Origin: Adhaeribacter rhizoryzae | Lineage (GTDB): Bacteria; Bacteroidota; Bacteroidia; Cytophagales; Hymenobacteraceae | Assembly (NCBI RefSeq): GCF_008629685.1 | Contig: NZ_VWSF01000028.1 | Coordinates: 1-64,000, forward strand | Direction: 5' to 3' | DNA length: 64,000 nucleotides | Shown here: piece by piece, positions 1-64,000 of the stretch | Layout of the letters: each line of letters starts with the position of its first letter | Numbering within the stretch: the first letter of the stretch is position 1 | Position numbers and translations under genes: made by a program | The notes under the pieces: generated by a model | Told to the model about the DNA's origin: nothing | Seen by the model: the letters and a program-made list of their open reading frames with translations, nothing else | The model's database searches: none

Positions 1-426
1 ATCTGGCGCCATTGCTTCTCTACTCCAGACCTGCACATGGCTGTAGCCCAGGCAGCGGCCAGTATCCGCTTGCACCACCAGCGAAGGATGCAGGAAAAAG
101 CCTAAGGACTGCTTATCTCCAATCACCCCGAGCTGCTGCTGGTCGGAAATGTTGTGCCGGTTGCGTTCAAAGTTAGGCTGCGTCGTATCCTGAAATACTA
201 AATAATGCGCCCCCACCTCCACTTGCCGCCCACAGTCCGCTTGCAAGTACGAAATGATTTGACTGGTCTGCAAACGGGGGTTATGCAGCAGACGGTAGTA
301 ACTCCGCTGCTCGGCTTCGCTCGCACTTAGCTGATGTATCACCACACTTTGCTTTTCTATTATCTTTTCTACTACTTGCTTGACCCGTCGCTCTATCCGA
401 ATATTGCTAAATATTGCATCTGCCAT
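1..426 (-). CDS. IS4-family transposase, 5' part (runs off window)
   Basis: An open frame starts at ATG 424-426 and continues without a stop to base 1, giving 142 residues. It looks like the N-terminal region of an IS4/Tn5-type DDE transposase. A basic helical start is followed by VFQDTTQPNF, where the Asp of DTT fits the first catalytic acidic residue, then a GVIGDKQSLGFFLHPSL stretch and a GYSHVQVW stretch typical of the region after it. The second and third catalytic residues would lie outside the window. Upstream on this strand I could not identify a terminal inverted repeat or target duplication. Completeness and activity cannot be judged. Confidence 0.75.
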   Translation of the reverse strand, partial: MADAIFSNIRIERRVKQVVEKIIEKQSVVIHQLSASEAEQRSYYRLLHNPRLQTSQIISYLQADCGRQVEVGAHYLVFQDTTQPNFERNRHNISDQQQLGVIGDKQSLGFFLHPSLVVQADTGRCLGYSHVQVWSREAMAPD

Positions 427-846
427 TTACCCCCAACAGCTCCCCGCTCCATTTTGTGTCCTAATCGTAGCCCTAAATTAGGGAAGGAGTTCGGCCGAAC
501 CGTATTGTTGCGGATTTGCTTTGTTGGGGAGGCTTAATGTTTAAATCTAATAATTAAAGGCTTAGAAAGGCAGTAGCTACTGGCATCTGACATCAGTTTG
601 GGCGATGAGGGCCTTCTAAGGTTGTGGTGCGTAGCATTCCGACGATAGGAGGAAAACAAGCTTAGACAGCCCGAGTGACCAAACGGGGCCCTACGGCCTT
701 GAGCAAACTTAAACAGCAACTAACAGTTAGCACTTAAACATTGAAAGATGAAATCTTTCAAAAGAGAAACAAAAAATTAGACTAGCTATGAAATACCCGT
801 AAGGAGCATTGGCATAATTATCCTAACGGTTTAGTAGCAAATGAAA
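427..846. other. gene-free stretch between transposase and valS
   Basis: I support no gene here. It holds a 13-base palindrome CCCTAAATTAGGG (471-483), a perfect 12-base palindrome GTTCGGCCGAAC (489-500) and a 9-bp stem with a 3-base loop (741-761). Bases about 600-710 are clearly more GC-rich than typical intergenes here. Short frames on both strands resemble no family I know. It may be the flank or remnant of the adjacent insertion sequence. Confidence 0.4.
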
Positions 847-883
847 AGCCTGAATAAAAAAATTTAACTTCTCTATTCAGGCT
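847..883 (-). terminator. terminator of valS
   Basis: A 9-bp perfect stem, AGCCTGAAT with ATTCAGGCT, encloses a 19-base A/T-rich loop. On the minus strand it is followed by TTTTCAT. It lies 26 bases after the valS stop. Confidence 0.75.
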
Positions 884-908
884 ATATTTATTCAAATAAA
901 TGCAGTAT

Positions 909-3536
909 TTAGCTAATAGCCGTTAAGCTTTGCTCCAAAGCTTTTATTTTAGCTTCAGCATCTGCTTTCTTCTGCCATTCTTTTTCCAGAACCACCGGTG
1001 GAGCGCCGTTTACAAAACGCTCGTTGCTTAACTTTTTATCTACCGCAGCCAGGAAACCTTTGGTATATTCCAGTTCTTTTTGCAGCCGTTCCCGCTCCAC
1101 GGCCGGGTCAACAGCACCTTCCATCGGTATAAAGAATTCATTGCCGCCAATTACAAAGTTTAAGCTTCCTTCCGGGCCTTCGTTTACATAACTAATATCC
1201 GGGAGGTTAGCCAATTTTTGAATTAAAGGCTCGAATGGCGTCAGAATATATTGCTCCTGAGTTTTAATGGCCAGATTTAAAGCTTTGGTCTGCGGAATAT
1301 TCTTGGAGTTCCGGACGTTGCGAATACCCGCAATAATATCTTGGGCCTTGTCCATCCGCTCCAGCAAAATAGAATCGGCAACCCCAGCTTTTGGCCAAGC
1401 GGCTACAATTAAATAATCTTTATCGCTGCGTTCTTTAATATCCTGCCAGATTTCTTCGGTAATAAAAGGCATAAACGGATGCATCAGCTTCAGCAGATCT
1501 TCCAAGAAATTAATGGTCGCATCCAGCGTTGCGGCATCAACCGGGTTCTGGTAAGCCGGTTTAATCATTTCGAGGTACGACGAACAGAAATCATCCCAAA
1601 CCAGTTTGTAAACAGCCATGAGCGCATCCGAAATCCGGAACTTGGTAAAATGATCTTCTATTTGTTCGAAAGCCACGTTAAACTTAGCCCTAAACCAATT
1701 TATAGCTAATTCATTCGGGTTTGTAATATTTTCATCTACCTGCCAGCCTTTAATTAAGCGGTAAGCATTCCAGATTTTATTACTGAAATTACGACCTTGT
1801 TCGCACAGCTTTTCGTCGAAGAGCAAATCGTTGCCAGCCGGCGAGCTGAACAGCATCCCGGTTCTAACGCCATCGGCACCGTACTGGTCAATCAGGCCTA
1901 AAGCATCCGGCGAATTGCCCAGCGATTTAGACATTTTCCGGCCTAATTTATCGCGTACAATACCTGTTAAGTAAACATTCCGGAAAGGAACTTCTTTGCG
2001 GTATTCCAGGCCGGCCATAATCATGCGGGCTACCCAGAAAAATAATATTTCGGGGGCCGTAACTAAATCATTAGTCGGGTAATAATATTGAATATCCGGG
2101 TTATCAGGGTCTTTAAAGCCATCGAAAACCGAAATGGGCCACAACCACGACGAGAACCAGGTATCCAGTACATCTTCGTCCTGACGCAAATCCGCAATCG
2201 TTAAATTTGGATTACCCGTTTTATATTTGGCTTGCGCTAAAGCATCTTCGGGGTTCAGGGCTACTACATAAGAACCATCGGGTAAATAATAAGCCGGTAT
2301 GCGCTGCCCCCACCATAACTGCCGCGATATACACCAATCCCGAATATTTTCCATCCAGGAGCGGTACATATTTTTAAACTTAGGCGGGTGCAACCGGATG
2401 GTATCATCGTTTACCACGCGCAAAGCAGGATCGCGCAACTCTTCCATGCGTAAAAACCACTGCATCGAAAGTTTTGGCTCAATAACCGCATCGGTACGCT
2501 CCGAGTAGCCTACATTGTTAGAAATATCTTCTGTTTTGGCAAGTTGCCCATTGGCCTCCAGTTCTTTGGCAATTTTCTTTCTTACTACAAACCTGTCTTC
2601 GCCAACGTACAGTTGGGCTTTGCTATTCAGCGTCCCATCGTCGTTCAGAATATCCAGTACGGGCAAATTATGCTTAATACCAAGTTCGTAGTCGTTCAGG
2701 TCGTGGGCCGGTGTAACCTTTAAGCAGCCGGTACCAAATTCCATATCAACGTACTCATCAAAAATAATGGGTATGGCCCTGTTTATTAAAGGCACCAGAG
2801 CCTCTTTCCCTTGCAGGTGCTGGTAGCGGGTATCGTTGGGGTTAATACAAATGGCCGTATCGCCCAAAATAGTTTCGGGACGAGTGGTAGCAATGGTTAA
2901 ATAATTATCGGCCTCGCCGGCAATCTGGTAATTAATGTAATAAAGCTTGGAGTTTACCTGCTTGTGAATTACTTCTTCGTCAGAGAGCGCAGTTTTTCCC
3001 TGCGGGTCCCAGTTTACCATGCGCACCCCCCGGTAAATTAATCCTTTCCGGAATAAATCTACAAACACCTGAATTACCGCGTCGCTCATGTCGGGCTCCA
3101 TGGTAAAACGAGTACGTTCCCAATCGCAGGAAGCGCCTAATTTTTTAAGCTGCTCCAGAATTATGCCGCCGTATTTTTCTTTCCAATCCCAGGCATGTTT
3201 CAAAAATTCTTCCCGACCAATATCTTCCTTAGAAATGCCTTTTTCTTTCAGCATGGCCACTACGCGGGCTTCGGTAGCAATAGAAGCGTGGTCGGTACCG
3301 GGTACCCAGCAAGCTTCTTTGCCCTGCATGCGGGCGCGGCGCACCAATATATCCTGAATGGTATTATTAAGCATGTGGCCCATGTGCAAAACGCCGGTTA
3401 CATTGGGCGGCGGAATGACCACGGTATAGGGATCTTTTCTGGGGTTAGGTTTAGAGCGGAAAAAGCCCTTCTGCTGCCAGTTTGTGTACCACTTCTCTTC
3501 TACTTCTTTCGGATTATAGGTTTTAGAAATTGCCAT
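909..3536 (-). CDS. valS: valine--tRNA ligase
   Basis: Class I aminoacyl-tRNA synthetase that charges tRNA-Val and edits misactivated threonine in the cytoplasm. The 875 residues fit the family's usual length. The HIGH-type signature is HMGH at residues 51-54, just after PPPNVTGVL. The KMSKS loop is intact at about residues 532-536, followed by [11 protein letters not shown]1 editing insertion ([10 protein letters not shown]) lies between them. The C-terminal tail is Lys/Glu-rich and fits the coiled-coil tRNA-binding arm. The gene is monocistronic: its own -7 box lies upstream and a hairpin terminator follows. ATG at 3536 is the only sensible start. Confidence 0.97.
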
Positions 3537-3559
3537 TGGGATAATTTTGTAAGCGTGCG

Positions 3560-3567
3560 CAAAAATA
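3560..3567 (-). promoter_or_regulatory. -7 box of valS promoter
   Basis: On the minus strand this reads TATTTTTG, matching the Bacteroidota -7 consensus TAnnTTTG. It would start transcription about 17 bases before the valS ATG. No clear -33 TTTG is visible at the right distance. Confidence 0.45.
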
Positions 3568-3644
3568 GTTAATAAAGCGTTGGGTAAAAAATATCTCTGG
3601 TTTACGAAAGCAAAACATACAAGCTAACACACCAAATAACAAAA

Positions 3645-3671
3645 AAGCCTGTTCCGGAACAGAACAGGCTT
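3645..3671 (-). terminator. terminator of the ferredoxin gene
   Basis: A 10-bp perfect stem, AAGCCTGTTC with GAACAGGCTT, encloses a 7-base loop and is followed on the minus strand by a run of T. It lies just after the ferredoxin stop codon. Confidence 0.8.
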
Positions 3672-3692
3672 CTCATCTTTTGATTAGGCTAA

Positions 3693-4043
3693 TTACACTT
3701 CAGCGTGTAACCATTGTTTTTTAGCCAAAAGCTCGTCTTCTGTTTCGCGGTAATCGGGGTCATCTACGCAACAATCTACCGGGCAGACCGCCGCACACTG
3801 CGGTTCCTCGTGAAAACCGGTACACTCGGTACATTTATCCGAAACAATGTAATAATATTCTTCAGAAATGGGATCTTGTGGGGCATTACCAGCCACAACC
3901 TCACCACCGTCAATTTCCACTTCGGTTAACGCTGTACCACCGCCCCAAGTCCAGGCCACACCACCTTCATAGATAGCAGTGTTCGGGCACTCAGGTTCAC
4001 ATGCGCCGCAGTTAATACATTCGTCCGTGATCATTATAGCCAT
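3693..4043 (-). CDS. 2[4Fe-4S] ferredoxin
   Basis: Small electron carrier of 116 residues with two cluster-binding motifs. The first is C9-x2-C12-x2-C15-x3-C19-P. The second is CTEC-x8-C-x3-CPVDC, with the spacer insertion typical of the long bacterial ferredoxin type. Between them is an acidic 50-residue segment. The start is well placed: AGGAGA lies 8 bases before the ATG. The gene is divergent from an acyl-CoA reductase gene. That arrangement suggests, but does not prove, that it feeds electrons to acyl or fatty-acid metabolism. It has its own promoter and terminator, so it is probably transcribed alone. Confidence 0.9.
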
Positions 4044-4068
4044 TATCGTATCTCCTATTAATTTTTAT

Positions 4069-4076
4069 TATTTTTG
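4069..4076 (+). promoter_or_regulatory. -7 box, candidate promoter of acyl-CoA reductase
   Basis: TATTTTTG fits TAnnTTTG and would start transcription about 70 bases before the ATG at 4154. It faces the ferredoxin promoter, so the two predicted start points lie within a few bases of each other. Confidence 0.35.
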
Positions 4077-4094
4077 TATGCCAAAAATTTTCGG

Positions 4095-4125
4095 CAAAAG
4101 TAGAAACAATCCGTAACACATCAAA
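4095..4125 (-). promoter_or_regulatory. ferredoxin promoter (-33 and -7)
   Basis: On the minus strand there is TTTG (4125-4122), a 19-base spacer, then TACTTTTG (4102-4095). This is a full match to the Bacteroidota layout TTTG-N19-21-TAnnTTTG. The predicted leader is about 45 bases and contains a Shine-Dalgarno-like AGGAGA. Confidence 0.75.
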
Positions 4126-4153
4126 TATTTACTTACAATTAGTTTACCAAGTT

Positions 4154-5164
4154 ATGACTTTACCAGAACGTATTAACGCTTTTGTTTCGCTTGGCGAAGA
4201 ATTAAAAAACCTAAGCCCAGCGCAAAAACAAGAAATAATTTTCCGGGCTGGTAATGCCAACTCCTGGTTCGATGCAAATAATGTAACTAATGCCTTAAAC
4301 GGAATTATTTACCTGTTGGATAAAGAAAACCTGCAGGATTGGCTTTTTGTTTACGACCTCGAAAATATTACCCCAAAAAAAGTAGGCGTTATCATGGCCG
4401 GCAATATTCCAATGGTTGGTTTTCACGATTTTTTATCGGTGCTGCTTTCGGGGCATTATTTACATGCCAAACTCAGCAGCGAAGATAATTACCTGATGAA
4501 AATGCTGGCCGAACGCCTGGTAAATATTGAGCCACGTTTTGCGGAGCGTATTTATTTTGTAGAATTACTGAAAGAAGCCGATGCCATAATTGCCACCGGC
4601 TCCGATAATACAGCTCGTTATTTCGAATATTATTTTTCGAAAAAACCGCACATCATCCGGAAAAACCGCACGAGTCTAGGTATTTTAACCGGCGAGGAAA
4701 CCACAGCAGATTTTAGGGCTTTGGCCGAAGATATTTTCTCTTATTATGGCCTGGGCTGCCGCAATGTTTCTAAAGTATTGGTGCCCGAAAGTTATTCTTT
4801 TACCCCTTTTTACGATGCCATCGCGTCTTTTAAATATATTCTCGACCACAACAAATACCAGAATAATTACGATTACAATAAATCTATTTTGCTGGTAAAC
4901 CGGGCCGAGCATTTTGATAATGGCTTTTTATTATTAACCCCCAGCGAACAACTGGTATCGCCGATAAGTGTATTATTTTACCAGACTTATGCCAGTGCCG
5001 ATGATTTGAAAAACCAATTAGAAGCTGTAAAAGACAAAACCCAGGTAATCGTTTCGGCAGATGGCTGGTACCCCAACAGTATAGCTTTTGGGCAGGCGCA
5101 GTGCCCGGCCGTATGGGATTATGCCGATGGCGTAGATACCCTGACTTTCCTGAGTAAGTTATAA
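4154..5164 (+). CDS. acyl-CoA reductase (LuxC-like)
   Basis: 336 residues of the LuxC/acyl-CoA reductase family, an aldehyde dehydrogenase-like fold that reduces activated fatty acyl groups with NADPH through a cysteine thioester. Visible marks are VGVIMAGNIPMVGFHDF near residue 80 (nucleotide-binding region), IIATGSDNTARYFE near 147, and YGLGCRNVSK with Cys202 as the likely nucleophile. The protein is shorter than luminous-bacterial LuxC but fits the Bacteroidota version. It is divergent from the ferredoxin, and no lux partners are nearby. Its natural product (aldehyde or alcohol) cannot be told from sequence. Confidence 0.85.
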   Translation: MTLPERINAFVSLGEELKNLSPAQKQEIIFRAGNANSWFDANNVTNALNGIIYLLDKENLQDWLFVYDLENITPKKVGVIMAGNIPMVGFHDFLSVLLSGHYLHAKLSSEDNYLMKMLAERLVNIEPRFAERIYFVELLKEADAIIATGSDNTARYFEYYFSKKPHIIRKNRTSLGILTGEETTADFRALAEDIFSYYGLGCRNVSKVLVPESYSFTPFYDAIASFKYILDHNKYQNNYDYNKSILLVNRAEHFDNGFLLLTPSEQLVSPISVLFYQTYASADDLKNQLEAVKDKTQVIVSADGWYPNSIAFGQAQCPAVWDYADGVDTLTFLSKL

Positions 5165-5292
5165 AAGTAGTACGCTTTTCCGTCTGGATTGCGTATAAAT
5201 AGCAAAATCTCTATAAAGGTTTTTACGTAATAGTTTTAATACTATTTATACTAAAACTTTTTGTTAATTCTTTGGTTAGTTAAAGAAAGAGT

Positions 5293-5328
5293 TTTGTAAT
5301 CTGCTTTCAAATAAAAAGCGGATTACAA
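5293..5328. other. imperfect hairpin in intergenic region
   Basis: TTTGTAATCTGCTTT pairs with a downstream copy ending GGATTACAAA, with one mismatch, across a short A-rich loop. There is no T-run after it on the plus strand. It could be a weak terminator of the acyl-CoA reductase gene or a structured leader of the next gene. Confidence 0.4.
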
Positions 5329-5416
5329 AGCTACTTAACTAAATACCAGAGCAATTGCTGTGATTTTTACTATTTTTTACTTAAATTAATCATCGGGAAA
5401 TTTAATAGCGTACTCA

Positions 5417-5710
5417 ATGGAACCTATGACTTATGTTACAGTAGAAAAAGAACAAATACCCACTTTAAAATTTGCCAATACCGATGTACTAACCAATTTG
5501 CAGGAGCGCAAAAAAAGAATGCACGATGTATCCAGGGCTACTGTTTTGGGCAACGGTTACCACGGCAAAGTAGAAATATTCTTTGAAACCGCCGACAGCG
5601 AACCTAAGCGGGTAGTTACCACCATCTGGGATTGTGATCAGGAACACCTTATTCTGAAATCAGGTGCCTGCATTCCGGTGCGTTCGGTATACGGGGTAGA
5701 GTTTTATTAA
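5417..5710 (+). CDS. conserved hypothetical protein, 97 aa
   Basis: A small soluble protein with no signal peptide or membrane segment. The C-terminal half looks like a compact beta-rich domain: KVEIFFETADSEPKRVVTTIWDC, then HLILKSGACIPVRSVYGVEFY. I do not recognise a named family; it resembles short uncharacterised Cytophagales proteins. ATG at 5417 is preceded by a long AT-rich leader. An alternative ATG exists at residue 4. Its stop codon is buried in the terminator shared with the convergent nucleoside phosphorylase gene. Confidence 0.75.
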   Translation: MEPMTYVTVEKEQIPTLKFANTDVLTNLQERKKRMHDVSRATVLGNGYHGKVEIFFETADSEPKRVVTTIWDCDQEHLILKSGACIPVRSVYGVEFY

Positions 5711-5734
5711 ACCGGGTATAATAAAGCCCGGTTT
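5709..5734. terminator. compact bidirectional terminator
   Basis: An 8-bp stem, AAACCGGG with CCCGGTTT, sits in the 24 bases between two convergent genes. It overlaps the stop codon of the left gene and abuts that of the right gene. A T-run follows on the plus strand. Confidence 0.65.
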
Positions 5735-6616
5735 TTAGCTGGTTAGCGCCAGCCTGTCCAGGGTTTTGCGAATCAAATCATCAATTACCTGATCTGTGGT
5801 CGGGTGAAATTGGTAGGTAAACCGGTTGGCGACAATGGCATTCAGCGAAATTACCTCGTGTTCCAGCATCCGGCCCAGCGCATACAAGGCGGCTGTTTCC
5901 ATTTCAAAATTAGTCAGCATAAAGCCGGGAATATTTTCTTCTTCTACCCTGAATTTTTGTAGCTGCTGCATTAAGTTTTCTATTTTTAAGCCCAGGCGAA
6001 GTTCCCGGCCCTGAGGCGCGTAAAAACCCGGACAAGTTACGGTATGGCCCGGTACCATATCATAACCCAACTGTTCGCGCAAAATATCGGAACCTCTTAC
6101 ACAATACGGCTGGTAACCCAATTTTAAATTTTCTTGCAGCGCCTCGCTAATAGTAGTTTCGTAACCGGTTTGCACCAGCGGGTAAAATTGCATTAAAGAA
6201 TCTAAACCAATGGCGTACTCCGTAACCAAATGGCTGCCCAACGGAATGTTTTCCTGAATAGTGCCCGAAGTACCAATGCGAATAATGTGCAGGTGAATTT
6301 TTTCTTCGTTTACGGTGCGGTTTACCAGGTCAATATTTACCAGCGCATCCAGTTCGTTTAGCACAATATCTATATTGCCGGTGCCAATACCCGTAGATAC
6401 CACCGTAATGCGCTTGCCTTTGTAATACCCCGTGTGGGTAATAAACTCGCGACGCTGCACCTGCACCTCAATCAAATCGAAATATTGGCTAACCAGCGCT
6501 ACCCGGTTCGGGTCGCCGACCGTAATGATGGTATCGGATATATGTTCCGGAAGTAAATTAAGGTGGTACACACTGCCATCTTGGTTTAATATTAATTCAG
6601 ATTCCGGAATTCTCAT
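5735..6616 (-). CDS. nucleoside phosphorylase (uridine phosphorylase-like)
   Basis: 293 residues of the PNP/UDP phosphorylase family, which splits nucleosides with phosphate in the salvage pathway. GDPNRV at residues 34-39 is the phosphate-binding start of the family. STGIGTGN follows, IGTSGT is the next conserved loop, and NFEMETA at about 236-242 is the nucleoside-binding signature with the sugar-binding Met and Glu. The frame extends upstream to a TTG at 6649, but the ATG at 6616 begins a sequence more typical of the family and is chosen. Substrate (uridine or another nucleoside) is not certain. Confidence 0.87.
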   Translation of the reverse strand: MRIPESELILNQDGSVYHLNLLPEHISDTIITVGDPNRVALVSQYFDLIEVQVQRREFITHTGYYKGKRITVVSTGIGTGNIDIVLNELDALVNIDLVNRTVNEEKIHLHIIRIGTSGTIQENIPLGSHLVTEYAIGLDSLMQFYPLVQTGYETTISEALQENLKLGYQPYCVRGSDILREQLGYDMVPGHTVTCPGFYAPQGRELRLGLKIENLMQQLQKFRVEEENIPGFMLTNFEMETAALYALGRMLEHEVISLNAIVANRFTYQFHPTTDQVIDDLIRKTLDRLALTS

Positions 6617-6666
6617 AGTTATGGGTTTTAGGTTAGGTTGTAAAAACAAAAAGGTACCGAAAGCAA

Positions 6667-6697
6667 GAGAGCATTTAAGTTTTGCTTAAATGCTCTC
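6667..6697 (-). terminator. hairpin downstream of trhO
   Basis: A 13-bp perfect stem, GAGAGCATTTAAG with CTTAAATGCTCTC, has a 5-base loop. It lies 8 bases after the trhO stop. No T-run follows at once, so termination may be partial, or this may be a processing or attenuation hairpin before the phosphorylase gene. Confidence 0.55.
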
Positions 6698-6704
6698 GTA
6701 CTCC

Positions 6705-7655
6705 TTACTTTTTCTCTTTACGATACAACCCTTTAAAAGGGTTATAGCCGTTGGTTTCTTTTTGGTAATAACCGGTGCCGTTGTAAGGCCGTTTCTCCGG
6801 ATCGTGCTGGCAGGTATCGGAACAGGCACCTTGCATGGTTTCGCCGCAGGCTTCGCACATGGGCACGTGAATATTGCAGGTGGGGTTGGCGCAATTTACC
6901 ATGCGGTCGCTGGGTTCCTGGCAAATATAGCAGCGGGAAATTACCTTGGGGTTTACGCGGTTTACGTCTACGGTCAGGCGGTTATCAAACACGTAGCATT
7001 TGCCTTCAAAATCTTCGCCGCCTTCTTCCAGGCCGTATTTAATAATGCCGCCGTGTAACTGGTAAACATTCTCGAAACCTTGTTCCAGCAAAAAGGCGCT
7101 GGCTTTTTCGCACTTAACGCCGCCGGTGCAATAAGTAATTATTTTTTTATCTTTTAACGGTTCTAGCTCGGCCACTTTTTCCGGGAAATCCCGAAAATTC
7201 TCGATATCTAACGTAAGCGCATTTTTAAATTTACCCACCAGGTGCTCGTAGTCTGATCTTACATCCAGCAACACCACGTCTTCCTGGTCTTTCATTTTTT
7301 TGAAATCTGAAGGCGATAAATGAATGCCGGTTTTTTCCTGGGGTGCCAGGTGCTTTAAACTGGAATGCACAATTTCGGGTTTGTAGCGCACGTGCAGTTT
7401 GGTAAATACGTGCGTATCCGAAGGCTCCACTTTAAAATCAATGTCTTTAAACCGCGGATCGGCTTTAACGGCGGCCATGTATTTTTCGCAGTCTTCGCGC
7501 AAACCCGAAACGGTTCCGTTCAGGCCTTCGGCGGCTACAATTATCCGGCCTAATAAATTCAGTTCCAGGCAAAGTAAATGGTGCTCTTCCCGGAAAGCTT
7601 CCGGATCAGCAATAGGAGAATAGCAATAATAAAGCAGGATGCTGTAATCTTTCAT
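6705..7655 (-). CDS. trhO: tRNA uridine(34) hydroxylase (rhodanese-type)
   Basis: 316 residues of the TrhO/YceA family (UPF0176), which makes 5-hydroxyuridine at the wobble position of tRNA. An N-terminal acylphosphatase-like domain carries AAEGLNGTVSG near residue 41. A rhodanese domain (DVRSDYEH near 131) follows, with active loop C176-TGGVK-C182. The C-terminal segment is cysteine-rich (CYICQEP, CANPTC, MCEACG, CSDTC), as in longer family members, and could bind metal. The ATG at 7655 fits the family start. It shares a strand with the phosphorylase and acetyltransferase genes, but spacings of about 90 and 180 bases argue against tight coupling. Confidence 0.92.
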   Translation of the reverse strand: MKDYSILLYYCYSPIADPEAFREEHHLLCLELNLLGRIIVAAEGLNGTVSGLREDCEKYMAAVKADPRFKDIDFKVEPSDTHVFTKLHVRYKPEIVHSSLKHLAPQEKTGIHLSPSDFKKMKDQEDVVLLDVRSDYEHLVGKFKNALTLDIENFRDFPEKVAELEPLKDKKIITYCTGGVKCEKASAFLLEQGFENVYQLHGGIIKYGLEEGGEDFEGKCYVFDNRLTVDVNRVNPKVISRCYICQEPSDRMVNCANPTCNIHVPMCEACGETMQGACSDTCQHDPEKRPYNGTGYYQKETNGYNPFKGLYRKEKK

Positions 7656-7838
7656 AACGGGCTTAGTTTCAGGCTAAGTGTTTTTTAATTTTTCCGCAAA
7701 AATAATGTAAAATAAACAACCGGGCAAAGATTTAAGTTTACCAACTAAGTTTACTTTCTATTTCTTTGAAATAGATTTGGTGGGTAATAAAGGCGCAACA
7801 ATATTTGCCGGATGATTAATTTAATTATATTAATTAAC

Positions 7839-8471
7839 CTAAACCTTTTTAGCCGGATTACCAAAAACCGTTTGGTTGGCGGGCACATCGGCAATAACTA
7901 CGGCACCAGCGCCCACGCGGGCCTTTTTACCAATTTTAACGCCCGAAATAATAATGGCTCCCGAGCCAATAAAAGCTTCGTCGTCTACTTTGGCAGTTGC
8001 ATTAATAATGGCCCCTGCTCCTACCTGAACATTATTACCCAATTCGGCTTCGGCGTCTATTACGGCATTTGCATGAATAATACAGTTATCGCCAATTTTA
8101 GCGTTGGCGCTAATTACCGCTCCGGCATTAATTAAAATACCGTGCCCCAGCCAGGCATTTTCCGAAACCGACGAAAAGGTATGAATGGCATTTACCGGCA
8201 CTACCTGGTATTCTTCTTTTAAGAGGGTAACCATGCTTTTGCGGGTGGCGGTTTCTTCGGAGGCAACAAATACTTCGCACTTTTTCCCTAATAATTTTAG
8301 AAATTCCGGGTCTTCGGTCCTGCTCATAACGGTAATATTATTTACCTCCTGCTGCTGTAATTCCGGATTATCTTCCAGAAAACAATATACCACCACATTG
8401 TTGCTCATAAATACATCCAGCGCAATTTTACCTAACTGCTGGGCACCTACTATTATTACCGGGTTCTGCAT
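7839..8471 (-). CDS. NeuD/PglD-like sugar O-/N-acyltransferase
   Basis: 210 residues. The N-terminal 75 residues form a Rossmann-like nucleotide-sugar-binding half beginning IIVGAQQLGKIALDVF. The C-terminal half is a left-handed parallel beta helix made of hexapeptide repeats (GAVISANAKIGDN, NAVIDAEAELGNN, GAIINATAKVDDE). The tail FGNPAKKV is the classic end of this acetyltransferase family. Members transfer acetyl groups to sugars of surface glycans. No glycan locus surrounds it; the next gene upstream encodes a polytopic membrane protein. The exact substrate is unknown. Confidence 0.8.
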   Translation of the reverse strand: MQNPVIIVGAQQLGKIALDVFMSNNVVVYCFLEDNPELQQQEVNNITVMSRTEDPEFLKLLGKKCEVFVASEETATRKSMVTLLKEEYQVVPVNAIHTFSSVSENAWLGHGILINAGAVISANAKIGDNCIIHANAVIDAEAELGNNVQVGAGAIINATAKVDDEAFIGSGAIIISGVKIGKKARVGAGAVVIADVPANQTVFGNPAKKV

Positions 8472-8520
8472 AATCTAAATTTTTAACAAAGGTATTTATT
8501 AAAAACAGGCTTAACAATGT

Positions 8521-9801
8521 TTAAGATTTTAACCATTTTAAATATTTACTTTGTACGTTAAAACACAAGAGCAAAAAAACAAGAAAAGGCAAAACAGCGG
8601 TGCGGTACCGGTTTAAAGAACCTATATTGGGCGTAGATAAGCCGAGTAGCGCTGCCAATATTAAAATGTAAATTAATATTACCACGGCTCCCAGGCTTAT
8701 ACCCGTAAAAGAGGAACGCACCAGTTTAAACAAAGTTAACAGCAGCAACAGCATTATACATAAATTTTCGAGGGCAGCTACAATGTAAAACAAGGAACTG
8801 CTTTCCCAGATAAAAGGGCGCAAGATGGTATGAAACACCGCGGCCGGACTATGCTGTAAAAAGCTGGCTAAAGTGGGCTCCAGGTTCGGGAAAAAGATAA
8901 ACGGCTTACCTACGGAACGGCTGGTTAAATACTCGTTGCTTTTTATGAGTTGGGCCGTAAAATAATCCAGCTTAAATACTTCACCCCTATTAGCAACCAG
9001 GAGTGCTCCTGTTAAAGCTAAAAAACAAAGTAGCACTACCGCAATCCACGTCTTTTTTAATTTGTTAAACTTATTATTTAAATAAATAACCAATCCGTAG
9101 CCAAACAGCAAAGCAAAAACCAGTGCCGCAAAGTAAAATTTTATTTTCCAGAGCAGATAACCCGCTAATATTGCAGCTAAAATATCTAGCCACGCCCGTT
9201 TAGATAAGCCGTATGCCAGGCGCAAAACTACCGCCATGAGCCAACCTAAACTACCCAAATAAATGGCTTCCTTTGCAATACCCGATGACCAGAAAACCAC
9301 CGAAGGAAAGAATAAAAATGCAATAATTGCGGGTAACAAAACCTGTGGGTAAAGCCTGACCAGCACCTGAACCAACTGCCAAATCCCCCAAAAACTGAAA
9401 ACTGAAAAATAAAGTCCGTTGAGGTAATAATTATTGTTTGTTAAAAAATTTAAAAAACTGAGCAGCATTACCATAAAGTAAGAATTGGAATACCACACGT
9501 AAATCATAGAAGTACGCAAGGTTTCGCTTTCAAACTTTCGGGTAAGGAGCAGGCGGATATAACTGGCCGGGCTTACTTTGGCGTACTCGGTTACAATATC
9601 GGATTGGGTTTGGAATAATTGCGCATCGCCGCCGTTAAAGTAAACCTGGTAAAAAATACCTAGTAAAATGCCGGCCGTTATTTTTAACAAAAAAGCCGGT
9701 AAAAAGTATTTTTTAAGCGGATGGGCTGCACTATGTCGCCAGATAAGGTAACCCAAACCTCCTACTACTAAAATATTAAAAAGGTAATAGAAATAAATCA
9801 T
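8521..9801 (-). CDS. polytopic membrane protein, unknown function
   Basis: 426 residues with roughly ten hydrophobic segments starting directly at MIYFYYLFNILVVGG, so it is an inner-membrane protein. A loop near residue 60 carries YFNGGDAQLFQ. Size and topology resemble glycosyltransferase-39 or polymerase-like membrane proteins of Bacteroidota, but no diagnostic motif is visible and I make no functional call. The start is fixed by the junction: ATG 9801-9799 overlaps the TGA of the upstream DUF2851 gene as ATGA, which indicates translational coupling. An in-frame upstream start would run deep into that gene and is rejected. Confidence 0.8.
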   Translation of the reverse strand: MIYFYYLFNILVVGGLGYLIWRHSAAHPLKKYFLPAFLLKITAGILLGIFYQVYFNGGDAQLFQTQSDIVTEYAKVSPASYIRLLLTRKFESETLRTSMIYVWYSNSYFMVMLLSFLNFLTNNNYYLNGLYFSVFSFWGIWQLVQVLVRLYPQVLLPAIIAFLFFPSVVFWSSGIAKEAIYLGSLGWLMAVVLRLAYGLSKRAWLDILAAILAGYLLWKIKFYFAALVFALLFGYGLVIYLNNKFNKLKKTWIAVVLLCFLALTGALLVANRGEVFKLDYFTAQLIKSNEYLTSRSVGKPFIFFPNLEPTLASFLQHSPAAVFHTILRPFIWESSSLFYIVAALENLCIMLLLLLTLFKLVRSSFTGISLGAVVILIYILILAALLGLSTPNIGSLNRYRTAVLPFLVFLLLCFNVQSKYLKWLKS

Positions 9802-11090
9802 GCGGCTACTTTCTGCTTTTTTAAAATATAATGCCCAATGCTGCACGCTAAACACTGGCGCGGCGTGCAATATTGCTGGTTTAATTGCAGGAAAGCCTGG
9901 GAATCTTGCGCCGATTTATTCCGGAAACTTAATTCTTCGTAAATTCTGGTTATGCTATTGTGTTCAGCCGGAATATTTTCGAGTAAGTTAAGTGCTTTAT
10001 CTATTAATGGCTGGCTATCTATGGCGCGGGCGTAAGCAAAAAGTAAAGGCACAACGGTATTAAGAATAAGCCCCAGAATGCTGTCCTTTCCCATACCGGT
10101 TTGGTTTGATTTTGACGCGCGCCCAGGCATATAATGTTTTTGCCAGTACGGGCTAACGGTTGCCGTAAAAAACTTTTGATAATCGGGCAATGCCTTCAAC
10201 TCCAATAAGGTCGAAAACAAATAATCTTTGTTGTGTAAGAAGGCGGCTAGTTGGGCCAAACGCACCGTGGGGAAATTAGCCGGACGCAGCCGCAAGAAAT
10301 TCCAATCAGATTTTTGCAGCCCTGTGGGCAAAGAATATTTGTGGCTTAAATAATTAAATTCTTTTCTTAATTCATCCAGGTATTCGTCCTGGCAATATTC
10401 TTCTGTTAAAAAACCAGCCTGGCCAAAAAGCAGCGCCTCCAGTTGAAAAAACTGGTGCCGATGCCGCCGGAGAATAGCATAAGGCAAACTTTTACTTAAA
10501 CGGCTAAATGGCTCTTTGTTTATTTTAAAGCCAAAATTAGCCGCTATAGCCCGGTAAGTTACTTCTTCCCAATGTTGCTGGCTTTGGTCTAATTGTTCCG
10601 TTAAAATATTGCCTTTCTGCTCCAGGCGCTCCAGTAAAACCCGGTCCAGCATTTGCAGTTTAGTTATTTCGGGCACTTCGGGCAGAAACGGCGTACACGG
10701 AATAGTATACGGATTGGCCTTGAGGTTCAAATAAGTTTGCAGCAAACCCGCTTGAACCCGGTTTTTTAATTCCAATACCGGAATTAAAGAGCCATCGGTG
10801 CGCTGCTGATCCTGGTCGTTTTCCCAGACTACATGCAAAATTACCTGGTCGTAGCGGGCATCTTGTTCGTGGTGGTGTTTTAGCCAATCGGCGGCTTTCA
10901 GGTGTATTTCTACACTGCCATTCCAGATTTCCTGCCCTATTTTTACTTGCGCATCTAAAAAATCCGGACCAGCATTGCTATTCAGAAAACCGGTTCTATA
11001 AACCTGCACCGGCTCCTGCCGCACGGTAAGCAAATTACTTTTATCGAAATATTGGTGTTGCCAGATGTAATGCAGGAAATCTTCTTTCAT
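9798..11090 (-). CDS. DUF2851 family protein
   Basis: 430 residues of the DUF2851 family, widespread in Bacteroidota and of unknown function. Family marks are the N-terminal EDFLHYIWQHQYF, GFLNSNAGPDFLDAQVKIG near residue 36, and WNGSVEIHLKAADWLKHHH, a segment rich in His and acidic residues that could be a metal or nuclease-like site. The C-terminal end has four cysteines in CTPRQCLACSIGHYILKK, possibly a metal site. A TTG at 11123 would add eleven residues; ATG 11090 gives the family-like start. Its stop overlaps the next gene by ATGA. Confidence 0.85.
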   Translation of the reverse strand: MKEDFLHYIWQHQYFDKSNLLTVRQEPVQVYRTGFLNSNAGPDFLDAQVKIGQEIWNGSVEIHLKAADWLKHHHEQDARYDQVILHVVWENDQDQQRTDGSLIPVLELKNRVQAGLLQTYLNLKANPYTIPCTPFLPEVPEITKLQMLDRVLLERLEQKGNILTEQLDQSQQHWEEVTYRAIAANFGFKINKEPFSRLSKSLPYAILRRHRHQFFQLEALLFGQAGFLTEEYCQDEYLDELRKEFNYLSHKYSLPTGLQKSDWNFLRLRPANFPTVRLAQLAAFLHNKDYLFSTLLELKALPDYQKFFTATVSPYWQKHYMPGRASKSNQTGMGKDSILGLILNTVVPLLFAYARAIDSQPLIDKALNLLENIPAEHNSITRIYEELSFRNKSAQDSQAFLQLNQQYCTPRQCLACSIGHYILKKQKVAA

Positions 11091-11132
11091 AAAAGCTTTT
11101 TCTGAACTGCTTAATTTAAGCAATTAGAAATA

Positions 11133-11954
11133 TTATACCGGCAGATATTTCTCTAAATATTCCGCCATTTCCTGTTGCATGCGCCGAGCTTCCTGGCGGG
11201 CCTGCTGGGCAAAATCCGGACCATTGCCGGCATAAATAATATTCCGGGCCGAGTTTACCAATAACCCGCATTGTTTATTCATACCCAAACGACTAATTTC
11301 TTCCAGGCTGCCGCCCTGCGCCCCCACGCCGGGTACCAGGAAAAAATGCTCAGGGGCTAAAGCCCGAACCCGTTGTAAATAATCGGTGCGCGTGGCCCCA
11401 ATTACGTACATGAGTTGTTCTTTAGTGGCCCATTGCTGGCTTTTCTGAATTACTTCTTCAAATAAGTATTTACTGTTTTCTGAAGAAATTAATTGAAAAT
11501 CCTGACTGCCGGGATTAGACGTTAAAGCCAACAGAATTACCCATTTATCCGGCTTTATTAAAAATGGCTTTACCGAATCTGCGCCCATGTAAGGCGCCAC
11601 CGTTACCGAATCAAAATTAAAATAATCGAAAAAGGTGCGGGCATACAGCTCCGAGGTGTTGCCAATATCGCCGCGTTTGGCATCGGCAATGGTAAAAATA
11701 TCTTTCGGAATATAGGCCAAGGTTTTTTCTAAACTCTCCCACCCTTTCGGCCCCTGGGCTTCATAAAAAGCAATGTTGGGTTTATAGGCCACACATAAAT
11801 CGGCGGTAGCATCAATAATTATTTTATTAAATTCAAATATAGGATCGGGTGCGGCAAGTAAATGGCTGGGAATTTTTTTAATGTCGGTATCTAACCCTAC
11901 GCATAAATAAGATTCTTTCTGTTGAATATTTTGGAAGAGTTCTGCTCTAGTCAT
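11133..11954 (-). CDS. pyrF: orotidine 5'-phosphate decarboxylase
   Basis: 273 residues, the longer type 2 form. It catalyses the last step of UMP synthesis. CVGLDTD near residue 18 opens the TIM barrel, [11 protein letters not shown] is the second conserved strand, and [10 protein letters not shown] at residues 91-100 holds the catalytic Lys/Asp network. VPGVGAQGG is the phosphate-binding loop. It ends 43 bases before the start of the DUF2851 gene on the same strand and could drive it. pyrE and pyrG are also in this window but far away. Confidence 0.95.
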
Positions 11955-11972
11955 AGTTTGTATTTGGGTTTA

Positions 11973-11980
11973 CAAAACTA
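11973..11980 (-). promoter_or_regulatory. -7 box of pyrF
   Basis: Minus-strand TAGTTTTG matches TAnnTTTG and sits 18 bases before the pyrF ATG. No clear -33 element is visible. Confidence 0.45.
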
Positions 11981-12088
11981 GCTTATTTCTGATTTTTTTC
12001 TAGTTTAAATATTGCACTTGCTGAATGAGATGGTTTAACTTAGAGCTATAGCAGGTTAGGTTACAAGCTTAAAACGGCAGCAAAACAC

Positions 12089-12125
12089 AAAAATAAAGCT
12101 CCGTGGTTGGCGGAGCTTTATTTTT
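12089..12125. terminator. bidirectional terminator after the DUF1573 gene
   Basis: A 15-bp perfect stem (arms 12089-12103 and 12111-12125) has loop TGGTTGG and A/T tracts on both sides. It lies 20 bases after the stop of the minus-strand DUF1573 gene. Confidence 0.85.
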
Positions 12126-12144
12126 AAAATATGCTATTTAAATA

Positions 12145-12687
12145 TTATTTCTTAACGGGTTTAGCAGCTTCTGTTGCCGGGTAGTGATGCGCATGTGTGG
12201 CGGCCGGTTCGGTTGTTGGGCCAACTTGTGTAGCGGAGGTGCCGGAAGTTTTGGGCGCAACATCGGCAATAAAAGAAATATGGGTATTACCGGTGACTGA
12301 GTTAGAAACTACTGTAACTACTTTCTGGTTCTGGCCGGGTTTGCCGGTGCTGTTAAACTGCGCCGTTACAAAACCGTTTTGGCCGGGTGCTACGGGCGTT
12401 TTGGTCCAGTCGGGTGTGGTACAGCCGCAAGTAACCCGCACTTCCGAAATTAACAACGGCTGGTTGCCGGTATTCCGAAATTTAAAAGTATGCTTTACAA
12501 TTTCGCCTTCCTGAATAGTTCCAAAATCATGTTTGCTTTCGGCAAAGGTAAGCACCGGGCCTTCCGTAACAATTTTCTGGTTAGCCGCAGGAGCCGGTAC
12601 TGGTACAGGAGCGGGTGTAGCGGTCTGGGCTACGGCGGCTGAAAATCCGAGAGAAAGGCTAAACGCTAATAGATATATTTTCTTCAT
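12145..12687 (-). CDS. DUF1573 domain protein, exported
   Basis: 180 residues with a signal peptide ending near AAVAQ (about residue 21). A Pro/Ala-rich linker is followed by one DUF1573 domain, an immunoglobulin-like fold similar to ASH/MSP domains, from about residue 45 to 150. Family marks are FGTIQEGE, HTFKFRNTGNQPLLI and VTCGCTTPDW. The C-terminus is His/Pro/Ala-rich (HAHHYPATEAA). Such proteins are common in Bacteroidota envelopes and of unknown role. Monocistronic, with its own -7 box and a strong terminator. Confidence 0.87.
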   Translation of the reverse strand: MKKIYLLAFSLSLGFSAAVAQTATPAPVPVPAPAANQKIVTEGPVLTFAESKHDFGTIQEGEIVKHTFKFRNTGNQPLLISEVRVTCGCTTPDWTKTPVAPGQNGFVTAQFNSTGKPGQNQKVVTVVSNSVTGNTHISFIADVAPKTSGTSATQVGPTTEPAATHAHHYPATEAAKPVKK

Positions 12688-12714
12688 AAAAGGGTTATTT
12701 TCTTAAGGATTTAA

Positions 12715-12722
12715 CAAATATA
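12715..12722 (-). promoter_or_regulatory. -7 box of the DUF1573 gene
   Basis: Minus-strand TATATTTG fits TAnnTTTG, 27 bases before the ATG. Confidence 0.5.
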
Positions 12723-12761
12723 TACATTTATAGTTTCCGGCTTTAAAATTAAACAATGCGG

Positions 12762-14168
12762 TTAATCTACGATCAACTGCGGGTTAAAATTTAATAAATA
12801 TAGTTCTTCGGCCGAGCGGGTAACAGCCGTATACAACCAACGGGCAAAGTCGGTGTTTACCATATCTTCTTTTAAAAAGCCGTGGTCTACAAAAACGGCT
12901 TTCCACTGGCCGCCCTGGGCTTTGTGGCAGGTGAGCGCATAAGCAAACTTTACCTGCAGCGCGTTTAAATACGGGTTTTTGCGCAATTGTGTCGTACGTT
13001 CGCGCTTAGTGCCTAAATCGGAATAATCTTTTAACACTTCTTCGTACAACTTTTTGCTTTTGTCGGCGGGTAAGGCTGGGGCTTCGGTGTACAAGGTATC
13101 GAGCAATATTTTTACTTCCATTTCGGGCTCGTCCGGGTAATCTACAAACCTAATCATGATATCGGCAAACCGGAAATCGTACATGTCTTCGTAGCGTACA
13201 ATTTTGGTTATTTCCACAAAATCGCCGTTAGCCATAAAACCAATCGAAGAATCGTTGGGCACCCAGTAATAATTATTCTTTACAATCATTAAATAATCGC
13301 CCACGCCAATTTCGTCTTCGGCAAAAAATATTTGCCGGCGAATGTGCTGGTTGTACAGGTTGGCATTTTTATTGGAACGACAGATTACCGTGGTATTTTC
13401 GATGCCAAATTTGTCGTAAGCGTAACGCAAGCCATCTTCCAGCTTTTCACCGGTCATGCGGTAAATATCTTTGTAGGCGCGGGTACGCAACTGCAGTGCC
13501 GGCTCATTTTGGCTAAGTTGCTCGCGCAAATTAGTGGCGTTCATTAATATACCCGATTCCTGGGCCTGCCGCATTACCTGCCGCAATTCCAGTTCCTGCA
13601 CGTTGCACCGGAAATTATTGCTCAAATAAGCGGCCTCTAACGACGGACTAATGGACTGGTTTACCGGCGGCAACTGGGCCGTATCGCCAATTAAAATAAG
13701 TTTGTTATTTTTTCTTTCGAAAACGTAGCTAATTAAATCTTGCAGTAAGCCGCTATCGCCAAAAGATTTTTCATCCGAAATCATCGACGACTCATCTACA
13801 ATAAAAACGGTATCGGCTAGTTTGTTGGGCTGCCGGTTAAACACCAAACCATCGGAGAATGCATTGGCGGCTTGCCGGTATATTTTTTTATGAATGGTAG
13901 AGGCCGGTAAACGCGTGTACGACGACATAACTTTAGCGGCCCGGCCCGTTGGGGCCAATAACACGTACTTGTAACCAAAACTATTCAGAATCTTAACCAA
14001 GGCGCGTACCACGGTAGTTTTACCCGTACCGGCAAAACCTTTCAGCAAGAATACTTCGCGGTTGTTAGTTTTATTCGAAATAAATAAATCTAATTTCTTA
14101 AAAAGAGCGGCCTGGTCGGGCGTAGGCTCAAACGGAAAGTTTTTTAACAGGGCTTCTTCGGGTCGCAT
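12762..14168 (-). CDS. RecD-like ATP-dependent DNA helicase
   Basis: 468 residues, a superfamily 1 helicase of the short RecD-like type found in Bacteroidota. Walker A is GFAGTGKTT at about residues 44-52. Walker B is VFIVDESSM, LILIGDTAQLPPV is motif III, and LTCHKAQGGQW is the C-terminal UvrD-like motif with GQW in the usual place. It probably works in DNA repair or recombination; there is no RecB or RecC nearby. The start is set at ATG 14168, which lies 4 bases after the original end of the thioesterase frame upstream. A TTG at 14228 would run inside that frame and is rejected. Confidence 0.87.
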   Translation of the reverse strand: MRPEEALLKNFPFEPTPDQAALFKKLDLFISNKTNNREVFLLKGFAGTGKTTVVRALVKILNSFGYKYVLLAPTGRAAKVMSSYTRLPASTIHKKIYRQAANAFSDGLVFNRQPNKLADTVFIVDESSMISDEKSFGDSGLLQDLISYVFERKNNKLILIGDTAQLPPVNQSISPSLEAAYLSNNFRCNVQELELRQVMRQAQESGILMNATNLREQLSQNEPALQLRTRAYKDIYRMTGEKLEDGLRYAYDKFGIENTTVICRSNKNANLYNQHIRRQIFFAEDEIGVGDYLMIVKNNYYWVPNDSSIGFMANGDFVEITKIVRYEDMYDFRFADIMIRFVDYPDEPEMEVKILLDTLYTEAPALPADKSKKLYEEVLKDYSDLGTKRERTTQLRKNPYLNALQVKFAYALTCHKAQGGQWKAVFVDHGFLKEDMVNTDFARWLYTAVTRSAEELYLLNFNPQLIVD

Positions 14169-14172
14169 GTAA

Positions 14173-14622
14173 TTATTTCGGTACGTCGGCGGGGTTGATG
14201 GTGGCCATGGTGGTAGTGGCTTTGGCAATTAATATTGGCGCATCTTGTCCCTTTTTACAATAGATTTCGGCTTAACAAAAGTTCAATTGCCGGCCTTGTT
14301 TCAGCACCCAGCCTTTGGCCAATAACATATCGCCTATGCCCGGGTTTAAATAACTCACTTTTAACTCTACGGTAACTACGTGGTAGCCTTTCGGAACCAA
14401 ACTTACCGCAGCAAAGCCCGATACAATATCGGCCAGGGTAGCCGTTAGGCCGCCGTGCACAAACTCTTTATGCTGCTTATGCGCTTCCTGCAAAGTTAGT
14501 TCGCCTTCTATTTTTCCTTCTGCTATATTTGTAACCCGAAAGCCAATGAATTGCATTAAAGTTTGGCGTTCGAGTTTTTCCAGAATCGTATTTTTAAAAT
14601 CCGGATTAAGCGTTTTTATCAT
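14173..14622 (-). pseudogene. PaaI-type thioesterase with an in-frame stop
   Basis: The frame starts at ATG 14622 and encodes a hotdog-fold thioesterase. Its signature is HGGLTATLADIVSGFAA, and the later strand VVTVELKVSYLNP also fits. It stops at TAA 14274-14272 after GRQLNFC, 116 residues in, in the middle of the hotdog domain. Read through, the same frame continues for 32 codons as AEIYCKKGQDAPILIAKA and then TTTMATINPADVPK. That is the expected last helix-strand of the family, ending at TAA 14173, 4 bases before the helicase ATG. A Glu codon (GAA) is expected at the stop, so one G-to-T change explains it. The 116-residue product would lack part of the fold. Sequencing error or readthrough are alternatives. 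Confidence 0.8.
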
Positions 14623-14660
14623 GAGGTAAAATCATTAGGTAAAGCTAAGCAGATAACATT

Positions 14661-15149
14661 TTGGATACAAACGAACAGATTAATCTTAATGCCCATTACT
14701 CCGGCAAGCTCCGGGTAAGGGTTTGCGGTGTTTTAATAGAAGACAAAAAAATATTACTGGTACGCCACCAAGGCATTACGGGCAAATACGCCCTGTGGTC
14801 GCCGCCGGGTGGTGGTTTAGCTTACGGTGAAAAAGTTTTAGATTGTTTGGAACGGGAATTTCGGGAAGAAACTGGTTTGGCAATTACTCCTAAGCGGTTT
14901 TTATTTTTACGGGAGTTTTTAAACGAACCATTACATGCCCTGGAATTATTTTTTGAAGTGGCAATTTTGGGCGGTACATTAAAAACCGGCTCGGACCCCG
15001 AATTAAGTCCGGATGACCAACTTATTCAGGAAGTGGCTTTTAAATCCTTAGCCGAAATACGTCAGGAAAAAGACGCGATTCCGCACCAGATTTTCGAAGA
15101 TTTAATTGATTTAGACGACCTTTTTATGCCGCAACACCGGTTTTTGTAA
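14661..15149 (+). CDS. Nudix hydrolase
   Basis: 162 residues. The Nudix box G-x5-E-x7-REFREETGL is complete at residues 51-73, preceded by LWSPPGG. These enzymes hydrolyse nucleoside diphosphates linked to another moiety. The acidic C-terminal helix (DLIDLDDLF) is not diagnostic for a substrate. The only usable start is TTG at 14661: an in-frame stop lies 15 bases upstream and there is no early Met. It is divergent from the broken thioesterase gene with a gap of 38 bases. Confidence 0.85.
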   Translation: MDTNEQINLNAHYSGKLRVRVCGVLIEDKKILLVRHQGITGKYALWSPPGGGLAYGEKVLDCLEREFREETGLAITPKRFLFLREFLNEPLHALELFFEVAILGGTLKTGSDPELSPDDQLIQEVAFKSLAEIRQEKDAIPHQIFEDLIDLDDLFMPQHRFL

Positions 15150-15250
15150 TAATATTTGACACTCCAATTTGTTTGGCTATCTAATATTTTTATCGAAAAT
15201 TTTTACAGTAATTTTTAAAACAACCGACATTACAGCCCCACAACAACACC

Positions 15251-16138
15251 TTGGTAAAAGAAAATAATCATTATCGGCAGGTATTAAAAATAACCGACGA
15301 GTCTTTCGACCCGCAGCAGCTTTTTGCTTATAATTTATATATTTCCTACAGCCGCGATCGGGTAAGGTTTACAGTGCTGGATACCGAACGCAATAAATTT
15401 ATCGCGCTTGAAGATTACATAGTGAGCCATATTTTTACGCCGTTGCAAGGTGCGCAGGTTTTTAAAGAAGCTTTTTCAGATCATCCCTACGTATTTAGCC
15501 CCGATTGGCGAAAAATATGTGTGGCAGTTAATAACCACAACTTTACCTTAATTCCCGAAACCTTATTTGAAAAAGATGCAGCGGCCGATTACCTGCGCCT
15601 GAATTGCGATTACGACCCGGATCACGAAAAAATATTTACTTACAAGCACACCGGCATCGAGGCAATTAATATTTTTTCGGTAGATAAATACCTGACGCAA
15701 ATTTGGGAAAGGCAATTGCCCCAGAAAGAAATTTATTATTTGCACCTGACCAGCCCTTTAATTGCCAGCTTGTTGCATTACGGCGAAAGAACCGCTGATA
15801 AAAGATTGTACGCGTATGTGCAAAATAAAAGCCTTTGTTTGCTGGTCATGCACGAAGGCCGAATGGAATTCTGCAATTTGTTTCAGTGTACCACGCCAGA
15901 AGATTTTCTGTACTTTTTTGTGTTGGTGATGCAGGAACAAAAATTAAATCCCGACCAGGACCGGGTAACGATTTGGGGCGACCTCACGCACGATGCTGCT
16001 TTATTTACCTTGCTGCGCAACTATATCCGGAACGTACAGTTTGGCACCCGGCCAGCGGGCGTGGGTTACAGCTACAAGCTCGAAGATATTTTCCAGCACC
16101 ATTATTTAGATCTTTACGGCATCCACTTTTGTGCGTAA
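15251..16138 (+). CDS. DUF3822 family protein
   Basis: 295 residues of DUF3822, a Bacteroidota family with an actin/ASKHA-like architecture that is usually found next to coaD, as here. The start is TTG at 15251. Features include YNLYISYSRDRVRFTVLD near residue 27, a central EIYYLHLTSPLI strand, and the C-terminal tail YSYKLEDIFQHHYLDLYGIHFC. No signal peptide or membrane segment is present. Function is unknown. The gap to coaD is entirely filled by a heptad inverted repeat. Confidence 0.8.
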   Translation: MVKENNHYRQVLKITDESFDPQQLFAYNLYISYSRDRVRFTVLDTERNKFIALEDYIVSHIFTPLQGAQVFKEAFSDHPYVFSPDWRKICVAVNNHNFTLIPETLFEKDAAADYLRLNCDYDPDHEKIFTYKHTGIEAINIFSVDKYLTQIWERQLPQKEIYYLHLTSPLIASLLHYGERTADKRLYAYVQNKSLCLLVMHEGRMEFCNLFQCTTPEDFLYFFVLVMQEQKLNPDQDRVTIWGDLTHDAALFTLLRNYIRNVQFGTRPAGVGYSYKLEDIFQHHYLDLYGIHFCA

Positions 16139-16302
16139 AGTTGTTAGTAATTAGATATTAGTAATTAGTGTTAAGGTAAACACACAAAAATTTGTTGTTC
16201 TTATTAATTCATTATTTTATCTCTATCCATATACTGCTACTAATTATTAATACCGTAAAGCCCAAAACTAACACCTAACCACTAATAACTAACCACTACA
16301 AC
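16139..16302. repeat. heptad inverted-repeat element A
   Basis: It fills the space from the DUF3822 stop to the coaD ATG. Left arm 16139-16172 and right arm 16266-16302 are imperfect inverted copies. Each is built from 7-base units of the type TTAGTAA/TTAGTTA. The middle is AT-rich and unrelated to that of the other copies. See elements B, C and D. Confidence 0.75.
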
Positions 16303-16791
16303 ATGAAACGCATTGCTATTTTCCCGGGCTCTTTTGATCCGTTTACCAACGGCCATTACGACATTGTGAAACGCAGTATCGGGTTGTTCGACGAAATAAT
16401 TATTGCCATTGGGAACAACAGCAGCAAGCAGCGTTATTTGCCGGTAGAGCAAATGGTGCAGATTATAACAGATATTTTTAAAGCCGAAGAAAAGGTATCG
16501 GCACGCTCGTATAAAGGATTAACCGCCGAATTTGCCAAATCGGTAGGGGCTAATTATTTATTGCGCGGCTTACGCAATACCACCGATTTTGAGTACGAAA
16601 ATACCATTGCCCAAGCCAACCGGCACCTGAACAAAGATTTGGAAACGGTATTTTTAATTACCTCCCCGCACCTGGCAGCTATTAGCTCGTCTATTATCCG
16701 GGAAATTCAGACGTATGGCGGCAACGTAGACGATTTTATACCTTTCCGGATTTCGCCGCCCGCAAATAAGAACGAATCACAAACGCAATAG
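16303..16791 (+). CDS. coaD: phosphopantetheine adenylyltransferase
   Basis: 162 residues, the usual length. It makes dephospho-CoA from 4'-phosphopantetheine and ATP. The nucleotidyltransferase motif is GSFDPFTNGH (residues 9-18), and ISSSIIREI near residue 130 is the second ATP-binding motif. LLRGLRNTTDFEYE is the family core. ATG 16303 directly abuts the right arm of repeat A. The last 56 bases overlap the 3' end of the convergent Nudix gene. Confidence 0.96.
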   Translation: MKRIAIFPGSFDPFTNGHYDIVKRSIGLFDEIIIAIGNNSSKQRYLPVEQMVQIITDIFKAEEKVSARSYKGLTAEFAKSVGANYLLRGLRNTTDFEYENTIAQANRHLNKDLETVFLITSPHLAAISSSIIREIQTYGGNVDDFIPFRISPPANKNESQTQ

Positions 16792-17416
16792 AAGAATAAG
16801 CTTCGGGTAACACGGCTTCCACTTCCTCGGGCGTCATAAACTTTACTTCTTCAATAAATTCCTCAGCCTGGGGTTTCATGAGTGTGTCGTCGGTGCACTG
16901 CATAACGTACCAATTGGTGCGCTTTAATATTTTATTGCCTTTATAAGCGTACGAGTGCCAGGTTTTGGGGAGCTTATCAAGTACTTCTACTTTAATATTA
17001 CACTCCTCTTCTACTTCGCGCACGGCACCTTCCCGCGGCAGTTCCTTTTTATTCAGCTTGCCTTTTGGTAAATCCCACATACCCAACCGGTATATCATCA
17101 GGATTTTATCGTCCTTTATCACCAGGCCGCCGGCTGCTTTCACAATCTTAAACTGGTCTTTCAGGTGCTGAATTAATCGTTTCTTTTTATCCGTGATGAG
17201 TGTTAAAGATTTTAATTTTTTCATCTTTTTCACTTCCATCAGGCGCACAATCCGATCAACGATGGCATCATTAACATTGCGAATCAAAACATCGCCTACC
17301 AGCGACTTTGAGGTAAATGACTGTCCCTCATCCAGAATCAAGTCGTAATGGTGCTTATAAACTTTTTCACCGGCCTTCTTCAGAATTAAAGGAATGTCAT
17401 TAATGAAGACGTTCAT
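16736..17416 (-). CDS. Nudix hydrolase with N-terminal extension
   Basis: 226 residues. An N-terminal domain of about 90 residues of unknown type is followed by a Nudix domain. The box GKLNKKE-x7-REVEEECNI spans about residues 119-141. The Gly normally following the last Glu pair is Asn (CN instead of xG), a variation that may alter loop geometry while the catalytic Glu residues remain. WDLPKGKL fits the DIPP/ADP-ribose type. ATG 17416 is the start. Its 3' end overlaps coaD tail-to-tail by 56 bases. Confidence 0.85.
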   Translation of the reverse strand: MNVFINDIPLILKKAGEKVYKHHYDLILDEGQSFTSKSLVGDVLIRNVNDAIVDRIVRLMEVKKMKKLKSLTLITDKKKRLIQHLKDQFKIVKAAGGLVIKDDKILMIYRLGMWDLPKGKLNKKELPREGAVREVEEECNIKVEVLDKLPKTWHSYAYKGNKILKRTNWYVMQCTDDTLMKPQAEEFIEEVKFMTPEEVEAVLPEAYSSIAFVIRSYLRAAKSGKV

Positions 17417-17518
17417 CAGAATTTTTACTTAAAGAGATTACAAATCAAAAAAAATAAATCGGAAACAAAAATGCCTGAGGATAAAAAAGGCAAAATTATT
17501 ATTACGTACCTTCGCCTT

Positions 17519-18157
17519 ATGCAAAAGTCTAATACAGCCCTGCAAATAGCCAGTTATTTATTAGAAACTGGCGCGGTTAAGCTACGCCCCGAAACCCCGT
17601 TTACCTGGAGTTCCGGTTGGCTCTCACCAATTTACTGCGATAACCGGGTAACGTTGTCTTACCCCGCTATACGTAGTTTTATCAAAAATGCTTTGTCCGA
17701 AGAAATACGGATGCACTTTCCGGAAGTTGAAGTTATTGGCGGTGTAGCTACTGCCGGCATTGCCCAGGGGGCACTGGTAGCCGATTTACTTGACCTACCC
17801 TATATTTACGTACGTCCCGAACCCAAAAGCCACGGCATGGGCAACCAGATTGAAGGCCGCTTGCTACCCGACCAGAAAGTAGTTTTAATAGAAGATTTAG
17901 TTTCGACGGGCGGTAGTTCTTTAAAAGCAGCAAGTGCGGTAAATGTGGCTGGTGGTAACGTTATTGGCATGGCCGCCATTTTTACTTACGGTTTCGAAAA
18001 AGCTACCCAGAATTTTAAAGATGCCAATATTCCGTTGGTGTGCCTGAGCAACTACCAAAACTTACTGGGGATTGCTTTAGAACAAGGTTATATTCAAACC
18101 GAAATGCTCGAAACCCTGAGCAGCTGGCGCAAAGCCCCCGAGAGGTGGAAAAAGTAA
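17519..18157 (+). CDS. pyrE: orotate phosphoribosyltransferase
   Basis: Transfers phosphoribose from PRPP to orotate in UMP synthesis. The PRPP-binding motif is VLIEDLVSTGGSS. FTWSSGWLSPIYCDNR is the N-terminal orotate-site region and RPEPKSHGMGNQIEG the flexible catalytic loop. An in-frame ATG at 17471 would give 228 residues. The ATG at 17519 gives 212, which is the normal family length, and follows TACCTTCG, a near match to the -7 box. I therefore prefer 17519. Repeat B begins right after its stop codon. Confidence 0.92.
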   Translation: MQKSNTALQIASYLLETGAVKLRPETPFTWSSGWLSPIYCDNRVTLSYPAIRSFIKNALSEEIRMHFPEVEVIGGVATAGIAQGALVADLLDLPYIYVRPEPKSHGMGNQIEGRLLPDQKVVLIEDLVSTGGSSLKAASAVNVAGGNVIGMAAIFTYGFEKATQNFKDANIPLVCLSNYQNLLGIALEQGYIQTEMLETLSSWRKAPERWKK

Positions 18158-18366
18158 ACAGTTTATAGTGAACAGTTAGCAGTAAACAGTTAGCAGTTAT
18201 TAGTAATCAGTTGTTAGTTATTATTGGAATTAATAATAGCTGTAAACAAATTGAAATCCTGGAGATGAAATTAATAATGAAATATCTATTAGCAAAACTG
18301 TTTACTGCTAACTAATTGTTGATTACTGATTACTAATAACTGTTTACTGCTAACTGTTCACTGTAA
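18158..18366. repeat. heptad inverted-repeat element B
   Basis: It fills the whole gap between pyrE and the phosphoesterase gene. A 26-bp perfect inverted repeat (18167-18192 and 18337-18362) is made of 7-base units such as ACAGTTA, GCAGTAA, TTAGTAA and TCAGTTG. Further units continue inward on both arms. The left arm carries one extra 7-base unit (GCAGTTA) relative to the right, showing gain or loss in whole heptads. Confidence 0.85.
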
Positions 18367-18867
18367 ATGAAGATTGGCTTAATATCGGATACGCATAGTT
18401 ACCTGGATGAGCAAATATTGCGGCACTTACAGGATTGTGATGAAATCTGGCACGCCGGTGATTTTGGTACGATAGCTGTTTCGGAAGTATTGGCAGCAGT
18501 GGCTCCTTTGCGGGGCGTTTACGGGAATATCGACGATCAGCAAATCAGGCAATTACACCCCAAAGTTCAACGATTTTCGGCCGCGGGCTTAGATGTGCTC
18601 ATGACCCATATTGGCGGCTACCCGGGTAAATATCATCCAGATATCAGAACCGTAATTACCACTAACCCGCCGCAGCTATTTATTTCGGGGCATTCCCATA
18701 TACTCAAAATAATGCCGGATAAATCGCGGAGTAATTTGTTGCATATAAATCCGGGGGCGGCCGGAAAGCACGGCTTTCACCAGATACGAACACTCGTAAA
18801 ATTTAATATTACGGCCGGTAAAATAGCGCAGTTACAAGTAGTAGAATTAGGAAAACGCGTAGCCTGA
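18367..18867 (+). CDS. metallophosphoesterase (YfcE/MJ0936-like)
   Basis: 166 residues of the small calcineurin-like phosphodiesterase family. Metal-binding motifs are in order: SDTH (D8, H10), HAGDFG, GNID, THIGG and GHSH. Family members cleave phosphodiesters with Mn; the natural substrate is unknown. The ATG follows repeat B almost directly, so the repeat's right arm would form its leader. A hairpin follows the stop. Confidence 0.88.
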   Translation: MKIGLISDTHSYLDEQILRHLQDCDEIWHAGDFGTIAVSEVLAAVAPLRGVYGNIDDQQIRQLHPKVQRFSAAGLDVLMTHIGGYPGKYHPDIRTVITTNPPQLFISGHSHILKIMPDKSRSNLLHINPGAAGKHGFHQIRTLVKFNITAGKIAQLQVVELGKRVA

Positions 18868-18875
18868 AAATAAAA

Positions 18876-18899
18876 AAGTGTGCCTTTAAAGGCACACTT
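18876..18899. terminator. hairpin between convergent genes
   Basis: A 24-base perfect palindrome, AAGTGTGCCTTT with its complement, has an A-run upstream and hence a T-run on the minus strand. It fits best as the terminator of the minus-strand gene at 18990-19319 but can fold on both strands. Confidence 0.65.
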
Positions 18900-18989
18900 A
18901 CCATATCTATAAACAAGCTGGATATTACGCTTAAAAATTCCTAGAGCCCGCCGAAAAGATATAATATCCGGCGACTTAGACCACAGAAA

Positions 18990-19319
18990 TTACTTAGCAG
19001 ATTCTTTGTCGTCTTTGTTTAAAACGTCTTCTACTTTATCCTTAACTGCTTCTACCACATCGCTAACTTTATCAGCTACAGTATGGGCAGCATCGGAAAT
19101 AGCTTCTTTTACGCTGTTAACAATACCGGTTTCCGGTTCAGCGGCTGGTTTAGCAGGAGCAGCTGATGCAGGAGTAGTTTTACCAAATTGTGCTTTCAGT
19201 TCTTCTACGTCTACGTTCTTAATAACTGGCGTAGCAAGCAATTGCTTAATTACGCGCTGCTTGTTATTGGCTCTTGCTATATTTTTTCTGTGTTTTCTTT
19301 TTAATCTTGTAACGGCCAT
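18990..19319 (-). CDS. small basic/LEA-like hypothetical protein
   Basis: 109 residues in two halves. Residues 1-45 are strongly basic (KRKHRKN, NNKQRVIKQ) and could bind nucleic acid. An Ala/Pro linker (about 50-62) leads to an amphipathic helix of alternating Val and charged residues (VKEAISDAAHTVADKVSDVV, then EAVKDKVEDVLNK), with an 11-residue-like period as in LEA or apolipoprotein repeats. No family name is certain. It has a complete promoter of its own and is probably well expressed. It may be a stress or surface-binding protein, which is inference only. Confidence 0.72.
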   Translation of the reverse strand: MAVTRLKRKHRKNIARANNKQRVIKQLLATPVIKNVDVEELKAQFGKTTPASAAPAKPAAEPETGIVNSVKEAISDAAHTVADKVSDVVEAVKDKVEDVLNKDDKESAK

Positions 19320-19342
19320 TGCTCAAATTTTAAATTGAAACG

Positions 19343-19374
19343 CAAAAGTAAGGTTTTATTTTCAGATTCTCAAA
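19343..19374 (-). promoter_or_regulatory. promoter of the LEA-like gene (-33 and -7)
   Basis: Minus strand: TTTG (19374-19371), a 20-base spacer, then TACTTTTG (19350-19343), 24 bases before the ATG. Both elements and the spacing match the Bacteroidota consensus. Confidence 0.7.
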
Positions 19375-19499
19375 AATAAATATTAATTGTTCTGGTAAAG
19401 CGTTTTAAATTAATATGCGCCGGCCGTGCCGTTCTGTAACTACAAAAATCTTTTACTAGCAGCAATTCTGAACAGGTAAATAAGCTAGCTAATAGTTAT

Positions 19500-19507
19500 T
19501 ATTTTTG
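19500..19507 (+). promoter_or_regulatory. -7 box upstream of threonine aldolase
   Basis: TATTTTTG fits TAnnTTTG, 46 bases before the ATG. No clear -33 element. Confidence 0.4.
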
Positions 19508-19553
19508 CCAACTAATTTATAAAACAAGTATAGTTTATTCTTAACTTTTTTGC

Positions 19554-20579
19554 ATGAATATTATTGATTTAAGGAGTGATACCGTAACCCGGCCTACCCC
19601 CGACATGCTGCAATATATGTTTCAGGTGCCAGTTGGCGACGATGTGTTTGAAGAAGACCCAACTATAAATGCTTTAGAAATTAAAACAGCTACTTTGTTT
19701 GGCATGGAAGCCGGCCTGTTTTGCCCTTCCGGCACCATGACAAACCAAATTGCCATAAAAGCCCAAACCGAACCACTAACCGAAGTTATCTGCGACTACA
19801 CAGCCCATATTTACCAGTACGAAGGCGGCGGTATTGCTTTTAATTCGGCGGCTTCGGTGTATTTATTGCACGGGGAGCGGGGTAAAATTACGCCCGAAAT
19901 GGTAAAAGGTGCCATCCGGCCCGATAATATACATTACCCAATTTCGAAGTTAGTTTCTATTGAAAATACTTCTAACAAAGGTGGCGGCACTTTTTACACG
20001 CTCCCGGAAATTGCCGGTATTGCAGCAGTTTGCCAAGAAAATAAATTGAGCTTACACCTGGATGGGGCCCGGGTTTTTAATGCCTTAACGGCTGCCAATG
20101 AATTGCCGAAGGCTTATGGGCAATATTTTAATAGTATTTCGGTTTGTTTATCTAAAGGTTTGGGAGCTCCGGTCGGGTCGGTGTTGGTGGGCAGCAAAGA
20201 CCTTATTCGGAAGGCCCGGCGCATTCGTAAAGCTTTGGGCGGCGGTATGCGGCAAGCTGGTTTTTTGGCTGCTGCCGGCATTTATGCCCTCGATCACCAC
20301 GTAGCGCGGCTAGCCCAGGATCATGCCTGCGCCCGCTTACTCCGCGACACTTTAGAAAAATGCGCTTACGTAGAAAGTGTACTGCCGGTGGAAACCAATA
20401 TTGTCATCTTTACCCTGGCGCCGAAAGTAGAAACCCGAGTATTCCTGCAAAAACTAAAAGAACAAGGCATTCTGGCCTTGGATTTTGGTCCGCGGCAAAT
20501 CCGGTTTGTTACGCACCTCGATTTTACCGAAACTATGGCCGAAAAAACCTGCCAAGTACTAAAAAATATTAGCCTATAA
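19554..20579 (+). CDS. ltaE: low-specificity L-threonine aldolase
   Basis: 341 residues, PLP-dependent fold type I. It splits threonine or allo-threonine to glycine and acetaldehyde. IDLRSDTVTRPT is the family's N-terminus, FCPSGTMTNQIA binds the cofactor phosphate, and HLDGARVFNA holds the PLP-binding Asp. Lys201 in SVCLSKGLGAPVGS forms the Schiff base. The C-terminal domain ends normally. It is preceded by a -7 box and followed 68 bases later by the glycosylase gene on the same strand. Confidence 0.94.
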   Translation: MNIIDLRSDTVTRPTPDMLQYMFQVPVGDDVFEEDPTINALEIKTATLFGMEAGLFCPSGTMTNQIAIKAQTEPLTEVICDYTAHIYQYEGGGIAFNSAASVYLLHGERGKITPEMVKGAIRPDNIHYPISKLVSIENTSNKGGGTFYTLPEIAGIAAVCQENKLSLHLDGARVFNALTAANELPKAYGQYFNSISVCLSKGLGAPVGSVLVGSKDLIRKARRIRKALGGGMRQAGFLAAAGIYALDHHVARLAQDHACARLLRDTLEKCAYVESVLPVETNIVIFTLAPKVETRVFLQKLKEQGILALDFGPRQIRFVTHLDFTETMAEKTCQVLKNISL

Positions 20580-20647
20580 TAGTTCCTGGTAAATATTCAC
20601 AACGCATTTAAAAAATATTCCAGCTTAAAACAACTTACTATAAATTT

Positions 20648-21262
20648 ATGGAAGACTTCTCCGGCTCAGATTGGCAAAAAATATTGTTACAAGACGAGGT
20701 TTTGGCCAACCATATTCGCAACAGCCCAGCAATTGAACAAGAGCCCCATAAAGATATTTATTTAAGTTTGCTGAGTTCCATTATTAGCCAGCAGTTGTCT
20801 ACGAAAGTAGCGCGGGTAATTAAAAGCCGTTTTCTGGCCCTTTTCCCGGATAATTACCCCGAACCAAGCCTGGTTCAGGCGCAACCCGATGAAGTTTTAC
20901 GGAGCGTTGGCTTATCTTTTCAGAAGTTAGGTTACATCCGGAATGTAGCGGCTTTTGCCGAAGGGGGTAACCTGAATTATGCAGTTATTGTGGCTATGGA
21001 GGATGAAGACCTGATTAAACACCTGACCCAAATAAAAGGTGTTGGCCGCTGGACGGCCGAAATGATTCTGATGTTTACCCTGGCGCGTCCGGACGTTTTT
21101 CCGGTAGATGATTTGGGTATTCAGAACGCCATGAAAAGAAGTTACGGCCTAACGCTAACTGGCAAACCTTTGCAAGCCGAAATGATTAGAATTGCCGAAG
21201 CCTGGCGGCCTTACCGCACCTTAGCCAGCCGCTACCTGTGGCAATCGCTGGATAATAATTAA
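20648..21262 (+). CDS. DNA-3-methyladenine glycosylase (AlkA-like, HhH-GPD)
   Basis: 204 residues of the HhH-GPD superfamily, which removes alkylated bases to start base excision repair. LLSSIISQQLSTKVA is the first helix pair. The helix-hairpin-helix is IKGVGRWTAEM (about 129-139). The catalytic Asp is in FPVDDLG at 154/155. There is no iron-sulphur cluster motif, so it is MagIII/AlkA-like rather than MutY or Nth. A very strong terminator follows. Confidence 0.9.
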   Translation: MEDFSGSDWQKILLQDEVLANHIRNSPAIEQEPHKDIYLSLLSSIISQQLSTKVARVIKSRFLALFPDNYPEPSLVQAQPDEVLRSVGLSFQKLGYIRNVAAFAEGGNLNYAVIVAMEDEDLIKHLTQIKGVGRWTAEMILMFTLARPDVFPVDDLGIQNAMKRSYGLTLTGKPLQAEMIRIAEAWRPYRTLASRYLWQSLDNN

Positions 21263-21265
21263 ATA

Positions 21266-21318
21266 TTTAAGCCGCAGCCCGTTGATAATATAAAAGTATC
21301 AACGGGCTGCGGCTTAAA
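21266..21318. terminator. 22-bp stem terminator between convergent genes
   Basis: A perfect 22-bp stem (21266-21287 with 21297-21318) has a 9-base A/T loop. It lies between the glycosylase (plus) and MFS (minus) genes. It is the longest perfect terminator-like stem in the window. Confidence 0.8.
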
Positions 21319-21334
21319 TTTATTCTAATAAACT

Positions 21335-22522
21335 TTAAACTTTGGCTTTAGTAGCAACCAGCGCAATAGAAAGCCCCATAATTGCAATTAGCGAGAAAGA
21401 CACCTTTAAGCTGGTAGCTCCGGCAACTAACCCAATAAGCGGCGGGCCGAATAAAAAGCCTAAGAACCCAATGGTAGAAACCGCCGCCAATGCTACCCCC
21501 GGCGACATCACCTTAGATTTGCCGGCCGCACTATAAACCAATGGCACCACCGACGAAACGCCGGCCCCGACCAAAAAGAAGCCAATAATAGCCATTACCA
21601 TATTCGGGAATAGAACCGCAATTGCCAAACCTGCAGCAGTTAATAAGCCACTCATTTGCAATACCTTTTTAAGACCGAAACGGTGCGTAAGCCCATCGGC
21701 TAAAAACCGGCTTAAAGCCATGGTACACATAAAAGCGGTATAACCCGCACCAACCCAGGCTTTCTCGGCTAACACTACTTTCTTAAAGTAAACCCCGCTC
21801 CAGTCGAACATAGCACCTTCGCAAATCATGGAACAGAAAGCAATAATACCGAGGTGAACTAAAGATTTATCTGGTTTTACGAAAATGGGCTGGTTGGCTT
21901 GCTTATTCGCGTCTTCACGCAGGAAATATTTAGAACTGAATCCAATTACAGCCCAGGCTATAACTAAAATCACTATAAAATGCTGATAAGGTACTATGCC
22001 CGTGCCAATCATTAACGTACCCAAAGCAGCTCCTAAAAACCCGGCCAAACTCCATACCCCGTGAAAAGAAGCCATTATTGATTTTTTGTAGAGTGCCTCT
22101 ACCCCTACGGCTTGGGTATTTACGGCTATATTTACCATGTTACCCGCAAATCCAAACAAAAACAAGCCACCCATTAAAACAGGTGTGGTTTCGGCTAAAC
22201 CCAATGTAACCAATACCAGACTATACAACATGGCGGCAATCATTACCACAATGCGGCTGCCGGTTTTAGCTATTAACCAACCCGAAAGCGGTAAAGAAGC
22301 CATTAACCCCACTGGTAAAGCTAATAAAACGCCCCCTAATGCAGAATCAGATAAACCCAAGGTTTGCTGAATAGTTGGAATACGGGAAGCCCAACTGGCA
22401 AAAGCTAAACCCTGAATAAAAAATATGGCAGCAACCGCATACCGGTAATAATGCTGAGGAAAAACTGCTTCCTCCGAGGCAAAAGCTAAATTTTTTATAT
22501 CTAGTGTTTTGTTAGTATCCAT
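21335..22522 (-). CDS. MFS transporter (YbjJ-like)
   Basis: 395 residues with twelve hydrophobic segments, an inner-membrane secondary transporter. The family is suggested by FASWASRIPTIQQTLGLSDSALG after the first helix, the MFS loop motif GWLIAKTGSR between helices 2 and 3, and NIAVNTQAVGVE in helix 4. Substrate is unknown: YbjJ-like members are annotated only as permeases, and sugars are a common guess. A 12-bp perfect inverted repeat brackets its predicted promoter, which suggests repressor control. It is transcribed alone. Confidence 0.85.
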   Translation of the reverse strand: MDTNKTLDIKNLAFASEEAVFPQHYYRYAVAAIFFIQGLAFASWASRIPTIQQTLGLSDSALGGVLLALPVGLMASLPLSGWLIAKTGSRIVVMIAAMLYSLVLVTLGLAETTPVLMGGLFLFGFAGNMVNIAVNTQAVGVEALYKKSIMASFHGVWSLAGFLGAALGTLMIGTGIVPYQHFIVILVIAWAVIGFSSKYFLREDANKQANQPIFVKPDKSLVHLGIIAFCSMICEGAMFDWSGVYFKKVVLAEKAWVGAGYTAFMCTMALSRFLADGLTHRFGLKKVLQMSGLLTAAGLAIAVLFPNMVMAIIGFFLVGAGVSSVVPLVYSAAGKSKVMSPGVALAAVSTIGFLGFLFGPPLIGLVAGATSLKVSFSLIAIMGLSIALVATKAKV

Positions 22523-22528
22523 AATATA

Positions 22529-22578
22529 AAATTATTTGCATCTATTCGGCAAAATTAATTTATTGTTGCAAATAATTT
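22529..22578 (-). promoter_or_regulatory. MFS promoter bracketed by a 12-bp inverted repeat
   Basis: Arms AAATTATTTGCA (22529-22540) and TGCAAATAATTT (22567-22578) are perfect inverted copies separated by 26 bases. In the gap, on the minus strand, TAATTTTG (22557-22550) matches the -7 box. The MFS ATG lies 7 bases beyond the proximal arm. The layout fits an operator pair around the transcription start. Confidence 0.55.
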
Positions 22579-22916
22579 ATACTTTTAATTATTTATTTAA
22601 ATATTATTTATCAAAAAGCAATATTCATTAATAAATTATAATTATATATAAAGAATTAACCAAGCCCGTAATTAATTTAGAATTTATTACCTGCGCGAAG
22701 AAATGAAGGCTTCCTAAAAAGCAGTTAAAGCGCAGCTCTAACAAAGTGTTGTTAAGTTTGCTGCCAACAAAAACGAAGACCGATTATGCTTTTAAATTTT
22801 TTTGTTTGCGGTTCCTGGGGGTGGGAATTTTTCAAAATATACCCATTACATACCCAGCGCATTACTTTGCTTAATGAATTAACTTGGGTATAAAGAAGGC
22901 CAATATTTAGGTAAGC
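22579..22916. other. gene-free intergenic stretch
   Basis: Very AT-rich (22580-22680), then mixed sequence. I see no supported gene, RNA or repeat. A palindromic GGTAAGCTTACC at 22910-22921 overlaps the end of the DUF58 gene, with no T-run. Confidence 0.5.
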
Positions 22917-23831
22917 TTACCTTATTTTTGTGCGCTTAATTAAGTAGCTCATTAATACTTTTTCAAAGGGTTCCTGAATATCAACCGGAATAAAATCAAT
23001 TTTGTACTGCCCGCATTTTAAGGCCAGCTCTTGTTTAAACTGGTTCATGGCTTGCAAATATTGGGTGCGTACCTGCGAGGGCTGCAGTTTTATTTCTTCG
23101 CCGGTTTCTATATCTACAAACACGTACGGCCTATCCGGAAAATTGAATTCTTCTTCGGTGCTTTTATCAGTAACATGAAAAAGCAATACCTCGTGGTTGC
23201 GGTGTTTCAGGTGTTGGAGCGCGGCCAGTAAAGCCGAAGCATCTTCGTTGCGGCTCAGCATATCGCTTAAAATAATTACCAACGACCGTTTCTGAATTTG
23301 CTGGGCTATCTGGTGAATCACGCCGGCCACATCGGTATTTTTGCCCGGAGCAGGATTAGAAATTAATTTTTGCAACTGCAGCATTAACGTATGCACATGC
23401 GACGTGGTAGACCGCACCGGCGTTTGCACCTCTACTTTATCTGAAAAAGTAACCAAGCCCACCGCATCGCGTTGCCGTTGCAACATATTAGCTATAGCTG
23501 CGGCACACAAAGCGCTAAAGGTAACCTTGCCGTACGTTTCTACCGGGTAAAACATAGAAGGCGAAACATCCAGAAGCAAATGACAGCGCAAATTGGTTTC
23601 TTCTTCGTAACGTTTTACAAATAATTTATCGGTGCGGGCAAATACTTTCCAGTCGATGTGGCGGGTACTTTCGCCGCTGTTGTATAACCGGTGTTCCGAA
23701 AATTCCACGGAAAAGCCATGATAAGGCGATTGGTGTAACCCCGTAATGAAACCCTCCACCAGTTGTTTTGCCAGAAATTCCATGTTCTCGAATTTGCGTA
23801 CGGCGGCCAGATCAATTATGGTGTTTTTCAT
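22917..23831 (-). CDS. DUF58 domain protein (vWA-like)
   Basis: 304 residues. The DUF58 core is visible as HGFSVEFSEHRLYNSGESTRHIDW near residue 38, then VKRYEEETN. A von Willebrand A-like fold follows with LLLDVSPSM (a MIDAS DxSxS) near 105 and ILSDMLS further on. Such proteins usually sit beside a MoxR ATPase and vWA membrane proteins; here no partner is adjacent. There is no signal peptide, so it is cytoplasmic. ATG 23831 is a clear start. Confidence 0.87.
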   Translation of the reverse strand: MKNTIIDLAAVRKFENMEFLAKQLVEGFITGLHQSPYHGFSVEFSEHRLYNSGESTRHIDWKVFARTDKLFVKRYEEETNLRCHLLLDVSPSMFYPVETYGKVTFSALCAAAIANMLQRQRDAVGLVTFSDKVEVQTPVRSTTSHVHTLMLQLQKLISNPAPGKNTDVAGVIHQIAQQIQKRSLVIILSDMLSRNEDASALLAALQHLKHRNHEVLLFHVTDKSTEEEFNFPDRPYVFVDIETGEEIKLQPSQVRTQYLQAMNQFKQELALKCGQYKIDFIPVDIQEPFEKVLMSYLIKRTKIR

Positions 23832-24114
23832 ACTAAGGCTTGTTTGGGTATTTATTTTAGGAATTTTAAATTTATAAAACTTACCGGAATTTAAACGCTA
23901 ACGAACAAAATACCGCGGATTGGTTTCAGAATAAAAGTTAAATATTATATTTGTTGAATATTTATAAACCCGTTCAAAATGCTTTAAAAGCAATTGATTT
24001 TGTTTAACAGAGTAGGCATACGAGCTTAACGAAAAATTAAATACAAAAATTTTTATAAATCATCCAAAACAATTACTTTAGCCTTACAATCCGTATAAGT
24101 AACCTATATAAAAA

Positions 24115-24441
24115 GTGGAAGAGAACAACGAAAAAGCTGAGATTTATTCACAACGAATAAGAGCTGGGAAAAGGACGTATTTTTTTGATGTGAAGTCAAC
24201 TCGCTCAAACGATTACTACCTGACGATCACAGAAAGTAAAAGAAAATTTAAGGATGAAACCTACTCATACGAGAAACATAAAATTTTCCTTTACAAAGAA
24301 GATTTCGCTAAGTTTGTTGAGGCGCTCCAAAGTACCATCGACCACGTAAAATCCGAGCTTCTAACCGAAGATGTGCTGGCAGAACTGGAAAAACAATCGC
24401 AGGAACCTGCCACCCTCGACGACGAACTGAAGTGGGAATAG
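24115..24441 (+). CDS. PUR-alpha-like nucleic-acid-binding protein (DUF3276)
   Basis: 108 residues of the bacterial PUR family, which binds single-stranded nucleic acid through a PUR repeat. GKRTYFFDVKSTRSNDYYLTI is the first beta sheet, followed by the helix FAKFVEALQSTIDHV. The acidic tail (LDDELKWE) is typical. The start is GTG at 24115; no in-frame ATG precedes it. Its own terminator follows. Role in vivo is unknown. Confidence 0.85.
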   Translation: MEENNEKAEIYSQRIRAGKRTYFFDVKSTRSNDYYLTITESKRKFKDETYSYEKHKIFLYKEDFAKFVEALQSTIDHVKSELLTEDVLAELEKQSQEPATLDDELKWE

Positions 24442-24470
24442 GTTAACCAACTATTTTGTAAAAGTGTTTC

Positions 24471-24503
24471 AGCTCATGTAATACATGGGCTTTTTTTGTT
24501 TTT
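24471..24503 (+). terminator. terminator after the PUR gene
   Basis: AGCTCATGT pairs with ACATGGGCT (one G-T pair) around a 3-base loop, followed by seven T and then GTTTTT. Confidence 0.8.
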
Positions 24504-24671
24504 AGTCAGAACTACGTTAGTTCGTTACTTATTGCTCTTATGAGCAAATTGCCTTGTTTTTTAGCTTAAAATTCAACAAATTTATTCCTCATTCCTGTTC
24601 AGGAATTACTTATTACCCATTACTTTCTTTACAGATTTTCAGGTTAGCAAGCATCCCAGCAAAATTGTAAG

Positions 24672-24679
24672 TATATTTG
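24672..24679 (+). promoter_or_regulatory. -7 box of ychF
   Basis: TATATTTG fits TAnnTTTG, 39 bases before the ychF ATG. Confidence 0.5.
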
Positions 24680-24718
24680 CCCCCGATTTCATAAAACAAA
24701 TAAACTTAAGCTATTTTC

Positions 24719-25816
24719 ATGGGACTACGCTGCGGAATTGTTGGCCTGCCAAATGTAGGCAAATCAACATTATTTAACGCCATTTCCAGTGCCAAAGCCG
24801 AATCGGCTAACTACCCTTTTTGTACCATTGAACCAAACGTGGGTGTGGTAACCGTGCCCGATGAACGCCTGCAAATATTAGAAGAACTGGTGCATCCGGA
24901 ACGGGTGCTGCCCACCATTATAGAATTTGTAGATATTGCCGGCCTGGTAAAAGGCGCCAGCAAAGGCGAAGGTTTAGGCAATAAATTTTTGGCTAATATC
25001 CGGGAAGTAGACGCGGTTATACACGTAGTGCGCTGCTTCGAAGACCCCAATATTGTGCACGTGGCGGGTGGCGTAGATCCGGTTTTCGATAAGGAAGTTA
25101 TTGATACCGAACTACAGCTAAAAGACCTGGAATCTATTGATAAAAAAATTGCCAAAGTAGAGCGAACCGCTAAGTCGGGCGATGCCAAAGCAAAAAAAGA
25201 ATTTGCCGCTTTACAAGCTTTTAAAGATCACTTGGAAAGTGGTAAAAACGCGCGCTCGTTGCAAGCCTCCGAAGAAGATTTGGAAGCCGTAGCCGATTTA
25301 CAGTTGCTAACTTTAAAGCCGGTAATTTACGTGGCAAACGTAGACGAAGGCGCTATTAATACCGGCAATAAATTTGTTGATGCTTTAAAGGCACACGTAA
25401 AAGACGAAAGCGCCCAGGTTGTAATTATATCAGCGGCCATTGAGTCTCAGATTGCCGAAATGGAAGACCCGGAAGAAAAAGAAATGTTTTTAGCCGAATA
25501 CGGCTTAAAAGAATCTGGGCTGAACCAATTAATAAAGGCCTCTTATGCGTTACTTAACCTGATAACTTACTTTACCGCCGGCGTGAAAGAAGTACGCGCC
25601 TGGACGATACAAAAAGGCTGGAAAGCGCCGCAAGCCGCCGGCGTTATTCACTCCGATTTTGAGAAAGGCTTTATCCGGGCCGAGGTTATTAAGTTACCCG
25701 ACTACCAGGAATTTAAAACCGAAGCCAAAATAAAAGAAGCCGGTAAACTAGGCGTAGAAGGTAAAGAATACGTGGTACAAGACGGTGATATTATGCACTT
25801 CCGGTTTAACGTTTAA
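24719..25816 (+). CDS. ychF: redox-regulated ATPase YchF
   Basis: 365 residues of the Obg-family protein YchF/OLA1, which hydrolyses ATP rather than GTP and binds ribosomes. P-loop GLPNVGKST spans residues 9-17, and DIAGLVKGAS is the switch region. The base-recognition motif is altered as usual in YchF (VANVDE instead of NKxD). The C-terminal TGS domain has HSDFEKGFIRAEVI. A perfect palindromic terminator follows. Confidence 0.96.
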   Translation: MGLRCGIVGLPNVGKSTLFNAISSAKAESANYPFCTIEPNVGVVTVPDERLQILEELVHPERVLPTIIEFVDIAGLVKGASKGEGLGNKFLANIREVDAVIHVVRCFEDPNIVHVAGGVDPVFDKEVIDTELQLKDLESIDKKIAKVERTAKSGDAKAKKEFAALQAFKDHLESGKNARSLQASEEDLEAVADLQLLTLKPVIYVANVDEGAINTGNKFVDALKAHVKDESAQVVIISAAIESQIAEMEDPEEKEMFLAEYGLKESGLNQLIKASYALLNLITYFTAGVKEVRAWTIQKGWKAPQAAGVIHSDFEKGFIRAEVIKLPDYQEFKTEAKIKEAGKLGVEGKEYVVQDGDIMHFRFNV

Positions 25817-25835
25817 TTAAAACCAACAACCATAA

Positions 25836-25867
25836 AAAAAGAGCGCTGAATATTCAGCGCTCTTTTT
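25836..25867. terminator. bidirectional terminator ychF / T9SS plug
   Basis: A 32-base perfect palindrome (AAAAAGAGCGCTGAAT and its complement) gives T-runs on both strands. It lies between convergent genes. Confidence 0.85.
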
Positions 25868-25884
25868 GTTTAAGCTTTACCAAC

Positions 25885-27231
25885 TTACCGGCGCGGGTTA
25901 TAGTTTAGCGGCTGGTAGCCAATAATTAAATCGGTGCGGGCACCCGGCGGCCGGTAATAAACAATAATATCGTATTCGTTTTCGGTTGTGTTAAAACTGC
26001 CTTCGTAGTAAGTTTCGTCGGGAATATTCGCTGTTTGCACGGCGTAGCTGTAGTTGTAATAGCCTTGCTTTAACAATGCCCGACCAGTATAGCGCTGGTT
26101 AGCGGCATCGTATTGCAACTGAAAATCTTTCTTAAGCTGCCAGTCAGTTATCGCGCCAAAAACATAAACATTGCCGGGTGCCGGCTTGGGTGCAGCCAGG
26201 TTAAAGGTTACTACATTATAATCGCCATTAACAGCGCCGCTGCCGTATTCCCGGTTTCCAATAATATATTTACCGTTTATATCTACTTGCGAACTGAAAG
26301 CTTCGCTACCTCGGCTCTTATCTGGTTGCAGCAATATTTCTTCGGGTGTGGCTTCGCGGTTGGCCGTGGCGATGTTTGCGCCCAAAGAGCGCATGCTGCG
26401 GGTATCGAAAAAGCGATATTCGTTTAAACCCGGAAAGCTGTTTTCCAGGTTAAAATAAGTAAACTCCAGCTTGCGTTCGGTATCGCGGACGAACAAGGGC
26501 TTCAGGTTGAGTTTTGCATTTTGCCAGCGGCTATTCTGCCGCAACGTAACTTTAACTTCCTGGCTCGGATTTACCAACGGATATTGGTGGTAGCGAATCT
26601 CAAAATCTATCTGCTGATACGTTTGGCGTTCCTGGGCACCCGCCGGCAAAACCTGCCTTGCTCCTACTCCTACCCGCTGCTCGTAAACCAACAAGCGCCG
26701 CGATAAAATATTGCGTCCGCTTTGGTCAGTAACAACCATTAAATAATTGCCGCTGAGCTTTACCCGTGGCACCACAAACCGGTAGTGAAAAAACTTAACT
26801 TTGGTGTTAAAAGACGGTGAAATATCGGTTATGTAGAATTCATTAAAATCCTGCATAAACTGCGCCTGGGTAATTCGGGCTTCGGTCCAGTCGGCGTTGC
26901 AATAAATAAATTTTACCAAAAAGCGCTGTTGTGGGCTATTCAGTTGGTCGAATTCCAGCACAATGGGTTGCTCTTGCGTTAGCGGCGTTACCGGCGGGGT
27001 CAGCACTTCTTCGGGGTGGCCGCTGCGCACATAGCACTGCACGGTTTTTATATTGGGGTCGTACACGAAATCCTCAAAACGCAGCTGCGATTCGGCGTAA
27101 TATTCGGAGCTGTTACTTTCTGTTGTTCCTGTGCCCGTGGTTTGTTGCGAAATGGGAACACAGCTATACCAGATAAAGGCTAATAGTAAAACCGAAATAA
27201 TACAAAGTGCTTTTAAGGTGCCGGCTCCCAA
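25885..27231 (-). CDS. type IX secretion system plug protein (DUF5103)
   Basis: 448 residues. The lipoprotein signal LLLAFIWYSC puts Cys at about 24. The DUF5103 N-terminal domain follows: RFEDFVYDPNIKTVQCYVR, then NADWTEARITQAQFMQDFNEFYI. The family was identified as the plug that closes the SprA translocon of the type IX secretion system in Flavobacterium. The second half holds beta-sandwich material with VYVFGAITDWQ. The start is TTG at 27231, 13 bases after the ABC-F stop, so both are probably one transcript. No other T9SS gene is in the window. Confidence 0.8.
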   Translation of the reverse strand: MGAGTLKALCIISVLLLAFIWYSCVPISQQTTGTGTTESNSSEYYAESQLRFEDFVYDPNIKTVQCYVRSGHPEEVLTPPVTPLTQEQPIVLEFDQLNSPQQRFLVKFIYCNADWTEARITQAQFMQDFNEFYITDISPSFNTKVKFFHYRFVVPRVKLSGNYLMVVTDQSGRNILSRRLLVYEQRVGVGARQVLPAGAQERQTYQQIDFEIRYHQYPLVNPSQEVKVTLRQNSRWQNAKLNLKPLFVRDTERKLEFTYFNLENSFPGLNEYRFFDTRSMRSLGANIATANREATPEEILLQPDKSRGSEAFSSQVDINGKYIIGNREYGSGAVNGDYNVVTFNLAAPKPAPGNVYVFGAITDWQLKKDFQLQYDAANQRYTGRALLKQGYYNYSYAVQTANIPDETYYEGSFNTTENEYDIIVYYRPPGARTDLIIGYQPLNYNPRR

Positions 27232-27243
27232 ATTTTAATTATT

Positions 27244-29187
27244 TTAAAAGGATTTAATTTTTGTTTCCAGGTTATCAATCGATTCCATTACCGATTCCCA
27301 TTGGCTGTTTTTTTCATCCAAAGCTTTTTTCACCGATTCGAACTTTAAAGTAGTGTCTTTTAAGGACGAAACATTGCTGTAAACTTTCGGGTCGGCGAGT
27401 TGCTTTTCGTAACCGGCCAGTTCCTGCTCCAGGCTTTGTACTTCCTGCTCTACTTGTTTTAACTGGGTATTCAGTCGTTTTAAATCGTTTTGCAGATTGC
27501 CATTGGCGTTCTGATTTACTTTTGGCTTTTCTTCCACCACTGCTTTAGGTGCTGGCTTTTCTGCTTTTAAGCCGTTTTTACGGGCATCTTTTTCCCGCTG
27601 CTCCATAAAATATTCGTACTCATGGTAAGTGCCCGGATATTCCTTTAGCTGGTAATCATCAATATACCAAATTTTATTGGCCACGTTCTCTACAAAATAA
27701 CGGTCGTGGGAAATAACCACAAACGTGCCTTCGTATTGGTCCAGCGCCTGAATCAGAATATTCACCGATTGCATGTCCAGGTGGTTAGTGGGCTCATCGA
27801 GCAGCAAGAAATTAGCTTCGGATATAAGTGTTTTGGCCAAAGCTACCCGCGATTTCTCACCTCCAGATAACACTTTAATTTTTTTGAATACGGCATCGCC
27901 GGTAAACAGGAAAGAACCCAGAATGGTCCGTAATTCCATTTCGTTGCGCTTGCTGCCGGCTTCGGTTAGTTCCTGCAATATTTCGTTTTCTACGTTCAAC
28001 GATTCCAGCTGGTGCTGCGCGTAAAACGCCATAATTACGTTATGGCCCAGTTGGCGTTTGCCTTCTACGGCTTCGGTGCCGGCAATTAAGCGCATCAGCG
28101 TAGATTTACCTTTACCGTTAGCGCCAATTAAAGCAATCTTATCGCCGCGCTCAATATTTACGTTCGTGTCCCGGAAAATAAGTTTGTCGCCGTAGCGCTT
28201 GCTCATATGTTCCAGGCGTAAAATATGACGGCCCGGCTGGGTATTAAACTGAAACTTAAAATTTACTTTCGGGGCATCCGAGGCTACATCTTCGATGCGC
28301 TCTAAGCGGTCCAGGGCTTTTACCCGCGATTGCGCTTGTTTGGCTTTGCTGGCTTTGGCTTTAAATCGCTCAATAAAGCGTTCGGCTTGCCTGATTTGCG
28401 CTTGCTGGTTTTCGTAAGCGCCTTTTTGTATTTCGTTGCGCAGCTCTTTTTCTTCTAAATAAAAGCTGTAATTACCGGCATATACATTTAATTTCTGCTG
28501 GGCTACTTCCACGGTCATGTTCGTGGTCTTGTCCAGAAACTCCCGGTCGTGCGACACAATTACCACCGCGCCTTCATAGTTTTCCAGGTAAGTTTCCAGC
28601 CATTTAATCGAAGGTAAGTCCAGGTGGTTGGTAGGCTCATCGAGTAACAGCAGCGAAGGTTTTTGCAATAATATTTTGGCCAGCATTACCCGCATGCGCC
28701 ACCCACCCGAAAAAGTTTTCAGCGGGCGTTGCAATTCTTCTGTCGAAAAACCTAACCCTTCTAATATTTCTTCGGCTTTACTCTGAATATTATAACCATC
28801 CAAGGCTTCAAACTGCTCCTGCAACTTGGCCAATTTATCTACCAGTTCGTCGCGGTAATTTGTTTCGAACTCCTCCAGTACCTCTTCTATTTTCTTCTGC
28901 AATTCCAGGGCCTCGGCAAAAGCCTGCATTGCTACCGCTAAAATGCTTTCGTGGGTATCGTACGATAATAAATCCTGGTTCAGGAAGCCTAGGGAGGTTT
29001 CCCGGCTCATTTGGATGGAGCCGCTGTCGGGTTTGTACTCGCCTACCAACACGCGCAGCAAAGTAGATTTTCCGGTACCGTTCAGCCCAATCAGGCCAAT
29101 TTTATCTTTTGGTTTTATATGCAAATTAGCATCCTCGTACAGGGTGCGGCTGCCAAAATGAAAGCTCAGGTTATTAATCGAGATCAT
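27244..29187 (-). CDS. ABC-F family ATPase
   Basis: 647 residues with two ABC domains and no membrane segment. Walker A motifs are GLNGTGKST (34-42) and GANGKGKST in the second half; signatures are TFSGGWRMR and VLSGGEKSR, with LLLDEPTNHLD twice. A charged interdomain linker and a C-terminal coiled coil (LNTQLKQVEQEVQSLEQEL) point to the Uup/YheS-type ribosome-binding subgroup. Such proteins act on stalled or antibiotic-bound ribosomes. The T9SS plug gene follows closely. Confidence 0.93.
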   Translation of the reverse strand: MISINNLSFHFGSRTLYEDANLHIKPKDKIGLIGLNGTGKSTLLRVLVGEYKPDSGSIQMSRETSLGFLNQDLLSYDTHESILAVAMQAFAEALELQKKIEEVLEEFETNYRDELVDKLAKLQEQFEALDGYNIQSKAEEILEGLGFSTEELQRPLKTFSGGWRMRVMLAKILLQKPSLLLLDEPTNHLDLPSIKWLETYLENYEGAVVIVSHDREFLDKTTNMTVEVAQQKLNVYAGNYSFYLEEKELRNEIQKGAYENQQAQIRQAERFIERFKAKASKAKQAQSRVKALDRLERIEDVASDAPKVNFKFQFNTQPGRHILRLEHMSKRYGDKLIFRDTNVNIERGDKIALIGANGKGKSTLMRLIAGTEAVEGKRQLGHNVIMAFYAQHQLESLNVENEILQELTEAGSKRNEMELRTILGSFLFTGDAVFKKIKVLSGGEKSRVALAKTLISEANFLLLDEPTNHLDMQSVNILIQALDQYEGTFVVISHDRYFVENVANKIWYIDDYQLKEYPGTYHEYEYFMEQREKDARKNGLKAEKPAPKAVVEEKPKVNQNANGNLQNDLKRLNTQLKQVEQEVQSLEQELAGYEKQLADPKVYSNVSSLKDTTLKFESVKKALDEKNSQWESVMESIDNLETKIKSF

Positions 29188-29209
29188 GTAATATTGGGGT
29201 ATTAAACTG

Positions 29210-29217
29210 CAAAGGTA
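29210..29217 (-). promoter_or_regulatory. -7 box of the ABC-F gene
   Basis: Minus-strand TACCTTTG is an exact TAnnTTTG, 22 bases before the ATG. A TTTG lies 16 bases upstream, somewhat closer than usual. Confidence 0.55.
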
Positions 29218-29562
29218 ATATTTTAAAAACTAACAAAATAATTAGCTTTTATATTTCAAAACAGGTGAATGGCTGTGAATATTAAATATTAAGTAAATAA
29301 TATATCTTTTGTTTTCCGAAAATTGTTTAACTTATCAGGGTAATCAGGTTAAAATTTAAGTATATTTCAAGTCGCTAATTTTTGTTTAATCTGCCTGTTA
29401 AATCTTTGTTTCTTTATTAACCGATGCAGCAGCTTTGCCGATAGTTCTTACAAGCCCGTAGAACCGTTTAGTCAGTTAATTTAGAAAAAAGTTATTATCA
29501 GGTAATAGCTTAAAAAATTAGTAGATGAAGTTTGGCTATAATCTTTAATATATATAACCCAG
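29218..29562. other. gene-free intergenic stretch
   Basis: AT-rich spacer between divergent genes. No gene, RNA or repeat could be supported, and no clean TAnnTTTG box was found for the plus-strand gene. Confidence 0.5.
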
Positions 29563-30138
29563 GTGTTAGCAGTTGTTTCCTTATTAGATGAAGAGCATAG
29601 CCAGAAGGTTAAATCTCTGATTGACCAGATTGATGAGCATTTTGGATTAACGGGCGTTCAGATGACGCCTTTTCCGCATATTACCTGGCTTTTAACCGAA
29701 ATTCAGGATAACGATGAAGCCTTGTTGCAGCAATGTTTACAGCAAACTGCTGCCCTGGCTGCGCCATTTACAATTCAGACTACCGGTTTGGGTATATTTA
29801 CCGGCGAACACCCGGTGCTGCACATTCCCGTTGTCCGGAACCAGGTAACCAATTCTTTTCATTACCGCTTGTTCCAGGATATTTCTACATTTAGCCTGCA
29901 GATTCCAAAATATTACCACCCCGATTGCTGGGTTCCGCATTTTTCACTGGCCCTCGCCGACACAAACCCCGAAATTGTAGCCGAAATATTGCAATGGCTA
30001 AACGAGCAGAACTTTAACTGGAACATCCGCATTGATAACCTGGCTATTATGACCAAATGCGACAATAAATTTTTAAAAGAAGATGTGTATTATTTTAAAA
30101 CGCAGCTTGTTGAGCAAGAACTGAAATATTTAAAATGA
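29563..30138 (+). CDS. 2H phosphoesterase (2'-5' RNA ligase-like)
   Basis: 191 residues. The two catalytic H-x-[S/T] motifs of the 2H superfamily are present: H39-I-T41 in FPHITWLL and H126-F-S128 in WVPHFSLAL. Members open or hydrolyse cyclic phosphates or join 2'-5' RNA ends. No signal peptide is present, so it is cytoplasmic. The start is GTG at 29563. The stop overlaps the ATG of a secreted hydrolase gene as ATGA, so the two are translated together. Confidence 0.8.
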   Translation: MLAVVSLLDEEHSQKVKSLIDQIDEHFGLTGVQMTPFPHITWLLTEIQDNDEALLQQCLQQTAALAAPFTIQTTGLGIFTGEHPVLHIPVVRNQVTNSFHYRLFQDISTFSLQIPKYYHPDCWVPHFSLALADTNPEIVAEILQWLNEQNFNWNIRIDNLAIMTKCDNKFLKEDVYYFKTQLVEQELKYLK

Positions 30139-31136
30139 GGAAAACCTTTCAGTTTTTACTCCTGTTATTGCTTATCTCTTATAAAATTGCCGCTCAGACA
30201 GAAAGGCCGGAAGACTTCGGCTATCGACGCCTGCAAACAATTTACAAACAAGATACTGTAAATATTCTGGTGCTTTCAAAAAAAGGGGATGAAAAGCATA
30301 AAAAACCTTTATTCCTCTTCATACAAGGGTGGCTTCCAAAACCCCTTATTATACTTCAGGAGAGTGGTAAACCTTATATGGTATTTCCATTTCAGTCTGA
30401 AATCTTTCTACACGACTACCATCTTGCCATCATCAGCAAGCCCTGTGTGCCGCTTATACGTAAGGCGAGCGAACTGCGAGCAGATATGGCTTACCTCGAT
30501 TCTGCCGGTAAATTTCCTGAGCAGTACATGAAGCGTGATAATTTGAACTACTACGCCAACAGAAACAAGGCAGTAATTAAGTATTTAAAGAAGCAAAGCT
30601 GGGTAAACAATGATGAAGTAGTTGTTGCTGGCCATTCGGACGGAGCAGTTGTGGCAGCTAAACTGGCGGCAGTTTCCAAGGATGTAACCCATCTTATTTT
30701 TGCCAGTAGTAATCCCTTAGGTAGAATGACAACCATTATCACTCAAATAAGGCAGCAAGATGACTCAGTAGGTACAATAACAGAAAATCAAATTAAGTTT
30801 TGGGAAGAAGTAGTAAATGAGCCTAAAAATAATGACATAAAGAACGAAATCACTTACAAATCTATTTATAGCTACTCTCTTCCTCCACTAGATACATTGC
30901 GGAAATTACGAATACCAGTTATGGTTGCTTATGGCACAAAAGATATAGCTGCACCCTTTTTCGACTACATGCGCGTAGAAATAATTCGTAATAAAATAAA
31001 GAACTTCACCTTCATGCCTTATGTAGGGCGAGAACATAACTTCTTTGGCTTCCATAAAAATGGCCAGGTAAACTATGATGATTTTGGCTGGGATAAGGTA
31101 GCGATGGATTGGAATGCGTGGCTTAAAAAGGATTAG
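30135..31136 (+). CDS. secreted alpha/beta hydrolase
   Basis: 333 residues. The signal peptide is LLLLLLISYKIAA, with cleavage before Gln21. The nucleophile elbow GHSDG places Ser168 in an alpha/beta hydrolase fold. A likely acid lies in VAYGTKDIAAPF, and the catalytic His is in GREHNFFGF near the end. Substrate unknown (ester or peptide). It is coupled to the 2H phosphoesterase by ATGA although the two act in different compartments. Codon choice looks less GC-rich at third positions than in core neighbours, which hints at a younger gene. Confidence 0.82.
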   Translation: MRKTFQFLLLLLLISYKIAAQTERPEDFGYRRLQTIYKQDTVNILVLSKKGDEKHKKPLFLFIQGWLPKPLIILQESGKPYMVFPFQSEIFLHDYHLAIISKPCVPLIRKASELRADMAYLDSAGKFPEQYMKRDNLNYYANRNKAVIKYLKKQSWVNNDEVVVAGHSDGAVVAAKLAAVSKDVTHLIFASSNPLGRMTTIITQIRQQDDSVGTITENQIKFWEEVVNEPKNNDIKNEITYKSIYSYSLPPLDTLRKLRIPVMVAYGTKDIAAPFFDYMRVEIIRNKIKNFTFMPYVGREHNFFGFHKNGQVNYDDFGWDKVAMDWNAWLKKD

Positions 31137-31227
31137 CTCTTTGCGCAACCACACCTACAAAGCAAAAAATACTTCTTTTGGCTGCCTGAAGATGTTAATT
31201 CCTGATTCTTATATTGGCTTAAAATAC

Positions 31228-31262
31228 AAAAACCTCCTGAACTTTAATCCAGGAGGTTTTTT
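31228..31262. terminator. bidirectional terminator
   Basis: A 12-bp stem (AAAAACCTCCTG with CAGGAGGTTTTT) and 10-base loop lie between the convergent hydrolase and deoxyhypusine synthase-like genes. A/T tracts flank it on both strands. Confidence 0.85.
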
Positions 31263-31299
31263 ATAAATTTTACTTCTGTAAAATCAGAAAGAAATATTC

Positions 31300-32271
31300 T
31301 TACATATCCAGCACAATCGCAAAAATGAGCGGAGCTACAATGGTGGCATCCGACTCAATGATATATTTAGGGGTATCTTTACCTAATTTACCCCAGGTAA
31401 TTTTCTCGTTAGGAACCGCGCCGGAATAAGAACCGTAACTGGTAGTAGAATCCGAAATCTGGGCAAAATATCCCCACAACGGCACACCGGTACGCTGTAA
31501 ATCCTGGTGCAGCATCGGAACCACGCAAATTGGGAAGTCACCGGCAATACCGCCACCAATCTGGAAGAAGCCCATCGTAGATTCTTCTTTAGCAGTTTGG
31601 GTATACCAATCGGCCAGTTCCATCATGTACTGGATACCGGTTTTCATGGTGTGCACGTTTTTAATATCACCGCTAATAACGTGACCGGCGTAAATATTAC
31701 CCAAGGTTGAATCTTCCCAGCCCGGAACAAATATTGGCAAATTCTTTTTAGCCGCTTCCAGCATCCAGCTATTTTTCGGGTCTATCTGGTAATATTGCTC
31801 CAGATCGCCGGAAAGCAGTATTTGGTAAAAGAACTCGTGCGGAAAATAAGCTTTACCTTCCTGGTCGGCTTTTTCCCAGAATTTAAGCACGGTATTTTCC
31901 AGGCGGCGCATGGCTTCCATTTCGGGAATACACGTATCGGTTACCCGGTTCATGTGCCGGTTCAGCAGGTCTTCTTCGTCCTGGGCAGTTAAATCCCTAT
32001 AATGCGGAATGCGTTCGTAAAAATCGTGCGCTACCAGGTTAAAAATATCTTCTTCCAGGTTAGCCCCGGTACAGCTAATAGCATGAATTTTATCTTGCCG
32101 AATCATTTCAGCCAAAATAATACCCATCTCGGCCGTAGACATAGCGCCAGCCAAGGTAACCAGCATTTTGTTACCGTTTGCCAAATGGGTTTTATAACCT
32201 TCGGCGGCATCTATTAAAGCCGCCGCGTTAAAATGACGGAAGTGATGTTTTAAAAATTGAGTTACCTGCAT
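31300..32271 (-). CDS. deoxyhypusine synthase-like protein
   Basis: 323 residues of the deoxyhypusine synthase family, NAD-dependent aminobutyl transferases that use spermidine. ISCTGANLEEDIFNLV is the first NAD-binding region and FQIGGGIAGDFPICVVPML the second. ITWGKLG near the C-terminus holds Lys295 at the place of the catalytic lysine of the eukaryotic enzyme. Bacteria lack eIF5A, so the acceptor must differ: homospermidine synthesis or another polyamine reaction is possible. No polyamine gene is adjacent. ATG 32271. Confidence 0.85.
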   Translation of the reverse strand: MQVTQFLKHHFRHFNAAALIDAAEGYKTHLANGNKMLVTLAGAMSTAEMGIILAEMIRQDKIHAISCTGANLEEDIFNLVAHDFYERIPHYRDLTAQDEEDLLNRHMNRVTDTCIPEMEAMRRLENTVLKFWEKADQEGKAYFPHEFFYQILLSGDLEQYYQIDPKNSWMLEAAKKNLPIFVPGWEDSTLGNIYAGHVISGDIKNVHTMKTGIQYMMELADWYTQTAKEESTMGFFQIGGGIAGDFPICVVPMLHQDLQRTGVPLWGYFAQISDSTTSYGSYSGAVPNEKITWGKLGKDTPKYIIESDATIVAPLIFAIVLDM

Positions 32272-32458
32272 TTTTTATTTTTAGCGATTTATCAATTTGC
32301 ACCAGGAAATACTTATTCCTGATTAGTTAAACAATTGGGATTATTTACCTTTACTATACCTTTTAGGCTTAAATTAAGCTTTCCGGATTATATTATTCCC
32401 AGCTTTTTCTAAACCTAAAAGCAAGAGATTTAATTCAAATAATTACAAAAATTTAAGG

Positions 32459-33004
32459 CTAAGCCGGCTTTTCTATAATCAGGTTATGGTTTGTGAAAAC
32501 GCAAATATCGGCGGCAATGTTTAAACCCTCGCGCACAATTTCTTCTGCGGATAAATGCGGGGCGTGCTTTTTAAGCGCTGTTGCCGCAGCCTGCGCGTAC
32601 ATGCTGCCCGAACCAATAGCGGCTATGCCCATATCGGGCTCCAGCACATCGCCGGTTCCCGAAATAATTAAAAGTTCGTTTTTGTTGGCTACTACCATCA
32701 TGGCTTCCAGTTTGTGCAGGTAACGGTCTTTGCGCCAATCTTTGGCCAGTTCAATGGCAGCCCGCTTCATGTTATGGCCGTATGCATTTAATTTTTCTTC
32801 AAACTTTTCAAGTAAAGTAAAAGCATCGGCGGTAGAGCCGGCAAAGCCCGTTACAATTTTGCCATCCTGTAACTTCCGGATTTTTTTTACATTACTTTTG
32901 GCAATGGTATTGCCCATGCTGGCTTGCCCATCGGCGCCCAGGGCTACTTCGCCGTTATGAAAAACGCCTAATACCGTAGTTGATCTTACTTTGGGTAGTG
33001 ACAT
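32459..33004 (-). CDS. hslV: ATP-dependent protease subunit HslV
   Basis: 181 residues. Threonine protease of the HslUV complex. The N-terminus MSLPKVRSTTVLGV indicates a short propeptide removed before a catalytic Thr (T9). GADGQASMGNT and GFAGSTADAFTLLE are the conserved core. hslU, usually a partner gene, is not adjacent and not in this window. ATG 33004. Confidence 0.93.
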   Translation of the reverse strand: MSLPKVRSTTVLGVFHNGEVALGADGQASMGNTIAKSNVKKIRKLQDGKIVTGFAGSTADAFTLLEKFEEKLNAYGHNMKRAAIELAKDWRKDRYLHKLEAMMVVANKNELLIISGTGDVLEPDMGIAAIGSGSMYAQAAATALKKHAPHLSAEEIVREGLNIAADICVFTNHNLIIEKPA

Positions 33005-33161
33005 ATCTGAATCAGTTTTTTACTTATAATACCGTATTAAATATTCTTGATAACTTTAAGCTGCTTTAGCTTTGTTTAATTTTTCGCTGGTGGCCGCTTA
33101 TTCGTCAAAAAAGAAACGCAAAGCTATCTTAAAAAATACAGTATTTTAAATTTTATTTCTT

Positions 33162-33743
33162 TTGAATATTTTCTTTACTCTTGTCCGGGCTGCTATTTGG
33201 GGTTGCTGCTTTCTGTTATTTTCTTGCTGCGACGATGCCGATTTAAAATTAAAACAACCCATAAAGGCCTGGCTCCCTTATAACGCTAAGCAAGAAATTA
33301 AATTTAAAAGCCAAACCGGCGATACCTTAATTTTTTTAGCCACTACCCAGGAATTCAACAATAAGGGCAATGATAAAGCTTGCGGCACCTACAATATTCA
33401 AACCATCCAAACAACATTAACTTCCTCCTCAGACTCCACCGTACAAACTATAATATCGGTCAGCCACGAAGTAGTAGTGGGTATTAAAGTTTACAACCCG
33501 GTAAACCAAGGCACAAACTTAAATATTAAATTCAATACCGTTTCTGAACTGTTTATTTCAGATGATTTCCGGGATAAATATTTACTGGAAGTACAAATGG
33601 ATGGGAAAACTTACCAGCAGGTGCTGCATGTTTACGGCGAACGGAGAACTGGTAATTTATTTTTTGCTGATGTTTTGTACGCCAAAAATATTGGCCTGAT
33701 TGGCTTTAAAACTTTCGATGATAAATGGTATTATTTGCTTTAG
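33162..33743 (+). CDS. putative lipoprotein, unknown
   Basis: 193 residues beginning at TTG 33162. A hydrophobic stretch (AAIWGCCFLLFSC) ends in a lipobox-like LFSC, so it is probably an envelope lipoprotein. The rest is beta-strand rich with Asn/Thr-rich segments (TTLTSSSDSTVQTIISVSHEV) and ends in FKTFDDKWYYLL. I do not recognise a family. No neighbour explains it. It marks the left edge of the AT-rich island. Confidence 0.65.
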   Translation: MNIFFTLVRAAIWGCCFLLFSCCDDADLKLKQPIKAWLPYNAKQEIKFKSQTGDTLIFLATTQEFNNKGNDKACGTYNIQTIQTTLTSSSDSTVQTIISVSHEVVVGIKVYNPVNQGTNLNIKFNTVSELFISDDFRDKYLLEVQMDGKTYQQVLHVYGERRTGNLFFADVLYAKNIGLIGFKTFDDKWYYLL

Positions 33744-33967
33744 GAAATTAATATTTGGCGTTAGTAAGTTCGGGTTTAAAAGATCTAATAAGGCTTATCT
33801 TCAGAAATTAAAGAACCATATTTATTTAGAAAACTTTGTATAATAGCAAGTTATTGCTGAAGAACAGGAAATAGCAGAACTAAAGTTAACTCATGGATTA
33901 CAGCTAATTCAATGTAAAATGCACTCAGATGTTAGCCTGATTTAAGTAATACCCTGCCGTACTTTAA
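33744..33967. other. left flank of the AT-rich island
   Basis: No supported gene. A 32-codon open stretch near 33850-33945 on the plus strand (VIAEEQEIAEL and onward) looks protein-like but has no start and no recognisable family. It could be a remnant or chance. Confidence 0.3.
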
Positions 33968-35530
33968 TTATTTTGGAATTTTTAATAAAATATGGTATAA
34001 ATTCACTTCAATGGATTCACGTAAATGCACTGTTTTTATAATTCTTTGATTTGTATAATCAGAATTTATTTTTTCAATGCTTAGCTTGGAATAATCGAAT
34101 TGCACTTCACTGTTAACATAATTGTAAAATTTCTCAAAAAATGCTTCAAAGGAGCTGTCTGCAATATTACAGTATACAATTAAAAATTTGTTCTTCAGCC
34201 CTTTACTATCATATTTACTTTCAAGTTTATTTATATGCATTTGAATATATTCTTTATTTAAGTTTTGTAAATTCAAAGCTTCAATAAAATATTCAACCCT
34301 ATTCTTGTCAACAACTACACCATCAACTGAACCTGGTTTTTTACCCATATTTGAAATACCATATTGTGATTGGTCTTTTGTGTTATAGTTGAGTTCTAAA
34401 AGGTCCAAGATTTGTTTCGTTCTACTATTTTCATCTGTGGTCCAAAAAATTTTGTTTTCTTGCATTTTGTAGCAAGCAAAAAGTATATCTAAGAACAAGT
34501 TATCTTTCTTATTATCAATAACTTTTATGGTTGAAGATATTTCTTTTATAAATTCTAATTCGTCAGATAACCAGGCTTTTAAAATCCTTCTGTATCTAAC
34601 ATCAGGGTCTTGCGTATTATAGCTCTTGTAACCTTCCTTTAATTGTAACTTCCGCTTTTGTATCAGTAGTTCTAATTTATAGTTTTCAAAGTCATTTAAT
34701 TTCCCTTGTTCATAAAGCTTTAAAGAATTAATTTCTGTTACAATTTTATCAGTAATATCTTCAAGTAACTTTATTAGACTATGCTTTGTTTTAGGAGTTG
34801 AAGTTTCTACTCCAAGATATTTATTGTAATGAGTTTTTTCAAAAATTGGTATACTTTGTGAAAACCTACTTTTTAAATTGGAAAATATGCTTAAGTCGAA
34901 GGGAAACGTTTTATACTATCGGTTATAAATCTCTAATAGTATATTCAAATCTGTGTTTGATTTGCTCTTTTTATCCAAATAGAAGCTGTCAAAATATTCT
35001 AGAATGATACGTTTCTTTTTATCGTATTTCTTTTCTCTAAGTCCCCTCTCAATCAAATTTCTTAAATTTTTAAAATATGAACCTAGAAATAACGCTTCAC
35101 CTGAATCATTAGGAAAGCTTCCAAATGTATAAACAATGTAGTATATATAGTCAATAATTTCTTCTTCCCAGTTTGGTTCATCTATATATTTTAGTATAAA
35201 GTTCCAAGTATGGAAAATCTTTTCAGTTGCTAATTTAGGAGCACTTAAGTAATCATTTTTGTTAAACCAGCTATATTTTAGCAGCTTTTTATAAGGATTG
35301 CAACAATAAGGAAATCTTTCAAATCTTTTTTCGAAAGACCTTAATACTATTTGGTAATATTTTTTGCAGTGTTCACAACTGTCTAAATTATGCTTTTCAT
35401 TTTCTATTCTTGTAAAGTCAGTTGGGCGAGTTAATGAACTTCCAGAGAGTCGATAGAATTTTCCTTCGCAAATTTCAATCTCGTCTATTTTGTTTACAAA
35501 GAAGGTATTTTCAATGTTGGTTTTGTCCAT
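33968..35530 (-). pseudogene. unrecognised 520-residue gene split by an in-frame amber codon
   Basis: The minus-strand frame starts at ATG 35530 and reads 204 codons to TAG 34918-34916. The same frame then stays open for a further 315 codons to its stop at 33968. After the TAG there is no ATG or GTG for over 180 codons, so the second half has no start of its own. The N-terminal half has a likely zinc site, SCEHCKKYY and then FPYCC about 20 residues later. After the stop comes YKTFPFDLSIF and a long helical region. The C-terminal domain has KPGSVDGVVVD-x8-IEALNL and KFLIVYCNIADSSFEAFF, which faintly resembles a nuclease-like alpha/beta core. The region is much more AT-rich than its surroundings, suggesting transfer. 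Function unknown. Confidence 0.75.
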
Positions 35531-35813
35531 AAAAATGGAGATACATTATTGTACACAATTATTACATATGAAGCTTATTCCTTTTGTCCGGCCAAATTCA
35601 ACTAACAATCGGAACTGGATTAACTAATATAGTATATATTAAGGATAAGTATAAAGATTAAGAAAGAGTATTTCACTCTTAGTTGCAGTTTCTTTTAGGC
35701 ACAAATAAAAGCTACTAGTAAAATATTAACAGGTTACTCACCTAAACGCGATCTTTGCGTAACTTCTTTTGATTCTAAACGGGAGAAAATACTAAGTGCC
35801 GCCACCACCAATA
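35531..35813. other. right flank of the AT-rich island
   Basis: A/T-rich, no gene or clear repeat supported. It would contain the promoter of the split gene, but no full TTTG/TAnnTTTG pair is visible. Confidence 0.4.
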
Positions 35814-35844
35814 AAAAAGGCCCTCTTTTACAGAAGGCCTTTTT
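35814..35844 (-). terminator. terminator of pdhC
   Basis: A 9-bp stem AAAAAGGCC with GGCCTTTTT, extended by a short imperfect inner stem, has a T-run on the minus strand. It lies 22 bases after the E2 stop. Confidence 0.8.
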
Positions 35845-35866
35845 ATTATGTTAATTTTGAAAAAAA

Positions 35867-37594
35867 TTAAACTAAAATCCGAATTGGATCTTCGAGTAAC
35901 TTCTTAAAGGTTTGCAGGAAGGCAGAACCAACGGCACCGTCTACCACGCGGTGGTCACAGCTTAAAGTTACTTTCATCAGGTTGCCAATCTGAATTTGAC
36001 CGTTCTTTACCACCGGCGTTTGTTTAATACCACCCACGGCCATAATACAAGCATCCGGCGGGTTAATAATGGCGGTAAATTCATCGATGCCAAACATACC
36101 CAGGTTCGAGATAGTAAAGGTATTACCTTCCCAATCGGATGGCTGTAATTTTTTGGTTTTGGCTTTGCCACCCAAATCTTTTACCTCGGCAGCAATCTGC
36201 GATAAAGTTTTCTGGTCGGCGTTGCGTACTACCGGTACTAATAAGCCTTCTTCTACGGCTACGGCTATACCAATATTTATGACATTGTTATAGCGTATTT
36301 TATCGCCTAACCAAGAAGAGTTTACGGCCGGATGTTGTTTCAGAGCGGCAGCAGCAGCTTTTACAACTAAGTCGTTAAACGATATTTTAACCGGGCTTAC
36401 TTCGTTCAGGCTGTTGCGGGCTTCAATGGCCTTATCCATGTCAATTTCCATGGTCAGGTAGAAGTGCGGCGCGGTAAATAAGCTTTCGGATAAACGCTTG
36501 GCAATAACTTTGCGCATTTGCGATACCGGCACTTCGGAGTATGGCGCACCGGTTGGCGCCGGAGCAGCGGCCGGCGTAGGTGCAGCTTGAGCAGGAGCAG
36601 CAGCAGGTTTAGCGGCCGGCACGAAGCTCTCTACATCTTTTACCACAATGCGGCCATTATCGCCGGAACCTTTTACCTGGCTTAAATCAATGCCTTTTTC
36701 TTCGGCCATTTTTTTGGCCAGCGGCGAAGCCAGAATGCGGCCACCGGTATTGGCCGATGCAGGGGCAGCTTGTTGTTGTCCTTGTCCGTTGGGGCCGGGT
36801 ACTTGTACATCTTTTGTTTCGGCGGGTGCGGCTTGTTCCTGTAACTGCGTATCGGTTTTTGAATTTTCGACGCGTGAATCAGCAATTTCGGATTCCTGGC
36901 GGTCGGCAGGTTGGGCACCACCTGTATTACCGTTCAGCAACTGCTGATAATCAGCACCAGCTTCGCCAATAATAGCCAATATGCCATCTACTTCCACTGC
37001 ATTACCGGCTTCTACCCCAATATATAACAAGGTGCCATCTTCGTACGACTCCAGCTCCATGGTAGCTTTATCAGTTTCCACTTCTGCTAAAATGTCACCG
37101 GATTTCACTTTATCGCCTACTTTTTTCTGCCACGACGCAATGGTTCCTTCGGTCATGGTGTCGCTCATTTTAGGCATCCGGATTACCGTAGCGTTTACAT
37201 TGGCCGCCGGGGCCTGGGTTGCTTGCGGTGCCGGAGCAGCCGCTGGTGCCTCCTGGCTCATGGCTTTCGCCGGTTCAGCCGCAGGAGCAGGTTGTTCGGC
37301 AGGCGCAGCAGCGCCGCCCCCTTGTGCCTGGTCCAGCAAGCCAGAAATATCTTCCCCTTCTTTACCAATAATGGCTAGTACGCCATCTACCGGAACCGAT
37401 TCTTTTTCTTTGGGACCAATATATAACAGGGTGCCATCTTCGTACGATTCCAGCTCCATGGTAGCTTTATCGGTTTCTACTTCTGCTAAGACGTCACCGG
37501 ATTTTACGGTATCTCCTACCTTCTTAAGCCAAGACGCAATTACACCCTCAGTCATGGTGTCACTCATCTTGGGCATTTTTATGATTTCAGCCAT
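35867..37594 (-). CDS. pdhC: pyruvate dehydrogenase E2 (dihydrolipoamide acetyltransferase)
   Basis: 575 residues. Two lipoyl domains have ETDKATMELE with lipoylated Lys43 and Lys176. Ala/Pro-rich linkers follow, then a peripheral subunit-binding domain RILASPLAKKMAEEKGIDL (about 287-325) and the catalytic domain with CDHRVVDGAVG near the end. It forms the core of the complex that makes acetyl-CoA from pyruvate. E1 and E3 genes are not adjacent. The two lipoyl segments are almost identical at DNA level, indicating duplication or conversion. ATG 37594. Confidence 0.94.
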   Translation of the reverse strand: MAEIIKMPKMSDTMTEGVIASWLKKVGDTVKSGDVLAEVETDKATMELESYEDGTLLYIGPKEKESVPVDGVLAIIGKEGEDISGLLDQAQGGGAAAPAEQPAPAAEPAKAMSQEAPAAAPAPQATQAPAANVNATVIRMPKMSDTMTEGTIASWQKKVGDKVKSGDILAEVETDKATMELESYEDGTLLYIGVEAGNAVEVDGILAIIGEAGADYQQLLNGNTGGAQPADRQESEIADSRVENSKTDTQLQEQAAPAETKDVQVPGPNGQGQQQAAPASANTGGRILASPLAKKMAEEKGIDLSQVKGSGDNGRIVVKDVESFVPAAKPAAAPAQAAPTPAAAPAPTGAPYSEVPVSQMRKVIAKRLSESLFTAPHFYLTMEIDMDKAIEARNSLNEVSPVKISFNDLVVKAAAAALKQHPAVNSSWLGDKIRYNNVINIGIAVAVEEGLLVPVVRNADQKTLSQIAAEVKDLGGKAKTKKLQPSDWEGNTFTISNLGMFGIDEFTAIINPPDACIMAVGGIKQTPVVKNGQIQIGNLMKVTLSCDHRVVDGAVGSAFLQTFKKLLEDPIRILV

Positions 37595-37880
37595 AAATAG
37601 TTCGTTTGAGGCTCAAAATTGATTTAAAATATTGAAATATCAAATACCAAAAAGATTTAAGATGCAATATATGAATTTAAAAACAGGATGAACCACCTAT
37701 ATCTGTTCTTACGGCACATCCGGTTTCGGGTATTAAGTAGTTTGTAAAGCTACTATTCAGGCACCAATAAATTTTGTTATTGCAGAGGTTCGCAGCTAAA
37801 ATTAAAGTTATTCTTTATTCTAGCAACTTAGCCGAATTAACTAACTGCTCTAATACAAGATTTTCTTTTAAATAATTTAA
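37595..37880. other. gene-free spacer upstream of pdhC
   Basis: AT-rich, no gene supported; it leads into the palindromic repeat copy at 37881. No confident promoter box found. Confidence 0.4.
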
Positions 37881-37975
37881 ATTAGTCTAAGGAGCCCACC
37901 CCTGTCATTCAGGAGGAAATTATTTGGTTGCCTACTAAATAGTTTCCTCCTGAATGACAGGAATGGGTTGCTTGA
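37881..37975. repeat. dispersed palindromic repeat, copy 1
   Basis: Arms CCTGTCATTCAGGAGGAAA (37901-37919) and its exact complement (37943-37961) extend inward with one mismatch to about 25 bp. The flanks ATTAGTC (left) and GGGTTGCTTGAAC-like (right) are also shared with copy 2 at 48834. Confidence 0.8.
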
Positions 37976-38025
37976 ACCTGTTGTTTAAATATTTGCATTA
38001 TTTCTTTTAACAAAAATCTTCTGAA

Positions 38026-38643
38026 TCATTCTCCCAGGTGGGCAATATCCATGTGGCGGTGCACCGAAAACATGCTGCCGGTATGGTGCAATATGTACAG
38101 GCAGAGGTTATGGTGCTCAAAAATATCCATACAATGCAGCGGGTAATTCAGCATTACGCACAAAAATATGCGCATGGCGCGGCCGTGCATACAAATTAAT
38201 ACGGTTTCTTCTTCGGGCCTGGATAATAAAAGATCCAGAAAGATGCGTTGCCGGGCAGCTACGTCTTCGGGGCTTTCGCCGCCTTCAATGCTTAAATGGC
38301 ATTCGCCTTCCTGCCACTTCTGCAAAACAGCAAAGTAAGAATGGTCGGTTTCGGGCGATACGTATGTGCCTTCGCGGTTGCCCCAGCAAATTTCGTTTAG
38401 CTCCGGGTGTTTTTCGTGCGGTATGCCTTTGTCTATAAACTTTTGTACCGATTGAATGCTCCGCTGTAAGGCCGAGGTGTATATTTTATCGAACGGAACA
38501 TCGTGGTAAGCTTCGTAAAAACGCTGCGCCTGCCACTGCCCGGTATTATTTAGCGACGAATCTACGCCACTGCCCTGAATAATACCCTGTAAGTTATAAT
38601 CGGTTTGGCCGTGCCGGAGCAGGTATATTTTTTTAGTACTCAA
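38026..38643 (-). CDS. histidine phosphatase family protein
   Basis: 205 residues with this start. RHGQTDYN holds the catalytic His11, and a second conserved RHG-like region ends in CMHGRAMR. Fold and length fit the phosphoglycerate mutase-like branch 1. Substrate unknown. Only TTG starts are available. TTG 38643 gives MSTKKIYLLRHG, the usual family N-terminus; TTG 38682 would add 13 residues. Divergent from the men cluster. Confidence 0.85.
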   Translation of the reverse strand: MSTKKIYLLRHGQTDYNLQGIIQGSGVDSSLNNTGQWQAQRFYEAYHDVPFDKIYTSALQRSIQSVQKFIDKGIPHEKHPELNEICWGNREGTYVSPETDHSYFAVLQKWQEGECHLSIEGGESPEDVAARQRIFLDLLLSRPEEETVLICMHGRAMRIFLCVMLNYPLHCMDIFEHHNLCLYILHHTGSMFSVHRHMDIAHLGE

Positions 38644-38702
38644 AATTGCTCTACTTTTGTTTTCGGCTACGAATTTAAGCAATAGAAGTTATTTTCTGGT
38701 TT

Positions 38703-38710
38703 TAAGTTTG
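38703..38710 (+). promoter_or_regulatory. -7 box upstream of the menaquinone cluster
   Basis: TAAGTTTG fits TAnnTTTG, 60 bases before the menI ATG. No clear -33 element. Confidence 0.4.
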
Positions 38711-38770
38711 CTTTTACCCCGAAAAGCAGGTTGTATTGAACCTTAAATATTCAGCCTAAACATTTCTGTT

Positions 38771-39196
38771 ATGTCTCCCGAGTCAGATAAGCTGCAACAG
38801 TTAAATGCGCTGTGTAAAAACACATTGGCCGAAGCATTAGGTATAGAAATTACCGAAGTTGGTCCTGATTTTTTGTGCGGTAAAATGCCCGTTGATCGCC
38901 GCACCCACCAGCCTTTTGGTATTTTACACGGCGGCGCCTCGGTAGCGCTCGCCGAAACGCTGGGCAGCATTGGCGCTTCTTTGTTAATAGATACCCAAAA
39001 GCAAAATTGTGTGGGTCTGGAAATTAATGCCAACCACGTTAAAGCCGTGCGCAACGGTTTTGTGCATGGTCGCGCAACTGCCCTGCACCTAGGCCGTAAA
39101 ACCCAGGTTTGGGAAATAAAAATAACCAACGATGCCGGCGACCTGGTTTGTATTAGCCGGTTAACGGTTGCGGTACTGGACCGGGCAAATAAATAA
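38771..39196 (+). CDS. menI: hotdog thioesterase, probably DHNA-CoA thioesterase
   Basis: 141 residues of the PaaI/MenI hotdog family. LHGGASVALAETLGSIGA is the catalytic helix region with Glu, and CVGLEINANHVKAVRNG the next strand. It starts the menaquinone cluster, 65 bases before menF, which supports hydrolysis of 1,4-dihydroxy-2-naphthoyl-CoA. From sequence alone another aromatic acyl-CoA is possible. In contrast to the thioesterase at 14.2 kb, this one is complete. Confidence 0.82.
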   Translation: MSPESDKLQQLNALCKNTLAEALGIEITEVGPDFLCGKMPVDRRTHQPFGILHGGASVALAETLGSIGASLLIDTQKQNCVGLEINANHVKAVRNGFVHGRATALHLGRKTQVWEIKITNDAGDLVCISRLTVAVLDRANK

Positions 39197-39261
39197 GTAC
39201 CATTACTAAAATATTGCCGGTAACCAGGTTAGCCACAAAATAATATTGCAGCAGATTTTAA

Positions 39262-40476
39262 GTGACCTTAGAAGGAGATTATAAGTATACATTAGAAGCT
39301 TTATTTGCCACGGCAGTGCGGTTTAACTTGCCCGTAGCGGTTTGGCGCTTGCCCGATACTGCCGAAATAAAATTATGTGTTTCGTTGCGCGGGGTGCAAA
39401 CGCTGGCCACGGTGCCTCAATTGGAGGGCGGCCTTTCGGGTTTTGCCTTTTACCCTTTCCAGGTTACCCATACCAATCCGGCCGCTTTTATTAATGCCGA
39501 TATTACTTTCAGCAGCTTATCTTCTAAACTTAAATTTAATTTTAAGCTAAACGAAAATCCCGAATATGTGGCGCTGGTAAAACGCTTGCAGGATTATTTT
39601 CTGAAAATAAAAAATACCCGGCCGGCCACTACCTGGCACGTAAACCGCCATGCCTTACCCGCCGAAACCAACAAAACGGATTTTATGGCGGTGGTAACAA
39701 AAGCTATTCAGGCCATAGAAGCAGGAATATTCGAGAAAGTAGTGCTGTCGCGGGCCAAAGCATACCCCTTAGAAACCGACTTTAACGTGTTACAGGGTTT
39801 TTGCCAGCTACAGGATAAATATAAAAACGCTTTCGTGTCGCTGGTGTCTATTCCGGAAGTGGGTACCTGGATGGGCGCCTCGCCCGAAATATTGGTGCAA
39901 ATAAATAATAAAAAAGTTTTTAAAACCGTAGCGCTGGCGGGTACCCAACCGTTACCACCCGAAACCAATCCGGCTAAAGCCCGCTGGGGCCAGAAAGAAA
40001 TAGAAGAGCAATCGATGGTGGAACGTTATATTTTAAATTGTTTTAAAAGCATCCGTTTGCGCGAATACGTCGAGGCCGGTCCCCGTACCGTGGTAGCCGG
40101 CAATTTAATGCACCTGCGCACCGATTTTACGGTAGATATGAACCAGGTACCATTTCCGAAGTTAGGCTCCGATATGCTCATGTTGCTGCACCCCACTTCG
40201 GCGGTATGCGGCATGCCCAAAGAACCGGCTACTAATTTTATTTACCAGCACGAAGGCTACGACCGCTCCTACTACAGCGGCTTTCTGGGACCAGTGCAGG
40301 TAGATGGCGAGTCGCATATTTTTGTAAACCTGCGCTGTTTGCAGCTCTTCGAAGATTTGGCTTTATTATATGCGGGTGCTGGCATTACCGCCGAATCGGA
40401 ACCCGAAAAAGAGTGGCAGGAAACCAAACTTAAAATGGAAACCATACGGGGCATAATGGTAAAGAAAACAAAATGA
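39262..40476 (+). CDS. menF: isochorismate synthase
   Basis: 404 residues of the chorismate-binding superfamily; it converts chorismate to isochorismate, the first step of menaquinone synthesis. KVVLSRAK holds the general base Lys, ALAGTQPLPP the conserved loop, and LHPTSAVCGMPK with GYDRSYYSGFLGP the C-terminal Mg and substrate region. The start is GTG at 39262. Its TGA overlaps the menD ATG as ATGA. Confidence 0.92.
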   Translation: MTLEGDYKYTLEALFATAVRFNLPVAVWRLPDTAEIKLCVSLRGVQTLATVPQLEGGLSGFAFYPFQVTHTNPAAFINADITFSSLSSKLKFNFKLNENPEYVALVKRLQDYFLKIKNTRPATTWHVNRHALPAETNKTDFMAVVTKAIQAIEAGIFEKVVLSRAKAYPLETDFNVLQGFCQLQDKYKNAFVSLVSIPEVGTWMGASPEILVQINNKKVFKTVALAGTQPLPPETNPAKARWGQKEIEEQSMVERYILNCFKSIRLREYVEAGPRTVVAGNLMHLRTDFTVDMNQVPFPKLGSDMLMLLHPTSAVCGMPKEPATNFIYQHEGYDRSYYSGFLGPVQVDGESHIFVNLRCLQLFEDLALLYAGAGITAESEPEKEWQETKLKMETIRGIMVKKTK

Positions 40477-42170
40477 ATTTACAGGCGGTTTTTAATATTG
40501 CGGAAATTTGCGCCCAATGGGGTGTACAGCAGGTAGTACTTTCGCCGGGGTCGCGGTGCGCGCCTTTAACGCTGGCTTTTGCTCGGCACCCTAAAATTCA
40601 GGTAAGAACAATATCGGACGAGCGCGCCGCCGCTTTTATTGGCTTAGGCATAGCGCTTACAACTCGCCGCCCGGTAGTTTTGGTTTGCACCTCCGGTACC
40701 GCTGCTTTAAACTACGCCCCTGCTGTAGCCGAAGCTTTTTACCAGCAAGTACCTTTACTCGTGATTACCGCCGACCGCCCAGCTGAGTGGATTGACCAAC
40801 TGGATGGGCAAACTATCCGGCAGGAAAATATTTACGGCCGCCATATTAAAAAGAGTTTTTCTTTTCCTTCGGAAGGCGAATATGCGGATGCTATCTGGTA
40901 CGGCCAGAGAATGCTTTCTGAAGCTTTATTGGAAACCGAGGCTTACCCGCCGGGCCCTGTGCATATAAACGTGCCGCTACGCGAGCCTTTTTACCCGAAA
41001 CCAGATGAGCCGATACATTTTGAAAAAAATGTAAAAGTTATCCGGGAGTTGCCAAACGCCTACGAGTTATCTTCTTCTCAAATTAACTTATTAAAATTTG
41101 CCAGCGCTGGTTATCAGAAAATATTAGTATTAGCGGGTCAGGGCCCGTATGAGGAAGAATTGGTGCAGGCACTACAAGCTTTTGCCCGCAACACCGGCGC
41201 GGTAATTGTAGCCGATGTTATCGCTAACCTGCACGAAATACCGGGCGTTTGCCGCTACCAGGATATTTACTTAGCGGGTAAAAATACGCCGGCTGCGCAA
41301 GATCTCCAGCCCGATTTACTCATTACCTTCGGCTTATCTAATATTTCTAAAAACTTAAAATTATTTTTAAGAGCTTATCCGCCCCAGGCGCATTGGCACC
41401 TGCAACCCGCCGGTACCGTAGCCGATCCTTTTCAATCGCTTACCCAAATAATAAGAACTACTCCCTTAAGTTTCTTTAGCGCCTTACGTGGTACGCATTA
41501 CCGGGCAATCAGAAATTATCGGCACATTTGGCAACAACAGGAAAAGCAGGCAAATGTATATTTAAAGGAATTCCTGCACCAACCAGTTTTTAATGAATTT
41601 ACGGGTTACTTCCAGGTAATCAATAATTTGCCGCAAAATGTTAATTTGCACTTAGCCAATAGCATGGCCGTGCGGTATGCCAATATTATTGGCCTGAAAC
41701 CCCAGCAGCAGGTAGTGGTTTTTGCCAACCGGGGTACCAGCGGCATCGATGGTTGCACCAGTACGGCGGTTGGTTCGGCCCTTAGCTCGGCTAATTTAAC
41801 AATACTTATTACCGGCGACTTAGCTTTCTTTTACGACCGCAATGGTTTGTGGCATAATTATTTACCCCCAAACTTAAGAATTGTACTTTTAAATAACCAG
41901 GGTGGCGGCATTTTCCGGCTGATAGATGGCCCGCGGCAACAACCCGAATTAGCCGAGTTCTTCGAAACCCACCAAGCCCTTAATGCGGAGCAAACGGCTA
42001 AAGACTTTAAAATGGCTTATTTTCCCTGCCGCAACTTACCCGAATTAACCAATCAACTGCCTCATTTTTGGCAAGCCGGCCCCGGCATTCTCGAAATATT
42101 CACGAGCAGTCCGGAGAATGCCGACTTTTTTAATGCTTTTAAGCAAGGTCCCCCGTTTAAAATAACTTAA
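40473..42170 (+). CDS. menD: SEPHCHC synthase
   Basis: 565 residues, ThDP-dependent. It joins 2-oxoglutarate to isochorismate. SPGSRCAPLTLAFA near residue 24 and ISDERAAAFIGLG with the catalytic Glu near 50 lie in the N-terminal domain. RGTSGIDGCTSTAVG and ITGDLAFFYDRNG with NNQGGGIFR form the ThDP-diphosphate site. Translationally coupled to menF by ATGA. Confidence 0.95.
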   Translation: MNLQAVFNIAEICAQWGVQQVVLSPGSRCAPLTLAFARHPKIQVRTISDERAAAFIGLGIALTTRRPVVLVCTSGTAALNYAPAVAEAFYQQVPLLVITADRPAEWIDQLDGQTIRQENIYGRHIKKSFSFPSEGEYADAIWYGQRMLSEALLETEAYPPGPVHINVPLREPFYPKPDEPIHFEKNVKVIRELPNAYELSSSQINLLKFASAGYQKILVLAGQGPYEEELVQALQAFARNTGAVIVADVIANLHEIPGVCRYQDIYLAGKNTPAAQDLQPDLLITFGLSNISKNLKLFLRAYPPQAHWHLQPAGTVADPFQSLTQIIRTTPLSFFSALRGTHYRAIRNYRHIWQQQEKQANVYLKEFLHQPVFNEFTGYFQVINNLPQNVNLHLANSMAVRYANIIGLKPQQQVVVFANRGTSGIDGCTSTAVGSALSSANLTILITGDLAFFYDRNGLWHNYLPPNLRIVLLNNQGGGIFRLIDGPRQQPELAEFFETHQALNAEQTAKDFKMAYFPCRNLPELTNQLPHFWQAGPGILEIFTSSPENADFFNAFKQGPPFKIT

Positions 42171-42253
42171 CACCTAAAATAAACTCATTTTTTAAGTCCT
42201 AAGTTTTATGCGAATCGTATAAAATTAAAAAGGTTACATAAAATATTGAGGCT

Positions 42254-42691
42254 ATGGAGTTAACGCATCGTATTGGCCACTGGGCCGACACCCATCACCC
42301 AGCCTGGCTCGACCTGATTCGCATGGGATTAGGCACTTTTATTTTATTTAAAGGCTTGGTATTTATCAGCGATATTAGTGTTTTAGAAAGATTGCTGATA
42401 AATATTAACCTCGACTGGTCTTCTTTTATTTTCGCACATTACATTGCTTTTGCGCATTTGGTGGGCGGCATTCTAATAGCTTTGGGCTTAGTAACCCGTG
42501 CGGCTATTTTATTTCAGCTTCCTATTTTACTGGGCGCTGTGCTCTTCGTGCATTCCGATGAAAGCTTGCGTTCCATTAACACCGAGTGGTGGGTTTCGGC
42601 CCTTACCCTTTTCTTGTTAATTGTATTTTTTATTTACGGTTCGGGGCCCTGGTCTTTGGACCAATACATGCGCACGCATCGGGAGCGGTAA
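42254..42691 (+). CDS. DoxX family membrane protein 1
   Basis: 145 residues with four hydrophobic segments, a DoxX-like small membrane protein. MELTHRIGHWADTHHPAWLDLIRMGLG leads into helix 1, HYIAFAHLVGGILIALGLVTR is the family core, and GSGPWSLDQYM ends it. Paralogous to the next gene. Both lie between menD and menB in the same direction, which suggests a link to quinone-dependent oxidation; this is inference. Confidence 0.82.
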   Translation: MELTHRIGHWADTHHPAWLDLIRMGLGTFILFKGLVFISDISVLERLLININLDWSSFIFAHYIAFAHLVGGILIALGLVTRAAILFQLPILLGAVLFVHSDESLRSINTEWWVSALTLFLLIVFFIYGSGPWSLDQYMRTHRER

Positions 42692-42760
42692 AGTCAGTCT
42701 TAGTTTTTAAAGGCTGCAATGACTTAGCGTTTTGGTTTTCAGTTTCAAAAGAGCAGATCA

Positions 42761-43255
42761 ATGGAATTATCACAAAGAATTGGTAATTGGTCGGAAAGCC
42801 ATCCGGCCTGGATGGATGTTTTCCGGATGGCATTAGGTATTTTTCTGGTAGGCAAAGGCATCACCTTTATTAACGACATTTGGGCACTGCAACGGCTGCT
42901 GCAAAATGTAAACATCGACTGGAACTCCCTGCAACTGGCATATATTATTGCCTTTATACACATTATTGGTGGCTTATTAATAGCTATTGGTTTCCAAACC
43001 CGCATGGCCGCGCTTTTTCAAATTCCCATTCTCATTGGTGCAGTATTTTTTATCTGGCCTGGCTTTACATCCGATAATATTAACCAAATGGTACCGGGTG
43101 GTGTGTTGTTTGTATGGTCCGCCGTAGATACATCGGTTGTAACTGTTGAATGGTGGATTTCAGTAGCAACTTTAGTATTGCTCGTAATTTTCCTGATTAT
43201 TGGTTCCGGCCCTTGGTCTGTGGATCATTACATTAAATCTTATGAGGAGGAATAA
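42761..43255 (+). CDS. DoxX family membrane protein 2
   Basis: 164 residues, clearly a paralogue of the preceding gene: MELSQRIGNW, AFIHIIGGLLIAIGFQTR and GSGPWSVDHYI match segment by segment. It has an extra loop of about 19 residues (FTSDNINQMVPGGVLFVWSA) between the last two helices. The pair fits a tandem duplication with later divergence. A strong terminator follows, so menB has its own promoter. Confidence 0.82.
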   Translation: MELSQRIGNWSESHPAWMDVFRMALGIFLVGKGITFINDIWALQRLLQNVNIDWNSLQLAYIIAFIHIIGGLLIAIGFQTRMAALFQIPILIGAVFFIWPGFTSDNINQMVPGGVLFVWSAVDTSVVTVEWWISVATLVLLVIFLIIGSGPWSVDHYIKSYEEE

Positions 43256-43328
43256 AATTTAATTATTTAAACCCCTAATTAAAAACAGATCAAACCCATT
43301 ATTTTTTTTTTGTTTTAAAAAAATGCCT

Positions 43329-43358
43329 AAAAAACACGAAGCTATCTTCGTGTTTTTT
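43329..43358. terminator. terminator after the second doxX
   Basis: A 13-bp perfect stem, AAAAAACACGAAG with its complement, has loop CTAT and A/T tracts on both sides. Confidence 0.85.
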
Positions 43359-43407
43359 GTTTTAAGGGCAAATTCAGCCCCTATTTTTATTTTTACGTAA
43401 GATGCTC

Positions 43408-43415
43408 TACCTTCG
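43408..43415 (+). promoter_or_regulatory. -7-like box of menB
   Basis: TACCTTCG differs from TAnnTTTG by one base, 33 bases before the ATG and right after the doxX terminator. Confidence 0.35.
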
Positions 43416-43447
43416 AATCCCAAAAAATTAACCTTACAAGCTAAATT

Positions 43448-44272
43448 ATGGAGTTAAAATACCCCTGGCAAACCTTAAAAGACTATAAAGAAATATTATT
43501 TCAGCAATACAACGGCATTGCCCGCATTAGCATTAACCGGCCCGAAAAACATAACGCCTTTACGCCTTTAACGGTGCAGGAAATGAGCGAAGCGATGGAG
43601 CTGGCGCGTCAGAATCCGGAAATTGGCGTAATAATTTTATCTGGCGAAGGGGGTCGTGCCTTTTGCAGCGGCGGCGACCAGAGTGTGCGGGGCCACGGTG
43701 GTTATATTGGCGAAGATACCGTACCGCGCCTGAACGTGCTGGATTTACAAATGCAAATCCGGCGAATTCCGAAGCCAGTGGTAGCCATGGTTGCGGGTTG
43801 GGCCATTGGGGGCGGCCACGTGCTGCACGTGGTCTGCGATTTAACCGTTGCCGCCGATAATGCCCGTTTCGGACAAACCGGCCCAAATGTTGGCTCTTTC
43901 GATGGTGGCTTTGGCGCTTCTTACCTGGCCCGGATTGTGGGGCAGAAAAAAGCCCGCGAAATTTGGTATTTATGCGACCAGTACGATGCGCAGGATGCCT
44001 TGCAAATGGGTTTGGTAAATAAAGTGGTGCCTTTAGAATTGCTGGAAGAAACTACCGTGGCCTGGTGCCAGAAAATATTGGAGAAAAGCCCCATGGCATT
44101 GCGTATGCTCAAATCGGCTTTTAACGCTGAACTTGATGGGCAGGCGGGTATTCAGGAACTTGCCGGCAACGCGACCCTCCTCTATTATTTAACCGAAGAA
44201 GCCAAAGAAGGTAAAAATGCTTTCCTCGAAAAACGCAAACCCGACTTCTCAAAATATCCGAAATTCCCGTAG
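43448..44272 (+). CDS. menB: 1,4-dihydroxy-2-naphthoyl-CoA synthase
   Basis: 274 residues, crotonase fold. It closes the naphthoate ring from o-succinylbenzoyl-CoA. [12 protein letters not shown] near residue 75 and [20 protein letters not shown] form the oxyanion hole. [16 protein letters not shown] and [12 protein letters not shown] are the MenB-specific parts, and the C-terminus [13 protein letters not shown] is typical. The spacer to menE is wholly repeat C. Confidence 0.96.
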
Positions 44273-44451
44273 GTTCGTTATTCGTTAATCGTTGTTCGTT
44301 ATTCGATTCTTATATCCTGGCTGGTGTTTTCAACGGCCAGCCAGGCAACTTAAAAAATTGCGTCCTGTATTATTTATAAATCTACTTTTTGCTCCTTCCA
44401 TAAATATATATAAGAGAACGAACAACGATTAACGAACAACGACTAACGAAA
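44273..44451. repeat. heptad inverted-repeat element C
   Basis: It spans exactly menB stop to menE start. A 20-bp perfect inverted repeat, TTCGTTAATCGTTGTTCGTT (44281-44300) and complement (44417-44436), is built from 7-base units of type TTCGTTA/ATCGTTG, with more units outside it. The middle carries another hairpin, CCTGGCTGG with CCAGCCAGG (44316-44345). Confidence 0.85.
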
Positions 44452-45555
44452 ATGGATCACCTGGAACTGAACGGGAAGAAATTTTACTACGAGGAGATTG
44501 CCGCTTATTCTTTCCGGAACAGTATTCCAATAAATGGCTATGAAGCCAAAGTGCTGGAGTTTTGCCGTAACTGGCTGAATGGCCAACAAGAATTTGTGGT
44601 GCATACTTCCGGGTCTACGGGTACTCCTAAAAATATTACCTTAACCCGGGCCCAAATGGAGGCAAGCGCCCGCCGTACCGTAGCATTCCTGCACTTGCAA
44701 AAAAACGACCGGGCATTAATAAGCCTGAACGTAGAAGCTATTTCGGGTATGATGATGGTGGTACGTGGCCTAATGGCAGATTTGCACCTGACTATTATTG
44801 AACCGATTGGGAATCCGCTGGCTTTTTCTAAAACCGAGCAACCTTACGATTTTATTTCGCTGGTGCCCCTACAGTTACAAACCATTATTACCGAAACACC
44901 AGCCAAAAAATTAATTCTGGATATGGCAAAAGGCATTCTGGTAGGTGGTGCGCCAATTTCAGACGAATTAGCTGAAGCCATAAAAACGATTAAAGCGCCC
45001 ATTTACCACACCTACGGCATGACCGAAACGGTTTCGCATATTGCTTTGCGCCGCCTGAACGGTCCGGAACCAGAACTGTTTTACAAAGCTTTTCCCAATA
45101 TTATTTTGGCCCAGGACGAGCGGGGTTGCCTAACCATTAAAGGCGATGTTACCGATAATCAAACTATTATTACTAACGACCTGGTTAAACTGCACGACGA
45201 CCATACTTTTGAATGGCTGGGCCGGGCCGATAACACCATTAATACCGGGGGCTACAAAGTGCAGTTAGAAAAAGTGGAAGTAGCTTTAGCCCAGGTTTTA
45301 ATTAAATTAGCTATTAATTGCCGGTCGTTTGTGGCAACGGTGCCGGATGCTAAACTAGGAAGTAAACTAATAGCTGTTCTGGAAACTACTACCCTGCCGG
45401 AATCAGCCCAGAAAAATATTAAAACCGAATTGGCTCATTTTTTGCCTAAATTTGAGCAACCCAGGCAATATTTTTATGCTGCTGGCTTTAACAGTACTGC
45501 TTCCGGCAAAATAGATAAAGCCGCTACGCTGCAGAAAATACTGGATAAACAGTAA
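44452..45555 (+). CDS. menE: o-succinylbenzoate--CoA ligase
   Basis: 367 residues, an AMP-forming acyl-CoA ligase of the short Bacteroidota MenE type. The P-loop HTSGSTGTPKNI lies near residue 51. YHTYGMTETVSHIA is the A5 motif, WLGRADNTINTGGYK the A8 hinge, and the C-terminal catalytic Lys fits TASGKIDKAA. Gene order after menB supports the assignment. The right arm of repeat C ends one base before the ATG. No menC or menH is present in the window. Confidence 0.9.
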   Translation: MDHLELNGKKFYYEEIAAYSFRNSIPINGYEAKVLEFCRNWLNGQQEFVVHTSGSTGTPKNITLTRAQMEASARRTVAFLHLQKNDRALISLNVEAISGMMMVVRGLMADLHLTIIEPIGNPLAFSKTEQPYDFISLVPLQLQTIITETPAKKLILDMAKGILVGGAPISDELAEAIKTIKAPIYHTYGMTETVSHIALRRLNGPEPELFYKAFPNIILAQDERGCLTIKGDVTDNQTIITNDLVKLHDDHTFEWLGRADNTINTGGYKVQLEKVEVALAQVLIKLAINCRSFVATVPDAKLGSKLIAVLETTTLPESAQKNIKTELAHFLPKFEQPRQYFYAAGFNSTASGKIDKAATLQKILDKQ

Positions 45556-45584
45556 ATTTATTTATTTTAATTTTTTACCCTTTC

Positions 45585-47711
45585 ATGCAAAATAAACCGC
45601 ATTATTTATCGGCCTTTACGCTGGCCGCCTTGTTGTTGGGCGGTTGCGCCAAAAATGTGGCCACCAACAATACCGCTACTACCGTAAGCCAAACCCCAAC
45701 CAAAACAGCTGTAGCATCGCCGCCGCAGACGCTAGAAGCCCCCGCTGATACCTTTAAATACGTAATCGACCAATTTGCCGACTTGCGCATCTTGCGCTAC
45801 CAGGTACCGGGTTTTGAGGAGTTGACTGCCAAGCAAAAAGAACTGCTTTATTACCTGTACGAAGCAGCGCTTTCGGGCCGCGATATTATTTACGACCAGA
45901 ATTTTAAGCACAACCTGCGCATCCGCCGCACTTTAGATGCCATTGTGGCCAATTATAACGGCGACCGCCAAAGCCCGGAGTTTCAAAAATTTATGACTTA
46001 TGCCAAACGGGTTTGGTTTTCCAGCGGCATCCACCATCATTACTCCAATAATAAATTTACGCCCGAGTTCAGCCAGGCCTATTTTGCCACATTAATAAAA
46101 AATTCGCCTAATGGGGCTTTTCCGCTGCAACAAGGCGAAACCCTGGATAAATTAGTTTCTACGCTTACGCCCATTATGTTCGACCCGGCCATTGCGGCCA
46201 AACGGGTAAATTTAGCAGAAGGCGCAGATTTAATTAAAACCTCTGCCAATAACTTTTACGAAGGGCTAACCCAAAAAGAAGTAGAAGCTTACCTGGCCAA
46301 ACAAATAGATAAAAACGATCCGCGGCCTGTTTCTCATGGTTTAAACTCGAAGCTGGTTAAAGAAAATGGCAAAATAGCGGAAAAGGTTTGGAAAGTGGGC
46401 GGCATGTATTCGCCGGCAATTTCCAAAATGGTTTCGTGGCTGGAAAAAGCTTCGGGCGTAGCCGAAAACCCCAAACAAAAACTGGCGTTGGATAAATTAA
46501 TCCAATATTATAAAACCGGCGACCTGAAAATATTTGACGAATACAGCATTGCCTGGGTAAACGATACCGATTCGCGGATTGATGTGGTAAATGGATTTAT
46601 TGAAGTTTACGGCGACCCTTTGGGTTATCGCGCTTCTTACGAATCGGTGGTTTCGATTAAAGATTTAGAAGCCACGCAACGCATTAAAGCCATCGGCGAC
46701 CAGGCCCAATGGTTCGAAAATAATTCGCCGATACAAAACGAGCACAAGAAAAAAAATGTAACCGGTATTTCAGCAAAAGTAATTACGGTTGTAGTAGAAG
46801 GCGGTGATGCAGCGCCCGCTACCCCTATTGGCATTAATTTGCCTAATGCGAACTGGATTCGGAAAGAACACGGCTCTAAATCGGTAAACCTGGGCAATAT
46901 TGTGTACGCTTATAACCAGGCTGCGGCAAAAGGCTCAGCTTTAGATGAATTTGCTTTTTCGCCGGAAGAAGCTGCCCGTTCGCGGCAATACGGTGCTTTA
47001 TCGGGCAATTTGCACACCGACATGCACGAAGTAATTGGTCATGCTTCCGGACAAATTAACGCCGGTGTAGGCACGCCTAAGCAAACCCTTAAAAGTTATG
47101 CCTCGGCCATAGAAGAAGGCCGCGCCGACTTAGTAGCACTTTATTTCATGCTGGACCCCAAACTGGTAGAACTGGGTGTAATGCCTTCGCTGGAAGTAGG
47201 TAAAGCAGAATACGACGGTTACATCCGGAATGGCCTGATGACGCAATTAAGCCGGCTTGCTCTTGGCGAACATATAGAAGAAGCCCACATGCGCAACCGC
47301 CAGATGGTAGCCAAATGGGTGTATGAAAAAGGCAAAGCCGATAATGTAATTGAGCAGGTAAAACGCAATGGCAAAACCTACTTCCGGATAAATGATTACA
47401 CCAAACTGCGCAACTTGTTTGGGCAATTATTACGCGAAACCCAGCGCATAACCTCGGAAGGCGATTACGAAGGCGCCAAAAACCTGATTGAAAATTACGG
47501 CGTGAAAGTAGATCCGGCTTTGCACAAAGAAGTACTAGACCGTTATGCCAAGCTCAATAATGCCCCTTACTCGGGTTTTATTCAGCCTAAACTAACCCCG
47601 GTAATGCAAGACGGTAAAATACAGGATGTAAAAATTTCTTACCCAGCCGATTTTGTACAGCAAATGCTGGAATACGGAAAAAAATACAGCTTACTACCTC
47701 ACTACAATTAA
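45585..47711 (+). CDS. peptidase M49 (dipeptidyl peptidase III-like) lipoprotein
   Basis: 708 residues. The lipoprotein signal ALLLGGCAKN puts Cys at about 22. The M49 zinc motif HEVIGH sits at about residues 481-486 and the second motif EEGRAD starts at about 510, with the third ligand Glu. These enzymes remove dipeptides from oligopeptides. Envelope anchoring suggests peptide scavenging. Bacteroidota members are often mislabelled as dihydrofolate reductase; nothing here supports that. It lies 29 bases after menE, perhaps read-through, with its own terminator. Confidence 0.87.
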   Translation: MQNKPHYLSAFTLAALLLGGCAKNVATNNTATTVSQTPTKTAVASPPQTLEAPADTFKYVIDQFADLRILRYQVPGFEELTAKQKELLYYLYEAALSGRDIIYDQNFKHNLRIRRTLDAIVANYNGDRQSPEFQKFMTYAKRVWFSSGIHHHYSNNKFTPEFSQAYFATLIKNSPNGAFPLQQGETLDKLVSTLTPIMFDPAIAAKRVNLAEGADLIKTSANNFYEGLTQKEVEAYLAKQIDKNDPRPVSHGLNSKLVKENGKIAEKVWKVGGMYSPAISKMVSWLEKASGVAENPKQKLALDKLIQYYKTGDLKIFDEYSIAWVNDTDSRIDVVNGFIEVYGDPLGYRASYESVVSIKDLEATQRIKAIGDQAQWFENNSPIQNEHKKKNVTGISAKVITVVVEGGDAAPATPIGINLPNANWIRKEHGSKSVNLGNIVYAYNQAAAKGSALDEFAFSPEEAARSRQYGALSGNLHTDMHEVIGHASGQINAGVGTPKQTLKSYASAIEEGRADLVALYFMLDPKLVELGVMPSLEVGKAEYDGYIRNGLMTQLSRLALGEHIEEAHMRNRQMVAKWVYEKGKADNVIEQVKRNGKTYFRINDYTKLRNLFGQLLRETQRITSEGDYEGAKNLIENYGVKVDPALHKEVLDRYAKLNNAPYSGFIQPKLTPVMQDGKIQDVKISYPADFVQQMLEYGKKYSLLPHYN

Positions 47712-47728
47712 TATTTAGTTGTAACAAT

Positions 47729-47767
47729 AAGAAAGCCGCCCCTCTATAAAAAAGGTGCGGCTTTCTT
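47729..47767 (+). terminator. terminator after the M49 gene
   Basis: A stem of 15 positions with one mismatch (AAGAAAGCCGC with GCGGCTTTCTT at its base) is followed by TTTTTT. Confidence 0.8.
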
Positions 47768-48244
47768 TTTTAACCTGAAATTTCTTTCTTCAAATTAAGC
47801 ATGTTCTTTAATATTAAGATGTTGCCAGCCAAAAAATCGAAATATATTATTCTCGATAATTAAATTACCAGCCGAATATTTAAACAACTCTAGCTATTAA
47901 ATAAAAGGCAGAATTAATAATATTAGCGTGGCCATTTCAATCGGTACCCACATAAACGAAGCTGTTGCCCTGCTTTCGGCTAATAACAGCCAATGTTCAA
48001 ATGTATAAAATGCCTGGGCAACGCTATTGCTTGCGGCTCCTCCTCCCGTCTTCCCGCCACGGCAACTTCCCAGCTGTGCTTCTAATTAAAGGCCAATTCC
48101 ACAAAAAGCATTAATTAAAGTGTAAAAAAGCTCAAACAAAATGGCTTCATGACTATTTTAATTATATTTATCGTAGAGCGGGTGAATTTTTACAACTTTT
48201 AGTTAACCAACATTCGTAGACTCAGAAATTTCTTACAGTAATAT
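47768..48244. other. gene-free stretch of about 480 bases
   Basis: No open frame, RNA gene or repeat could be supported. Bases about 48010-48090 are C-rich on the plus strand, unlike the AT-rich rest. It could hold an unrecognised small RNA or a gene remnant. Confidence 0.4.
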
Positions 48245-48712
48245 ATGAACCTAAGTCCTTATGCTTTAGAAGATCTCTTTATCCGGTTACAGGGCACCCA
48301 AATTGTTGATTATTCTTACAGTCAGCAAATTTTACGGCTTCAGATTAAAACCCCGGTAGCTTCCCAATTGCTGGTTAACGCGGACACCCTGCATTTAGTC
48401 ATGCGCGACTGCACCAAATTAGTATATTATAGTTACACCCAAACCTTAGAAGAACGCATTCCGCAGCGCGACCCCAATTATTTTTTCAGCTTTGGTCTGC
48501 AAATTCAGGGCTTGCAGTTACGCAACCGCGATACTGCCGATAAAATGGCTAACCAGGATTTTATTATTTTTTGTAATTCGTATCTGCACACCATCGAGGC
48601 CGGCGAACTCCACTTTAGAACCAGCGCCTTTGAATTATACGACCAGGAATTTGGCCAAATAAATTACGACGATTTTAAAAAAGCGGCCGATAAGCTCCAG
48701 GCTAGTTCTTAA
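48245..48712 (+). CDS. hypothetical protein, 155 aa
   Basis: A soluble protein without signal peptide or membrane segments, predicted alpha/beta. The N-terminus LSPYALEDLFIRLQGTQIVDYSYSQ leads into LRLQIKTPV strands; a helix-rich acidic tail (FKKAADKLQ) ends it. No family recognised. It stands alone between two gene-poor spacers. Confidence 0.7.
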   Translation: MNLSPYALEDLFIRLQGTQIVDYSYSQQILRLQIKTPVASQLLVNADTLHLVMRDCTKLVYYSYTQTLEERIPQRDPNYFFSFGLQIQGLQLRNRDTADKMANQDFIIFCNSYLHTIEAGELHFRTSAFELYDQEFGQINYDDFKKAADKLQASS

Positions 48713-48833
48713 CCTGTTAAAATTGCTTTACTAACTTTATTTATTATTTGGTCTTTCCGCAACCTGGCTTGCATCTCTGTTTTTGATAACTGCTGTCATG
48801 TAAATATTTTCTTGTAAAATATTTAGTAGGTTA

Positions 48834-48920
48834 ATTAGTCCATCCTGTCATGCAAGAGCAAACTATTTAGCAGGCAGCCAAATAGTTTCCTCCTGAATGA
48901 CAGTAGTAGGGTTCTTAAAA
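48834..48920. repeat. dispersed palindromic repeat, copy 2
   Basis: The right arm TTTCCTCCTGAATGACAG is identical to that of copy 1; the left arm (CCTGTCATGCAAGAGCAAACT) has diverged. The flanks ATTAGTC and the stretch after the right arm also match copy 1 in the same orientation. A third degenerate half-unit (CTGTCATG, then ATTTAGTAGG) precedes it at about 48793-48830. Confidence 0.75.
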
Positions 48921-48992
48921 CTTCTTCTGCAAAATCTTTTTAACTGTTCTGGCAGTAAAGAGAATTTAAATTTCTGAACTTAGTTAAATTAA

Positions 48993-49775
48993 ATGTTGAT
49001 GAATATAGCCGAAAGATGGTCGCTGAAAAATAAAAAAGCCTTGGTAACCGGCGGCACCAAAGGTATTGGCAAAGCCATTGCCGAAGAGTTTTTAGCTTTA
49101 GGTGCCGAAGTGCTGGTAGTAGCCCGCAAAACCGAAGATTTACAACAAATATTGGCGCAATGGCAAAGCCAAAACTTACCGGTAAGTGGTTTTTCCGGCG
49201 ATATGAGCAAATCCGAAGATCGCCAGGCTTTAATCTTAAGTATTACCGAAAACTGGGGTAAGCTAGATATATTGGTAAACAATGTAGGTACTAATATTCG
49301 CAAGAGTACCGATAATTATCTGGATACCGATTATAACCTGCTGCTCGAAACAAACCTGAAATCGGCTTTTCATTTGTGCCAACTGGCTTACCCTTTGCTT
49401 AAACAACAACCCTTAAGCCGCATTATTAATATTTCTTCGGTAGCTGGTTTGCGCCATGTACGTACCGGCGCCATTTACGGCATGACCAAAGCCGCCTTAA
49501 ACCATTTAAGCCGCTACCTGGCTGTAGAATGGGCACCCGACAACATATTGGTAAACGCCATAGCGCCGTGGTATATTCAAACCCCATTAGCCGAAAGCGT
49601 ACTTAAAAACCCGGAATATTTGCAGGCTGTTTTGAATCGTACCCCTTTAAAGCGCATAGGCACGCCCGAAGAAGTTGCGGCCGCCGCCGCTTTTTTGTGT
49701 ATGCCGGCTGCCAGTTACATTACCGGACAATGTTTGGCCGTAGATGGTGGTTTTTCGGTGCAGGGTTTTAGCTAG
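48993..49775 (+). CDS. SDR family oxidoreductase (tropinone reductase-like)
   Basis: 260 residues. Classical short-chain dehydrogenase: [10 protein letters not shown] (NADP-binding, residues 19-28), NNVGTN, the Ser in INISSVAG and Y-G-M-T-K catalytic pair. The C-terminus [13 protein letters not shown] is standard. The start segment [16 protein letters not shown] resembles the tropinone reductase-like subgroup; bacterial substrates are unknown. ATG 48993, with a second ATG 6 bases in. Confidence 0.88.
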
Positions 49776-49875
49776 CATCATTTCTTTGCTTTAAATAAAT
49801 ATTTATAACCCTTTAATATTCATAATCAATATTTCCGCCTCTGAATTTATAACGGCTGACGGATAAACCAATTAC

Positions 49876-50745
49876 ATGAAACTGGCACTGGTTACATACG
49901 GCGACGAAGGAAAATACCCGGGTGAAGGCACCCGGGAAGATGTGCAACTACACGAATATTTAATTCAGAAAAACCTGGCTGTTAAATATGAAATCTGGAC
50001 AGACCCCAATGTAAACTGGCAGCAGTACGAAGCTATTATTTTAAAATCGCCGTGGGATTATTTCGACAAAGTTGATCTTTTCCAGACTTGGTTAAATAAC
50101 CTGGACCAACAAGAAGTGCGGGTATTAAACCCTACAATGGTGGTTCGCTGGAATTTAAATAAAGAATATTTGCTCCAGGTAGAAAAAGCCGGCTTTGCCA
50201 CCGTTCCCACCAGCATTCTTAAACAGAAAAGTAATTTCAAGGCAGCCCCTTTTTTCGAGATTTGGCATACTAAAAACCTGATAGTAAAACCGGTAATTAG
50301 CGGCGGGGCCAAAAACACTTTTGTTATTTCGCAATCCGAAACGGCTATTTTTGAAAACCAGCTAAACCAACTATTGCAAGAAGAAGCTTATCTGGTACAA
50401 CCTTTTATGCCGGAAATTCAAAACAAAGGCGAATATTCTTTAATATTCTTCAACGGCTATTTTAGCCATTGCGTGTTAAAAGTACCCCAAAGCGGCGATT
50501 TTCGGGTGCAGCATTATTTTGGCGGGGCCATTATTCCTACCACTCCGCCGGCCCATATTTTGGAGTATGCGCAACAATTATTAAAGCAATTTGCGCCCGG
50601 CTGTTTGTACGCCCGGGTAGATGGCCTAGAAAGCAACGGAAAGTTCCGGCTGATGGAGCTGGAATTAATTGAGCCTTTGCTCTATTTGCTTTACCACGGA
50701 AAAGCCTTCGAAAATTATTACCGGGCGTTGCGGCAAATACTTTAA
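49876..50745 (+). CDS. ATP-grasp domain protein
   Basis: 289 residues. An N-terminal pre-ATP-grasp domain (LALVTYGDEG, then AIILKSPWDYFDK) is followed by an ATP-grasp fold. LIVKPVISGGAKNTF carries the ATP-binding Lys, YLVQPFMPEIQNKGEYSLIF the next strand, and RVDGL-x8-LMELELIEP the Mg-binding acidic residues. This matches the glutathione-synthetase-like or DcsG-like ligases that join a carboxylate to an amine. Substrate unknown. No partner gene adjacent. Confidence 0.82.
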   Translation: MKLALVTYGDEGKYPGEGTREDVQLHEYLIQKNLAVKYEIWTDPNVNWQQYEAIILKSPWDYFDKVDLFQTWLNNLDQQEVRVLNPTMVVRWNLNKEYLLQVEKAGFATVPTSILKQKSNFKAAPFFEIWHTKNLIVKPVISGGAKNTFVISQSETAIFENQLNQLLQEEAYLVQPFMPEIQNKGEYSLIFFNGYFSHCVLKVPQSGDFRVQHYFGGAIIPTTPPAHILEYAQQLLKQFAPGCLYARVDGLESNGKFRLMELELIEPLLYLLYHGKAFENYYRALRQIL

Positions 50746-50938
50746 ACTTACAGCGCTAAATATTTACCCGTTAAGTTATTAGCACCGCCAGAAAGTCTAA
50801 ACCTATAAAGCAAACAACAGCAATCAAAGCCCTGCCCTTTAGTGCTGTTTTTAATAAATATTAAGCCTGTTGCTTAAGGTTAGTGTGGCGTAAACCCGAA
50901 TAACTTATTTTAAATTCTTAAATCTGATTTAATATCCG

Positions 50939-50946
50939 TACCTTTG
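50939..50946 (+). promoter_or_regulatory. -7 box of pyrG
   Basis: TACCTTTG is an exact TAnnTTTG. It would start transcription near 50953, which rules out the upstream TTG at 50944 as start codon and supports ATG 50971. Confidence 0.65.
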
Positions 50947-50970
50947 TATTCCATAAGACTTACTCAACTT

Positions 50971-52599
50971 ATGGCTTCCAAATATATTTTCGTTACCGGA
51001 GGTGTTACCTCCTCCCTTGGCAAAGGAATTATTTCGGCTTCTTTGGCTAAATTACTACAGGCGAGAGGCTTCTCCGTTACCATCCAAAAATTTGACCCTT
51101 ACATTAATATTGACCCGGGAACGCTGAACCCGTACGAACACGGCGAGTGTTTTGTAACCGACGACGGCGCCGAAACCGACCTGGATCTAGGGCATTACGA
51201 GCGTTTCCTGAATACGCCTACCTCGCAGGCCAACAACGTAACCACCGGTAAAATTTACCACCACGTTATTACGCAAGAGCGCAAAGGCGCTTACCTTGGT
51301 AAAACCGTGCAAGTGGTACCGCATATTACCGATGAAATTAAGCGCCGCCTATTGCTATTAGGCCAAACCGGCGAATACGATATTGTAATTACCGAAATTG
51401 GCGGGGTGGTAAGCGATATTGAATCATTGCCTTTTATTGAATCGGTGCGGCAGTTGCGCTGGGAATTGCCCTCTAACGATTCGGTGGTTATTCACTTAAC
51501 TTTATTGCCCTACCTGAAAGCCGCCGGCGAATTAAAAACCAAGCCCACCCAACACTCGGTGCGGTCTTTATCTGAAGCCGGGGTGCAGCCCGATATTTTG
51601 GTTTGCCGCTCGGAGTACCCGATACCACCAGAAATGCGCCAGAAAATAGCCTTGTTCTGCAACGTTAAAGTAAACTCCGTAATAGAATCGCTGGATGCCG
51701 ATACCATTTATGATGTGCCTTTATTAATGCGTAAGGAAAAACTGGACGAGCGCGTAATAAAAAAATTAAAGCTTACTTCTAAGCAAGATCTAAACCTGGA
51801 TAGCTGGAAAGAATTTTTAGGCCGGCTAAAGAATCCTACTGCCGAAGTACACATTGCCCTGGTAGGTAAATACGTAGAATTACCGGACGCTTACAAATCT
51901 ATTACCGAAGCTTTTATTCATGCCGGCGCTCAAAACGAGTGCAAAGTAAATATTCATACCATTCAATCGGAGCACCTGAACGAAGACAATGTGCACCACC
52001 ACCTGCACCATTTAGATGGCGTACTGGTTGCCCCGGGTTTTGGTTCGCGGGGTTTTGAAGGTAAACTGGAAGCCATTAGGTACGTGCGCGAAAACAATAT
52101 TCCGTTTTTAGGTATTTGCCTGGGTATGCAATGCGCTGTAGTAGAGTTTGCCCGCAATGTACTAAGCTTAAACGAAGCAACTTCTACCGAAATGAACCCA
52201 GAAACGCCGCATCCGGTTATAGGTTTAATGGACAGCCAGAAAGAAGTTACTGAAAAAGGCGGAACCATGCGGTTGGGCGCGTATATTTGCGAGCTTAAAA
52301 AAGGAACAAAGGCGCATAACGTATACGGCAAAAACCGCATTAGCGAACGGCACCGCCACCGGTACGAATTTAACAATGATTACTTAGAAAGATTTGAACA
52401 AAACGGCATGATTGCCTCCGGCATAAACCCCGACACCAACTTAGTGGAAATGATTGAGTTGCAGCATCATCCCTGGTTTGTGGCTGCGCAGTTTCACCCG
52501 GAATTAAAAAGCACGGTGCAAACCCCCCACCCTTTATTTGTAAAGTTTATTAAAGCGGCCATTCACCACCAGAAAAACAAAACCCAGGTACTTATTTAA
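50971..52599 (+). CDS. pyrG: CTP synthase
   Basis: 542 residues. It makes CTP from UTP, ATP and glutamine. The synthase domain has GGVTSSLGKGI, DPYINIDPGTLNPYEHGE and EIGGVVSDIES. The class I glutamine amidotransferase domain has GICLGMQ with Cys383 and QFHPE near the end. ATG 50971 starts the family-typical MASKYIFVTGG. yidC follows after 18 bases, a common Bacteroidota pair. Confidence 0.97.
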   Translation: MASKYIFVTGGVTSSLGKGIISASLAKLLQARGFSVTIQKFDPYINIDPGTLNPYEHGECFVTDDGAETDLDLGHYERFLNTPTSQANNVTTGKIYHHVITQERKGAYLGKTVQVVPHITDEIKRRLLLLGQTGEYDIVITEIGGVVSDIESLPFIESVRQLRWELPSNDSVVIHLTLLPYLKAAGELKTKPTQHSVRSLSEAGVQPDILVCRSEYPIPPEMRQKIALFCNVKVNSVIESLDADTIYDVPLLMRKEKLDERVIKKLKLTSKQDLNLDSWKEFLGRLKNPTAEVHIALVGKYVELPDAYKSITEAFIHAGAQNECKVNIHTIQSEHLNEDNVHHHLHHLDGVLVAPGFGSRGFEGKLEAIRYVRENNIPFLGICLGMQCAVVEFARNVLSLNEATSTEMNPETPHPVIGLMDSQKEVTEKGGTMRLGAYICELKKGTKAHNVYGKNRISERHRHRYEFNNDYLERFEQNGMIASGINPDTNLVEMIELQHHPWFVAAQFHPELKSTVQTPHPLFVKFIKAAIHHQKNKTQVLI

Positions 52600-52617
52600 T
52601 TTATCAGAATATTTAAA

Positions 52618-54462
52618 ATGGATAAAAATCAAGCCATTGGCTTAGTACTCATATCAGTTATGCTGATTGTGTACATGACTTTCTTTTCGCCGGAACCACC
52701 CAAGGAACAACCCAAACCCAAGGCAACGCCAACCGCAACTGTTACGCCTGCCCAATCGGCTAGTGCTGGTCCGGTAGATTCAGTAGCACAAGCGCAGCAA
52801 CGGGCGGCTTTAGGGGCTTTCGGTAATATTGCTTCCGGTACAGCGCAAAAAACCGTACTGGAAAACAAAAACCTAAAAATTACTTTAGATAGCAAAGGCG
52901 GCTTAATAGATGAGGTAATACTGAAAAAATATAAAACCTGGGATCAGAAACCATTAATCTTGTTCGATCAGGAAGGCAGTTCTACTGATATTAGCTTCCG
53001 GACGCAGGATAACCGGGTAATTAAACTTTCGGATTTATATTTCCAGGCCCAGCTCCTGAAAACCGTTAACAGCAAGCAAGGGCAAGCACAGGTTTTAGTG
53101 TACCACGCCGAGCTGGCTCCCAACCAATACATCGAGCAAGTTTATACTTTACCCGCCGATTCTTACCTGGTAGATTATAAATTAAACTTCTCGGGCCTGA
53201 ACGGATTAGTAGCCAATGCACCACTGCAGTTTACCTGGAACGACCGGTTAAAGCGGGTAGAATTTGACTTGAACCAAAATCGGGAAAGGTCGCGGCTAAA
53301 CTACATGACCGCTGAAGAAAGCTTTGATAATATTGCCGGCAGCGCCGATGAGCCCGAAGTAGCTACCGTGGAGGAACCACTTAAATGGGTATCAAACAAG
53401 CAAAACTTTTTCTCTGCAGCTATTATTGCCGATAATGCTTTTTCTAAAGGTTCTTTTAAAGCTTCTTTTAGTTCCGTTGATACTACCGAGGTTAAAACCC
53501 TTTCTACGCAATTACAAATTCCGGCGCAGGATGTATTAACTGGTAAAGGCAATTTCAACTTTTATTTTGGTCCGAATGATTACCAAATTCTAAAAACGTT
53601 ACCCGCCGATTTTCAGAAAAATATTGACCTGGGTTGGGGAATATTTGCCTGGGTTAATAAGTTAATTGTTATTCCGGTATTTAATTTCCTCGAAAAATAT
53701 TTCACCAACTATGGTATCATCATCATTTTATTGGTGGTATTTATTAAACTGCTCCTAACGCCTTTAACTTACAAATCTTACCTTTCTATGGCGAAGATGA
53801 AGGTGCTGAAGCCCGAAATTGATGCCATTAAGGAAAAGCACCCGGATGACATGCAGAAAACGCAGCAGGAAACCATGAAGCTGTACTCCACCATGGGCGT
53901 TAACCCTATGAGCGGCTGTATTCCTATGGTATTGCAAATTCCAATATTATTTGCCTTGCTTAATTTCTTCCCCAACTCCATTGAACTGCGCCAGGAGCCT
54001 TTCTTGTGGGCTCACGATTTATCTACTTACGATGTGTTTGCCCGTTTGCCGTTTACCATTCCGTTTTATGGTAGCCACATTAGTATGTTTACCCTGCTCA
54101 TGACTTTGTCTACTATTCTGTATACCTGGTCTAACAACCAAATGACTACCATTCAGGGGCCCATGAAGTTTTATTCTTACCTGATGCCGGTAATGATTAT
54201 GTTTGTGGTAAACTCGTTTGCGGCCGGTTTAAGTTTCTATTATTTTGTTTCGAATATTGTTACTTTTATTCAGCAGGCCATTATCCGCCGCTTCGTAGAC
54301 GACAATAAAATCCGGGCTAAACTGGAAGAAAACAAAATCAAGAACAAGGATAAAAAGCCGGGTGGTTTTCAGAAACGTTTACAGGACGCCATGAAAGCTG
54401 CCGCTGAGCGCGAAGCTCAACAAAAAAGCCCCGGCGAAGCTCCCAAAAAACGGAAAAGATAA
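52618..54462 (+). CDS. yidC: membrane protein insertase YidC
   Basis: 614 residues. An N-terminal membrane anchor (IGLVLISVMLIVYMTFF) is followed by a large periplasmic P1 domain (about 75-330). The insertase core begins at GIIIILLVVFIKLLLTPLTYKSYL, with the cytoplasmic loop MKVLKPEIDAIKEKH and MGVNPMSGCIPMVLQIPILFAL. The basic C-terminal tail (KKPGGFQKRL, then PKKRKR) fits ribosome contact. Co-transcribed with pyrG; terminator after it. Confidence 0.96.
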   Translation: MDKNQAIGLVLISVMLIVYMTFFSPEPPKEQPKPKATPTATVTPAQSASAGPVDSVAQAQQRAALGAFGNIASGTAQKTVLENKNLKITLDSKGGLIDEVILKKYKTWDQKPLILFDQEGSSTDISFRTQDNRVIKLSDLYFQAQLLKTVNSKQGQAQVLVYHAELAPNQYIEQVYTLPADSYLVDYKLNFSGLNGLVANAPLQFTWNDRLKRVEFDLNQNRERSRLNYMTAEESFDNIAGSADEPEVATVEEPLKWVSNKQNFFSAAIIADNAFSKGSFKASFSSVDTTEVKTLSTQLQIPAQDVLTGKGNFNFYFGPNDYQILKTLPADFQKNIDLGWGIFAWVNKLIVIPVFNFLEKYFTNYGIIIILLVVFIKLLLTPLTYKSYLSMAKMKVLKPEIDAIKEKHPDDMQKTQQETMKLYSTMGVNPMSGCIPMVLQIPILFALLNFFPNSIELRQEPFLWAHDLSTYDVFARLPFTIPFYGSHISMFTLLMTLSTILYTWSNNQMTTIQGPMKFYSYLMPVMIMFVVNSFAAGLSFYYFVSNIVTFIQQAIIRRFVDDNKIRAKLEENKIKNKDKKPGGFQKRLQDAMKAAAEREAQQKSPGEAPKKRKR

Positions 54463-54490
54463 ATTTGGAATAATTTAAAGTTTTAATTTT

Positions 54491-54524
54491 AAAGCCTGGT
54501 ATTTACAACTACCAGGCTTTTTTT
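54491..54524 (+). terminator. terminator after yidC
   Basis: An 11-bp perfect stem AAAGCCTGGTA with its complement, 8-base loop, followed by TTTT. Confidence 0.85.
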
Positions 54525-54538
54525 ATGTTCATTACCCT

Positions 54539-55186
54539 ATGATATTTAGAACAAAATATTGCCGGCTTCTGCTCTGCTTCTTACTCTTGTTAATATTGGC
54601 CCAATGTTCTCCGCAAAAGAAAACGGAAGAAAAAGAACCAGCCGCTAGTAAAACCATAACGCCTATACCCAAGGAATCTGATGAAGTACCGAAATCACCA
54701 ACTTTAGCTGCTGAACCTAATATTAAAGACCAGAAGAACACCAAAGCCAGTAAAAAGAAGAAGGATAATATTTACGCTTTATATCAGCAAAAAATAGCCA
54801 AATTTAAATTCGATGCCTTTCGGGTGAAAGAAAAATATAGTGGACGGGCGGCAACCATTGATTTAGTAAGTCATGAAGATGCCCGGCTATACCAAAAAAC
54901 CTTTACGCGTGGCTTAGCGGCCGGTAGCAACTTTGCCGGAAAATATACCTTAGTAAGCGTACCTTGCGGCGATAAGTGCCAGGATAATTACATCATCGAA
55001 ACCCAAACCGGTAAAGTAATAGATAAAGTACAAAGTAGTACAGGAGTTTCTTTCCGGCCAGATAGCCGTTTGCTAATTGTTAATCCGCCCGAACTAACTA
55101 CCAACAATCAGGTATGCCAAAATTGCGAGCCCATCATTTATGTACTGGAAAACGGTTTGATCTATAAGGCTAAACTTCTTAGGTAA
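54539..55186 (+). CDS. lipoprotein of unknown function
   Basis: 215 residues. The lipobox LILAQC gives Cys23. A charged low-complexity linker (about 25-78; Lys/Glu/Pro-rich, ending KASKKKKDN) is followed by a compact domain: LAAGSNFAGKYTLVSVPCGDKCQDNYII, then DSRLLIVNPPEL and CQNCEPIIYVLENG. The cysteine pairs (CGDKC and CQNC) may form disulphides. It resembles an uncharacterised secreted domain found in several phyla. It begins right after the yidC terminator. Confidence 0.75.
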   Translation: MIFRTKYCRLLLCFLLLLILAQCSPQKKTEEKEPAASKTITPIPKESDEVPKSPTLAAEPNIKDQKNTKASKKKKDNIYALYQQKIAKFKFDAFRVKEKYSGRAATIDLVSHEDARLYQKTFTRGLAAGSNFAGKYTLVSVPCGDKCQDNYIIETQTGKVIDKVQSSTGVSFRPDSRLLIVNPPELTTNNQVCQNCEPIIYVLENGLIYKAKLLR

Positions 55187-55218
55187 TTTAGATCTAGCAT
55201 TTCAATTTAATTCTTCAA

Positions 55219-56871
55219 TCATAGCTTCTTAACTTTTTCTAGCCGCAAAGTATTCATGGGATCGGCTTTCATGCCCAAAATATTCTTTTGCGTCAGCATG
55301 ATAACTTCATCGTAAAAAAGCACAATTACCGGGCACTCTTCCACTACAATTTTATCCATTTCGCGGTAAAGCTGGTAGCGTTTTTCTAAGTCTTGCTCTA
55401 GTTTGGCCTTTTCGTAAAGCGCATCGAAGCGGGCGTTTTTAAGGTGGGTTTTATTAGGACCGGCCGGCGAAAAGTTTTTGCTGTAAAACAAAGCCAGAAA
55501 ATTTTCTGCATCCGGGTAGTCACCGAACCACGATTTCATAAAAAATCCGGAACGGCCATTATCCACGGCTTCCTGGTGCGCCGCCGCCTGGTTAATATTT
55601 ATCTCTGCTATAACGCCTACTTCCGACCACTTCTTCTGCATAAATTCGGCCAGTTCTTTGTGCTCGGCTACGGTATTTAAAGTTATGCGCAGCGGCTTTT
55701 GCCGGTTAAATCCGGCAGCGTTAAGTAACGCTCGCGCTTTAACCGGGTTGTAAGAGTAGCCCCGCACTTCTGCTGCATTAAAGGAAGGCAAAGAAGGCGG
55801 CACCATGCCGGAATGGCCCGGAATACCTAAATTATTGCGGTAATAAACCACCAGTTCTTTTTTGTTTAAAGCATAATTTAAGGCTTGTCTTACACGCTTG
55901 TCTTGTAAAGCCGGGTTAGCATCGCGCAGGTTACTGGGGTCGAGTTGAAAGCCAATATATTCGGTGTTGAGATAGGGCACTTTTTGCAAGTTAAATTTAT
56001 TTGCAAATTCCGCTTGTAAAGTGCCGTCTTTGTTCAGGATTAAATCTTTGGAGCTGCCCCGGATACCCGATAAAAAATCGAGCTTTTGTTGCTGAAACGT
56101 TAAGAATTCCATTTTGCGATCGTTGATAAACGTAATTTGTACCGCATCGAGGTAAGGCAGTTGCTTACCGGCTTGGTCTTTTTTCCAGTAATTAGGGTTT
56201 TTATGCAATATTATGGCATTACCTTCGTCCCAGAGCTTAAATACAAAAGGCCCAGTACCTACGGGTTGCGCCCGGAAATCTTTACCGTACTTTTCAGCTG
56301 CTTCTTTGGGTACTACAAAGCAATAAGGCATGCTTAATATTTCGGTAAAAGAAATAAAAGGTTCTTTCAAATAAACATTTAAAGTACTGTCGTTTACTAC
56401 TTTAAAGCAAGTATCCGAAACCATTCCTTTATAATTTTCCAGTACCTTGCCTTTAAATACCCAGCTCCCCGTACTGGCCGTTTGGGGGTTTAACAAGCGA
56501 TAAAAACTGTAACGAAAATCTTCGGCTACAACCCGCCGGCCCTTACCATTAACAAAAACCGGATTGTCGTGGAAGTAAACATCAGCGCGCAAATGAAAAG
56601 TATATTTTAAGCCATCGGGGCTAATTTCCCAGGCGCGGGCAATGGCCGGACTTGGTTTTAACTGTTCATCTAATTCTACCAAGCCATTGTAAAGCTGCGT
56701 GGTAGCCCAAATATTGGCCTGGTTGCGGGCAAAGGCCGGGTCCAAAGAACTCAGGGCTTCGGGTTGGTTATACTTAAATATTTTTTTGCCCGTTAGCTTA
56801 CTAGTTTCTGGTCGGCAACTCCAAAAAAGGGCCAAAAATAGCGGTAAAAAAAGGGTGCGTGTGGGTAACAT
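55219..56871 (-). CDS. oligopeptide/dipeptide ABC transporter substrate-binding lipoprotein
   Basis: 550 residues of SBP family 5 (DppA/OppA type). The signal MLPTRTLFLPLFLALFWSC has lipid-anchored Cys19. Family marks are EALSSLDPAFARNQAN, WEISPDGLKYTFHLRADVYFHDN and VRQALNYALNKKE. It binds peptides or similar solutes outside the inner membrane. No permease or ATPase gene lies nearby, so the transporter is elsewhere or absent. Divergent from the parAB operon. Confidence 0.9.
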   Translation of the reverse strand: MLPTRTLFLPLFLALFWSCRPETSKLTGKKIFKYNQPEALSSLDPAFARNQANIWATTQLYNGLVELDEQLKPSPAIARAWEISPDGLKYTFHLRADVYFHDNPVFVNGKGRRVVAEDFRYSFYRLLNPQTASTGSWVFKGKVLENYKGMVSDTCFKVVNDSTLNVYLKEPFISFTEILSMPYCFVVPKEAAEKYGKDFRAQPVGTGPFVFKLWDEGNAIILHKNPNYWKKDQAGKQLPYLDAVQITFINDRKMEFLTFQQQKLDFLSGIRGSSKDLILNKDGTLQAEFANKFNLQKVPYLNTEYIGFQLDPSNLRDANPALQDKRVRQALNYALNKKELVVYYRNNLGIPGHSGMVPPSLPSFNAAEVRGYSYNPVKARALLNAAGFNRQKPLRITLNTVAEHKELAEFMQKKWSEVGVIAEININQAAAHQEAVDNGRSGFFMKSWFGDYPDAENFLALFYSKNFSPAGPNKTHLKNARFDALYEKAKLEQDLEKRYQLYREMDKIVVEECPVIVLFYDEVIMLTQKNILGMKADPMNTLRLEKVKKL

Positions 56872-56897
56872 GTGGAAAATTAATACTTATTATACTT

Positions 56898-56905
56898 TAT
56901 CTTTG
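56898..56905 (+). promoter_or_regulatory. -7 box of the MBL-parAB-dapB-lepB operon
   Basis: TATCTTTG fits TAnnTTTG, 58 bases before the first ATG. Confidence 0.5.
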
Positions 56906-56963
56906 CCTAAAGTTAACCTATAAAAAAGGTTAAAATTGCCATTAAACAAAAGCTAATAAAACT

Positions 56964-57647
56964 ATGGAAATAACGTACTTAGGGCACTCTTGTTTTCTGT
57001 TAGATTTAGGTGGCACCAGGGTATTATTTGATCCGTTTATTACCTATAACGAATTAGCTGGTTCCATAGATAAAGAAGCGATTCAGGCCGATTTTATATT
57101 GCTTTCGCACGCGCACCAAGACCACATGGCCGATGCTGAATATTTTGCTACAAAAGACAATGCCGCCATTGTAGCCAGCTACGAAGTGTGCGAATGGTAT
57201 AAAGGTAAAGGTATTCAAAACGTGGTGCACATGAATATTGGTGGCAAGGTTAATTTGCCATTTGGCACCGTACGTATGGTGTTTGCAGCGCACTCCAGTG
57301 TATTGCCCGATGGTTCTTACGCCGGTAACCCGGCGGGTTACGTTATCGAAAGCGCCGATAAGATCATTTATTTTGCTGGTGATACCGCCCTGACTTACGA
57401 TATGAAAATAATTGCGGAACTGTACCAGCGCGTAGATGTGGCGTTCCTGCCTGTAGGCGGCACCCTGACCATGGATGTGTACGATGCTTTACTTGCCGCT
57501 AATTGGGTAAATGCCCGTAGAATAATAGGCATGCACTACGACACCTGGCCCAATATTGAAATTGACCACGTAGAAGCGCTGGGAGCGGCGCGGCAAACCG
57601 GAAAAGAATTAACACTGATGCAGATCGGTGAAAAAATTAACCTTTAA
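56964..57647 (+). CDS. metallo-beta-lactamase fold hydrolase (UPF0173)
   Basis: 227 residues. The metal-binding motif HAHQDH is at residues 49-54, [20 protein letters not shown] carries the next His, [11 protein letters not shown] the Asp, and GMHYDTWP the last His. Length and pattern fit UPF0173 (YtkL-like), hydrolases of unknown substrate. First gene of a six-gene run; parA begins 22 bases later. Confidence 0.88.
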
Positions 57648-57669
57648 GATTTTAGTTTATAAAAATAAA

Positions 57670-58449
57670 ATGGGAAAAATTATTGCAGTAGCCAACCAAA
57701 AAGGCGGGGTAGGCAAAACCACTTCGGCGATTAACCTGGCCGCAAGTCTGGCTGCGCTGGAGTACAAAACGCTTTTGGTGGATGCTGATCCGCAGGCCAA
57801 TGCTACCTCGGGTGTCGGTTTCGACCCCAAAGATATTTCTAAAAGTATTTATGAGTGCATGGTAGATAATGTGAAAGCCGAAGACATTATCATGCCCTCG
57901 AATATTGATTTTTTAGATTTAATACCTTCGCACATTGATTTAGTAGGCGCCGAAGTAGAGATGATTAACCTGCCCGACCGGGAGGTAAAAATGAAAGAAG
58001 CGCTGGCACCCGTTAAAGATCGCTACGATTTTATTATTATCGATTGTTCTCCTTCTTTGGGATTAATTACGGTTAATTCGTTAACAGCGGCTAATTCGGT
58101 TATTATTCCGGTGCAATGCGAATACTTTGCGTTGGAAGGATTAGGCAAATTATTAAACACCATTAAAATTATTCAGTCGCGGCTAAACCAGGAACTGGAA
58201 ATTGAAGGCATTTTACTTACCATGTACGATGTGCGTTTGCGCCTCTCGAACCAGGTAGTGGAAGAAGTGCAGCTTCATTTTCAGCAAATGGTTTTCGAAA
58301 CAATTATTCCGCGTAATGTTAAGTTAAGCGAGTCGCCGAGTTTTGGGGTTCCGGCGCTGCTACACGATGCCGATAGCAAAGGGGCCATTAGTTACCTGAA
58401 CCTGGCCCGGGAAATAGTGGAGAAGAATGGAATTCTGCAGCCGCAGTAA
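57670..58449 (+). CDS. parA: chromosome partitioning ATPase ParA
   Basis: 259 residues, Soj/ParA type without an N-terminal helix-turn-helix. The deviant Walker A is KGGVGKTT (residues 10-17) after [17 protein letters not shown] and [13 protein letters not shown] follow. ATG 57670 gives the standard N-terminus; a GTG at 57628 lies inside the preceding gene and is rejected. parB follows after 12 bases. Confidence 0.95.
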
Positions 58450-58461
58450 GAAGATTATTAA

Positions 58462-59382
58462 ATGTCTGATAATAAAAATATTTTAAAAAGAAAAGGTGGT
58501 TTAGGTCGGGGTTTAGGCGCTTTAATTGAAGGCAGCTACGACAAAAAGGTTGAAGAAACACCAGCAGCGGCTAATCCGGCCAATGTGGTGGGCGAAATTC
58601 CGCTGGATCAAATCCAAACCAACCCTTACCAGCCCCGCACCCACTTCGACCAGGAATCTTTAGAAGAACTGGCCGAATCTATTCGGGTGCAAGGCATTAT
58701 TCAACCCATTACGGTGCGGCAATTAGATTCCGGCACTTACCAGCTTATTTCTGGGGAGCGGCGTTACCAGGCTTCTAAACTGGCCGGTTTGCAAGCTATA
58801 CCGGCATATATTCGTAAAGCCAACGACCAGCAAATGCTGGAAATGGCTCTAATCGAAAATATTCAGCGCGAAAACCTGAATGCTATTGAAATTGCCCTGA
58901 GTTACCAGCGTTTATTAAGCGAGTGCAGCCTGAAACAGGAAGAACTAGGCGAACGCGTGGGTAAAAAACGAACCACCGTAACGAATTATTTACGCTTATT
59001 AAAATTGCCGCCCGATATTCAGGTAGCTTTGCGTGATAATTTAATTACTATGGGCCACGCCCGGGCGCTGATAAATATTGAAAATATTGAACAGCAACTA
59101 GAAGTTTTTCGCCGGATTATGGACGAAGAATTATCGGTGCGGAAAGTAGAAGAAATTGCCCGGAAACTAAATAATCCGGAAAAAGTTAATAAACCAGCCG
59201 TTCAGGCCAACCAAAACGAACTATCCGGCGAAGTAAAAAAAGTAGAATCGCGTTTATCTACTTATTTCGGCACCAAAATTCAGGTAAAATCAAATAAATC
59301 GGGCAAAGGCGAGATTAAAATACCGTTTTTATCCGTTGATGAATTAAACCGGATTCTGGAAATTTTAAATTACTCCGGATGA
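58462..59382 (+). CDS. parB: chromosome partitioning protein ParB
   Basis: 306 residues. N-terminal GLGRGLGALIEG is the ParA-stimulating segment. The CTP-binding ParB domain has NPYQPRTHFD, ISGERRYQA and ALIENIQREN. A helix-turn-helix for parS (KKRTTVTNYLRLLKLP) and a C-terminal dimer domain follow. The TGA overlaps the next ATG by ATGA. I did not find a convincing parS palindrome in the window. Confidence 0.95.
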   Translation: MSDNKNILKRKGGLGRGLGALIEGSYDKKVEETPAAANPANVVGEIPLDQIQTNPYQPRTHFDQESLEELAESIRVQGIIQPITVRQLDSGTYQLISGERRYQASKLAGLQAIPAYIRKANDQQMLEMALIENIQRENLNAIEIALSYQRLLSECSLKQEELGERVGKKRTTVTNYLRLLKLPPDIQVALRDNLITMGHARALINIENIEQQLEVFRRIMDEELSVRKVEEIARKLNNPEKVNKPAVQANQNELSGEVKKVESRLSTYFGTKIQVKSNKSGKGEIKIPFLSVDELNRILEILNYSG

Positions 59383-60008
59383 AAATTTTTCATCAAAAGC
59401 TTTTCCTGTTTTTATTAATTTCATTGCCTTTTATCTGCTACCAAGCGGAAGGCCAGGTTATTACTACCGGCCAAGACTCGGCAGTGGTGCGTTTGCCAGA
59501 TACCACCAAAACCAAAGCACCCAAAGTACCTTTTTACCAGATAAGTAAATGGAGCGAGCCGGGCAAAGCCGCTTTATTTTCGGCGGTAATTCCAGGCTTG
59601 GGACAGGCCTATAACAAAAGCTACTGGAAAATACCTATTATTTACGCCGGTGGTGCAATATTAGGGTATTTTTTGCATTCGAACCACAAGCAATATCTTA
59701 GTTTCCGTACGGCCTATATTATTCGTACCGATGGCGATGACACTACCATAGATAAGTACGCCAATAAATACCGGGAGGCATCTACCTTAAGCCGGGGCCG
59801 CGACCAATACCGCCGCTGGCGCGATTATACCTTTTTATATTCCCTGCTTTTTTACGGCATTAATGTTTCCGAAGCTTATGTTTATGCGCATTTAAAAGAC
59901 TTTGATGTCAGCGACGAACTAAGCATGCGCGTTCAGCCTAGTGTTATTCCCACCCTTAATAATAAAGTAGTTCCAGCTTTTACCTTAAGTTTAAATTTAA
60001 AAAAATAA
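59379..60008 (+). CDS. DUF5683 domain membrane protein
   Basis: 209 residues. It has a signal peptide ending near AEGQ (about 26) and a DUF5683 domain from KWSEPGKAALFSAVIPGLGQAYN with two hydrophobic segments (PIIYAGGAILGYFLH and YTFLYSLLFYGINVSEAYVYA). Found next to parB and dapB in many Bacteroidota; role unknown. Overlaps parB (ATGA) and dapB (TAATG), so translation is coupled both ways. Confidence 0.85.
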   Translation: MKIFHQKLFLFLLISLPFICYQAEGQVITTGQDSAVVRLPDTTKTKAPKVPFYQISKWSEPGKAALFSAVIPGLGQAYNKSYWKIPIIYAGGAILGYFLHSNHKQYLSFRTAYIIRTDGDDTTIDKYANKYREASTLSRGRDQYRRWRDYTFLYSLLFYGINVSEAYVYAHLKDFDVSDELSMRVQPSVIPTLNNKVVPAFTLSLNLKK

Positions 60009-60727
60009 TGCGCATCTTACTTATTGGCTACGGCAAAATGGGTAAAACCATTGAGCAAATTGCTTTACAAAAAAACCACCAGATTGCCGGCATCATCGAT
60101 ATTCAGAACCGCGAATCTTTAGGAGATTATAACAGCTCCAACACCGACGTAGCCATTGAGTTTACGCACCCCGAATCGGCTCCCGAAAATATTAAATATT
60201 GCCTGCAAAACGGCATACCGGTGGTATCGGGCTCTACGGGATGGATGCAGCACTTTGCCGAAATTAAAGATTTATGCCAGCAAAATTCGGGTTCTTTCTT
60301 TTATGCTTCTAATTATAGCGTAGGTGTAAATTTGTTTTTCCATTTTAATGAATATATTGCCGCTAAAATGCAGGCTTATCCGGGTTTTGATGTAGAAATT
60401 AAAGAAGTACACCATACCCAGAAAGTAGATAAACCCAGCGGCACGGCCATAACTACTGCCGAAGGGTTGCTGAAAAATTACCCTGCTAAAAATAATTGGG
60501 TTAGTGATAGTGCTACACCCGGGCCGCAGGAATTAAATATTATTTCGGAGCGTTTAGCCGATGTAGTTGGTTTGCATACGGTTAGATACACTTCGGAACA
60601 CGATACCATAGAATTAACCCACAATGCCCATAGCCGCATTGGTTTTGCCGAAGGCGCGGTAATGGCAGCCGAATGGTTACCGGGTAAAAAAGGAATATAC
60701 GGCATGAAAGATTTGCTTAATTTATGA
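60008..60727 (+). CDS. dapB: 4-hydroxy-tetrahydrodipicolinate reductase
   Basis: 239 residues. NAD(P)H reductase of the lysine and diaminopimelate route. ILLIGYGKMGKTIE is the dinucleotide-binding start. EVHHTQKVDKPSGTA holds the catalytic His pair and Lys. ATG overlaps the previous stop as TAATG. The family's Gly-rich loop is GYGKMG, as usual in Bacteroidota. Confidence 0.95.
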   Translation: MRILLIGYGKMGKTIEQIALQKNHQIAGIIDIQNRESLGDYNSSNTDVAIEFTHPESAPENIKYCLQNGIPVVSGSTGWMQHFAEIKDLCQQNSGSFFYASNYSVGVNLFFHFNEYIAAKMQAYPGFDVEIKEVHHTQKVDKPSGTAITTAEGLLKNYPAKNNWVSDSATPGPQELNIISERLADVVGLHTVRYTSEHDTIELTHNAHSRIGFAEGAVMAAEWLPGKKGIYGMKDLLNL

Positions 60728-60753
60728 GCCTTGCCTAATGCAAATTTGTATTT

Positions 60754-61857
60754 ATGAAATTAAAATTCAGAAAGTCGAATACCACTTATCCTTCTAAAAC
60801 GCCAGTGCGTAAAGGTTTTTTCCGCGAATGGGGCGATGCCATTTTGTTTGCCGTGGTTGCTGCAACTTTAATACGCTGGGCAACTTTTGAGGCTTACGTA
60901 ATTCCTACGCCCTCTATGGAGAAATCTTTGCTGGTAGGCGATTATTTGTTTGTGAGTAAACTGCACTATGGTCCGCGTACCCCTAAAACGCCGCTGCAAG
61001 TTCCGCTTACGCACCAAACCATTTGGGGTACCAATATTCCCTCCTATTCCGATGCTATTCAGCTAAAGCAATTCCGTTTACCTGGTTTTTCGGATGTTAA
61101 AAAGGGCGATGTAGTAGTATTTAACTTTCCGCCGGAAGAAGAACACCCGGTAGATTTGCGTACCAATTATATTAAACGCTGCGTTGGGGTAGCCGGCGAT
61201 ACTCTTTCTATCCGCGACATGCAGGTGTATATAAATGGCCAAAAGCAGGAAAATCCGGCAGAAATGCAGTTCAGCTATTATCTGCAAACCGAAAACGCCA
61301 TTACGGAAAAGGAATTTTTAAGGTATAACATTGCCGATCCGTACACGGTAATGGGTGGTTATGCCGTACATACCACACCGGCCACCGCCAAAGAATTTGA
61401 AGGTGTAAGTTATATCAAGCGCGTAGAGTTAATTAAAGATACCGCCGGCTATGCCGATCCGGCCATTTTCCCGTTTGTGCCCTCGCAATATAAATGGAAC
61501 AAAGACAACTTTGGACCTCTATATATCCCTAAAAAAGGCGTTACCATTAAGTTAGATTCCGCTACTGTTCCGCTTTACGAAATGGTTATCCGGCGCTACG
61601 AAGGCAACGAAAATGTAGAAGTAAAAGGAAATGTCATAACCATTGATGGCAAACCCCAAACCCAATACACCTTTAAGCAAAATTATTATTTTATGATGGG
61701 GGATAACCGGCACAATTCCGCCGACTCGCGTTACTGGGGTTTTGTACCCGAAGACCATATTGTAGGTAAAGCGGTTTTAATCTGGATGTCATCGGACCCG
61801 AACGGCGGCGTAAGCGGCAAAATTCGCTGGAATCGTATATTTAAATTAATAGAATAG
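60754..61857 (+). CDS. lepB: signal peptidase I
   Basis: 367 residues. One N-terminal membrane helix ([17 protein letters not shown]) precedes catalytic Ser54 in [10 protein letters not shown]; Lys141 in [12 protein letters not shown] is the general base. [19 protein letters not shown] is box E. A long periplasmic insertion between boxes D and E is typical of Bacteroidota. Last gene of the run; repeat D begins right after the stop. Confidence 0.95.
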
Positions 61858-62019
61858 TTTTTTCGTTGTTCGTTAATTGTTGTTCGTTATTCGGAAACTT
61901 GAAATAATTATTAGGTTATAAAAGCAGAAGCACCAAATAAATGTGGTGCTTCTGCTTTTTAAAGATTATTCAATTATCAAGATCCCGAACAACGAGTAAC
62001 GAGCAACGATTAACGAACT
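61858..62019. repeat. heptad inverted-repeat element D with central terminator
   Basis: It fills the gap between convergent lepB and ung. Left arm 61862-61894 (TTCGTTG, TTCGTTA, ATTGTTG, TTCGTTA, TTCGG) and right arm 61985-62018 are imperfect inverted copies made of the same 7-base units as element C. A strong terminator occupies the centre. Confidence 0.8.
61920..61959. terminator. bidirectional terminator lepB / ung
   Basis: A 15-bp perfect stem (AAAAGCAGAAGCACC and its complement) has a 10-base loop and a T-run, in the centre of repeat D. Confidence 0.85.
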
Positions 62020-62682
62020 TCACCAATCGATTGGTTTCTGACCTTGTGCTTGCAAATATTGATTGGTTTTGCTGAAATGCCGGCAACCAAAAAAGCCTTT
62101 ATCTGCAGCAAACGGAGATGGATGGGCAGCGGTAAGAACATGATGTTTTCGGCTATCGATTAAAGCACCTTTTTTCTGCGCATAAGCGCCCCATAATAAA
62201 AATACCAAGCCTTCTTTCTGTTCCGATAATTGCTGAATAGCGGCATCAGTAAATTCTTCCCAACCTTTTTTCTGGTGCGAACCCGCCGAGTTAGCTCTTA
62301 CTGTTAAAGTAGCATTCAGCAGCAATACGCCTTGCACCGCCCAGCGCTCCAGGTTACCCGATTTTGGAATTTCTTTACCCACATCGTCTTTTATTTCTTT
62401 AAAAATATTCCTTAAAGAAGGCGGCGGCGTAACGCTCTCCTGCACCGAAAAAGCCAGACCGTGCGCTTGCCCCGGACCATGATAAGGATCTTGACCAATC
62501 AAAACTACTTTAACCTGATCGAAAGGAGTTTTTTCGAAAGCATTAAATATTAAGCTGCCGGGCGGAAACACCTGGTGCGTAGCATATTCTTCTTTTACAA
62601 AGGCAATTAGCTTTTTAAAATATTCTTTCTGAAACTCCGGTGCCAGTACCCGATGCCAGCTTTCTTCTATTTTTACGCTCAT
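62020..62682 (-). CDS. ung: uracil-DNA glycosylase
   Basis: 220 residues, family 1. GQDPYHG holds catalytic Asp65, and PPPSLRNIF, LLLNATLTV and HPSPFAA (catalytic His) follow. It removes uracil from DNA at the start of base excision repair. ATG 62682. Its stop lies 1 base after the right arm of repeat D. Confidence 0.97.
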   Translation of the reverse strand: MSVKIEESWHRVLAPEFQKEYFKKLIAFVKEEYATHQVFPPGSLIFNAFEKTPFDQVKVVLIGQDPYHGPGQAHGLAFSVQESVTPPPSLRNIFKEIKDDVGKEIPKSGNLERWAVQGVLLLNATLTVRANSAGSHQKKGWEEFTDAAIQQLSEQKEGLVFLLWGAYAQKKGALIDSRKHHVLTAAHPSPFAADKGFFGCRHFSKTNQYLQAQGQKPIDW

Positions 62683-62794
62683 AGTAAAATATTAGGGTCC
62701 GTAACAAAATAAAGTTTTTTTAACGTAAATGCTTGCTATAACAAAACTATTACTTAAAATTGACTGTTCATCTGATAAACCTGCAATTTCTATC

Positions 62795-63181
62795 ATGGGC
62801 ACAACAACCACCCAGGGCGTAAAAGTAACGGTAACTACCAATTACTTACCCGACTACTCCAGTCCGGGACAACAGCATTATGTGTTTGCCTACAAAATTA
62901 ATATTCAGAATAACAGCGAATTTACCGTAAAGTTATTGCGTCGCCATTGGTATATTCATGATTCTAACGGCGTTGTACGCGAAGTAGAAGGCGAAGGCGT
63001 GGTTGGTCAGCAACCGGTACTGGAGCCCGGCGAAGCGCACGAATATGTATCGGGTTGTAATTTAAAATCCGGCATTGGTAAAATGCGGGGCACTTATTTA
63101 ATGGAGCGGTTGGTAGATGGGAAACAATTTAATGTAGTTATTCCGGAGTTTGTATTAATTGTTCCTTACAAACTTAATTAA
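62795..63181 (+). CDS. apaG: ApaG domain protein
   Basis: 128 residues with this start, the family's normal length. ApaG is a fibronectin-III-like beta sandwich linked to Co/Mg efflux. VTTNYLPDYSSPGQQHYVFAY opens it, and LLRRHWYIHDSNG and VVGQQPVLEPGE are the family marks. An in-frame ATG at 62729 would add 22 residues that match nothing in the family, so ATG 62795 is preferred. Confidence 0.9.
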   Translation: MGTTTTQGVKVTVTTNYLPDYSSPGQQHYVFAYKINIQNNSEFTVKLLRRHWYIHDSNGVVREVEGEGVVGQQPVLEPGEAHEYVSGCNLKSGIGKMRGTYLMERLVDGKQFNVVIPEFVLIVPYKLN

Positions 63182-63980
63182 GCCAATTATTCTTTTGTCT
63201 TTACTGCGCCTGGGTTACAAATTCCTGATTTATCGTTTTAAATCTTTACGCTTACACGGAGTTCACTCTCCTTTTATTTTTAATCTGTACCAAAATGTTA
63301 TTCTGCACAGTGGCCAATATTATACTTACGGCCAAATAGAAAACCTACGGGCTGAACTGCGGCAAAACCACCAACAATTAGAGATCACCGATTTAGGTGC
63401 GGGCTCAAAAGTAAACCCAACTTACCGCCGCCGGATTAGCGATATAGCTAAAATTTCGGCTAAACCAGCTAAATACGCCCAATTATTATTCCGACTGGTA
63501 AATTATTTTCAGCCCAACCAGGTGCTGGAATTAGGCACTTCGCTTGGTTTAACGAGCGCGTATTTAGCCAGCGCTCACACTAAGAGTCAGGTTTACTCTT
63601 TTGAAGGCTGCCCCAACATAGCACAACAAGCGCAATTGAATTGGCAGAAGCTAAAACTTAGCAATATTGAAATTATACCGGGTAATCTGGACCAAACCTT
63701 ACCAGCGTTTTTAAATAAAACCACCCGCGTAGATTTTATTTATTTCGACGGAAATCACCGGTACGAGCCAACCATGCACTACTTCCGGCTTTGTTTAGAG
63801 AAGCACACCGAAGAAAGCGTTTTTATTTTTGATGATATTTATTGGTCGGCAGAAATGGAAAAAGCCTGGCAGGAAATCTGTGCACATCCGGCTGTTACCT
63901 TATCCATCGACCTTTTTCAGGTAGGTTTAATTTTCTTCCGGAAACAGCAGCCCAAACAGCATTTTACCCTTTGGTACTAA
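63159..63980 (+). CDS. class I SAM-dependent methyltransferase
   Basis: 273 residues from TTG 63159, which overlaps the end of apaG; a TTG at 63195 is an alternative start. VLELGTSLGLTSAYLA near residue 123 is the SAM-binding motif I, SFEGCPN the post-I acidic loop and VDFIYFDGNHRYE the metal or substrate region. This fits small O-methyltransferases of the methyltransferase 24 type. The N-terminal segment RLHGVHSPFIFNLY is shared by Bacteroidota relatives. Substrate unknown. Confidence 0.8.
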   Translation: MFLTNLIKPIILLSLLRLGYKFLIYRFKSLRLHGVHSPFIFNLYQNVILHSGQYYTYGQIENLRAELRQNHQQLEITDLGAGSKVNPTYRRRISDIAKISAKPAKYAQLLFRLVNYFQPNQVLELGTSLGLTSAYLASAHTKSQVYSFEGCPNIAQQAQLNWQKLKLSNIEIIPGNLDQTLPAFLNKTTRVDFIYFDGNHRYEPTMHYFRLCLEKHTEESVFIFDDIYWSAEMEKAWQEICAHPAVTLSIDLFQVGLIFFRKQQPKQHFTLWY

Positions 63981-64000
63981 TTTAGGGTTAAATATTTTTA

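Follow-up and report, generated by a model that had tools for sequence, protein, structure and literature searches.

Degenerate tandem arrays of 7- or 8-base units lie against the edges of genes in the genome of a soil-dwelling Adhaeribacter (Bacteroidota; 6.52 Mb; G000) and in its relatives. Their position at a coding edge, their strand polarity, the unit of 7 or 8 bases, and their location in gaps crossed by polymerases were invariant, whereas the letters of the units were free to vary. The arrays are classed here as a letter-independent variant of the heptad repeats of the Xanthomonas type and are probably a strand-polar border element for transcription.

Four inverted arrays in the window

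The window, i.e., the whole 64-kb stretch of DNA analyzed (C21:1-64000), carries four such elements, designated copies A, B, C, and D (Table 1). A first-pass annotation of this DNA had described four spacers sharing one design, two inverted arms of heptads around an unrelated middle; all four were recovered, and the design extends genome-wide (see below). In copy B, the sequence AGTGAACAGTTAGCAGTAAACAGTTA (18167-18192) has its reverse complement at 18337-18362, with 26 of 26 bases identical and 144 bp between the two, and the left arm is longer by one heptad, GCAGTTA, than the CTAACTG-like right arm. Both the perfect repeat and the one-heptad difference had been pointed out in the annotation, and its view that units are gained or lost as whole heptads is upheld. 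The same annotation had placed the elements from stop to start. This is true of the gaps of copies A, B, and C but not of copy D, which lies in a convergent gap running from stop to stop, and the rule therefore reads "coding edge to coding edge."

Strong lag-7 periodicity within the window was confined to copies A, B, and C. That of copy D was weaker, and this copy was detected by the heptad profile; its gap is a quasi-palindrome with 77-nt arms centered on a terminator. The RNA folding z-score was only -1.7 (-1.65) for copy A, which makes copy A weak, compared to -9.8, -8.5, and -12.2 for copies B, C, and D, respectively, and these extreme folding energies arise because the arrays are inverted. 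The genes beside all four copies are ordinary, and no Rfam family match was found in the window. A palindromic repeat of another kind, of the CATCCTGTCATGCAAGAGC..CAAATAGTTTCCTCC type, occupies window positions 48843-48926; it has dozens of matches in G001, on either strand, and looks like a dispersed REP/MITE-like family.

Table 1. Parts of copies A to D and their neighbors, in window coordinates
Feature	Position	Strand	Description
Copy A left arm	16139..16172	+	TTAGTAA heptads; 0 bp from DUF3822 gene stop
Copy A right arm	16264..16302	-	TAGTGGT/TAGTTAT heptads; adjoins start of CTP_transf_like gene (coaD-like)
Copy B left arm	18158..18220	+	CAGTTAG heptads; 0 bp from stop of pyrE-like gene 17471-18157
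Copy B middle	18221..18308		Unmatched in the rest of the own genome; arms alone matched
Copy B right arm	18309..18366	-	Adjoins ATG of Metallophos_2 (phosphoesterase) gene 18367-18867
Copy C left arm	44273..44307	+	TTCGTTA heptads; 0 bp from enoyl-CoA hydratase gene stop
Copy C inner hairpin	44316..44345		CCTGGCTGG..CCAGCCAGG
Copy C right arm	44417..44450	-	ATG of AMP-binding gene 1 bp downstream
Copy D left arm	61863..61893	+	Signal peptidase gene stop 5 bp upstream
Copy D central terminator-like hairpin	61920..61959		Similar hairpin present in G001 and at the G002 gap, which lacks arms
Copy D right arm	61986..62018	-	1 bp from stop of convergent UDG (uracil-DNA glycosylase) gene 62020-62682

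Abundance and unit families in the genome

The own genome was surveyed in stretches amounting to 1.17 Mb for degenerate tandem arrays at lags 4 to 13. Period-7 arrays were present in 24 of the 605 gaps, compared to 0.7 expected under a Markov null, and period-8 arrays were present in 5 of the 605, again compared to 0.7. Each of the other lags gave 0 to 3 gaps, and only 1 of 917 genes contained a period-7 array. The heptad pattern CGTTNNTCGTTNNTCGTT, with 1 mismatch allowed, had 110 matches in the own genome compared to 12 for the reversed control. The excess of heptads over chance that the annotation had assumed is thus borne out. Inverted pairs at gap edges with a score of at least 14 numbered 26, some of them plain terminators, compared to 1 after the edges of neighboring gaps were swapped. 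Overall, the arrays occupy only ~5% of the gaps.

The units fall into several 7- and 8-base families, among them TTCGTTA, CAGTTAG, TTAGTTG, TAATGTGCT, and ACGTGGT. The suggestion that a single unit fits all copies therefore fails at the scale of the genome. In most of the occupied gaps, one family was common to both edges. Different families were seen at opposite edges of the gaps C1:324194-324427 and C34:265265-265384 in G000 and of the gap L234-L235 (G005 23949-24161), and a change of family along the length of an arm was seen at C1:255228. At C1:7379-7541 (L061) of G000, an unbroken heptad array in a single register shifts from CAGTTAG to CAACTAA and fills most of the gap; apparently, this array represents two arms fused without a middle.

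Placement and strand polarity

Across the array-bearing species, 97 arrays were found. Of these, 92 were assignable to a gap, and a coding edge was at most 60 bp away in 87 of the 92; seven AT-rich low-complexity matches had been removed by hand from these placement and polarity counts. Read from the edge to the interior of the gap, the strand was G-rich in 77 of the 87 edge arrays and C-rich in 5. The same polarity held for arrays that had no matching partner (28:4; P = 2e-5), which means that the polarity is independent of a partner. Because the inward strand is G-rich, the RNA is poor in G and rich in C and A directly upstream of a start codon, and rich in G and T directly past a stop codon.

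The median distance of the paired elements was 2 bp to stops and 9 bp to starts; the start edges are less sure than the stop edges, since the gene calls came from a simple ORF picker. Their outer fraction was 0.10 (KS P = 1e-22), and the earlier impression that the elements abut coding sequence on both sides is well founded. Pairs were absent from divergent gaps (0 of 175, compared to 33 of 699 other gaps; Fisher P = 0.0012) and equally frequent in convergent and co-directional ones. One apparently divergent element, in G003, stemmed from a miscalled gene; an ORF with a TTG start runs up to the arm, and the gap is co-directional.

Orthologous gaps in related species

The closest named relative is Adhaeribacter aerolatus (G001), whose pyrE protein is 91% identical. 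For 26 elements in 69 orthologous gaps of the Adhaeribacter relatives, 32 pairwise cases of recurrence in the same gap were counted; 20,000 permutations yielded 4.2 on average and at most 18. The letters did not recur in the same way. For example, the units in gap C were TTCGTTA in the own genome, TTAGTTG in G001, GTTGTTAG in G003 and G005, and GTAGCAG/GTATCAG in G004 and G007. The median arm match score was 19.8 between the two arms inside one gap compared to 9.5 for the same arm across species, a contrast that is somewhat inflated because within-gap pairs were preselected for matching. That relatives keep the gaps and the design and repeatedly swap the letters points to a strand-oriented, rather than sequence-specific, border element. 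A sister species, Adhaeribacter G002, had zero arrays in 280 kb, where G007 had ~20 in an equal length, and its gaps B and D were short and had no arms.

The annotation had expected the arms to match as stems in relatives. Both arms do match, mostly as members of a shared family; the locus-specific part beyond family membership was significant and small (22.5 compared to 21.2; P = 0.006). The two arms therefore look like one family acquired together and later drifting by units.

In Rufibacter, inverted arms stood against the stop and the start of gap B (the pyrE gap) in 16 of 16 species, with four unit families among them; in L288 and L292, which were weak or masked by a central hairpin in the automatic score, the arms were scored by eye. 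Placed on a tree of pyrE and the phosphoesterase, the families needed 8 changes compared to 7.6 with shuffled labels, and two well-supported sister pairs disagreed in unit family. Species with different families had only a core hairpin of the middle in common, and the right 50 nt gave a z of 0.2. The description "conserved middle, arms alone replaced" was consequently dropped for Rufibacter and kept for gap D alone. The core hairpin, GTTTTNGGGCTNNTTTTCNGAAAANNAGCCCNAAAAC, occurs in the pyrE gaps L278-L294 with compensatory changes between species, is present twice in L285, and is probably a dispersed terminator-like repeat. Two nonsister Rufibacter species, L278 and L282, share the entire pyrE gap (z of 29), each being unlike its own sister, and introgression or retention of an ancestral gap is possible.

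Beyond these genera, period-7 arrays rich in GC, for example, GTGCGTAGTGCGGG and GACCGCGGACGGCG, were seen in G037 and G119 (L272-L275), distant Bacteroidota with 55-68% GC. Judged by such period-7 arrays, the phenomenon is probably phylum-wide.

What the arrays may do and how they may arise

A fixed position, polarity, unit length, and crossed gap together with free letters favor an effect of strand composition on transcription at gene borders. Our leading candidate, held tentatively, is that the arrays are strand-polar border elements in which strand skew and position matter, the letters matter little, and the effect would be on transcription. Slippage of units would lengthen and shorten the arrays, and a copying event at the DNA level could give one family to both edges of a gap together. 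The arrays might then persist through strand composition acting on transcription across the gene border. For instance, a polymerase leaving a gene over a G-rich nontemplate strand may pause or end, and read-through and antisense RNA would be kept out of the neighboring gene. The polarity (77:5 among the 87 edge arrays and 28:4 among unpaired ones) argues for such a border element, as do the pinning to edges (medians of 2 bp at stops and 9 bp at starts) combined with 0 of 175 divergent gaps, and the same-gap recurrence (32 cases, above the permutation maximum of 18). So does the occupation of all 16 Rufibacter gaps by four families with as many changes (eight) as for shuffled labels, and the arms carry no G-U signature. 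GGGAATC repeats of Xanthomonas and GGGGATT repeats of Nostoc have been reported with this placement and this polarity as well (PMC4692102). Against it are the occupancy of only ~5% of gaps and the lack of any array in 280 kb of G002, and a function at each edge would not by itself explain the high share of gaps with one family at both edges. Rho is unlikely as a general acting factor because cyanobacteria, which carry similar arrays, are reported to lack it. An internal promoter was also considered and rejected; the Bacteroidota promoter motif TAnnTTTG was not enriched in the middles of co-directional elements (1 of 22 compared to 38 of 174 in the background).

Next in rank, as a minority possibility to be taken seriously, is a neutral by-product, in which slippage-prone 7- and 8-mers and template switching across quasi-palindromes make and recopy the arms, purifying selection excludes them from coding sequence, and the arrays expand until they touch genes. 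Slippage linked to the polymerase footprint has already been proposed for heptamers (PMC4692102), and an excess at periods 7 and 8 only, indels of whole heptads, and the 77-nt-arm quasi-palindrome of gap D with the terminator at its center are all consistent with a neutral by-product. So are inner hairpins near the center (mean offset of 0.22 compared to 0.5; P = 0.01) and a locus-specific arm matching that is small but significant (P = 0.006). However, a neutral process predicts neither the strand polarity of unpaired arrays (28:4) nor the absence from divergent gaps, the repeated replacement of the family at one site, or the complete absence from 280 kb of G002. The suggestion in the annotation that the arrays are an RNA hairpin controlling the next gene fared worse. 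Such an element, whose arms would pair in a gap-spanning transcript and thereby join stop and start or mask the start, coupling or insulating neighboring genes, agrees with the very stable predicted folds of copies B, C, and D (z-scores of -8.5 to -12.2) and with the depletion of pairs in divergent gaps. Cyanobacterial heptad hairpins have also been suggested to couple translation or to stabilize transcripts. Under selection for pairing in the transcript, however, G-U-type mismatches should outnumber A-C-type ones, and in 38 co-directional gaps, there were 48 of the former and 45 of the latter. The data therefore do not support an RNA hairpin under base-by-base selection. Unpaired arrays retain the polarity, pairs are equally common in convergent gaps, and within a family, pairing is nearly as good between loci as inside one gap; we consider the RNA reading unlikely.

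The annotation had also proposed a mobile or expanding element. Expansion fits the data, whereas insertion in one piece does not, since the interiors are unrelated and the terminator hairpin of gap D is also present at the arm-less G002 gap. The copies thus do not constitute an ordinary MITE; matches of the gap B query at other loci were limited to the arms, and between species, middles of different families had at most the core hairpin in common. A looser version, in which an enzyme spreads array families between loci and species and favored gaps are reoccupied, ranks below the RNA hairpin and is quite unlikely. It would account for the presence of the same families in different genera (TAATGTGCT in both Adhaeribacter and Rufibacter), for switches of family that do not follow the tree, and for the absence of arrays throughout the 280 kb surveyed in G002. 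Yet copies in the own genome share arms and not middles, and in gap D, the arms surround a hairpin found without arms in G002. The RVT_1 reverse transcriptase is missing from G000 and G003, both of which carry arrays, and the RAYT transposase (Y1_Tnp) is not discriminating, being found in 8 of 8 genomes, including the array-less G002. Finally, a dedicated trans-acting system that writes strand-polar 7- or 8-base arrays on both sides of a gap, in a single event for each gap and with letters open to change, and that was lost whole in the G002 lineage, seems improbable.

Comparison with known repeat systems

The annotation regarded the inverted arrangement between stop and start as undescribed. 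In fact, it has been published for Xanthomonas by Rehm et al. 2015 (PMC4692102), who reported paired convergent heptads near stops and starts, rare between divergent genes, and proposed G-quadruplexes; arrays of TAACTGA before starts were described by MacGregor 2015 (PMC4679880) in Beggiatoaceae, cyanobacteria, and five Bacteroidetes and explained, in Beggiatoaceae, by a TAACTGA-binding protein. The GGGAATC and GGGGA(C/T)T repeats of Xanthomonas and Nostoc resemble the arrays here in most respects. They are intergenic with period 7, lie at most 50 bp from a stop (on the coding strand) or a start (on the opposite strand), form inverted pairs (70-75 in Xanthomonas), are underrepresented between divergent ORFs, and occur at the same genes with variable sequence. 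The intergenic 7-nt excess, the placement of the G-rich strand, and the rarity in divergent gaps were all found here, whereas a G-tract unit was not. The units TTCGTTA, CAGTTAG, TTAGTTG, and others contain no GGG, and a quadruplex is not expected. Also unlike the Rehm repeats, the arrays here comprise many families, 8-mers included, and one family gives way to another at a single conserved site when sister species are compared.

The TAACTGA arrays end just upstream of starts in the forward orientation, as here, and occur in some Bacteroidetes. They are, however, direct repeats with one inverted case, whereas the arrays here form inverted pairs across the two edges of a gap and belong to many unrelated families. 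The kinship with cyanobacterial STRR heptamers suggested in the annotation is upheld; these are an older finding, 7-bp intergenic hairpin-forming repeats (between hupS and hupL) that vary among relatives (Jackman and Mulligan 1995, as far as its accessible part shows); site-by-site replacement of families is not described in the accessible part of that literature. A fixed TAACTGA or STRR consensus does not apply here, since there are many families and only that of copy B is TAACTG-like. MITEs and REP/REPIN sequences are likewise short, dispersed, intergenic inverted repeats, but the arrays here have no common interior or conserved palindrome, and their arms consist of heptads in tandem, anchored at coding edges.

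As far as a search of the openly accessible literature shows, what is new is that the design occurs in Bacteroidota, with units of two lengths that lack G-runs; that families are replaced wholesale at a conserved site between sister species; that unpaired arrays are polar too; that the G-U test was negative; and that one sister species is free of arrays. The same placement, polarity, and pairing hold here for units that fit neither a G-quadruplex nor a TAACTGA-binding protein, and between sister species, a site stays in place as its letters change, which means that the architecture is separable from its sequence. This suggests a common cause across phyla, and the 16 array-bearing Rufibacter species together with one array-free Adhaeribacter form a comparative system for finding it.
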